DNA from: Sycon ciliatum
Taxonomy: Eukaryota; Porifera; Calcarea; Leucosolenida; Sycettidae
Direction: 5' to 3'
NCBI RefSeq assembly: GCF_964019385.1
Contig: NC_088643.1
Location: 80,232,999 to 80,296,998 of the forward strand
DNA length: 64,000 bases
In this document: in pieces, positions 1-64,000 of the stretch
Numbering within the stretch: position 1 is the stretch's first letter
How the letters are laid out: every line of letters starts with the position of its first letter
Translations under genes and position numbers: made by a program
The notes under the pieces: generated by a model
Told to the model about the DNA's origin: nothing
The model's input: the letters and a program-made list of their open reading frames with translations, nothing else
Databases searched by the model: none

Positions 1-350
1 ACTCCTTGGCTCAGCCATGACTCAAGTTGGTCCCGGAGACTAGGCATTAGGGCCGGTGCCACCCGGCGTGCTGACTGTTGCCGTGGGCGGCGATCATCGG
101 CCATCTGTATCGTGATGGGTCCACGCATAGCCGGAAGTGAGGACGCCCCCTCGGTTGTGGCGGCATTCACAGAGGCTTCTGGCAGAGATAAGAGACCCAG
201 GTCAATGGAGGCACTCGCGCTCAACAGTGACGGCATGCGGACTGCTGAGTCCTCCACAACAAACATAGTCTCCGTAGTTTGTTTCGAGCCATAGTGCAAT
301 GTGCACTCAAAAACACCGGCGGCCTTCAGGTTCTGTGCTCCTAGTGGTCA
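1..350 (-). pseudogene. Pol continuation of gypsy-like element after in-frame stop
   Basis: Below the TGA at 348-350 the same minus-strand frame is open to the window edge. It has the second half of a retropepsin fold (a hydrophobic V-V-E-D stretch, then a Leu-Leu-Ser-Ala segment), a low-complexity linker, and an Arg/Pro-rich segment followed by an L-x2-Q-L-E helix of the type just before the reverse transcriptase fingers. The reverse transcriptase itself would lie left of base 1. A single nonsense codon with otherwise intact coding suggests recent decay or a sequencing difference. Confidence 0.6.
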
Positions 351-1364
351 TAATTCAAACGGAGCAGGCTGCAGAGAATAGCCAGGTGGGACCTTGGATC
401 TCGGTAAGACAGATACACAACTGCCACTGTCCACGCGCATCGGAACTAGATGCTTGGCGTCCAGATATACCTGGCGCAACGGTATGCGAAATCCAGTCTT
501 CCCAGTGGAAACGCTATACGCTTCGGCCCAGCTGTCCTCCACCAATGGAGCCTCCTGTCGTCGAGCGTCAGGTTCCGATCGGGTAACTGCGGCACTGGGT
601 CCAGTGGACCTGGTTGCTCTTTGTTGCTCCTCCTCAGGACTTATCATGTTTGAAGAGCGGCAGACTGTTTGAAAATGTCCACGCCTTCCACACCGTTTGC
701 ACCGTTGGTCCGCTGCTGGGCAGTACCGCCGTCCCGGTTCGTGCTGCCGTCCACAGTAACTACATTGAATTGCGGCAGGTTTGCGTCCATATTGTGTTTG
801 TGCAAAACATACATCACCTGGCCTTGCCTGGCCTGACGGTTCCTCTGACAGAATCACTGCCTGAGCTCGTTCACTAGCTTTGTCCAGGGAGTCATCTCCC
901 ATCTCCAGCACACGTTGTCGCGCTGAGGTGGATTGGAGGCCACGCGCAAACAAATGAACAGCAACAGTTTCCACAACGTCTTCCAGCTTCGCTGACGTAG
1001 TAATGTTACAGGTCCGCACCTCCTTCTGAAGTCTGTGCCGGTATGCTTGTATGGACTCGCCAGGATTCTGAGCAATCGTAAACAGAGCTGCAAGCCGTGC
1101 GGAGTCACTCCGCGCCGCGCCGAAGTACTCTGTAAATAATTTCTTCAAATCCTCGTAGGGATTATCACCTGTTGGCACCGATGGATACTTCTGCCACAGA
1201 TAGTACGCTGCGCTCTGATCCAAATTTCCTGTGGCTGCCAAGTATTGTTTTTTCTTATCCGTCACTTCGTTCAGCATGAACCCTATCTCTAATTGACTCA
1301 GCCATGTCCGGAAATGGTCAATTCCGTGCTCATAGTCAAGGTCGAGCTTCACATGGACCTTCAC
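348..1364 (-). CDS. Ty3/gypsy-like retrotransposon Gag with start of protease
   Basis: The 338-codon minus-strand frame reads as a Gag polyprotein leading into protease. The N-terminal two thirds is capsid-like helical sequence. Near residues 205-240 are two Cys/His clusters, the second a standard CCHC zinc knuckle (C-x2-C-x4-H-x4-C) of the kind that binds element RNA. Near the C-terminus VDSGS followed by a hydrophobic stretch matches the active-site start of a retropepsin (D-S/T-G). The frame ends in a single TGA inside the protease region, and the same frame stays open beyond it down to base 1, so Gag and Pol were one frame broken by one stop. Seen: knuckle, DSG motif, stop. Known: order Gag-PR-RT of Ty3/gypsy. 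Inferred: a dead or readthrough copy; only the 5' part lies in the window. Confidence 0.8.
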   Translation of the reverse strand: MKVHVKLDLDYEHGIDHFRTWLSQLEIGFMLNEVTDKKKQYLAATGNLDQSAAYYLWQKYPSVPTGDNPYEDLKKLFTEYFGAARSDSARLAALFTIAQNPGESIQAYRHRLQKEVRTCNITTSAKLEDVVETVAVHLFARGLQSTSARQRVLEMGDDSLDKASERAQAVILSEEPSGQARPGDVCFAQTQYGRKPAAIQCSYCGRQHEPGRRYCPAADQRCKRCGRRGHFQTVCRSSNMISPEEEQQRATRSTGPSAAVTRSEPDARRQEAPLVEDSWAEAYSVSTGKTGFRIPLRQVYLDAKHLVPMRVDSGSCVSVLPRSKVPPGYSLQPAPFEL

Positions 1365-1424
1365 CTTTTCTGCCGTTTCTCTTTCAGTTCTACGACGTTT
1401 CGCGCTTCCAAAATCCTTCTACAT

Positions 1425-1800
1425 ATCCTGTTCAATGCGCCAATTATGTTACTGTCTCCCAGCCGAGGTCACACACACACGCACTAGTTCCAGCAATACA
1501 GTTATGGTAACAAGGGATTCACAGGTAACACGAGAATACAGGTAAAACAAAGTGGAAGTCGGATAAGCTTGAGCCGCACGCTCTCTCTACTCAAAGTCCT
1601 CAAGAAGCTTCGCCCCAAATCAACATCCGCAGGCAGCTCGACTCAGATCAGTCCGTGCATGCATTTCAAGCATTGGCATGGTAGTACACCAGAACAGAGT
1701 AATATTATTATAACACCAGATGACTTCGACAAAATAAGAAACAACTAATCTGGGAAACCCACAGCGCTCACAACCTTCGTGTCCATGACATCTCTTACTT
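1425..1800 (-). other. Possible LTR and primer-binding site of the gypsy-like element
   Basis: Just upstream (minus strand) of the Gag start is TTGGCGCATTGAACAGG, which looks like a tRNA primer-binding site of the TGGCGC type. It should directly follow the 5' LTR, placing an LTR of about 350 bp at roughly 1450-1800. The ten bases AATTATGTTA occur at 1442-1451 and again at 1801-1810, bracketing that interval. No second LTR is in the window, so the limits are unproven. No gene is seen between 1365 and 1992. Confidence 0.35.
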
Positions 1801-1992
1801 AATTATGTTAAATTCCTAATGAGCTTGCCATGATTCCAGACCAGTTGCACTTCCCTGAATTGCCGGTCCAAGTTTACGGAGTGTGAAAGGCGATCGATAC
1901 TGCAATTTGCTTCGGTCGGTGTTTTTGCTGTCTCAATTTCACTGTATTCTGCATGGATCTTGTGACTCTTGTCTAATGCTTGCACTGCGCAG

Positions 1993-16301
<14,309 letters not shown>

Positions 16302-16541
16302 GAACAGTGACAGAGCTGGAGTGTTCAGATGCGGAAATACCAGCAGCAGCAGCAGCCAGTAGCAATAACCAAGTCAAGCATTGCTACCTGTGTACATGTG
16401 CATATATTGTAAATACAGCATGGAAATAATCAATCGCTTTGTACATAGCCAGCTTCTTTTTGCAGATAGGAAAGATAACAATATATTTGCATTGTTGAAT
16501 GAGATTCATCAAGAAAATTTTGTTTTCTATTTGTTCCCAAA

Positions 16542-16547
16542 AATAAA
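16542..16547 (+). terminator. ELP3 polyadenylation signal AATAAA
   Basis: AATAAA 240 bp after the ELP3 stop. A second AATAAA at 16917-16922 lies beyond the 3' end of the convergent TBC1D coding region and is less likely to be used. Confidence 0.6.
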
Positions 16548-16667
16548 TAGAATGCATAAGATTAACATGCCATTGGCGGTGCTGAATAAGTTACTGTGCA
16601 TCTTGATTAAAGTTTTTTTTCTCAAATTTCTTCTCCATTCTGCTTCTTTGCTCTGCATTGCATATTA

Positions 16668-16805
16668 GCAGTATAGTCTCCTTTTCCGGTTGATCATGCC
16701 GGGCAAATTGTAAATTTATCTTCGCATGTTGTCACGGCAGTATGGTCTCCTTTTCCGGCTGATCATGCCGGGCAAATTGTAAATTTATCTTCGCATGTTG
16801 TCAAG
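16668..16805 (-). repeat. 69-bp tandem duplication over the TBC1D stop codon
   Basis: Two 69-bp copies (16668-16736 and 16737-16805) start GCAGTAT and contain TTATCTTCGCATGTTGTC. On the minus strand the right copy holds the last codons (Asp-Asn-Met-Arg-Arg-stop) and early 3' UTR of the TBC1D gene; the left copy repeats these codons within the 3' UTR. Confidence 0.92.
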
Positions 16806-19800
16806 GTCAGCCTCTGCGAAGAATTGCTCCAGTTTTGATATTGGAGTCTCGGCCAAGTCGTCAAATGACCGTTGATATCGGCGCTGTGAACACAAGAAGA
16901 AGAAGAAGAAGAAACGAATAAAATCAATAAGAGAACACAGTCATTATGAAAAGTAGGACACTGGATCGCTGCTTCTTTCTTCTACACAATTGTCTCTCTC
17001 GCAGAACTCGCGCGTGGGGGGGGGGGGGGGTCAACCTCATTATTTACTTCAGAGGGCATGTGCTTCACGCAGAAGACAGCAGCGCAGAGCGCAGCAACTG
17101 CATGTGTTGTGACTTTTAAGTTCGCATGACCTGCTAAACAGTCTTTTTGCTCATCCGCTGGTGGCTACATGGTACACTGTGGCTGGTTTCAACTTACCTG
17201 CACCATTGGTCTTGTTTGAGAAAACACGGGCACAGAAAGACGACGACGCAGGCCACTCGCATGAGGTGGCTTCAGGTTATTCCGTCTGATGACAATAGAA
17301 CCTGTAGAAACACCTTCGTTAACTTCATCCGCCGCTGCTTCCTCCCTGCTCTCGGTCGAGGTATTGACAGCCAGCTGTCGTTGCAACTGAGCCACGGTGT
17401 GTCTCAAATCAGTGATTTGCACAGTGAACCTGCAGGTCGAGATAACAATGTCAAATTACACACATACATGGTTCGCTCAGGCAATGGAGCTTTCTTCGGT
17501 ATCAGGATATGTGCTGGGGTCTGTGTTAGTCTCAATTGCACCTTTGCAGGGGACATTCCCTCTCAAAACAGGTAAATCGCTAGCCATGCAGACACGCTCA
17601 GATTCACTAACCGTTCTGATTGCTGAACAAGGCGCGCATTCTCTGTGCTCAGCTCATTGACAGTGTCCTGCAGTCTCAGCGCACTGCCGCGTGCCACGGC
17701 CAGCTGCTGAATGAGGTCGGTGTGCTGCGAGCGCAGTGCAATGTTGGCTGCCTCTAGATCAGCGCTCATGGTCTGCGTGTTATCCAGGTCCTGCAGCACT
17801 GCATGCTCAACCTGTCAACAACATACATACGACAACAGGCACGGAAACGTTTGACAAGAGGTGCGAGAAATACCATAGCGGATCATGTAATGTTCCAACC
17901 ATATGTGCAGAGCATTCCTGTGACAACTGGCACAGGAGCTGGCCCTTTAGTAGGGTCAGTGTCATTCATCACAAAACTCTAGTCCAGGTGTGTTCCTTCA
18001 TGGTCTCCATGGACAGGAAATCAATGCCCAGTGAAAGCCAGTACACTACCTACACTGTCCTGGTCATGCCCCATACCTCAAACGTTCTCAGCTTCTCGTG
18101 AATATCCATGTCCATGGCCTCTCTGACAATCGTGTCTGGTACTCGCGCACCAAGTGCTGGCAGCACTGCCTTCATGCACTCCAAGATCTGTTCAAAACTG
18201 GTGCACTCTAGCAGTTGCCGCTCGGCATGGCGTAGTAGTGTCAGGCACACCTACCATCCACAACACAAAAAAGAAACCCAACAGTTGGAACTGTTATAAC
18301 TGAGGTACTGTTAGCTGAACTCCACAAAATGAACAACATAAGAATAGCTATGGAGCTGTGCAATGTGCTGATTCTTACCAGGCATACATAGGTCAACGTT
18401 CCACAGTACCAGATCTATCATTGATTCAACATCCACCGATCATGTAAGCTTCTACAAACATGCTCATGCCTTACCTTGAAAATTGCATCAATGCCATCCA
18501 AGAAGATAAGATCTGTGGAAATCAGACACACAGAAGCACATCCAAAAGAAGGATAAAGAGTGTGTCAACATGTGCCACCGTGACTTGGAGACACAACAGC
18601 AGAATGATACCGAATTCCTGACATCAAGTAACAGCTAATCATCACCAGCTGTGTTGCTCAGACACTAGCATGACAAGCCCCAATGCCAAGCAAGCTCAAT
18701 CATGTGGTTAACAAGCACGCCCGTTGCCCGGTAGTTGCTCACCGCTGTTCCTTACCCATTGTTCTTGTAGCAAAGTAGAGTGGAAACTGGGAGCAGAACA
18801 AAGTCAGGAACCACGGCGCTGCGTAGAAGAACGGCGCTACGTCGTGCTTTTCAAACAGATCATGCATCCTTGGGTGATAGTCGTGGAGCAGACGAGACAA
18901 CTGGTACAGTCTCACCTGCAACACAAGGAGCAGGGAGGAAGAGGGGGAGAGGAGTTATTTACATGTATGCAGCAAAACGAGGACTGAGAAAACGTGCCAG
19001 AAAGAGGATTAAAACTACGTGATAACGTGGAGCTATGCTGAATGGTGCGGGTATGACAGTGCCTTGTGCAGGACTTGAGCACATCCAAATAGGAAGACCT
19101 ACCTGCAACCTTGCCATATCCGGCTTGTACTGATCACGCAGCTCGTCGTACATCAGTGCAAGTAGAAAGTGGAAGGCATCGCTGTCTGTGTCCGCCTGCA
19201 GTATAGTGTGCACACCAAACATGCAACAACACAATGTCAACTAAGGAACATGTAACCCCTACTGTAAGTCTTCAAATTTTCGGCCCAATTCAAATTTCGG
19301 CCTCCCAGGGCTAAAACCCGTTTCGGCCACATCATCTTTTTGGCCTGTACTGCTGCCGCCTGTATACACTGTCACACTGAACCTTGCAAAACAATTTTTC
19401 GGCCAAACATGGCCAGGCTGAAAATAGCCGAAAATAGATATGCGCCGAATATTTGTCGACTTACAGTAAAAGGAACCGATGATCATCAAGTAACCCACAT
19501 GCACGTGCATGCATATACATCCATACACCCAGGGCCTGCATATACATCCATACACCCAGGGCCTGCATAACAATCCATACACCCAGGGCCTGCATATACA
19601 TCCATACACCCAGGGCATGCATATACATCCATACACCCAGGGCATGCATATACATCCATACACCCAGGGCATGCATATACATCCATACACCCAGGGCCGC
19701 ATTGTGTATGCCCAGCACTTAGTACTTACATGCATGATCAGGAGGCCAGCGACAAAGCTCAAGCCTTGGCAGTAGCCGACATCCTGATCCACGCTGGCGT

Positions 19801-22800
19801 AAGCACGCAGCACATGAAATAGAGAGCACTGTCCGGGACCAGCGACACTTTGGAAGTACTCATGGCCAGGAAACGTGCGACCTATGCAATGGAGAGAGAG
19901 AAGACGAGGAGGGGTAACAAACAACATAGTTAATTAACGAGATAGATCATACGCTTGGGCGCAGGAAATCCAAACCGGCAGCAGACAAAGACACCAGAAG
20001 TTCCACACGATCAAGATTGAATACCATCCCAGACAAAGACTCGAAAGAGACGTGCCGACACACATAGTTGAAAATGTCACAAACATATTATTTTAGTTAT
20101 TTACCGAGGTCAATGATGATGGCATGGAGGAAAGGTGTGCTCTGGACTTTGAGAATTTCGAAGTCCAAAATCTGGCCATTCGCAGGAGGGGTCGAATATC
20201 CAGAGTCGGAATTACCAACAGGCTTTGGCTTCAATAGCTTAGAAGGTGGTTGCAGTGAATTCAATAGTTTCCAGGCACGTCCATGTAGACCCTTTGGTAT
20301 TCCTAGAACAATGGACACAAGAAGAGCATTGCATGGAGAGTTAACCATTGGCAAGACACATCAGCTCAAGTGGGATTCGCAAACTGATGAAGCTTGAACG
20401 TAAATACTTCAGTGCACTGTTGCACATAGGCCATCATCGCAGCAACTGAAGCAGCACCGTTGCATGCGTCTCAAACTTCCAATCATTGCCCACAACGTGA
20501 AGTGCGTTGTTATTCATTCAATGCTTACCATCTGCTACGGCTTTCCTCACGCCGCTTTTCAGCGCAGACAGCTGTTCAAGCTTTGCATTCTTCGCTGAAC
20601 TGAGTAGTTTCTCCCAGACCTGGGTGAGGCGCTCCTGCTCGCTCTGCTCAAGCATGTCACCGTAGGCTAACCTCCTGGCCTCTAGCTCACCAGGCTCATA
20701 GTCTAAGAAAGGATCAGAGGAAAACCGAAAAGGACGAGAGGCAGAGAGTTACTATTTCATGACACAGGCTGCAGTCATGCTTGTGTACGACTGCTAACGT
20801 TAACTAAAATTCGAAACAGAATGTCAAAAAGAAAAGTTGTTAGCTTTTTTGTTAGCGTTTCTCATTCAACTACAGCACTTCTCTACCTTGCAGAGATAAC
20901 ATGAAAGTCAACATGAAGCATCAGCTACAGCTTGCCACCCAGGTATAAAACCTGGGCAAGAACTTCATCCCACAGCCATTTTCAGGAGAGCTCAGCTGGT
21001 GATTGGAAGACTACTGTAGCACTTTATAAAATTGTTAGAAGCAATGCATGGGTTAGATTAGAGATTGACCATGTAGCTCGCGTGTTCTTACGTTTCTGCG
21101 AGGCCTTCTCCAATCTCACCAACATCACTTGCTCATCTATAGCTCTCTTCCACAAGCCTCTGGCAGTTGGTGAACTGGTGTAGTCGCGACGAGGGGTGAG
21201 CAGCGGATCAAGGCCGGACTTCTTGGTCAGCTCATCGTCATCTTCATCATCACCAGCAGCTTCTTTAGAAGGGGATAACGGCTGGCCACCAGGTGTTGCG
21301 TGCGCAGTCTTGTATATCGACTAGAGAACACCAGTGGAATAGCACAGCAAGACGTTATTCTCAAATCTTGCAAAACAGTTCACGTCTTACACATGCTGGT
21401 AGTCTCCAGTTAACCATGACTAACAATTGGGCAAAGGTGTTACTCATAGTCATACAAGAGACAATAAACTGTGTAAACAAACTTGATATAGAAAGGGTAC
21501 TAGTAGTCGACTTACAGCCGGGGTTTAACTGCCATCAATTAAACCGGGAAATAGAGGCCCCAAGTGTGTGTGTGTGGGGGGGGGGGGGGTGATTTATAAC
21601 TGGTAAAACCTGTACATACCACCAGAAATACTAGCACCTAGAACTTATAGCCCGGGAGCAATAATAATGGCTTCTTACATGACGGAAAGATGTCTTCCTG
21701 GTTGGTGATCTGGGAGTTCTGCGACGCAGCGATGGTGGAGTATGTGCTGGAACTGACAGTGTGGGCGTGCCTGGCGGTGATGGGTGTGGACTGCCGTGAA
21801 GAGGTGATGATCGTACCTGTCCCGATACGACAGGAAGGCTCGGATGTCGCTGAGACTGAGAGGGGAGAAACACAAAACACATCCGATAGGGTTGGAAACA
21901 GGTCCAGTCAAAGCCGCTTCAAACACAACCAATCCAAAACCTGGTTGTGGGAATGCACCATGGACATCATACATGTGATGTGAGTACTCCATGGACATAC
22001 AATACATGTGATGTGAGTACTCCTTCAAAGCCTGACATGAACACAACACACAGGTGGAGGAGATGGTGAAACCACTCAAGACAACCGCATGCTTAGCACG
22101 CACACACTGGAATATCCAAAACTGCTTACTGCACGCGCTGATTCAGGTCCACTTTCCGCGTCTCCCTCATGTCCGATGGTCTTCCGTCGAAGTGATGTGC
22201 TTGGACTCTGTACACATGACAAACCATTCAAGAGCACATTGCATGAAAACACCGTGCTGTACATGTAGCTGACGCAAACACATGCTAGACTCCAATAAGA
22301 TCAGCCGGCTCATCAACTGAGATCACACTCTCCCACTAGGCAATCGTGGGCCATTAATTTTGGGCAACAAAATTTGACTATGTTGTTACCAGTCTCTCAC
22401 CAAACAATCCTTTTCACATCAGAACAAACATCCTGGTTTACACAAATCTGCCTATTGGTCCAATGATGCCTGGCCCTGATACCCAATGTCACAGCCCACC
22501 AGTTTGCAATCCTGTACAAATGTGTCATTGTGCATATTACGGCATACATCCACCCTACTCCTAAACCATACCTCACTCTTCCCCGCTCTGATTGCTGACG
22601 GTGAGGCAGCTGGTCGATCCTACACATTATTAAAAATAAATAAATAAACAGTGTCAGTGGCAATGTCATAGCGCACACATCACACCATTGTTGCGTACGA
22701 TGCACCACAATGACAAAATTAATATCACACCATTCATTACCTTCTTACGAAGGCCTTCAATGGAGCTGGCTAAGGTACGCTTTGCCCTGGACAATGGGCC

Positions 22801-25800
22801 GAGGCGCGGCTTGGATGTCGCTTCATCATTGTCTTCAACCTCCATAGGCTGTGCGTGGGAAACAAACAACACTGGGTGTTCACATACAGACAATGCTAGG
22901 AGTACCAGCAGCAGCACTGTGACATGAATCATGCAGAGCACACCAGATGCAGCAGGTGACCACCACCAGTAGCAGCAAATTGCCATGCAGAGTACAGCGA
23001 AACCGTACTAGATACCGCATGCCTGACAGGCCCATTACACACAACACACTATATTCTATCCAGTGCTGGAGTATTTCTCTACTGTTGCAGATGAACATGT
23101 CCAAGGACACTTGAGACACACCAACACTTGGAAACTGAAGACACATTTCGACAGTTCACTGGAGGTAAGGATTCGCACACTTTTAAAACTCCTAAATGAG
23201 GACACTACTTGAAGTGAAGTGAACCAAAGGTACAGCTTGGGCCAGTCCCTCAGATGTCCGAATTATTCAGGTTAGACTGTGTTCACTTCACTCAATAGCC
23301 AATACCATGTACATCCCAAATAGCCAATACCATGTACATCCCGCCCGTAGGCCAGAATAGTGACTATGCACATACCCTCACACACCGCCGGCTGTCCCGT
23401 TCTGTCACCTATGCTCACCTTTTCGCTATCGGAGTGACTGTGCTCGCTCTGCAGACGCTCTGAAATCCCCCTGAGCATGCCCATGGTGATCTGTAGCTGC
23501 ACGTCCTCACTAAACTGCTGGATAGCTTGCGCACGGTCCGACATCCACGTGCGATCTTCTTTCGGTAAGCCTTCAATTGCCTGCAGGAACGAGAATTACA
23601 AAGCACCATACAAAGTATAATCGTGCTTCATAAAATACCATCTCATGAATACATGCCGGTAAGCGCTTTGGACTGGTGTACGGAGTACTACAAATACACT
23701 TTGGACTGGTGTACAGAGTACTACAATATGCTTCTCTTGCTGTCTGATCACATGCGACGTCATCATTATGTGATTTGTTTTCAATCCTCCGCCATGGCAA
23801 ATTGTGTTTTGTTCGCCCGTAAAAGAGGCTTTTACTACTAAAAAAAACAAAAAACAAAACAGAGTACTACAAATACGCTTTGGACTGGTGTACGGAGTAC
23901 TACAAATACAAGTCTGGGGCTTCACAGCACCCGGCACTAGTTGACTCATGATTTAACTGAGCAGCACTGCAGCGCTTAAAAGGGCTTCCACAGATCTTTA
24001 CGACCACACCATGCAACACTCTCCAACACGAAGAGGATACATTACTGAAACAGTGCGGCATTGACGACCGAATGCTGCTCAACTGTTAAGCACAAGGGAA
24101 GGCATCAGCTCGTGCTCAGGGCGTACACTGCTCACCTTAGTAGCAAAGGCCTGAGCCGCCTTAGCATTCAGGCAATCTGTGCAGAGAAAAAGAGAGAAAT
24201 AGAAACGGCCACCGTCAGTGCACAGATGTACACAATCAGAGTGCATGTACACATGTTCAGGCAGAACATACATCCGATCACATCACATGGGTCTGGCTTG
24301 GCCACTACATGTGCAGTCTACCCAACATCATATACAGTGGTCCCTCTATAATCCGGCACCATTTGTGCCACGGAAAACCTGCTGGATTAGGGAGGGTGCT
24401 GGATTAACAAATCTGATTTACTGCTGCAATGTGCATGAAGAGGACATTTTGGCTACTGAAAATTGTGCTGGTTTATCGAGGGTGCTGGATTATAAAGTGC
24501 TGGATTAGAGAGGGACGACTGTATATATCGCTCCTGCTCTTGTAGCAGTTGAGCACTCTTGCGTGGGGTAGTGCCTTTGCTGTTTGCGTAATGCAGAGCT
24601 CACTGACTTGTCAGTTTGAGCACTCTGGCAAGGTACGTTCGGGCCTGATTGGAAATTTTTATTTCCATTGCTATCAGGTTCGGCCTCATTTCCTCTGTGC
24701 TGCGCTGACGAGTCCACAAAGGACGAAACAGTTCTGTCCGCAGATTGAGTATTTCGCTCCTGCTCTTGTAGCAGTTGAGCACTCTTGCGTGGGGTAGTGC
24801 CTTTGCTGTTTGCGTAATGCAGAGCTCACTGACTTGTCAGTTTGAGCACTCTGGCAAGGTACGTTCGGGCCTGATTGGAAATTTTTATTTCCATTGCTAT
24901 CAGGTTCGGCCTCATTTCCTCTGTGCTGCGCTGACGAGTCCACAAAGGACGAAACAGTTCTGTCCGCAGATTGAGTATTTCGCTCCTGCTCTTGTAGCAG
25001 TTGAGCACTCTTGCGTGGGGTAGTGCCTTTGCTGTTTGCGTAATGCAGAGCTCACTGACTTGTCAGTTTGAGCACTCTGGCAAGGTACGTTCGGGCCTGA
25101 TTGGAAATTTTTATTTCCATTGCTATCAGGTTCGGCCTCATTTCCTCTGTGCTGCGCTGACGAGTCCACAAAGGACGAAACAGTTCTGTCCGCAGATTGA
25201 GTATATATATATATATATATATATATACAGACCAGCACCCGACATAGATCTTACGCCGGCCTGTCACCACACAACCACAGTCTAACTACTGCTATGCCCT
25301 TACTGCTATGCCCTTACTGCTATGCCCTTACTGCTATGCCCTTACTGCTATGCCCTTACTGCTATGCCCTTACTGCTATGCCCTTACTGCTATGCCCTTA
25401 CTGCTATGCCCTTACTGCTATGCCCTGTGCTTACTGTTGACTTGAACACAAAGTTTGTGCAGAGTGTACATCGGACAGGTCTCGCAGAATGGCGACCGAA
25501 TAGTGACCGGAGGGTTCCGGTGTAGCTCAAATGCCACTTTGAAGCTCTTCGTAATGGACTCCATTATCGTGACACACTGCAGGAGCAAAAAGAAATCAAA
25601 AACAGGCCTTCACCCATGGTGAACCACACAAGTGGTGCAAGAATAGGCTGCAACCACCCAAACTGAACTATTCCACGAGCATCATAAGCATAGAAGATAG
25701 AGGTATTGCGACTAAATCATCAGTTGAGATGCTTTGTATGAAGTGGCAGAGCCGTGGCGCAGTGATGCACTAGCTCAGGCAAAACCGACAACTCACGCTG

Positions 25801-27775
25801 TATACTTAGCAACTCTGCCTACTCACGCTGTACTACTCACGCTGTACTACTCACGCTGTATACAGCACCCATAACTTGGCATAAGCGAATCCACTGGCTT
25901 GCGACCATGGCATTTTTAGCATTACCTCTATAGAGCAAGCCCATGTGACTACGCAAGCAGAAGACAGTGCAATCTCAGTGTAACTGACTAACATATACAT
26001 TGCAACAATAAAGGTGAACAGAGAATGCAGCGCAGCACCAACTGAACTCTATGCATTGAGGGCGCAGGACACATATCGAGCTAACTGCATCTTATCAGCA
26101 ATGTTTTAAACGTCCTGTGCGTGACTGGAAATCCAGTTCTACGTCATCATAGATAACTGCACCGCTTACCGACTCTTCCGTCTCACATGAGAAGAGGTAG
26201 CACACAAAGTTTGGACTCGAGTTGATGCCAGGTGCAGGTGCGCTGGACGCAGAAGAGGACTCGGACACGATTAGACACCAGCTTGTGCTGTGGATATGGC
26301 CCTGTACCAAACAAATTGAAAAGAGAACACCAGATCAGAACGTGTACATACATGCACTTGTATGTGGCTTAGCAGAGCAATGATTTCTGCATTCATAGTG
26401 CACTATGGTCAACTAGGTAATCGATGCGAGTACACGTCATGTACACATACAGTTGGTAAGCCAAGGCCTGGCCAGCACTCACCTTGGCACAATATGACAC
26501 GGACGAGAGTTTGCGCTCCCAGCACAGGCGTTTGGTGGTGGTGGAATCTGCCAGCTCTTCACCCGCACTACTACTTGATGAGCGGCTCACTGAGCGTCTT
26601 GCTTTTCCCGCTGCGTTGCTCGTGTCGTAAAAGCGAATGGACTCGGCGGAGATGCACAGGTTGACAATGCGGTAATTCAAACCATAGGACGGCGGGCTAT
26701 CAGATCTGTCACTGAACACACAGCCGACGGCGCCTGAGCTATCCGACAGCACTGAAGATGATGGCGTGCGGAATATGTGCCGGTCGCTATCCGGTGTCGA
26801 TGCGGCGCTGACACCGGAGTCGCCACTATCGGCTATTGTCACGGGACCAGTGGACGATGCGGTTAGCGTGGACTCTGTTACGTTACTAGCCCTGCTGCTG
26901 CACTTTGATCGGTCACGCTGCAAGGAATCAATATCATCCATGTGCATGGGGCTCGCAGATATAGTACGAGGCGAGCTGCTCAATCGGCCATCGCTACTTC
27001 GACGAGTCATTGCAAGCTCAGGCACTGCTCCATTGGAAGGAGGTGACGAGCTATTCGGTCCACTGACCGATCTCTGGAAATCCAGCTTTTCATCACTGCT
27101 TGTGGCATGGGTTGGCGAATCACTAGATGTCGGAGTCAGCGTTGTACTGCTACCAATGCCGGTGCCAGCTGGACCCTGACCGCCACGACGAATCAGATTG
27201 AAGAATCGCGACTTGGCTGTGCCACCCTGACTCTGTGAGCGATGAATGTCCTTCAGATCACTGTCGCTGGGCTCTTTCTGCACATTGATGGCTGCTGTAG
27301 CTGTAGCAGCAACAGTAGCTGCCGCTCCTTGTAACTCAGCCTTGACTTTGTGCGTGGTACTCGCAACAATGTCAGACAGCACGCCATCGACATTATCCTG
27401 TCCTCCGCTGGCCGGTTGCTCTTGTGACTCTTTGCGCTGCAGTTGCATTTCTCGCCTGGACTGCTGTAGCCGTCCTTCCTTTATGATCTGTTGCCGTCGC
27501 CGTTGCTGCTCTTTCTGCTTGTTCATAGCTGCTTCCACTATCTTGTCTACAAGAGCGGACGAGCCAGTCGAGGCTGTCGTTGTCATTTGTCCCAGGTAGC
27601 GCACGTTGAAACGATGTTCCTCGACTTGCAACGCAGTACTCAGCGTTAGCAGTCCCTGCTTCTCCGGTGGAATCAGGCTGAGCAGGTCCATGCTTTTAGG
27701 ATTCGTTTTCACACGATCGCTACTGCCAGACCAAGCATCGTGCACAGTGGCAATCTACAGTACAAAATATCACAC

Positions 27776-27814
<39 letters not shown>

Positions 27815-28087
27815 TGCACGCACACGCCACATGCACACACGCACACGCATATATACAGAGTACAGAAACAGGCATCTGCAAGTCTGTCACCGTAGTAACA
27901 GAAGCTCTCTGTTGCACATGATCTTTCAAGAGACATACATGTACAATGACTCATGCTGCTGATTACACATTTTTTTTGCCAAAATCGCTAAAATTTAGCC
28001 GTTTTACATAAATCAGTCTGGCTATGGCAGCTTGGTGACACACACAGCACACACCATAGCCAACACATTGTCTCCATGCACGCACAC

Positions 28088-28127
<40 letters not shown>

Positions 28128-29549
28128 CACTGAAACATACGAGTACTTAGCTCTTTTAGTGATACACATACACCGTGATACACCATGTACACAGCCTTAG
28201 TCAGTGTGTCCTTGGTTGTGTTGCTCTCCAACTAATACTAGTAGTATTAGTTGGAGAGCAACACACCCAACAACACACTTACTTGGGAGTGGAACCCAGT
28301 GGGATGGGGGTTAGAGACTCACACAGAGTCACAGTCTGAATCATTGAATGTTTGTACTTGTAGCAATCAAGTCAGGCACCCTGGCCTGTTGAGTGCTGTG
28401 CTTAGGTTCCATACATAGCACTATAAGAACCGTATGTCATGACCTCTCTCCAACTACGTGCTTCCCCTGGAAGCCTCTTCCTCCTATCAACTAATCCGCT
28501 TCGTCATCTGAACGTTTGCGCTACTGAGTACTATACTAGTACTTGGTACAATGACTAGTAATATGTACTGTCATTTTTAGGAAACAGGTGGAACCACTTT
28601 TTCTGGTACACAAGTCAACGGTAGAGTACCCTGCAATGGCTGTAATGAATGCATTATCTCGTTAGCGCACGGACCACGTGGTGCCACAAGCGGAAAATCT
28701 ACGTGCTTCCGACAAACATGGGAAATACTTTTAGGACAGGACCTCTCAACATTCGATCAAAGGAAATCCGAAAACAATGCCATTCGCTCACCCCAGTTTT
28801 GGCGTCCACGACAGTGTGTCCTTCGCATCCGCTGACAGCGTTCGAGTCATTATCGCCATACCAACTAAAAACACCAGGCATTGTCAAATTTTAAAAAAAC
28901 GCTAAAAGCAGTGGACACAACACCGAAATTGGTGGCGAACGACTGCGGTCAACTAGTTCCGTGGTGTTCTTTCCAACGCGTTCTCCTTCTCCCGTTCTCG
29001 CCACCTATCTCCGCCAATCTTGCGGATGTGACACGAAACAGCTGATATCAGGGAGTGAGCGAAAGACCAGCGTGCACACACCCCGTCGTGTTGCCGGCTG
29101 CTCGCTACGAGTATAGCGCTGAACAGCAACATCCGCTTCCCGGTTGAGCGCACTGAGGTTTTCGGGGATAGGGGCCGCTCGAGTAGCATGATCATACACT
29201 GGCAGTCTAGTCAGTGCAGTCATAGAGACTCAAAACAACACCATCCCATTGCCAGTCACGCTCCATGTCCTCCTCAACACTCGCACTTACAGTAGTACAC
29301 CTAGCTTCCACCATCACATGGCATCACTCGCCATCGGTACAGTAACACTGACCTCCAGTTAGCACAACACTCAGGATGTTCCGAGTGTGGCTGTTAGTGT
29401 TACTATTGTACTGTAGTACATACCATTTCGTGTGGGCATGATGGCCTAGATTCTACACCGGGGTCACCCCACACGCAGCGCTAGCGAAGTCGTTCTACTC
29501 ACTGCTACATCAGTACAATCATCCACAAACACAGGCACACACATACAAA

Positions 29550-29613
<64 letters not shown>

Positions 29614-31054
29614 ACCACACGCGCACACGCAAACACACACACACACACACACGGCCATTGGGTTTCCCAGACGCAGAACAAGCTGGATGCATGGCAGCCC
29701 GATGATGGCACCGACCTGTTGTGACAGGCCGTCAGGACCCTGTCCTTTCCGCGCGCGGCACTTGTTCTTTTCATTCAGGCGTGCAAAAATAGAACTGAAC
29801 ATTACTTTCTCCCGGAGCTGGGGTAGGTAACGACGCGTACCATCGATGGTGTGGGTAGATCATGGTAGATGAAGTAGGAACACGGATATGTCACAACGCA
29901 AAGCGTGAACATGTGCGATCCCGTCGGTCCCTTTACCTAGTACAACCCAGACGACCCCAAGTAGTCAACTCAAGATCAAATGGAAATACGATCATTTAGA
30001 AAAATAATTATCTCCAAGCTTCATGTGCTCGGTCTCGCAGCACGTTGAACCCAGCAGCGCACTCCCATCATCAAGTCGAAACTCAGCAGGCTACACACAG
30101 CAAAACTCAAATTCGAAGAAGATCTACCCAAGTGAGAGAAGCGCTGAGCAAATCGTTCATGCAGTAAGTCAATGGTTCATGACAACGACGGCATTCGCTC
30201 TTCAGAAGCCGCCGAGCCCACTAAGCACTTGCATTGAGTGAGACAACAGACGGGTAAGAACTACTCGTGGAATATGAACGAAGCAGAACACTTCCCTAGT
30301 AGCCAATGGCACACATCGAGCAGACATACAGATGCAGACCCTGCTGCACAAACAGATTAGTATCTACACAGTCACAGTAACACGATCGCTACCCCATCGC
30401 CCATCCATCTGCAAGAAGGAGCCTGAGCTCGAACGCAGTTCGATCTGCTCAGGATTTCACGCCCGAACACACGCCGTGACACAGTACGAGTTGCACAGGA
30501 CTTACCACGTCGTGCGATGCAGCAGAGAACGCGTGGCAGTAGAAGCGATCTCGTGCTAGATTGTGTGTGATGTAGGCAAGACCCAGTCCATCGCGACCAC
30601 GTGTTAGCTGGTAGATGGCCGAGATAGGATGGAGGAAGACCGGTTCCCCGTCATTGGCGTCTTCCGCTCTAAAGTAGCGCTGGTGGCAGAACAATGTGAT
30701 CGGTTGATGTTGCGAGCGGCGAAACAAAAGGCGATCCCCAATTACCCAGTTGAGAACTGATCTCGTCGATCTCCAGTCGACCAGAGTAAACCCCACGTAA
30801 TTCAACTGCGCACAGCAGACCAAGGTTTTCTCTTCGTCTTCCGGACGATCCAGCACAGCACACTCAGCAGGCTCGGCAAAAGTAACGGTCATCACCGGGA
30901 CTTGCTTTTCAGGCTTTTCAGCCTTTTGTTTTTGACTTTGTCCATCATCGATACCGTTGCCACCCTGCAGACCAGCATCAGTATCGCCGTGTTCGTCGGC
31001 CTCATGAATATTCATCACTTCCTCCGACATCGCGAAACATGTATCGTCAAACAC
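16785..31054 (-). CDS. TBC1D4-like: TBC1D1/TBC1D4 (AS160)-type Rab GTPase-activating protein
   Basis: Rab GAP; vertebrate members control GLUT4 vesicle traffic below Akt/AMPK. Exons (high to low): 31054-30506, 27754-26483, 26301-26170, 25576-25435, 24176-24136, 23580-23419, 22848-22741, 22619-22572, 22207-22130, 21855-21679, 21320-21092, 20702-20529, 20302-20105, 19881-19730, 19195-19103, 18915-18756, 18512-18475, 18250-18077, 17811-17612, 17429-17198, 16883-16785. All are GT-AG and phases close to 1485 aa (human TBC1D4 1298). PTB-like domain 1 is near residues 65-195, PTB-like 2 near 590-690 with [10 protein letters not shown] after it, an AKRTLASS calmodulin/14-3-3-region motif near 790, TBC domain 1037-1300 with both catalytic fingers (IIIDLGR, GYCQG), and a C-terminal coiled coil 1310-1410. 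The long Ser-rich insert in exon 2 is unusual. The start could instead be Met at 31030. Confidence 0.93.
19510..19698 (+). repeat. 27-bp minisatellite, 7 copies
   Basis: Seven units of TGCATATACATCCATACACC plus CAGGGCC lie in the TBC1D intron, about 30 bp from the donor of exon 14 (19730). The unit is a multiple of three, so it reads as an open nonapeptide repeat, but it is intronic and not part of the TBC domain. Confidence 0.95.
23727..23858 (+). mobile_element. Short retroposon (SINE-like) with A-rich tail and 14-bp target duplication
   Basis: A 132-bp insert ending in an A-rich tail is flanked by the exact 14-bp direct repeat ACAGAGTACTACAA (23713-23726 and 23859-23872). It interrupts a 30-bp tandem repeat (TTTGGACTGGTGTAC units) in a TBC1D intron. 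No coding sequence; no clear tRNA-like promoter seen. Confidence 0.6.
24335..24521. mobile_element. pogo/Tigger-like MITE, TA target site
   Basis: The ends CAGTGGTCCCTCTATAATCC and inverted CAGTCGTCCCTCTCTAATCC form about 26-bp terminal repeats, flanked by TA on both sides (24333-24334, 24522-24523). CAGT termini with TA duplication are typical of the pogo/Tigger branch of Tc1/mariner. Internal copies of GTGCTGGATTA add structure. Non-coding, in a TBC1D intron, five bases from the ribozyme array. Confidence 0.8.
24700..24743 (+). ncRNA. Hammerhead ribozyme, copy 1
   Basis: Stem I CTGCG (24700-24704) pairs with CGCAG (24739-24743). The core CTGACGA (24705-24711) is followed by stem II GTCC/GGAC with loop ACAAA, then GAA (24725-24727). 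Stem III is ACAG/CTGT with a two-base loop (or three pairs and a four-base loop). The cleavage triplet GTC ends at C24738. All invariant core bases are present. Type I topology, as both ends lie in stem I. Confidence 0.88.
24926..24969 (+). ncRNA. Hammerhead ribozyme, copy 2
   Basis: Identical in sequence and fold to copy 1, 226 bp downstream; predicted cleavage after C24964. Confidence 0.88.
25152..25195 (+). ncRNA. Hammerhead ribozyme, copy 3
   Basis: Identical to copies 1 and 2; predicted cleavage after C25190. It ends the array, nine bases before the TA microsatellite. Confidence 0.88.
25289..25426 (+). repeat. 14-bp minisatellite, ~10 copies
   Basis: About ten units of CTGCTATGCCCTTA. 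The last, degenerate unit merges into the splice donor (minus strand) of the TBC1D exon beginning at 25435, so intronic repeat and donor are only a few bases apart. Confidence 0.93.
27769..27850. repeat. CA-rich microsatellite
   Basis: CA/CG-interrupted tract in the first TBC1D intron, 15 bp upstream (minus) of the exon that ends at 27754. Similar tracts lie at 28079-28126 and 29541-29652 in the same intron. Confidence 0.9.
28217..28265. repeat. Perfect 23-bp hairpin
   Basis: The arm TGTTGCTCTCCAACTAATAC (part of a 23-bp arm, 28217-28239) is repeated in exact inverse at 28243-28265, with a three-base loop AGT. No flanking element ends recognised. It lies in TBC1D intron 1. Confidence 0.93.
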
Positions 31055-32772
31055 GTGCCTTTACTACAACAAGCACTGGGTGTTGCCGAGGAAGATCGAT
31101 TCCGGACTTCAGTCTGGGCCCGGCAACGAGATCGAGAAGACGCAGCCAGCTGGTCCACAGTCAAAATACCCTTGTACACGTGTGCATTCACCAGAGAGGC
31201 ACAGTCCACAGCTACAGCGAGTGATTGGACGGCACTTGGAGTCTGCTGGATAGTTTCGCTTCAGCCTGCACGCAACCAGCAAGAAACCAGTCAAGTGGAT
31301 AGCTCTCTCTTTGTGTTCTGATTGACACTTGGTCTTGCACACAACTAACTATTAAAAATTACTTGCAAAAGAAAAGGCAGACTTTGAAATGAAAGGCAGC
31401 TTTGGCATGCAGTGAAGTGTGCTGGATGAGCCTGGAATGGATCAAGGCATGATCACACTGGGATGGAATGACAGGTGCTACACTGGATCAGACGAGATGT
31501 ACCGTGTAGCGACAGTCTGTACTGCCTTTGCTACCCTGAGTGTATGACTACTGGTTATGGTACATGATGTACCATAACAAGTACCAGCAATCCAAACAAA
31601 AAAACAGTTTACAGACAATGTGCTACCGTCGTATCGTCGGCCTAGGCAAGTAAAGAGAGAAGCAGGACGGCGGCGATCATCCGATCATCGGTTAGACCAA
31701 CCTCTTCACAATCACACAACTCCGCCACAAGGCTCGAGTTTTGGAGATCAAAAAATGGGCGTTAAAAACGCAGTTGCCTACTACATCGTGACATGACCGT
31801 AGACTATGTTGACTCTATCCTGCCGGCCATGCCGCGAAGAGCGTCAATGCCGTCATGTGTGTCAGAACTGACAGAAGCAATGCTTCCCAGGCCCCAGTGA
31901 CAGTAGATCTACGTAGTCGACTAGTCTAGTACTACATGTAGTACTCACTAGTAGTCAGTAGTGTCTGTCGCAGGCAAGGCGCCTGCTACTGACAAGCGCA
32001 TACAATCATGTGGATAGGAAGGGACCCGGATTTGTTTCAGATCCTGACCGCTGGAGCCAAGCCGTGCGTCATTGTGTGTGGCGGATGGCGGGCTTAGCGC
32101 TCAGAGACTGACTTATTACTACATTGTAGTATCAATCTTGATAGTATTACTGGATACCTTCTGCACTGGAGTAACTCTCGCCTATCCAACAATGCTAAAG
32201 GTCGAGCTCTTGTAAGAACTTTCTGCCCCATGCAACTGTCCCATTGCCAATGATTTCCGGGAAAAGGATGTTTAGCACAAACTGACCGGTCAAATGCACA
32301 GTCAGTACTAAGTAACTTCATCAAAGCCGGAGATCACCCAGTGAGTGTACAAAGGCCGTCAGGGGGGGGGGGGGGGGGGGACTAAGTAACATTATGTACA
32401 TAGTAATTTTGTACTTTTGCTTCCAGCCCATACCATGTACCAGTACAGATCTATGTGCTCCAGTCCAGCGAGGCATGTCAGGTGCATGCATGGACAGGAG
32501 TACGCATTGGTCGTTCAATACGCGTTCAATATCATTAAAATTAATAGTCTGAAGAAGACATGTTGCTCTTGTTGTGTGGTTCGGTTATTGGCAGTTGCCC
32601 ACGCTCTTGAGCCATGCACAGTACCCGCATGATGTAGACTTACTACATGACAGTACTTCAACAAAAACATACAACACCAAGAGTACATAACCTGGGTTAA
32701 AACATACAACACCAAGAGTACATAACCTGGGTTAAAACATACAACAGGGGTGAATGGCTGTGTACCTGTAAC
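31055..32772. other. Region upstream of TBC1D: no gene seen
   Basis: Holds the presumed TBC1D promoter and 5' UTR, but no clear TATA or initiator. Palindromic TACTAG/GTACTA-rich sequence lies at 31895-31965, a poly(G) run at 32361-32380, and a 35-bp direct repeat in two copies (about 32664-32735) with unit AAAACATACAACACC plus following bases. Confidence 0.5.
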
Positions 32773-32921
32773 TAAAGTAACTTAGAAGTTGATTGTTCCA
32801 ACTAGGAACACACGCTTCTTGCCGAACTTGACACTTGACTGACTCACGACTGCCATCCGGAGCACACGAGGAGCACGTCGCACCTTCCACTCGGCAAACC
32901 TGCAAGAAAGCACCACTCCCT

Positions 32922-32967
32922 GCTCAATACACGGTGTTTCGGGGAATTCACCCCTCATCAGTTGAGC
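32922..32967 (-). ncRNA. Hammerhead ribozyme, left arm
   Basis: Reverse-strand copy of the ribozyme described at 33237-33282, with the same core and stems: GCTCAA/TTGAGC stem I, GGGG/CCCC stem II, short stem III, GTA cleavage triplet. Confidence 0.87.
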
Positions 32968-33236
32968 TTGAGTAGGCCGAGGAAGATTGTGCCTGAAAAG
33001 CACCACTTATATACTGCTCTCCAGGCCAAACCATCACCAGGGATACAAACTTACAGAGACGCTTTGTTTCCAGCTCGACAAACACCTCGTGAAGCTCCAG
33101 GTAGCAGCGTGAGTCAGAGTCGCTCATGGAGTTGTGATAAACAGACGTTGAGAGCCAGTATAGCTGGTGATGGTTTGGCCTGGAGAGCAGTATATAAGTG
33201 GTGCTTTTCAGGCACAATCTTCCTCAGCCTACTCAA

Positions 33237-33282
33237 GCTCAACTGATGAGGGGTGAATTCCCCGAAACACCGTGTATTGAGC
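33237..33282 (+). ncRNA. Hammerhead ribozyme, right arm
   Basis: Stem I GCTCAA (33237-33242) pairs with TTGAGC (33277-33282). Core CTGATGA (33243-33249); stem II GGGG/CCCC with loop TGAATT; GAA at 33264-33266; stem III ACAC/GTGT with a one-base loop (or ACA/TGT with three). Cleavage triplet GTA, cut after A33276. All invariant bases are present; type I topology. Confidence 0.88.
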
Positions 33283-33469
33283 AGGGAGTGGTGCTTTCTT
33301 GCAGGTTTGCCGAGTGGAAGGTGCGACGTGCTCCTCGTGTGCTCCGGATGGCAGTCGTGAGTCAGTCAAGTGTCAAGTTCGGCAAGAAGCGTGTGTTCCT
33401 AGTTGGAACAATCAACTTCATGACTATTACCGCCGAAGTCGCAACTTCTAAGTTCGTAAAGTAACTTAG

Positions 33470-35595
33470 TTTCACGCATTTCAGCAACCATCAAACAGCG
33501 GCATTTGGCATTCACCTGGGCTTAGGTACTCTTGGTGATACCAAGAGTACAGACGTACCACTTTTATAATCACAGGGTTTGTGTAGACAGCACTCATGTC
33601 TTCTACTAGGAGCTGGGTTATCCCAAGAGTAGTGGGTCATGTACTCTTGGTTATACAGTTGTACATGTACTTCACTTGTCACCATGGTTTGAAGTAGTAA
33701 GCAATGGTAGCAATATCTTCACAGTTTTCAGTGGAACTTTTCACATGCAGGAAGTAGTTCTGCCAAGCCCAGGGCTTCCCTTCACCCTGCCCCCCCCCCC
33801 CCCCATACACTAGCACAGTACCTCACCCAGGTGACTAAAAAATAATAATAATAAAGTTTTCCGCATCCGCAGGAACGCCACCACCCTCTAGGATCAAGGC
33901 GCAGATGCAGCTCCTAAGCTCCTCCCACCAGGTGACTAGTGGTCATTTAATTTTTGTTAAATGATCAATCAACCTACACTCACAAAACAACTGAGGAGAG
34001 TTCGAAGGGATGGCAGAGCGACAAGAGAACAAGACCAAGCTAGCATTCCAGCTTCCCATAATGTAGAATCAGCTGAACACTCTAGTATTAGAAAATAATC
34101 TGACTTGCACTGCATGGTAGCAAAGCTCAAATGCCTCATGGCCTGAACAGCAGGATGCGTAAGTATAGGTATGGGGATGTAGCCGACCAGCTAGCCAGCA
34201 CAGCTCTCAGACCGTGGGCCCTTCTCAAACACCATTGTAGCAGTAGCAGTAGTAGTCGAATTGACACAGATGCCAGAGGACAAACAGCTGAGATGCAGCC
34301 GCAAGCTCTGGGCATTGATGACGACTACTACGAGGCCAGCAAAATTTTAATGGTGTTTGGTAGCAGTATTATCCGAAATAGCTACCCTGGAGATCATGTC
34401 AACCGGCGTCCTTCTCAAGCAGTTTGCACAGTACTGTCGTACCAGGTGTTTGCAGTCGGCGAAGCTCAGCCAAACGACTTGACAGCTCTGATCGTATTCT
34501 CTTGCTGCTGCTATCGACTCCACACTCCAAGAAGCTAAGGGCACGGAGAGCACAGGAAGAAACAACAGGGTACGGCTATCAGTACTTATCACCTTTCCTG
34601 ACAGTATCCAGCAGGTCACAACATGACTATAAGTAGGGACTTCAGACCACGTGACTTTTTGGCCCAAAAGCGTGCAAATCGCCGCCTGCACAAATCGTGT
34701 GATGGTCATATGTCAAGTCGTGTAAAGAAATGTGGAACCGTTTTTCGAAATGAAGGAAGTCTTGTACAGTTGGAGAAAGTTTCGGTTCGTCTTGTTGGAG
34801 CTTGCCTTCGTTTGGGACCAGCAAGAATGGAGCGGTTACGTTCATTTTTGACGGAGATACGTATGCGGATGGAAGGGAAAGGTGAGAAACCATATGATCC
34901 GTCCGGGTCCCCTTCTTGAAAATGTGATATTCGTATTCTACGACCTCGAATTAGTCTAGATAGAAGGTACTTGTAATCTTTATTGTTTTCACCTTCCAGA
35001 AGACCTATTTCTTGCATTATTCCTCTTTGTACTTTGCCGTGCAGCGCCGCCATAGTCACAGTATGGAAAGCAGCGAGAAGTATCCTGCGCTAAATGATGC
35101 TGATGTACAAATTGAATTGCTCTTTGCTGTTTCAGTCCATGCCTCGATTCTTGTCTCCAATGCTGTTATGCTCGATCTGGTTGAGCTCCGCAAGAATAGC
35201 TGAAAGAGTTCCGAACTGGGAGATGTGCTGTATACTCTTGTTGCTATTTGCTGTATCTCTGCTGATGATGATGTGCGTGCTACGATTACCCCAGCCAATA
35301 CAATGTCCTGTACATGTTGAGCTTAGTCAGTGCCTCTTCCGTGATCATTCTTTTTCTTGACACCAACCACGCCAACAGTCCGAAGCTATCTCAGGACTGT
35401 ATTATCAATGTCTCCTGTTACTACCCACTACATTGTAAACCATACTATTCAGCTATTTCATGCGGAGAATCAAGATTGTTTTGGATCTGGTGTGCGGTTG
35501 CTATGCGTTGCCAAGGAAAGTGGGTTCTCTCAGTTTGACATATCTCTCTGATCTCAAATGTGTGGGACGCTTGTCGGACAAATCCGGTGATAGGC
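33470..35595. other. Intergenic, no recognised gene
   Basis: Contains a short hairpin of ACTCTTGGT/ACCAAGAGT at 33529-33551, a poly(C) run at 33789-33804 and two plus-strand open frames (34131-34538 and 34623-34919) with no domain I recognise. I see no codon or splice evidence that they are genes. Confidence 0.5.
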
Positions 35596-35998
35596 CAGGG
35601 CCTGCTCTAGACATTCAACTCAGCCCGGTCAGAGTGTACCTGGCGCATGCAGGCCAGCCGGGTCAAGCCGGGTCAGATCATCCTGCAGAAAAACAACCAA
35701 AAAGCCTGCTCAAAACGCAGGAAAACAGAAAGGCGAATTTATTACCGGAAATCGGAAATTTTAGAGAACAAGGCGAACTATCAAAGTCCGCAAACGTAGA
35801 AGGTAAACAACATTATTGTGAAGAATGCCAAGCAGTAACATAATAGAGCACTGGGGGGGGGGGGGGGGGGGGGGGGCTGCAGCACCTTGTGGAGTGGCTG
35901 CTTGCTGCGACTGAATCACCTGCATGGCCAAGCCGACTGGCATCTGCTTCACCATCTGCTGAAAGGCTTCAGCAGACTGGAGAACTGGTGGAGATGCA

Positions 35999-36124
35999 AC
36001 TGCTGCTGCTGCTGCTTGCGCTGGCGCTAAGTGACTGGCGCTGCTGCTGCTGCAGCTGCTGCTGGCGCTGCTGTTGCTGCTGCCGCTGTTGCTGCTGCTG
36101 GTGCTGCTGCTGCCGCTGCAGCTC
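35999..36124 (-). repeat. CTG/CAG trinucleotide stretch
   Basis: Imperfect CTG repeats (Gln-, Ala- or Ser-coding depending on frame) inside the hAT-like element. In one minus-strand frame it leads to a Gln/Met-rich segment (35890-35955) that looks protein-like but has no continuation. Confidence 0.8.
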
Positions 36125-36192
36125 TGGGTGTGCGGGCCAGGTCCCTCCGTTCAGACAAGGTTGACGTTGCAGTCGTAGTGCGCTGAGTCACC

Positions 36193-36570
36193 TCAGAATG
36201 CCATGCAGCCATAGTCTTGTCGTAGTTGAAGCAGTGAGTTCTTACCTTTCAACCACGCATCGCAACCAAATCCACCGCCGCTCGTCTTCCTTTGGAAATG
36301 CGTCTTGCACAAAGCGCATGACATGGATAGACTGCCTTGGTCGTAGTCCAGCCAGGGTTGACCTTTCTTCCAAGAGTCTTGGAAAGCGTGAGTTTTTTTC
36401 TCTTCGCTGCGGGCTCCATCGTCCAAATCACCAGTCGGCTGAAAACTTGCAACTGTGTCAAAAGCTATAGCCAAAGTTACGCTTTTGACTACCTGCCCCA
36501 TCGACTTCCTGCGTGATGTCCTGACTTCCTGCTCGCCGCTGGCCAGATCGCGCTCGAACCAGTTGACCAC
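36193..36570 (-). pseudogene. TTF-type zinc-finger fragment of a hAT-like protein
   Basis: The 125-codon frame has FQDSWKKGQPWLDYD, then C-x2-C with downstream Cys residues. This is the pattern of the TTF/ZNF862-type finger at the N-terminus of hAT-derived transposases (F-Q-x-S-W...W-L-x-Y, C-x2-C). The expected C-terminal His-x-H region is broken by a stop at 36193-36195. No catalytic domain follows inside the element, so it cannot encode a full transposase. Confidence 0.55.
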
Positions 36571-37317
36571 AGTTGACCCTACTCCCTAGTCGAGTTTCTG
36601 TCGCTTGTAGACTGTGGTCTGTAGCAGGGAGTAGTAAAAATACACTGGTCTGTAGTGTGTACGGTTGCACTAGATTTGCAACAGATGGGGTCCGCGAGTC
36701 GTAAAATACGGGTATTTTAGGAATCCAGTTTGTTAGTTTGAGACATTTTTCAGCCGGGTCAGACTGGACCCGGTGTTATCTGTTCAGCCAGGTCGTGCAG
36801 TTCCCCAGCCGGGCGCGTGACCCGGCTGACCCGGCTCTCCAGCAGGCCCTGTAGGCGATGACTATTTTGCTTGTAACTTCAGTTTCCTTTGTCCGATTTA
36901 GAAAAACTAAAGACCAAACTCCTCAGGAAGCTCTAACCTATCCAAAAAGCAACACATAAGCCACAGAAAACCGATTTGAAAAAATGGTCTGAAGTCCCTA
37001 CTATAAGCTCACCATGCAAACCTGTACTACGCGCCTACCGAGTTTACAACACAGACAGATCATACTGACTAATCTACGTATCACGTAGGCACTGCTGCTG
37101 CTGTGCACACATATCCTTGCTATCCCAATCATTGTCAGGCCTGCACGACAACACATCTCCTGGGTTAGTGGACACCAGTGCACACAGATGAGTGGAGCAA
37201 AGGTGAGGAGGGCAGAATTCCAGTGTGCATGTGCCAGTGCACATAATGTACAGCTCCATTTCAGCAAGCCCAGCACACACTGGCATGCACGACTACATAA
37301 TACTCTTGAAGTCAACA

Positions 37318-40300
37318 TTATATAACTCCCGGTGACCGCCAAGGATCATACAGAGATGCTGGAGATCCATAGGCCTCCACAGCCGCGGCACAGGTCATGT
37401 TCACTCTACAAACTGTGCAGCTTGAGATACTCGGTAGACTTCCAAAACAGAAATCATGCATGTGCACAGCACAACAAACTCACCTTGACACAACAAAAGC
37501 ACCACGATTTGTCTGGGACCAGTGGAAAGCGAAGCCCTTTGGCAACTGCTCAAGAAGAATCTGAGAGAAGTGAGGACCGTCTGTAAGATTCAAGACAACA
37601 CCAAAAGACAACAAATGCCATGCAGTTAAAAACAAGGTAGAAGGGGTCAGAGAAGTGAAAAGTTAATCAAGGTAGAAGTGAATGCAAAGGTCAGCAGGAT
37701 CAGGGCAAACCATCATTACACTCTGTAGGCAGGATCCACCATCTTACCGGGCCTGTTCTTGTCCTGCAGCACTAGCTTCTTGACACAGAAATGACCACTC
37801 TCATCTGCGCAGATATGCTCCTGAGACAATAAGCACAAAAAAGAGAACATTTATAAATAGCTGTCTCCTCACCACCTGTATTAATTAAAAGAGAGAACAT
37901 TTTAACTTCTGTCTCCTACACGGTGAAGAGCACGCACTGCACAATGTGTTAGTGCAGGGAGATGTGCAATACATAGTAACTGGCTGGAGAATTACAAACA
38001 GACACTTTCAAGTAGGGATGAAGTTGATACATGTACATGCTTATCATCACTATTGTGTGCTCCTTTTGCTTGCTTTCCCTGTCGAATATGTCCAGTAAAT
38101 AGTTTGCTCAAAAGCTTAACGATGCACTCATCCCCCCCCCCCCCCTCCTCCTATACTTTTTTTTACTAATTGACGAATACAACAGGATATGGGGCAGGTT
38201 CCACCAGCCCACTACCCCCCCCCCCCCCCCTCAATCCCCGGTTCTCACAAGCCTTACAGGCATTGGCTGATAACCTACCTCGTTGTACTCCTCCACGACA
38301 GCAGTTGCCATCGTGTCCAGAATGGGGCGGACGTCACCTGCACACACCACACCATGTGTATACACACACACGCAAAGACACAGTGAACTTAGGGGCCTAT
38401 TATATGTGCAACTCCAGCCCGGGCTGGAGCGAGCGAGCCAGCCCGCAGTGAGTTTATATGCGCTGAGCACACGCCAGCCCGTTGTGAGTATGCAGCGAAC
38501 ACACTACGACTGTAGTGTGCTGCCCCAGGCTGAAACGCAGGGCTGCAAGCCATACTCAGGTTATAAACCTAAAAACTTTTTTTCTCACACAATGTATTCT
38601 TCTGCTGATTTCTTTTCGCGCTGTGGCACATCATGCTTGGTGTGTTGTATCACCTCGTTTCTTTTTCCTGTTTTTCACTTTTTAGCTGTCCATATCAAAG
38701 TATTTTGCAAGTAGTTCCCCTTCCATTTTAATGTAAATCATGCATGTCGACAAATAAACAGTGCTCACTGCACGTCCTTCTTGTTGCTGTACAAAAAGCT
38801 TCATAGATTTTCAAGACAATATCGGGAATCCTCTTTATAACTTCCCTCAAAAGGTAAAAGTACCTATTTTGTAGTATGAACGCAGTGTCGACACCATAAT
38901 AATACAACTCTGGCCCGGGCTGGTCTGTTTATATGTGCTTTTTCTGGCTCGCCTAGCCGGGATCCCGCCTCGCCGGGCCAGCCCGCTTGTCATGTGAACG
39001 CACCACAGGTTTTGTGTGGATTTGTGTACAACCCCGAGATCCCGTTGCAGGCGGGCTGGCCCGCCTGTCGACCAGCCCGGGCTGGAGCTGCACATATAAT
39101 CACCCCCTAAGAAACACAAACAAACAAAACAACTCACCCGCAGCTACTTGCCTGGACTAGGAAACGTCTAAAAGGGTCTGCTGAAACAGTGATAACAAAA
39201 CTTTCTTCACAGCGTCCACAAAGAAGAAGATCTATTTTTTTTAAAAATATAAATGCTGCAGACATACCAATGATGTGATCTGTGGTTGCAAGAAGTAGCT
39301 GACTTTGAGGCTTATTCCGGGCCATCTCGACAGCGTTTGCAGCACAATGCTGCAGGAGAGATGCTGAAATCGTTGCTCGCAGTTCCTTGCACCTGAGTTC
39401 TGCTGGCTTTTTACTGTGAAGTTAAAGAATGGTAGAAGACATAGAGAATTAGTTAGTTAATCACACATACTTTTAAAAGCATGAACTACCACCACATGGC
39501 TGACACAAGACATACCCCCCCCCCCACACGCACACACACCACTAGTGCACTGCAAGCCCATACCACTCTGCCTTGTAACACCTTTAGAATATACCTGTGA
39601 AAACAAACAGGATTCTCTTTGAGAGGTGATAGTGCGTACTTCAAAGGACCAGTCAAAACAAACTGCCTGTCCATGTGCATCATTGCACACATACGTTCAC
39701 ACCTTTCCACCTTCATTCTTTTCAATAGGTCATCATTGTGCATGCCCGTAAACTTAAAAAATTGCTTCATACCTGTTGGGATTTCCATCACCGTGGCGCA
39801 ACAGCTCGGTCATAGTTGGATGGCACTGGCTTCTGCCACGGGACTCGAGCAAGTAGTGAAGTACCTTGCGACCAAAGCGATCACCTGCGAGGTCCTCTAG
39901 CCCCTCTGCAATTTCCTGAAACACGTCAAACAAAAAATAGTAGCAAGGCACATGAGTAGGACTGAGGCGGTTTTACACAAAGAAGTTCACTCAACAGAGC
40001 ACCAGACGTCGGCGACTTACCCCTCTGCATGAACCATATAACATCATAGAGGTTACATGAATGACATCAGTGTATTTCCATTGCATTGAGTGGCAAATCA
40101 GGTTTAGTGATGCCACTCCATACAAAACACCTCAACTAACGACGAGATCATATTAACCTCTATTGGGGATGGGAACACAAAAGATTAAGCCAGTCACTGA
40201 GAAATGCACACGCATCTGTCAGTTCGTATCAATAGACTACCCAGAAGTGTTCTTTGCATAATAGCAAGTAGCTTACCGAGATCAGAGCCTTGGACACCAA

Positions 40301-42909
40301 GGTAGTGTCATCGACAGTGTCAAACAGAGCCAGCATTACTCCATGACCATACTCTTCCTGCAGACACGATAGATATACAGAATACCAGCAAATACCAACA
40401 TGTCACACACAATGGGATTACCAACAGCCTGTGGACCAGTATGATGAAGTAGGAGAACTGATGCTGGCAAGTGTTGGGGCAGGATATGGCAAGGCTTGCT
40501 TGTGTGTAAAGCTATAAACCAGGATGCACAAGCAAGGGCCATCACTTCATTCTATCTGAACCTGCTGCTGTGACCAAATATCGGAAGAAAAAGAAGTGTG
40601 CATTCAGCTTGTCACGAAGTGTCCGTGCTAAACCAGTACATACCATAGAGATCTTCTTCACAAAGGACTTGAATGTCTTCACTATGACTTTTCTGTCCTG
40701 CACATACAGCAAATGAAGTAAAGAAAACACATATATTGTACAATGAATTGATGCAATACTTCACTCCCTGAGGATGGGGCATGCCCGAAAAATTGGTGAA
40801 ACTAGAGTACTGTTTACAGCAAAGAGACCATGTGTGAGTATTAGGACTGATTACAGTAATGTGTAAATGGCTGTAATGGAGTTTGCGAATCCTTAGAACA
40901 AAGAAATGATGCAGTAGGATGTTGCCTGAGGGTTCATCTAGCGTCATGAAACTCAATATACATGTATATCATGCCCCCCCCCCCCCCTCGTTGTATAGAG
41001 TGAGATGAGACAGAGTGCCTAGAAGGGAGAAGTCTCTATTTTGGCTTACAAAATCTACCAAAATAAAATCATTCGAAATAATTGGCGGAGACGGAGGGCA
41101 GAAAGCACAGTCATGCCACCAACAAAATTCAGACAGATGGCAGTGAAGATTGAAATCAATATGTATTGCAGATTTCGTTCTACCAGCTGGAATGGTGGGT
41201 GAGACGAGAAAACACTTCCATGTATTGTTTTGAACAAAAACAACAAGAACAATCGGCAATCCCGGACAGCACATCCAAAGTACGAATGGATATGATGAAT
41301 TCATAGACTCAACTCGCAGTATACTGGGTGATACAGTATAGCAACTAACCTTTGCAGTTCCATGCCATAGGCAGTGCATGGTGACTTGGGCACCTTCCTT
41401 GGTGTGAACAATATGAACCAGTGACTCTCGCACTGCCTCAATCATCTCCTGCACACAAACGGGGGAAGACACAAAGGTTCCACTCACCATTCTCCAGAGA
41501 CATTTGTATTCGCTGACAGTTGGATGGTAAAAATACACTACACTTTCTGAATTATGATATGCATAAGTGAATTCACAGCATGTTTTGTCCTGGAGCTGCA
41601 TGACGAAAACACGCAGGAACCAAGCATGACGTGCCAAGCAATGCTACACGTAAAAAGAAAACCAAAGACGTACCGTTCTCATCTCACCAGTGGCGTACGT
41701 GAAGAAGTCAAGCAATGCTTTGTGCACAAGGCTGTGTTGCATTGGCTGTCTGTAACACACACCAAGCAGAGACAGGAGCAAACAAATATTGAGCTACTAC
41801 GAATAGCGCTCGGGCAAAGCGGGGTGGCAGTCACGACAAGATCTACCACAACCAAGCTAGTTCAGTATCTCCTCCAGTCTACATACATGTACAATGTCAT
41901 ACTTCTACATGCAATGTGGCCAGCGAGATTTTCATCACAAAGGGAGGTGAACTAGAAGAGGTCTCTCTGTCTTGGCATCATTGAAGAAGAGAAAACCTGT
42001 AAGTCTGGATTGGACTGGACAGCATTGGTCACCACACTTACTTCTCAGCAAGAGGCACAAGCGAGTCCTTCAAATGCTGCACAATTGACTGGCGCTTGCT
42101 TGGGTCTTCCTCAAGAACCTTGGACAATGGCCGAGTCTCCGCTCCCTGCAACAGCAACACCCATAAGCTAGTGATTCAAACAATCTGCACACTGAGCAGG
42201 TCAACACAATTACTCTACCAGTGTGTGCACGCACACAGGCAAAAGAGAGCAGATGGCGAAGTAATGAGCGAAGATAGGTCAAGCATGGTAAACAGTATCA
42301 GATTATTCTATAGCACAGTAGAATATGGTTCACCCACCCACCCACCCACCCACACACACACAAGTAGCAACAGACCAAGTTAGACCTCAGCTAAACTGAC
42401 CTTTGTGAGCGAGTACTGAGGGCCATAAAACTCGCTGACAAGAGCCGCTCGCTCCGCAGCATTGGAATGCATAACGTATGCAGTTTCCAGCACACTTGCA
42501 GCTTCCTGCTCAAGGCAAAGCGGTAGAAAATAAAACATTTAGGGATGGGGAAAGTTCCGAAAAGCCATGGAAAGTTGCTGCAACAGACAGGGCAAGTATG
42601 ATATCGGAGCAGATATAACAGGAAAAATCAAATGATCCGGCGACTCATGTACATACGTAGACAAGAATTTAAACCCCCGTCATCAACGAAATTGCCTCCA
42701 ATTGGCCCACCGGGCTCTCGTCGTGTATAGCTTGCGGTACATAGCCTCAGCACAAATGACCAAAACAAAGCACTACACTGTGCAGAATAGCAATGGAAGA
42801 CGCACAACACACCTTGCTCTTTATCAAGTGGCGTGTGTATCCAAAGAAGCTCTTGACGATAGCACTGCATTGCTGTCTTGTTCTGTCAATTCATACAATA
42901 CACATACAC

Positions 42910-42983
<74 letters not shown>

Positions 42984-45900
42984 ACACACATACGCACGCA
43001 CACCCACATCAGTCACCAGTAGCAGCACACACGCGCACACAGACACATCGACATACAGAATCATCAGTCATCAGCACAGTAAACAATACGTATCCACAAA
43101 TCAAGCCCGACCTCGCACCACCTCAGGCGCATCAAACACGCTTCAATGAAATCACACCAAGCAGTTAACATACCAAGACGTAACAAGCAGAGTAGGTTGG
43201 TCCAAGGCACTTACCCATATTTGAAAATCCTCTTGACAGCAAACTTAGCATACTTAGATTGCACAAGTTTAACCCAGTGACCTGGAGGCAGCATGGAAAA
43301 AACATGTACACATGATGGACACGCGGAACAGGTACAAGAGTAGCCAGAGAAATATTAGTACACCCGGACATGTCCCATCTTGAGCTCCTGTGCCCATTAC
43401 ATCATTCCATTATTGATATCAACAGTTGAAGATCGGCTCTCGCCCACTCTATGCAGTACAGCATGTAACATAATTTTGATCTCCAATGGTTTAAAACTCG
43501 GGTATTGAGCCAATAATAAAAGTAGAAAGGAAAAGGACATATGGAAACGAGTTAAGAGTAACTCTCCACCACTGTAACTAGATACTATTATACAGTCAGA
43601 AAGTGCAACAACTAGGCACAAAACTGACAGAGTGCTGAGACATTCGACGTCCTGACACCTAGCTCCAAGTTCATCAACACATCTCCGGTGTTGCACTTTC
43701 TGACTGTGTAATAGTATCTAGTTACAGTGGTGGAGAGTTACTCTTAACTCGTTTCCATATGTCCTTTTCCTTTCTCCAATGGTTTAAATCATATTAAATG
43801 CTTTACTGCGATCGCTATCGTGATAAAGAGCATAACTGCCCGCTTTAACCCTTTACTGTCCGTACATACAAGCATCGATCCAATGGGATCGATGGGGTAG
43901 GCATTTTGAAATTATCGTAACTTGCTCAAATCTAGGTCGTTTGGAGAGGTCGAAATATGTAGGTCGAAGAGAAAAGTCTCAGCTGTCGCCTCGAACAATT
44001 CCCGAAGCGATACGAAGAGCGGTTGTTGAGTTATCGCACTCGTAATTCTGGTCCCGGGAAATGTGCGTTCAGAGCGCGACGCGCCTGTCGACGGCTGGGA
44101 TTTTCCCTGTTTACGTCACCTGTTGGCAAGGCTACACCGATTCAAATTCAAAAGTAGGTTCCCGGGAGTCTCAACGAAAATATTTGAGCTCGATACGAGC
44201 AACAGGGGTGACATGGTGGATTGAGATCGATCTCGAGCGTGAGCTCAGCGCTTTTGCGCGTTCCCTGGCTTGCAGCGCTGGACCAGTGCATCCTGTGGCG
44301 CCGAGTGCGGGCTCAATGCGTTCGTCTCGTCAAGACCTTTCCAGGATGCCTAAGATCGTGGAAGTCGTCAAATTCAAACCAAAGTTACGTCTAATTTTAG
44401 TTTCAGATTTTGTGGTTGCGTGGGCTTGTATACATTTTAATCGGACAGTAAAGGGTTAATGCATAGAAGGGATAACAAGATAAGCCATAACGGGGAGCAA
44501 AAACTCACCATTGAGCTCTTTGAAGACAACGTCCCTCTCGTCCTTGCTTCCAAACTTCAGATAGCTTTCGACAACTCGAGCTGTGTCATGCTTCATAATC
44601 AACTGGTACAGACAGAGCACAGGAGAAAGCCAGAGCTACGGTTCTATGGCCTTCCGTAACGCAGAATCTCACCTATTCTGATGACATTAGCATCTGAACA
44701 GAGCAGCGTTGATCATGGGACACATAGCTGCTAGCACGGAACCAGTTGAGTATTCATACGCATACACCTGAGCAACATCTACACAGTGTACATAGTATGC
44801 AATACTGCCAGAAAGAAATTTAAACCAAACACGTCTCACCTTCAACATATTTCCTTTCAAGAGCTGGCCAAGCTCGGCCAAGATACGGGGCCGAGTCTCG
44901 TCAGTCAAGTCGTGTCTAAACAGACAAAAAAGCCCAATAACACGAACTCTTAGTCAATGCTGTCCATCCATTAATAACGAGGCCTGTGCTCGGGTCGACA
45001 ACCTAGCTCTACTGAAATGTAATTCGTCTGGCAACGAGGCCAGCATGCATACAAGACACTTGAACGAGCTATCGCAAACGATGGTATGTTACAACCTCAG
45101 ACAACGGGACTGGATCGGCCCAGGGCTCCCGGGCATGTACCCAGAGCATACCGAAATACATACATACAGACAGACAAACAGACACACACATTGCATTTAA
45201 TTCGATACTTCAAAGTATTCATTTAAAGCATTGTACAATCAATTGGTCACCTACCGTCGAAGTTTCTCCCAAAGCTTGATAGCAGAGGTCCGCAGGTCAG
45301 AGTGGTCCTTGTCTGACCTTCTTACATCACGGCGCTCCTTCCTACTGAGTTCATGCATTTTCTTCGCTGGCTCTACACCAACAGCAACAGCAGCAAGAGA
45401 AGCAACATAGGACAACCATACTCATGGCAACATAATACTTCAAGTCTGTGATTGTATACTGTGCTCCATTTATAGAATTGAACGGTGAAATGAAAAAACC
45501 AAAGTCAACTGTTTGTAGCGGAGCAACCATTTGGGAGTGTGTGTGTGTGTGTGGGGGGGGGGGGGGGGTCCCTTCTTATATCCTCAACTAATTTTATTCG
45601 CTATGGTTTACGCATGTGCAAGATACAGTCTGCCAAAACTCCAGTGTACGGGCAGCCATGCATGGCTGCACCTATGTGCAATGGCAATACTTCAGCTATT
45701 GCACCTCATGTGACTGTTACATACACATGTACTTGATCCCTTGTGCATAAATGGCATTCGAAGTCAATCGGCACAGTCAGCTTACATAAAATAAAATCAA
45801 GCAATTGAGCTACACCTGTAACTTACTTGTACACATCACAAGAAAAAAGGCATAACAAGATACTCAACCAACTACACTGTACTCACCTGCTGGTACGGCT

Positions 45901-48156
45901 GCTGCCTTGCTAGCTGCCTTGTCATCCTTCAAAGGTTTCTTTCCAGCCGCTATCAGCCAACACAGGAGAGGCATGCATGCAAACCACCGACTATTACACG
46001 GGCTCAGTGTGAGGCTGAATTCCGGTCCGTCAAAGCGAAAATACGCAATCAAGAATCTGCAAACACAGTACTCTGAAAGAGAAGCAGATCCAAGGATGTA
46101 CTGGCTTACCTGATTTGCTGGAATCCTTCTTTGCCGGAGATTTTGTGTGCTTACTAGGCTTCTTTCCTGCAAACAAGTATACCAGGGCAGACCAGGACGG
46201 CAGCAAAAGAACACCATGTGTAAGCCGTGTACACCACTTCCAGATCAACAGCACCAGTAATGTTAAGCTTATGCACATAGATATATGTCTCAATGTTCAC
46301 ATGAAGAATTGTGGATATAAAAGTTCTGTCATCTTGCAAACCCATCTCTCACCATCACCTTGTGATGTCTGGCGTATGTAGACCGCCATTTTACACACTA
46401 TAGGGAGAAAGAGAGAGGGCTGCACGTGGAGTCTTAAACCACTAACTACCAGTAGTGGATATAAAAGGGCATCGCAAGTTCGCAACACGCATTTTTCAAC
46501 TTCCAAGAAATTGCAGCTCAAATTCTGTGCCACTACATGTACTTTGGAATACTTTTCAGCGAATGTTCCCAACTTTCCGTTTTAACACGCCGAGATGCGG
46601 TTTGTCTCTGATGAGTCTTCTACATCTTCTTTTTGTTGTCTAAAGCCCTTCAATTGCTTACCTGATTTGGAAAAATCTTTCTTCCCTGCGGATTTGCGTG
46701 GACTCTTGCTGGCATCCTTCTTGCCGCCATCCTTCTTGCCAGAAGCTTTGGAGTGCTTCTTCCCTGGAAACGCAGAACGGGAAAGTCAAGGTGATAGCAG
46801 GCAACCATCATAACCATGACAGCAGGAAGCCACCGCAACAGTTTACAAGCTCAAAGACTAAACTACTTCGAAGTACGTACATGCACTTCGAAGTAATCCC
46901 TCTGTACACAGCAGAAAGTCCTGGATATTAACACTACAAGTCTCCAACATGTGGTGACGTTCCAAACCTCGATCGATACAGCAACAAGTGCACGTAAAAT
47001 AACATGCCTTCTGATTCTCAAATAGAGTTCACATAGGATACAACAGCACTCTTTAGGGAGGCAAAAAAGTCACTGCACCTTTATTCAATCTCACAGCAAA
47101 CCCAACCTTTGGAAGGGACTTGCTATTAGACTTGGGACCAAAGTTAGTTAGCCACAAAAACTCAATCTAAAACTTATACCATGCACTAAGGCAGTCCACA
47201 CCCCTCTAGAAGAGCGCAGTGGGAGTTTCGTATCACCCTTTTCTTCATGGGCTCACACAGGGAATAGAGTGAAATGTGCAATGCAGAAACTACATATGGG
47301 CACAGAAATCACGTGACGGAAGTATCACAGTACAAGTGTGAAAAAGTAGAATGTGTCAAAACAGCATGAAGGTGTCTACTGTCTCGCATGTTCACTTTCA
47401 TCGCCATCCTGTTTTGACCCGATGTGCTGTTCACACTAGTAGAGTGATGTAAACACCTTTAAGCTGTTTGGATGCCGTATACTTTGCACACTCCTAGAGT
47501 GATGTTGTACTGCCGTGAATTCTTTCCCTATATACTGCATAGAGTGTGTGATATTCGGCATGTGTTGATCGCAAACAGTATACTACGGCCTGGCATCACA
47601 CCCAGGTCTTTTACTTCTCTAGTACAGAGGAGCGAAGGAAAACATACATTTGGTTCATTAACTATCGCTACATTCTTCTAGACTTGTGTGGACTGTAGCA
47701 GTACATGCACTACAATATAAATTGCACATACATGTGCTTCAAATTTGTTCTAGATTCACAATCTACCACTATGCAAGGTCATCAAATATGATCTCCGCTG
47801 TATCAAACATTGATACGCAATTGCATTATATATCAGGCCACTACACACACCGGTGAGAATTTTTAAGGCGAACGACGTTGGATCTACATACACACAGTCA
47901 TACTATCACAGTGGACTTTCTCTTAGTAACTTAGTCTTAGGAGTAACAAAATAATGAAAATATCCTTGATGATACTCATCGATCTGCATTATTCGCTCCA
48001 GCAATTCTAAATACGTACACCAGCCACAACGCGATGTGTGCCAAATTAGTTCTACATACATATGAGGCGAAGTAGAAGACACTGCCCACATGGCAATACA
48101 TGTACAATCATTGCCAGTATAACAATACCTTGCTTTGAAGCTCCTGGTTTCGCCAT
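37318..48156 (-). CDS. PUM3: Pumilio homologue 3 (PUM3/Puf6-type nucleolar RNA-binding protein)
   Basis: Nucleolar Puf-fold protein that binds structured RNA/DNA and supports ribosome biogenesis. Exons (high to low): 48156-48129, 46763-46662, 46166-46110, 45949-45887, 45372-45255, 44915-44840, 44602-44509, 43281-43215, 42882-42813, 42505-42401, 42145-42042, 41749-41674, 41448-41350, 40697-40644, 40357-40277, 39915-39773, 39413-39268, 38337-38279, 37820-37748, 37580-37484, 37438-37318. All are GT-AG and in phase; 610 aa against 648 in human. Residues 1-85 are Lys/Ser-rich, spread over short exons that all start and end in phase 1. Puf-like repeats follow, with KLWEKLRR, HDTARVVESYLKFG, QHSLVHKALLDFFTYA, MHCLWHGTAK, YGHGVMLALFD and FGRKVLHYLLESR in the family order. 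The last exon is the least certain, as similarity fades after VVSS. Confidence 0.94.
38392..39107. mobile_element. MITE, GGGGCCTATTATATGTGCA ends, TA target
   Basis: The left terminus GGGGCCTATTATATGTGCA then CTCCAGCCCGGGCTGG recurs inverted at 39070-39107. TA flanks both ends (38390-38391, 39108-39109). Extra copies of the GCCCGGGCTGG block lie internally (38910-39000). 716 bp, non-coding, in a PUM3 intron. Confidence 0.85.
40973..41280. mobile_element. Diverged relative of the 12663-12911 MITE
   Basis: After a poly(C) run (40975-40987), the interval to about 41270 matches the right half of the 12.7-kb MITE in order: a CAATAT...TTCGTT block, GGTGGG, a long A-rich TGTTTTGAACAA part and AATCGGCAATCCCGGAC near the end. 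Internal bases differ at many sites. In a PUM3 intron. Confidence 0.5.
42899..42980. repeat. (CA)n microsatellite
   Basis: CA tract of about 80 bp in a PUM3 intron, 16 bp upstream (minus) of the exon ending at 42882. Confidence 0.95.
43524..43775. repeat. Long foldback: 87-bp inverted arms, 78-bp loop
   Basis: The arm at 43524-43610 (starting AGAAAGGAAAAGGACATATG) returns inverted at 43689-43775 with only one or two differences. The direct repeat TCTCCAATGGTTTAAA lies at 43480-43495 and overlaps the right end (43773-43788). In a PUM3 intron, so it would be transcribed as a long hairpin in the pre-mRNA. Confidence 0.93.
43849..44455. mobile_element. piggyBac-like MITE with TTAA target site
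   Basis: Starts CCCTTTACTGTCCG and ends CGGACAGTAAAGGG, flanked by TTAA on both sides (43845-43848, 44456-44459). CCC...GGG ends with TTAA duplication are diagnostic of piggyBac. 607 bp, no transposase. Subterminal TACATACAAGC/GCTTGTATACA also pair. In a PUM3 intron, 54 bp from the exon that starts at 44509. Confidence 0.88.
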
Positions 48157-48916
48157 GATAAACACAACTTGGGACACCAGTCCCCTGTTCAATTAATACT
48201 CGCTGTTGGCACACTTTCTCGTCTTCGTCTCCGACTACTACGCCAAATCAGGATAACGGATGACTGGGAGATCGTACTCCTGACCTTGACTAGAATAAAA
48301 CTGAACAAGCAAACGGATCTCGTCTTCTCAGCTCCATGAACAGAGAGTGTGGCTAGCTTTTCTTCCGGCAAAATTATTTTGTTGAAAATCCGATGATGAC
48401 AACAGAACGCGCAGTCGCTAACCCGAAAAAGTACGCCATTTTCTCCATGGCAACTCCATATCCAGTAGCTTTGGAGACCAGCCTGCACACGTAGATCGGG
48501 TCTACGTGTAGATCAGGGAGTTCAGAGTGCTTGCTTGAAAGTGCAACGTCACAGCATAGCAACAATTTCAAAAATTCAAAAACTGGATCCAGTTTTTGTA
48601 TGGATCCAAGCACATTTCAAGCGGTCTTACCCACAGCATGGTGATGTAGCCAGTGAAACTGACTGATTTGGCTACTGGGGCCCGGGGGCGAGGTTACAAC
48701 TGGTGACTTATGTTCACACCTGCATGCGACATGAGTGGGTTGCTATGCACCCACATACTTAGGCAAAGTCACACCTTAGTGGATCCAAAAATAGAAATCT
48801 GATGTCAACTTACTACTCCCTGGCCGTTTTGACGTCATCACTTTCAAGCCCTATGGTTTTCAACAGGGAGTCGTCAACTCCCTGGTTTTCAACTTTTCAT
48901 AATTTTATAGATCTAC

Positions 48917-49070
48917 TTAGTCCATCGGCCAAATCTCAGAAAGGGCCTCTTTCGGCGAAGGTGATGCACTAAAGCTCCAACTAAACGCCCTTTGGCACAC
49001 TAGCTCATGAGACCCCATAGAATACGAATCCGATTGTTGGACGTTGCCAATCCAGTCCAGGATAGTCGAA
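48917..49070 (+). repeat. Dispersed repeat, inverted relative at 51865-52008
   Basis: TTAGTCCATCGGCCAA, GTGATGCACT, CCAACTAAACGC and GTTGGACGT...CAGTCCAGG occur in the same order, diverged, on the opposite strand at 51865-52008. Family unknown. The rest of 48157-49588 has no gene I recognise; it should contain the PUM3 promoter. Confidence 0.7.
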
Positions 49071-50616
49071 CTGGGTCGAATACCTTCTTCCGATTTTCGT
49101 AATTTCGTCCACCATTACATCTTTCTCATCGACTTTTTCCGCTTGGCCAATGTTCTTGAGCCGCTGAGCAGAATCTACGCACACTCGAACACTTGAAATG
49201 CCTGCATGTTGACGGTTCGCAAGATTCTAGCGAGCTTGGTGGAAATCTATTATTTATTTTGACATTTTTGGGGGAATCTGAATTAGAACGGTAGAAGCTC
49301 ATTCGGAGAAGACGGCGTGTCGCCGCTGTCGGATTGTCGCTAATGTGTTTCAGACGTATTTGCTTGAACGTGCTATTGAGGATGGACAGAAGATGAAGTG
49401 ACGGCTTTCTTGAACACGGACGTTGTGTCTACATTGTAGCTGAAACATCTCATCTGGCGTCTAGAACGCAATTATTATGAGTTGTGAGTGCCAGCTGAGC
49501 TGAACACAAGCTGGACACCATTCGTCAGCTGGGAATTTGCATCGAAGCTCTTGATAGCCACGATAAGCATAATTATACTGAGGTAACCTTGTTTGACTCA
49601 ATACGCATGCAGGTGATACCACTAGTGGCACTACAATGTAACTGGTGCAAAATTGATGCAACAGCGAATATGTACTTCGTACAATCACGAACAATTGTAA
49701 GGCAAGTGTTCATGCCTGTCATAGAAGAATTTCAGCCCGGAAGTCTTGTTGTCATGGTCATAAATAATACAGGACTTGAGTTGGCTCTGGACATAAACAC
49801 ACTAACGTGTGTATGTGACTTGTGGTGAATACGGTCATTATTGCGAGAAAAATATTTAGCCACTGTATGTTAACTGATGCCGCACTACACGCAATATTTC
49901 ATGTACATGTTTGTGAGACTCAATTGCATCCACAAGGCCGTAGATGCATGTAAGCACACAATGCTGTACAGTATAAGTAGTAGTCAACATGTGGTGCCTT
50001 CCTGCTGCACATGCACATGCGGCAAGTTGGCAACGACACATGACCTATCTGCACCGCACAGCGTGAGCTTAGAAAGGAATATTGCACACATAGTGCTATT
50101 TGTGTTCCGATATCGTTAAGCCGGTATACATGTACTAGTATCCTTATACATGTACCTGGTCACTCGATAGGCGATGCCGACTGTACTAATCTTATCCATA
50201 TTACCCGATAGGCTATAGCACACTGCGTCATATCACTATGCAACAAAACAAGAGCTTTGGAGCGAATATACACTGAAGCAAAGTAGGTTTCAACGGTACA
50301 GCACTAGTCACGATGAGGGGAGTTACGAAGATGGTTAGGCCGTGACACATAGATGATGATTGTTAATGATTCATGCACGGTGGAAAATTACCACCAATGG
50401 CGATGATATTGCTTTCACAACAATGACATCAGTAGGAGCAGTGACACAACCTTACTGCTCCAAGTAGGATTTACAAGCGAGTGAAGGGAGAGCAGACTGG
50501 TCTAATAGCAGACCAGGTCTAAGCAAAAAAGTAATCGGCATCAGAGGTGAGCTTGCACATCAGAAAACAGACGATGATCACCAAACACAGAGAAGTTGGC
50601 TATGTGTATGTTTGTG

Positions 50617-51138
50617 TCACTGTGTGTGCATGTGTGTTTGTGTGTATGCGCGCACATCTGTGTGTGAGAGAGAGGCAGACAGACAGATAGCATAATGGTG
50701 GGAGGGATCAAGGTCTGACCTCAGAGTTAAATGCTGACGGTGTGGAATAGCAACAGTGCGAAATCGGGCAGGGTGGTTAATGGCCCACACTGGAGCCGAG
50801 TAGGAGCGCCAGAGGTTGAGGGCTAGCACAGGAGTAGCAGCAGCTCCAGCCTAGGAAGATCAGCTTCTGGATGAAAATCTCCCGGACACAGCAGGTACCA
50901 AGCTTCACTAGCAGATTGCCGGCAGGGGTGCACAGCGAGCACCCGTACATCCCTCAAGCCACCAGAGCCGCAGTACTTGGACACGATCCAGGTGCTTATC
51001 CGCCAACAATGCTGAGAAGGCACTGGAGCCATACAGGAACATATGATCGAGCATGACCACAGACTTGAAATACAGGGTCCGGCGTTGAATACTGAGACAG
51101 CGACGTCTCCTCCACAGAACACCACTCAGCCCCACCAT
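50617..51138 (-). pseudogene. Possible C-terminal fragment of a non-LTR reverse transcriptase
   Basis: Overlapping minus-strand frames give a segment with L-Y-F-x2-V-V-x-L-D-H-M-F-L-Y-G-S and a following basic/Leu helix. That is the kind of sequence between the reverse transcriptase thumb and C-terminus of LINE elements, where S/L-L-Y-G-x-E/S is common. Frames change, so it is broken. Evidence is thin; it could be chance. Confidence 0.25.
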
Positions 51139-51864
51139 TGCATTATTTTTCGCTTTTTCATGATTTTTACAATTGTGTTAGAGCACACAGCACTCGATGC
51201 AGCATTTACCAGTGACTAAATAACTCCGCGTCTCCGACCATAACTGCAGCGTTCCCGTGAGCCTATTGGATTTCCGTCAGCCTGTTGAGATTATCTTCAT
51301 CTCGTCACATGTGAGCCTGTGTGTTTCATCCGTATCGTGGCACAATTACACAGACACGATTTCCAACTCAGGACGGTTCCGTTGCTCGAAGGGTTGGCGG
51401 TAAGAATTGCTACGCCGTCTGTAGCTGCATGGGAACTTGGCGAGTCGTCGTCTTTCTCCATAAATCCTGATCGTCACGCGAACAACAGCCACTATTGCCT
51501 AAAAACTACGACACAACAGTATCAAGCTCGCCCCAGCAGAAGGACACGAATGACGAGCGCTAAGATGGAGCCGGAGAAAGAGAGACAGGGTTTGCGAGAG
51601 CTGACTAGTGCAGGTACGCTGTCATCTCCTGAGGTGGTGGGCGAAGCAGCGAAGTGAAACGAAGAAAGATAGAACTTATTAGAAGGTATACGGAGGCACC
51701 AAAACCTATTGCCTGTCACATACTAAGTGCCATTTAGGGTTGACAGCTGTCAGCTGACAGCCTCAAAAATTTGAAAATCTGCTCAAAAAACTCTCGATCA
51801 GAACTCTGCGCACTCTCAAATGGAGCGCACAGTAAAAAAACTCGGCGACGAAGAACGCTTCGTA

Positions 51865-52008
51865 TCGACGCCCTGGACTGAATTCGGCACGTCCAACAAA
51901 CGGAATAGTGTTCTCTGATATATTCTCTACGTGCTGGGTATGGTCGCGTTTAGTTGGAAGCTCAGTGCATCACCACTTTCGATTTTGAGACTTGGCCGAT
52001 GGACTAAC
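51865..52008 (-). repeat. Inverted relative of the repeat at 48917-49070
   Basis: See the copy at 48917. This copy is followed (plus strand, leftwards) by the palindrome GACAGCTGTCAGCTGACAGC at 51740-51760. Confidence 0.7.
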
Positions 52009-52129
52009 TCTTGCTAGGGAGTTCCCAACTCCCTAGATCCCTGCCCCTGGTGTACTGAGTCCGCTGTAGATCTACAATAATCATGATAATGGAATGACTT
52101 ATGTTCAAGAGTTCATGTTGGGCTTGGGG

Positions 52130-52179
52130 GTTCTGAACCAGGGAGTAGTATAAATATAATACTACTCCCTGTTCTGAAC
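52130..52179. mobile_element. Miniature hairpin with 9-bp flanking direct repeats
   Basis: CAGGGAGTAGTA (52139-52150) and TACTACTCCCTG (52160-52171) form a 12-bp stem with a 9-base loop. GTTCTGAAC occurs at both sides (52130-52138; 52171-52179, sharing one base with the hairpin). CAGGGAGTAGTA also occurs near 36626 and its inverse near 48812. Confidence 0.5.
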
Positions 52180-53259
52180 TCTTGCCTTGGCGTAGACTAG
52201 AGCTCATGTCAATCTGGTCCGGTGTAGACCAAGTTGGTCTTGGCAAGATCAAGACTAGAGTAGAGTCAAGAATAACCTCCCCCCCCCCCCCCCCTACACA
52301 CGTGAGAACTAGACCTGGTCTAGTGAGAAGGCATTCTACTGCCTGTAATTCTGGTGAAGTAAAAAAATAAAGTAACAACAACACACACATAGTCTTGGTG
52401 TAGACGTATAGGCCTTCTGTCTGGTCTGACGTCGTGATGCATCAAGACAAGAGCACATGAATTAAATAGGAAGCAGTGGAAGGCAGAACCCGCCAGTGGA
52501 GACATCGCTATATGATATATCGCGGACAAGACTATGAACAGCAGACTTCAGAACGTCAGAAGATTAGCCAGCATCAGTGGATATCGCTCTGTAATTGCTT
52601 TCAAAAATTGAACTGCATGGTCAGTTAATGCCCGGTTAGCGGCATGTGCATCTGATGATGCCGCATCAACGGTTAACCTTCACGGTTGAAACATTTCAGG
52701 AGGCGCTTGAGTGTGACACAAAACGTCTCCCCCTTGTATGCCACTGTATTCTGTTGCCCTCGGGAAAACCATCACTGTGCTCACCAGTGCCGGCTCCACT
52801 CACCGACCAGCTCTTGGCGGATAATGCCGGCGAAAAAGTGGCATAATTTGCCAGCACTTTTTCTTGTATTTTAAACTGTGTATGTTTCATGCATATTTTT
52901 TTGGTATGTTCCTCTACATGTACATGTACATGACTGTATGTGGATTAAGGTTCGTATGGTTCTGCCAATTAATATTTCACTGCTTTTTTAGCAGAATCCA
53001 CCATTTTCAAAGTTTAGGCACTATCCGGCCGCCAACTTGGGACCGCTCTGGTAAGGGCGTGCTCACGTTGCAACAAGGGGCGAGCGTCCAAGCGACAGCG
53101 AAACATAGAAAGGCATGATCGCACGGTCATGCTCACACAAAGTGTAAAAACACCAAGGAAGGGTATTACGTGTTCAAATTTCTTGATACATGTATTCCGA
53201 AACTGATCGGTATGATTTTTCAAGATGCACGGTCCCAAATTAAAAGAAGCAACCTATCA

Positions 53260-53462
53260 CAATCTTCCTCAGCCTACTCAAGCTCAACTGATGAGGGGTG
53301 AATTCCCCGAAACACTGTGTATTGAGCAGGGACGGTGGTGTTTTCCGAATGGAAGGTGCGATGTGCTCCTCGTGTGCTGCGGAAGGCAGTCGTGAGTCAA
53401 GTGTGAGTTCGGCAGGGAGTGTGTGTTCCACGTACATGTAAAAGTCGCTACTTCTAAGTTCG
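53260..53462 (+). mobile_element. Solitary 203-bp hammerhead element with 8-bp target duplication
   Basis: Matches the right arm of the 33-kb inverted element from AATCTTCCTCAGCC through ACTTCTAAGTTCG. ACCTATCA lies immediately on each side (53252-53259, 53463-53470). This gives clean boundaries for one unit of the family. Confidence 0.82.
53282..53327 (+). ncRNA. Hammerhead ribozyme in the solitary element
   Basis: GCTCAA/TTGAGC stem I, CTGATGA core, GGGG/CCCC stem II with loop TGAATT, GAA, ACAC/GTGT stem III, GTA cleavage triplet (cut after A53321). One base in loop III differs from the 33-kb copies; all core bases are kept. Confidence 0.87.
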
Positions 53463-53470
53463 CGACCTAT

Positions 53471-55023
53471 CATGTTCAATTTTTTTAATGAACTACAATA
53501 TCCTTCTGAGGTTCCTGGTTAGCATGACATTGTATTTGTATACCAATAGGTCCAATGCTGCATGCTTTTGGGACCACTTCGATGTACTGTGTATAAAAAT
53601 CATCACTCACGGCACACTTGTGGATGGCTCATCATCTTCATTCTCAAGTTTGCAATGAGTCACTGATCACCTTTCTCGCATAGTCACTCACCCGGCTTGT
53701 CCCACCCACTCCGACAAGTAACAGTTAGTTATCAGTGGCCAGAGATACTGCGGAGCAATTTCCTGCAGCTTACGTCATCCCATTGCTGCTGATGTACAAG
53801 CCGCAACCAGATGTACTGAAATCACAGGTGGCATGTGGGACGAGACTTTCGCTTCCACTCTCGACAGAAGAGGTCAACCACACGGTCACGACATGCAGAC
53901 CAGGCATAACCAGACGGCATAACCAGTCGAGAGGCAGTGTGTAGATATCCATCGATCCCAATCCAGTAAAGTCGTGGGACCAACCAAACGGCTGTTATCA
54001 TGGGGGAGGGGTGGGGGGGGGGGGGGTGTACTTGACGGATCATGCATATGCAAACCATGGTGTATTCTAGCCACTCTTGCTTGACCTGCACTGTCTGTGT
54101 TGGTCTTGGCCCAATGATCGTCGGGTCATGTGGCACCTGGCGGTTAGTCGCCCAGTGAGTGACAGTACTGCTTTCCAAGGCTTCTAAGACCAACGGAACA
54201 GTTTCATCCACCGGAACCTCATCGTTCTGTCAATCACCTCTTCATTTGCTCCCGATTCTTACTTAGTTGTGTGACTGAGACAGAGTTACCGAAGTAAGAA
54301 TAAGAATGATAACGACCACCACCTCCGACCGCCGGTAGAGTTCTTGATCCTACCTGTACGTCACACTACGATCAGCTGTGATCAGCAAGTTAGTTGTGCA
54401 CACGTCCTGATCAGCTGATGTGGTCTCGTACTGACAAGACTGTAGTGTAGTGTTACTAGTGTAGGTCTATGACAGAAGTATTAGTTCACCAATCAGATTA
54501 TCTGCAATCATCTCGCTCGTCGATATGTCCCGACTCGACTCCTGTCCTGATCTGCAGATCTTTCGTCGTCAGTTGAGTTGTAGTTCAGAGCCAGAGCCGC
54601 ATGATTACAGACTCTGAGTCTGCCTAGCTCGGAGTACTCCATCGGCATCGCCCATCGATCATCGGGCATCGACAGCATGCAATGATGCAGTAGCGTAGCG
54701 AAACACATGACCAGATGACAGGAGTCCGACTCAGAACAGAAGTGCGTGTGACACTTGGACCATCTTGACAGTCTACATCTACAGACAGTAGTTGAGGCCA
54801 CGCTGAGCAATACATTTCGGCCCCAAATTCAGCCCAATCCGTACCAGGAAACGAACTATTGTAAGTTTGTGAAAAGCTGGACAACAAACAAAACAAATCG
54901 TATCAGCTCGCTCGTGAGCTACGAGTACTGTGATTCTTGAGCAGAACCAACGCATTGCGTGGCACCACGCACAACTAGTTCTGAAATTCTCTCAGCAGGT
55001 CGCTCGGTCTAATAATAGAGAAA
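53471..55023. other. Spacer upstream of mind bomb: no gene seen
   Basis: Contains a poly(G) run (54008-54026) and minus-strand open frame 53822-54211 without a recognisable domain. The mind bomb promoter is expected near its right end, but no clear core element is visible. Confidence 0.5.
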
Positions 55024-58000
55024 ATGCCCGTCCGAGTCGGCACTCGGGTTGTCCGAGGTCCTGACTGGAAATGGTCGAGTCAGGACAAGAGGTCCGGCAA
55101 TTTGGGCACAGTCTTCAAGGGCACGGCATCACAGGGATGGGTGTCGGTGCACTGGGACCACGGGCATACGGCTAATTACCGATGCGGTGCCGATGGCAAG
55201 TACGACATTAGTATCTACGACAACGCGGCGGGCGGTAAGTAGAGTAGAGTAGTCCAATGAACGCGACACGTACACTTGTCTTTTCCTCCTGAGCGCCTCT
55301 CCCATGGCCCACAGGCACAGGATGTTATAATCTAGCGACAGCCTAGGAGGACTGAACGTAGGCTGCATGTGTGTGTGTGTGCCTGCCTGAGACACCAAGA
55401 CGAAAACAAACTATCATTCTGTAGAACTGAAATGAAAATTTCAATTTGTGACTGTGGGCACTTGTGTGTGTGTGGGGGGGGGGGGGGGGGGGCACTAGCA
55501 GTGATAATGACATTTTCATTCATGATCAGATGGTGTATCATTTTTTCAAGGTAGCAATACACTCGATACCCAAGTTGGTTACTGCTGCAGTAATCATGAA
55601 GAACTCTGATTTCAGAGGCCAGTTCCAGTTTTACCTAAACATTTCTGACAGTGTGACAGATGACAGACTGACTTCCTATAAAATGTATGGGGAAAAAGGA
55701 GGACAAACTGTTACGAGTTATTTAATTGGCTCACCATCCGAGTATAAAATCATAAAATGTATCTATGATTTTGTGGACTGCAAGCTTTGTGCAGGCGTGT
55801 AGCACCGCCGTTGGAGGTGGTCCAGCTGGAGGGGGTCCGGGGGATGCCCCCCCCCCTGTGAAAATTTTTAAATTAGGGTTTTTAGGGTGCAGAATCCTGC
55901 ACTCATCTGTTCTTCAATGACCTGCTTGTGAAGGTCTATGCGTTTGATATGGTCTAAACTCTGCTATCTGCAGGTGTGGCACACCGTGGCATAACATGTG
56001 ACTGTTGCCGTTCCGACAACGTCACGGGTGTGCGCTGGAAGTGCTCCGTGTGCTACGACTATGACTTGTGCAACCGGTGCTTTCACAAGGGCGCGCACGA
56101 CAAGGCACACCAGTTCTACCGAATCGACGAGAAGGATGGGCCATGGTGGGTTTGTGCATGTGCGGTACATGCTGATGCCATCCCATCAACATGGCGGTGG
56201 TGTTGTCCTATCTACGTATCAATAATCGGCCTTGAAAGTGATGGCATACCGTATTTTCCGGAGTATAAGCCGCACGTTGAACACTCAAAATTTGCCCAAA
56301 AAAGGGGTAGTGGCTTATACTCCGATGATCAAATTAGCCGTGATAAATAGGGCAGATGTCTGCATTTTGTGGCAAGAAAATGGGGGTGCGGGGGTGCAGG
56401 GGTGCAGGGGTGCGGCTTATACTCCGGAAAACATGGTACATGTAAGTGAACTGGCATTAGCAATGACTAATAGCGCCTTCTGGCCTGGCCCTCTCTGGCA
56501 TTAGCAATGACTAATAGCGCCTTCTGGCCTGGCCCTCTCTGGCATTAGCAATGACTAATAGCGCCTTCTGGCCTGGCCCTCTCTGGCATTAGCAATCCTT
56601 TAAAGTACAGTGTGTAGCGTGTAGGCTCTTCGTGTTGCACCCTCCGTGACCCTTGCAGTGTTGCACCCTCCGTGACCCTTGCTGTGTTGCACCCTCCGTG
56701 ACCCTTGCGGTGTTGCACCCTCCGTGACCCTTGCAGTGTGAATTTTTCTGTGCCCGGAGTGGGTCCTCCACTGGGAGGGCCCAGTCCTGTCACTTCCGGT
56801 GGATGTCTCACCCTCCTGTGAAGGAAAACCACCCAAACGTGTATGGATCCATAGAGACGTAGCACTGTCAAGCCCTAATGATAACCTATTGCCGGGGGGG
56901 GGGGGGGGGGGGGGGGCAGTGGGTTTCTACACACTGTACAGGTAGCATTGAAATGCACAACCCTCCAAAAAGACGAGAATAAAGCAGCCATCAAAAGTCA
57001 CAACGATATGATGCCTACACACCCGTGCCAATGGGGTGGTAAACCAAGCTTGGAGGATGGACCAGTCCTTGCCATTATTGGCATCTAGTGACAGGGGTAG
57101 AGTTACTAGAGTATAGAAAATTGTGATCATTTTTTGCACAAGCCATAACCTTGTCTTTCAGATTTCAACGCCATTGCTACCAGTATATCCCAGATGGGTT
57201 GCCCATTCAAAGATGTTCTTTCCCTTTTATTGCTAGTCCCAACTGCCTTTTGCATTTGGGCTGCACATGTTTATTAATTTTGTTTTGTTCTGTTTTGTTT
57301 TTTCCACTGCCTCAGGATTTTGACACCCAGGCGCACATCCTCTTCACGGTCCCAGCTGTTGGGCATTGTACCAGGTGCGGTGGTTGCACGCGGCCCGGAT
57401 TGGAAGTGGGGACCACAAGACGGTATGTGCTTGCGAATGGCTGGCGCCTAGGGGTATATTATGTGGGGGGGGGGGGGCGGGAGGATGTAACTTATGGGGG
57501 AAGGGGGGAGGGCTAAATGTATGCGGCGGTGACTCTAACTGGCCGCACACGTTAATGTGGATTTACTTTGTGGCGTGATGTATGAGATATCATATCTGGC
57601 ACCAATGTACTAATGTGCTACCGTATTTCCCCGTAAGTTAGTACGTACTAACTTTCGAACTTAGCAGCCACATGACTACTAACTTTCAGGGGTGGTACTA
57701 TCTTTCGGGGAGTACTTTTTTATCGGGGTAAATGACACGCAGTGGGAAGCCTGCGCAACTCTAGTGTCCGTGCATATGATGTATGTACTGTACGGTGTCT
57801 GTACATGTAGGACAGGTACGAACTTACTATCTTTCGGGGGGGGGGGGGGGGGGGGGGGACTGTCTTTCGGGGTGATAACCTCGGCAGTGGAAAGTGCGTT
57901 TTATAGGGGGTACTAAGTCATTGGGGAGAACTAACTTACGGGGAAATACGGTAATGTATCCTGCACTCCCACCATTATCCAGTGTTGGCAGATTGCACGG

Positions 58001-59477
58001 TGCACGCTTTGCATTCTACCCTTTGTCCTGTAGGTGGCCCTTTGGGTGCATTGCTGGGTGTTAAAGGACAAGGAAAGGTGTTGGCCGTCAGGGATTGGAG
58101 CGAGGATGGTTCCACTGGCAAGGTACATCTCTTCGTCCGTATTTAGCTGTGTTGATCTGCTGATTTGTCTTTATCCCAGCTGGACAGCCTCTCCCGGCTT
58201 GTCTACAAATGCCGCAGTAATAGACTCAGCTTCGGAGTTTTTGAAGGGCAATGAATGCTGGGAATACATACAGGCATGGCATTGAGCTGATGACTTTTAC
58301 TTTCCTGTAACGCTAATGTTCGGCAGATGGATGCTGCAAGAATCTCGTGGGCGGCTGGCGGTACCAACAATTATCGTGTTGGCTACGAAGGAAATGTGAG
58401 TACGCACCTGTTTCAATTTGCCAAGTGCTTGCATTCAACATTCTAGCTGGTTGTTTGCCGTGATCCCCCCTTTTAGGACTCTTGCCCCATGTTGAGAGTG
58501 GCTAGCCCGGACCACACTGAGATGGTGGCCTTATCAGTATAAGAGAGACTGATGATTTTGTATTTTTTTGTATTTTGTGTTCATGGATTCTCCACAGTCC
58601 TCAGAGCCTAAATCAAGGCAGTCTCCGTTTCCATATGCGATTGTTGTGCAAAATAAAGTATAACTGTGTGCTGCTATGTTCATGAAGGTTGACCTTAAGG
58701 CAGTCCAGGATCCAAGCTCTAGTGACAGTGATGCTCTGTACTATTATCCGGAGCATCTAGCTGCAATTGGTATGTAATGTTAGCACATATTGTACATAAT
58801 CCCAATTGATCGTTGCCAATAGTATTTCCGAATCATAGTGATTGTGTTTTTCTGATTATACTGCTGCTTTTGAAGCATGCTACAGAAGTGCAATTGCTAT
58901 GCTAATTGCCGTTGGCCTTGCTTCCATCGGCCCAACTATGGACTCGGTTTGCGAATAGCTTGGGCAATGTGGTGCCGGAGTGGGTGAGAGTGAGATGGGG
59001 GGGGGGGGGGGGGGGGGGCATGTGATTCTATTGTGAAGGTTGGGAGGGGGGGGGGGGGGTGGTGCTCGTGCGTGTGCTCGAGTGTTGTCTAGTGTGGCTA
59101 GCTGTTAGTTGGGTGTACTATGTCAAACTACATATTCCATACCTAAAGTGTGGTTGTCAATGGCTTGGCCGAATGACTTGCCAATGTCACTTGTGTTCCT
59201 TGACGACCTTTAGGTAAACACTACAGCAGTGAAACCTGTGGCGCCTTTTCAGTTGGTGACCCAGTAAAGATCACTACCAGCTTGGACAGCTTGAGACGGG
59301 CTCAGAGCGGAACGCCAGAATGTAGCTGGGACAGCAGAATGAGTCAGGTAACTTGAAAACACTTCAATCTTCCGTGCAAGGTTACAGACTGTTTTTGTGC
59401 TTTCAAATCTTTGTTTTAAAATGTTGTTGTTGTTGTTGTTGTTGTTGTCGTTGTCGTCGTTGTCGTTGTCGTTGTCG

Positions 59478-59532
<55 letters not shown>

Positions 59533-59604
59533 CGTTGTTGTTGTCGTTGTCGTTGTTGTTGTTGTTGCTGTTGTTGTTGCTGTTGTTGTTGCTGTTGTTG
59601 TTGC

Positions 59605-59637
<33 letters not shown>

Positions 59638-62600
59638 CGTTGTTACTGCAGCTGCTTCTGTTGCAGTTGCTGTTTATGTGCTGTGGTGTGTGTGTGGGGG
59701 GGGGGGGATCTCAGAGTTTGCAGGACAGAAGTGATGGGCATGCGAATGCATTCACAATGCAAGATTGTGCCGAAGCTCACGGAGTCACTTTTGTGTACAT
59801 CTGCAGTTTCCGGGATTAATTGGTCGCGTTCGCAATTTCCCCACACGAAACAGTGCGAATGTTGAAGTTCACGTCGCAGGCCTGGGCCGGTCTTTTCAAA
59901 TCAGCTTATCAGCACTGCAGGCGATGGCTGTCCAACGAGTGGGTGATCGTGTCCGAGTGACGTCCAGTAAGGCAGAGGCTGTACTTCATCAACGCGGCCA
60001 TGGTGGTTGGAATGAAGCCATGGCCGGTGTCCTCGGTAAAGTAGGGCAGATTGTGAACATAGACAGTGATGGAGATGCACGTGTTCGCTTCTCCAATGGC
60101 CAGTCCTGGACGTTCAGCCCAAGGTGTCTGACTCACGTTTCAAGGGGCGCAGTTGACAGCAGCACACTGAAGGAGAGCGATGACAGTAAGGACTTAGACA
60201 TCATACGTTTATCTATGAGATAGCTGAGGGTGCTTGCAAGTAAGATAGACAGGGTTTATCTATGAGGTAGCTGAAGGTACTTGCAAGTAAGATAGACAGG
60301 GTTTATCTATGAGATAGCTGAGGGTGCTTGCAAGTAAGATAGACAGGTTGAGCAGTAACAGTACTGCTGTCGTGGGCATGGAAATCCGGTCGCACGTCTA
60401 GCGGCCCCAGGGCGCTGGCTACGCAGCCGTGGGTAAGCGGAACACACATGCATTTATGCGCTGTAGCGCGCTGGTCGGATCAACATGTGCACTGCAGTCT
60501 GCATGCAGCGTTCTGTACGCGCGGAGGGCGCCGTCCCCGGTCAATTGACTGGATTTCCATGTACACGACAGTAGTTGAACCGGTGGCTTTTACGCAATGT
60601 TGTGAAAATACTGTAGTGTGAAGGCTGCTGCACTTGAAAGCTTTGCATATTCACCCTATGTGGGTAAAATAGTGGGAAGTATTAAATGCTCATTAGTTGA
60701 GTCAATTGTGTGTTGCTCCCTACGTGGGAGCTCGCGCTTTTCCTGCCGACTTGAATTCTCACTTGACTGACTCACGACTGCCATCCCGAGCACACGAGAA
60801 GCTCCGTTTCCAGTGCGACAAACACCTCGTGAACACCAGATAACTTAGCAGCGTGAGTCAGTGTCGCTCTTGGAGGTGTTGAACGAACGATGAGGACCGT
60901 TGGCCATTCACTCCGTTGTTGCCTCCAAGCCATCTAATTTGCAAGCCCGCGCTGGGGACAACAATGTGAAGAAGAGGTTGGTGCGACTTCGGCGATACTT
61001 GGGGAATTGTGTGTTGCTCCCCACGTGGGAGCTCGTGCTTTTCCTGCCGACTTGAATTCTCACTTGACTGATTCACGACTGCCATCCAGAGCACACGAGA
61101 AGTCCATCAAACCTTCCACTTGGCAAACCTGCAAGAAAGCACCACTCCCTGCTCAATACACAGTGTTTCGGGGAATTCACCCTGGCCTCATCAGTTGAGC
61201 TTGCGTCGGCTGAGGAAGATTGACGGTGTTTGAAGAGTACCACAGATATAGCGCTCTTCAGACCAAACCATCACCAGGGATACAAACTTACAGAGATGCT
61301 CCGTTTCCAGCGCGACAAACACCTCGTGAACACCAGATAGCAGCGTGAGTCAGCGTCGCTTATGGAGGTGCTGAGCAAACGCTGAGGAACGTTGGCCATT
61401 CACAACGTTGGTGCCTCCAAACCATCTAATTACCAGTTGTCAGTCAGTCAAGTGAGAATTCAAGTTGGCAGGAAAAGCGCGAGCTACCATGTAGGGAGCC
61501 ACACACAATTCCCCAAGTATCGCCGAAGTCGCGCCAACCTCTTCTTCACATTGTTATCCCCAGCGCGGGCTTGCGAAATAGATGGTTTGGAGGCAACAAC
61601 GTTGTGAACGGCCAACGGTCCTCAGCGTAAATATAGCGTATATAGCGCATAACTGTTATAGGGCCCCAGCTGTTGTTCTACCAAGTGAATTACATTCTTA
61701 TTGAAGTGAGCTCGTTTTTCTGCAAGGTTCGTGAAGCACCAAGATTATGTAGGGACTCGCTGGACTGTGCTGTATGCCTGTACTGCTCAATGTTGATCAT
61801 TGCGTGCAGGTGACCAAATGATGCGAATGCTTGGAAGACTGCTTGGAATACCGGATGGCGGTGGCGATGATTCCGGTGATAGCGGCTTTGTGCGCCTGTA
61901 CAATGCGTCCTCCGAGGGTGATGCGGAAAAAGTCCGAGAAGTGCTGAAAAGTGATCGAAGTGTGGTAAGCTTAGGAGTACTTTGAACTGTGTTACTTGAA
62001 ACCTTGATTGTTCTTATTAAAACACTGAAGTGTTAGTTCTGCTTGAACATATAGGAGAAGATGGCTGCTCCCAATGACTCACAACTGCCGTCTAGCGGGA
62101 TAGAAACGTGGTGAAGATCTGCCCAGTTTATAGAGCATTCAACTTGTTCATTCAGGACTAACAAGTAATCCAAAATGACGAAAATATGCCCTGGGCACAG
62201 TTTTTAAGTATTTTGTTATGGTATCATGACAGTGCTGTACACACCACTGCTTCCATTTAATGCTGACTCTATGTCCACATTCATGCAGGTTCGCACTGCC
62301 AGTGAAAGTTAATTGCTGAATCCTAACTGTAGTTCGCTCTTTTTTGCCCTTGGGCTATCTCTAGAACTATGGCAATGTTCTATATTTTTTAAACTCTTGG
62401 CTATGCACTGCTATCAGAAGATGGATCTCTCTTGCCATAGCTGTTGTGGACAGTGTGAGATTCCCTGAGACTAGCAAGTATTTAGAGACACTGTGTGAAT
62501 GCCTTCTCCATGCTCGACGATAGATAAATCGGACGCACAATGGAGTATGCCCATTGCAAGTGGCAGCGTACAAAGGTAAAACAGGCTGTCTCAATGCTCT

Positions 62601-63161
62601 GCTGGACAGTGGGGCAAATACAGAGTTGAAGGACAACGATGGAGACACGGCGTTGGCTTTTGCTATTGCCGGGTAAGCACTGCCGGTTCAGTTGTCCTTC
62701 TAGCGATGCCTATGATTGATTTTGGCTGCTCTATTTCGTTTGCTGAAGCTTGCAAGGGCTCTGAAGGTGCGTGTACTTGCACTACGATGATTACCTTGCA
62801 AAGAATCACACTGAATTGGTACACACTGAGGCATGTTCACTTACTGTGCCATATGATAGGGAGTTCCGGAGAGCGGATGAGAATGAAATGAGGCTACAGA
62901 TGCGTATTGTACTTTCAGAAGAAATGAATCCCATCTAGTGTTGTCATATGTTTGCTTCTTAGCCTTAGAGCAGTCACATTGTGTATTGCTGTGATACTAT
63001 ACAGGAATGAATCAAGCTGTGCACGCATCCTGCTTGATCACGGTGCAAATGCAAACGCTCGCAACAACAAAGGCCAAGCCGCACTGCACATAGCATGCCA
63101 CAATGGATATATTCAATGTGTGCGGGTACTCGTGAGGCATGGCGTTTCTACCAGCTTGAAG
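55024..63161 (+). CDS. MIB: Mind bomb-type E3 ubiquitin ligase (5' part)
   Basis: Mind bomb ubiquitinates Delta/Jagged ligands to drive Notch signalling. Exons: 55024-55234, 55974-56145, 57316-57422, 58034-58122, 58327-58395, 58688-58769, 59214-59347, 59807-60185, 61810-61964, 62524-62672, 63005-63161; all phases match. Domain order: MIB_HERC2 1 (GTRVVRGPDWKWSSQD, about residues 5-70), ZZ zinc finger (C-D-C-C...C-x2-C...CNRCF-HKGAH, 75-125), MIB_HERC2 2 (ARGPDWKWGPQDGG...YRVGYEGN, 150-220), two REP-type modules (GHGGWNEAM...WTFSPRCL, 265-420), then ankyrin repeats (NGVCPLQVAAYKG, G-x-A-A-L-H-I-A-C-H-N-G). The ATG at 55024 begins one residue-run before domain 1, as in the family. The remaining ankyrins and the C-terminal RINGs lie beyond 64000. 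MIB1 versus MIB2 is not settled. Confidence 0.93.
56248..56437. mobile_element. MITE with ACCGTATTTTCCGG ends
   Basis: The end CCGTATTTTCCGGAGTATAA with following GCCGCAC reappears inverted (to 56436), TA on each side. 188 bp, non-coding, in a mind bomb intron. Internal GGGGTGCAG repeats at 56385-56412. Confidence 0.85.
56453..56596 (+). repeat. 44-bp minisatellite, 3.3 copies
   Basis: Units beginning GGCATTAGCAATGACTAATA repeat without change 16 bp right of the preceding MITE. Confidence 0.95.
56633..56738 (+). repeat. 26-bp minisatellite, 4 copies
   Basis: Units of TGTTGCACCCTCCGTGACCC plus TTGCNG, differing only at one position. In the same mind bomb intron as the 44-bp array. Confidence 0.95.
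56894..56916 (+). repeat. Poly(G) run of about 23
   Basis: One of the longest G runs in the window, in the mind bomb gene. Others of 13 or more lie near 12361, 12601, 13601, 17018, 21577, 32361, 35852, 45553, 54010, 55473, 57838, 58998 and 59047, and as poly(C) at 33790, 38132, 38216, 40975 and 52279. Confidence 0.95.
57621..57951. mobile_element. MITE with CCGTATTTCCCCGTAAGTTA ends
   Basis: The end CCGTATTTCCCCGTAAGTTA is inverted at 57930-57951; TA flanks both ends (57619-57620, 57952-57953). Its outer CCGTATTT matches the MITE at 56248, with the same TA target. Internal CTAACTTTCGGGG blocks repeat around a 22-base G run. Sits between mind bomb exons 3 and 4. Confidence 0.85.
59421..59648 (+). 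repeat. (TTG)n trinucleotide array
   Basis: About 75 TTG units with scattered TCG and CTG variants, followed by TG and a G run at 59697-59707. Intronic between mind bomb exons 7 and 8, so the long Leu/Cys frames it creates are not coding. Confidence 0.95.
60204..60347 (+). repeat. 47-bp minisatellite, 3 copies
   Basis: Units of GTTTATCTATGAGATAGCTG plus AGGGTGCTTGCAAG and AAGATAGACAGG start 18 bp after the donor of mind bomb exon 8. Confidence 0.93.
60706..61640. mobile_element. Compound foldback copy of the hammerhead-2 family
   Basis: A block starting TTGCTCCCTACGTGGGAGCT and running to GAGCACACGAGAAG occurs directly repeated at 60714 and 61011, and inverted at about 61441-61500. The segment 60880-61005 is the inverse of 61505-61640 (GTTGGCCATTCAC, TGGCATTGTGAAG-like parts, CGGCGATACTTGGGGAATT). 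The middle (61140-61350) matches the 33-kb element, including ACCAAACCATCACCAGGG. Lies in the mind bomb intron between exons 8 and 9. Confidence 0.75.
61151..61200 (-). ncRNA. Degraded hammerhead ribozyme
   Basis: Same stem I, CTGATGA, GAA and stem III as the other family members, but stem II has a four-base insertion, leaving G10.1-C11.1 and a GGG/CCC helix separated by a bulge. Probably weak or inactive. Confidence 0.65.
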
Positions 63162-63731
63162 GTTGGTCAAGTACTAGCTTGGCCAGCTCATCACTTTTTT
63201 TTATACCGTAATGTGTGCAACTGCAGGTTGTTGACTGATTCTAGCGGGAGTCGGTTCTTGGCATGGACAGAACCACACGCTGTGCCCAGTCCTGTGTTAT
63301 AGTACGGGGGCCAGGTGCCCACAATGTTTACTTTCGTTGCAGTTGAGAGCGCACAACTTGTTGAGAGTTTCAACCGGTGTAGAGGGGACCACAAGGTGCT
63401 CAACGATATATTTTTTTACCCTTGAAACGTGATGGAAGGTGCTGAAATTAGCCGTTGAAGTTTAGTGCATGGTAACCATGGCAACTGCATAGCAACAACA
63501 TAGCAACTACTGTTTTCTTGTTTTTAGCCAACAGTAATGTTCTAGAACGATTGAATGACTCAAATCAAGTTAACACGATACGGAATGAAAACCATTGGGT
63601 TATATACAGACTGCAGGAATGCCAGAAAAGAATGTAAAAAAGCATAATACTCTTGCATGTACATTGTCCATGGATGTGTATGTAATGTAGATGCACGTAA
63701 TTGAAACTCAATCTCATGCTATAGTGGCAGT
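63162..63731. other. Mind bomb intron sequence, no exon recognised
   Basis: After the donor at 63162 no further ankyrin coding exon is visible before the window end. Confidence 0.5.
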
Positions 63732-64000
63732 TTATGGTCCCAGATCACTGGCCCTGTTCTGGCAGCTATCTGCAGCGCTGCATCCACAAACGTCAGTGCA
63801 ATGCAAAGACTGTGCTTTGCAGGAGCAGCGGCCTCCGTCACAGCCTGTTTTGCAGCCGCATTTAACAACCTCCATCAGGGCTTTGGGAGCAGGCTCCAGG
63901 GACAACCAGTCAACCTGGAGCTTGCCGTCCACTAGTTTCCACCCGTGGTGAGCAGTGAATGGAGGGGGTATGTCAGGCTGAGCCTCCAGTGACTTCCTCC
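63732..64000 (-). mobile_element. C-terminal CXC (Cys-rich) tail of a transposon-encoded protein, partial
   Basis: Minus-strand frame open from the window edge to 63732. It has P-P-P-F...H-G-W, DGKLQVDWLSL-x-PAP, then VKCGCKTGCDGGRCSCKAQ and CTDVCGC. This H-G-W / D-G / W / CXC cysteine cluster is a tail I recall from many invertebrate mobile-element proteins of unknown class; the same cysteine motif occurs in tesmin-type CXC domains. It is antisense to mind bomb, so it is a nested element remnant and not a mind bomb exon. Confidence 0.6.

Follow-up and report, generated by a model that had tools for sequence, protein, structure and literature searches.

A probable 226-bp hammerhead retrozyme in the calcareous sponge Sycon ciliatum and the insertion anatomy of its copies

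The window analysed here, a stretch of 64,000 nucleotides from the genome of Sycon ciliatum, holds ordinary animal gene exons (19259-19933 on the minus strand; 55958-56350, 59735-60223 and 62928-63302 on the plus strand), the products of which are a RabGAP-TBC protein and a Mind bomb-like protein with ZZ, SH3_15 and ankyrin domains. The longest transposon-like reading frame in the window (9014-11506, minus strand) encodes 830 amino acids with DUF1280. EukProt protein P0001, its closest relative, is 93% identical over the length of the frame and also bears PF12560 (precomputed assignment), which we take to be the RAG1 importin-binding domain; the frame possibly encodes a transposon protein with a RAG1-like N-terminus.

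The plus strand of the window carries, at 24528-25204, three head-to-tail units of 226 bp, each with an intact type I hammerhead ribozyme. The features of this array are listed below. Unit phase 1 denotes the first base after the predicted ribozyme cut.

24335..24521, no strand: 187-bp MITE with 25-bp terminal inverted repeats (22/25 match) and a TA duplication
24528..25204, plus strand: retrozyme array, three 226-bp units in a (TA)n tract (repeat finder, end mapping)
24529..24535, plus strand: 5' junction between the window copy and the TA tract, at about phase 17, after three whole units
24699..24744, plus strand: type I hammerhead of unit 1; core CTGACGA at 24705-24711; predicted cut after C24738
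24925..24970, plus strand: type I hammerhead of unit 2; predicted cut after C24964
25151..25196, plus strand: type I hammerhead of unit 3; predicted cut after C25190
25199..25204, plus strand: GAGTAT, the fixed 3' end of insertions (35/41 arrays, flank words)
25201, plus strand: putative first copied base, G25201, unit phase 11, outer end of helix I (array 3' ends)
25202-25203, plus strand: putative primer site UA (array 3' ends, flank words)
25202..25227, no strand: (TA)13 tract forming the 3' part of the target and sharing its first three bases with the element end

The MITE, which does not belong to the retrozyme, lies inside the TA tract that borders the array on its 5' side. Tandem Repeats Finder delimits the repeat at 24524-25204, with period 226, copy number 3.0 and 99% matches. 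A sequence-only reading of this DNA had claimed a tandem 226-bp period with near-zero divergence, and this is borne out: units 2 and 3 are identical, and unit 1 differs by one base, at 24527 (A for T), inside the unit junction. That reading had set the array at 24526..25204. Its end, T25204, stands, whereas unit-specific sequence begins only at about T24528/C24529, a correction that arises because both array ends run into (TA)n.

The hammerhead of each unit reads CTGCG-CTGACGA-GTCC-ACAAA-GGAC-GAA-ACAG-TT-CTGT-C-CGCAG, with cleavage predicted 3' of C24738, C24964 and C25190, at a spacing of 226. For helix III, 3 bp closed by a 4-nt loop are more likely than 4 bp closed by a 2-nt loop. The complete type I core that had been claimed for every unit was recovered both by motif scan and as three Rfam Hammerhead_1 matches of 30.1 bits (E 3.5e-5 in 1.1 kb, 0.0021 in 64 kb). 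This Rfam check, proposed earlier, yields matches that lie below the curated cut-off of 34 bits, which is why a default Rfam scan of the window at the gathering threshold returns no entry for the array hammerheads. Scanned for the full motif on both strands, the window holds six hammerheads, three in the array and three of another family, against none in 40 dinucleotide shuffles, with scan settings that were picked after the motif had been seen. The other family, AAGCTCAA-CTGATGA-GGGG..CCCC-GAA-ACAC.GTGT-A-TTGAGC, lies at 32785-33419, 53258-53460 and 61041-61386 and comprises a 635-bp near-palindrome whose arms bear one hammerhead each, a copy with a single arm and a related copy that is rearranged; it resembles the minimal hammerheads of Penelope-like elements. 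The motif scan found no hammerhead on the minus strand of the array, the tRNA gene search found no tRNA gene, and self-BLAST of the window found no additional full copy of the 226-bp unit. The unit has a GC content of 49.6% and is devoid of a reverse transcriptase or GIY-YIG reading frame; one array frame (minus strand, 121 amino acids) gave no Pfam match, and no LTR was seen.

The sequence-only reading had called for BLAST of the monomer against the host genome. This search (538 Mb, 313 contigs) revealed further multimers and at least 48 matches to the unit, and more arrays were present in the fetched flanks. The unit is a dispersed multicopy element and not a local minisatellite. Array lengths range from 0.16 unit (fragment at locus L131) through 7.1 units (L167) up to about 10.7 (L171: 3471-5904). 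Array counts leave out the segmental duplicates L141, L152, L153, L156-158 and L163, the second L168m copy (in L171), and L169 together with the L168 plus array (the same as or a duplicate of L171b); the remaining arrays are counted as independent, with L139/L140 and L134/L141/L144/L146/L148 having common flanking repeats.

The two ends of the arrays differ sharply. The 3' end lies at phase 12-15 in 35 of 41 arrays, which places it 12-15 nt beyond the cut, immediately outside helix I, the six exceptions being L144p (191), L159 (225), L162 (132), L164 (10), L165 (138) and the L166 fragment (78). At the 5' side only 8/41 ends fall at phase 12-15 and 17/41 at phase 4-17, and the other 24 take 22 different values. 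The interval 12-15 was not fixed beforehand, and the argument is the contrast between 3' and 5' ends; for the 41-array count, the 5' phase of L149 was set by eye from 189 (in the hammerhead of a second family) to 14. Six of the 41 5' ends (L139m, L142, L143m, L145, L154, L160) lie at phase 76-83, in the TAATGCAG region, perhaps through a pause site or microhomology. A 3' end within 3 nt of the ribozyme cut occurs in one array of 41. The shared 3' end is thus not the ribozyme cut, so that hammerhead-cut linear monomers were not the direct templates.

Which template, then, would give arrays with one fixed and one variable end? The reading that we favour, with a probability of about 0.7, is target-primed reverse transcription that starts at a fixed UA of an RNA circle and laps the circle repeatedly, with self-cleavage, the circle and the enzyme all presumed. 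Whole laps are what the 5' ends at phase 4-17 would represent. The composition of the arrays bears on this. Units are 99.3% identical within arrays (65 pairs) and 91.5% identical between them (2550 pairs). Two subfamilies, of 226 and 228 bp, are distinguished at 11 columns, and 17 of 18 multi-unit arrays are pure for subfamily; the exception, a fragment at L137, aligns poorly and was scored at two columns. Among 42 columns polymorphic within arrays, 30 have an array-private allele and 12 have both alleles elsewhere, some of these 12 falling at the junction. Mutations private to an array and present in all its units had been expected as proof of one template per array; only two were found, against 30 private to some units, and the one-template case therefore rests on unit identity and subfamily purity.

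One array qualifies this picture. L169:151-2126 and L171:3471-5904 are segmental copies of it, about 56 kb apart, which agree in left flank, 5' phase (99) and 3' end and yet hold about 8.7 and about 10.7 units. At least at this locus, then, the array grew or shrank by two units once it had been inserted, and laps cannot simply be counted from the number of units; it is this length change that set our estimate for the circle reading. The near-identity of units had earlier been ascribed to recent insertion or homogenisation. Homogenisation now seems less likely than one template per array, although this duplicated array does differ by about two units.

Could uncleaved multimeric linear transcripts have served instead, with internal initiation of target-primed reverse transcription and the circle as a by-product? 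A fixed internal start and variable 5' ends are equally predicted by such templates, and the 12 columns with both alleles elsewhere are as expected from a polymorphic source array. The Poseidon element PAc of Anolis took unprocessed RNA in vitro, and mutation of its hammerhead left insertion unaffected (PMC11167929). Yet 5' ends that mark whole laps and the near-uniform units inside arrays speak for the circle, and BLAST of the flanks found no source-array flank copied upstream of 5' ends, the only matches being duplicated loci, a common TA-bearing repeat and the second retrozyme family. We regard linear templates as an unlikely, though serious, alternative.

The flanks of the arrays point to target duplication. 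Among non-microsatellite sites, 10 of 16 share a flank word of 8-16 bp, some of these words perhaps including a few element letters, as compared with 5 of 240 mispaired flanks (38 arrays, with the 5' phase of L149 taken as 189). The ten words start with TA (seven), GTA (two, the G being the element's) or TG (one, L167), and TA stands at the junction in nine of the ten sites. At the other six (L137, L149, L151, L159, L160, L164) the word is shorter than 8 bp; for L149 the initial bounding was wrong, and its true 5' border gives a 12-bp duplication, while L152 and L153, relatives of L151, have 11 bp. The 16 bp beside the 3' junction have an AT content of 0.77, versus 0.56 at 200-800 bp (28 arrays, leaving out L144, L159, L164, duplicates and later-fetched arrays), and a short microsatellite is present at 16 of the 28. 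TA tracts make many junctions ambiguous, and the target duplication of the window copy is not determinable in (TA)n. The flanks of L144 recur uninterrupted in L141 and L171 (97-99% identity) as a palindromic repeat with a bare TA centre; judged by this match, the repeat is the empty site for L144. Retrozyme insertions have recurred in the TA-rich centre of one palindromic repeat family (L144, L146, L148, L134, L141/L168, L171). Dispersed copies, the fixed 3' end, the variable 5' end, target duplications, an empty site and multi-unit arrays can all be read directly.

TA at most junctions and multi-unit arrays would also be expected if extrachromosomal DNA circles of the unit reinserted by microhomology at TA tracts. 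Duplications of variable length, combined with one end that is fixed and another that varies, are, however, the signature of target-primed reverse transcription, as established for LINEs, and the head-to-head copy at L143 is hard to derive from DNA circles. We consider their involvement very improbable.

L143 consists of two head-to-head arrays enclosed by one duplication of 12-14 bp, the minus-strand array having its 3' end at the left flank and the plus-strand array at the right. Both DNA ends appear to have been primed at the same RNA site. Tail-to-tail pairs at L139, L144 and L148 were considered as twin priming as well and rejected, separate insertions in TA tracts being the better reading. 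L149 is composite: about 1.5 units of the second retrozyme family and one 226-type unit lie within its single 12-bp duplication. The simplest reading of L149 is a template jump between retrozyme families; a nested insertion with a 4-bp duplication is possible. The two families also lie next to each other at L155-158, where, however, a separate 8-bp flank word belongs to the 226-type unit. The second family has a unit of about 235 nt (L149:713-1062 and the upstream parts of L155-L158) and a hammerhead reading TTGCA-CTGATGA-GGCC..GACC-GAAACAGTCTGGCTGTC-TGCA, with short stretches in common with the 226-bp family. Other hammerhead-like motifs flank retrozyme copies at L139:802, L140:829, L141:830 and L155:2059 and in the duplicates of the last.

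From the fetched arrays, segmental duplicates included, 75 hammerhead instances were extracted (74 full-length and one 6-nt scrap), representing 22 variants. Whereas an ordinary minisatellite confined to this locus, with random core mutations elsewhere, had been named as the outcome that would speak against a retrozyme, 31 of the 74 full-length hammerheads are identical to that of the window; some single units in other arrays have mutated core or stem bases. The second subfamily has U-A in place of C-G at helix II pair 3, a single U-G intermediate also being present, and its loop III is larger, the 228-bp units having the palindromic loop CATG. In the set of 21 distinct full variants, pairing holds in 95.8% of cells. 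None of 500 shuffles reaches the observed count of cells changed on both sides (9) or the covariation score, but the single covarying pair is matched in 343/500 shuffles, and the pair types are not exceptional either. With one covarying pair, the support for conservation rests on a single compensatory event.

An ordinary satellite or minisatellite spread by unequal exchange, with the hammerhead as inherited baggage, would account for tandem units and for segmental copies of one array that differ by about two units. Such a repeat should have random end phases and no target duplication. The copies instead occupy dispersed sites with a fixed 3' phase, target duplications, an empty site and a head-to-head copy, and the ribozyme holds a compensatory change, all of which makes a satellite origin most improbable. 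The evidence supports the locus as a putative single insertion of an animal non-LTR retrozyme, in agreement with the candidate animal retrozyme that the sequence-only reading had proposed; the unit is dispersed and multicopy and has the anatomy published for non-LTR retrozymes.

How might circle-templated insertion proceed? A transcript of tandem copies would self-cleave at each hammerhead, and the 226-nt monomer would be ligated into a circle. An endonuclease-bearing reverse transcriptase acting in trans, probably Penelope-like, would cut AT-rich DNA, and the cut strand, usually TA-ended, would prime on the UA that lies 12-13 nt beyond the cleavage site, directly outside helix I. Copying would begin at G11 and continue for a fraction of a lap to several laps round the template, stopping at varied points, with 5' truncation, or, after whole laps, near its start; a staggered second cut would leave the short target duplication. 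L143 suggests that both DNA ends may at times prime, and L149 that the enzyme can switch from a template of one retrozyme family to that of another. The window copy would correspond to three whole laps into a (TA)n tract. We infer the RNA intermediate, TA priming, whole-lap stops, twin priming, the template jump and the trans-acting enzyme from the anatomy of the copies.

The predicted folds speak in part against this scheme. The circular monomer has a predicted energy of -75.6 kcal/mol with 68% of bases paired (z -2.7; as stable in 3/200 shuffles), in secondary-structure predictions that are free of tertiary contacts and co-transcriptional folding. The hammerhead does not form in the predicted circle, where its helix pairing probabilities are at most 0.024. 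We folded 30 distinct units, six of them without the exact motif and three 5'-incomplete; among the 21 complete units with the exact motif, none has helix I in the circular minimum-energy fold. The energy penalty for a forced hammerhead is 7.4 kcal/mol in the circle, as against 5.5, 6.7 and 11.2 kcal/mol in three linear contexts. The hammerhead-free fold predicted for the circle could mean protection from recutting, or it could be a sign against efficient cleavage.

Locus L176 contains a reverse-transcriptase relic (RVT_1, E 4e-11; 7247 homologues among 7982 candidates scored), which we take to be of Penelope type, its downstream frame presumably being a GIY-YIG endonuclease. Pfam gave no endonuclease match, and the motif scan found no hammerhead near the relic in L169-L177. 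PAc cleaves AT-rich targets, initiates at an internal site and extends both DNA strands (PMC11167929); together with its acceptance of unprocessed RNA, this supports the enzyme class, not the circle. Penelope-like elements such as Poseidon resemble the present element in their type I-like hammerhead, tandem copies, AT-rich targets, internal initiation and extension of both strands, but they encode a reverse transcriptase and a GIY-YIG endonuclease (PMC11167929), whereas no such frame is present in the 226-bp unit. The start of PAc lies 111-118 nt into its ORF, with a hammerhead cut 26 bp in and no homology to the cut DNA (PMC11167929); the putative start of the 226-bp unit lies about 11 nt past the cut, with TA usually shared.

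Animal retrozymes are already known, according to the available portions of PMC7229834, PMC7761336, PMC4918200 and PMC8490949. The non-LTR class is described in the accessible text of PMC7229834 as tandem units of 150-450 bp with a type I hammerhead and a GC content below 50%, with no LTR, PBS or PPT reported there; units measure 220-240 bp in the coral Acropora millepora, 350-390 bp in mussel and 330/350 bp in axolotl. Circle-templated reverse transcription has been proposed for animal retrozymes before, and their repeats are said to hold no conserved motif that would indicate the helper (available parts of PMC7761336 and PMC7229834). The present element fits this class in its dispersed 226-bp tandem units, its 49.6% GC and its highly self-paired predicted RNA, and in target duplications longer than 4 bp (8-16 bp words at 10/16 sites and 12 bp at L149). 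It further agrees with the class, as portrayed in the same text, in its small, apparently non-coding units with one type I hammerhead each, in arrays from dimers to long multimers, in GC below 50% and perhaps in co-existence with Penelope-type elements (PMC7229834). It differs in its calcareous sponge host and in a unit sequence unrelated to any in the collections searched. The fixed 3' end, the TA rule and the twin-primed and composite copies belong to the 226-bp element and are not described in the accessible parts of PMC7229834, where a predicted circle that blocks the hammerhead, as found for the 226-bp unit, is reported for some mussel circles and not for most animal ones.

Plant LTR retrozymes also have a hammerhead-bounded non-coding unit and a proposed circular-RNA mobility (PMC4918200, available text), but with type III hammerheads, LTRs, PBS/PPT, about 700 nt and 4-bp duplications (PMC7229834, PMC7761336, available text). 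The hammerhead satellites of newts and schistosomes are transcribed tandem repeats with type I hammerheads, and the palindromic tetraloops of newt-type motifs recall the CATG loop III of the 228-bp subfamily (PMC7229834, PMC4918200, available text); unlike in those satellites, the unit here measures 226-228 bp, and helix III is longer than in newts. Neither sponge retrozymes nor a fixed start site are reported in the titles and abstract openings searched, most subscription papers lying outside reach. The exact hammerhead-plus-helix pattern is absent from the prokaryote genome contigs scanned, and a looser hammerhead pattern occurs in at least 120 stretches of viral contigs. Among the matches listed, BLAST of the unit against the viral loci gave only stretches of 25-34 nt in the hammerhead, so that these are unrelated ribozymes. 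Many phage contigs (L001-L080) have hammerheads, several of them followed closely by an ATG among the matches listed.

The element is a further animal retrozyme, and its interest lies in an insertion anatomy that is unusually informative. We lean slightly towards the view that animal retrozyme arrays directly record target-primed reverse transcription of the rolling-circle type, with a UA set by helix I, a closed RNA copied over several laps, priming from two ends and jumps between families. If this is true, it would be a natural route from small ribozyme circles to satellite DNA. The copies supply a defined start site and a rule for the target, together with target duplications, 5' ends at whole laps, and insertions that are twin-primed or composite, and the proposal becomes testable at the bench with a named template position. 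The hammerhead region may, besides cutting RNA, mark the start of reverse transcription.
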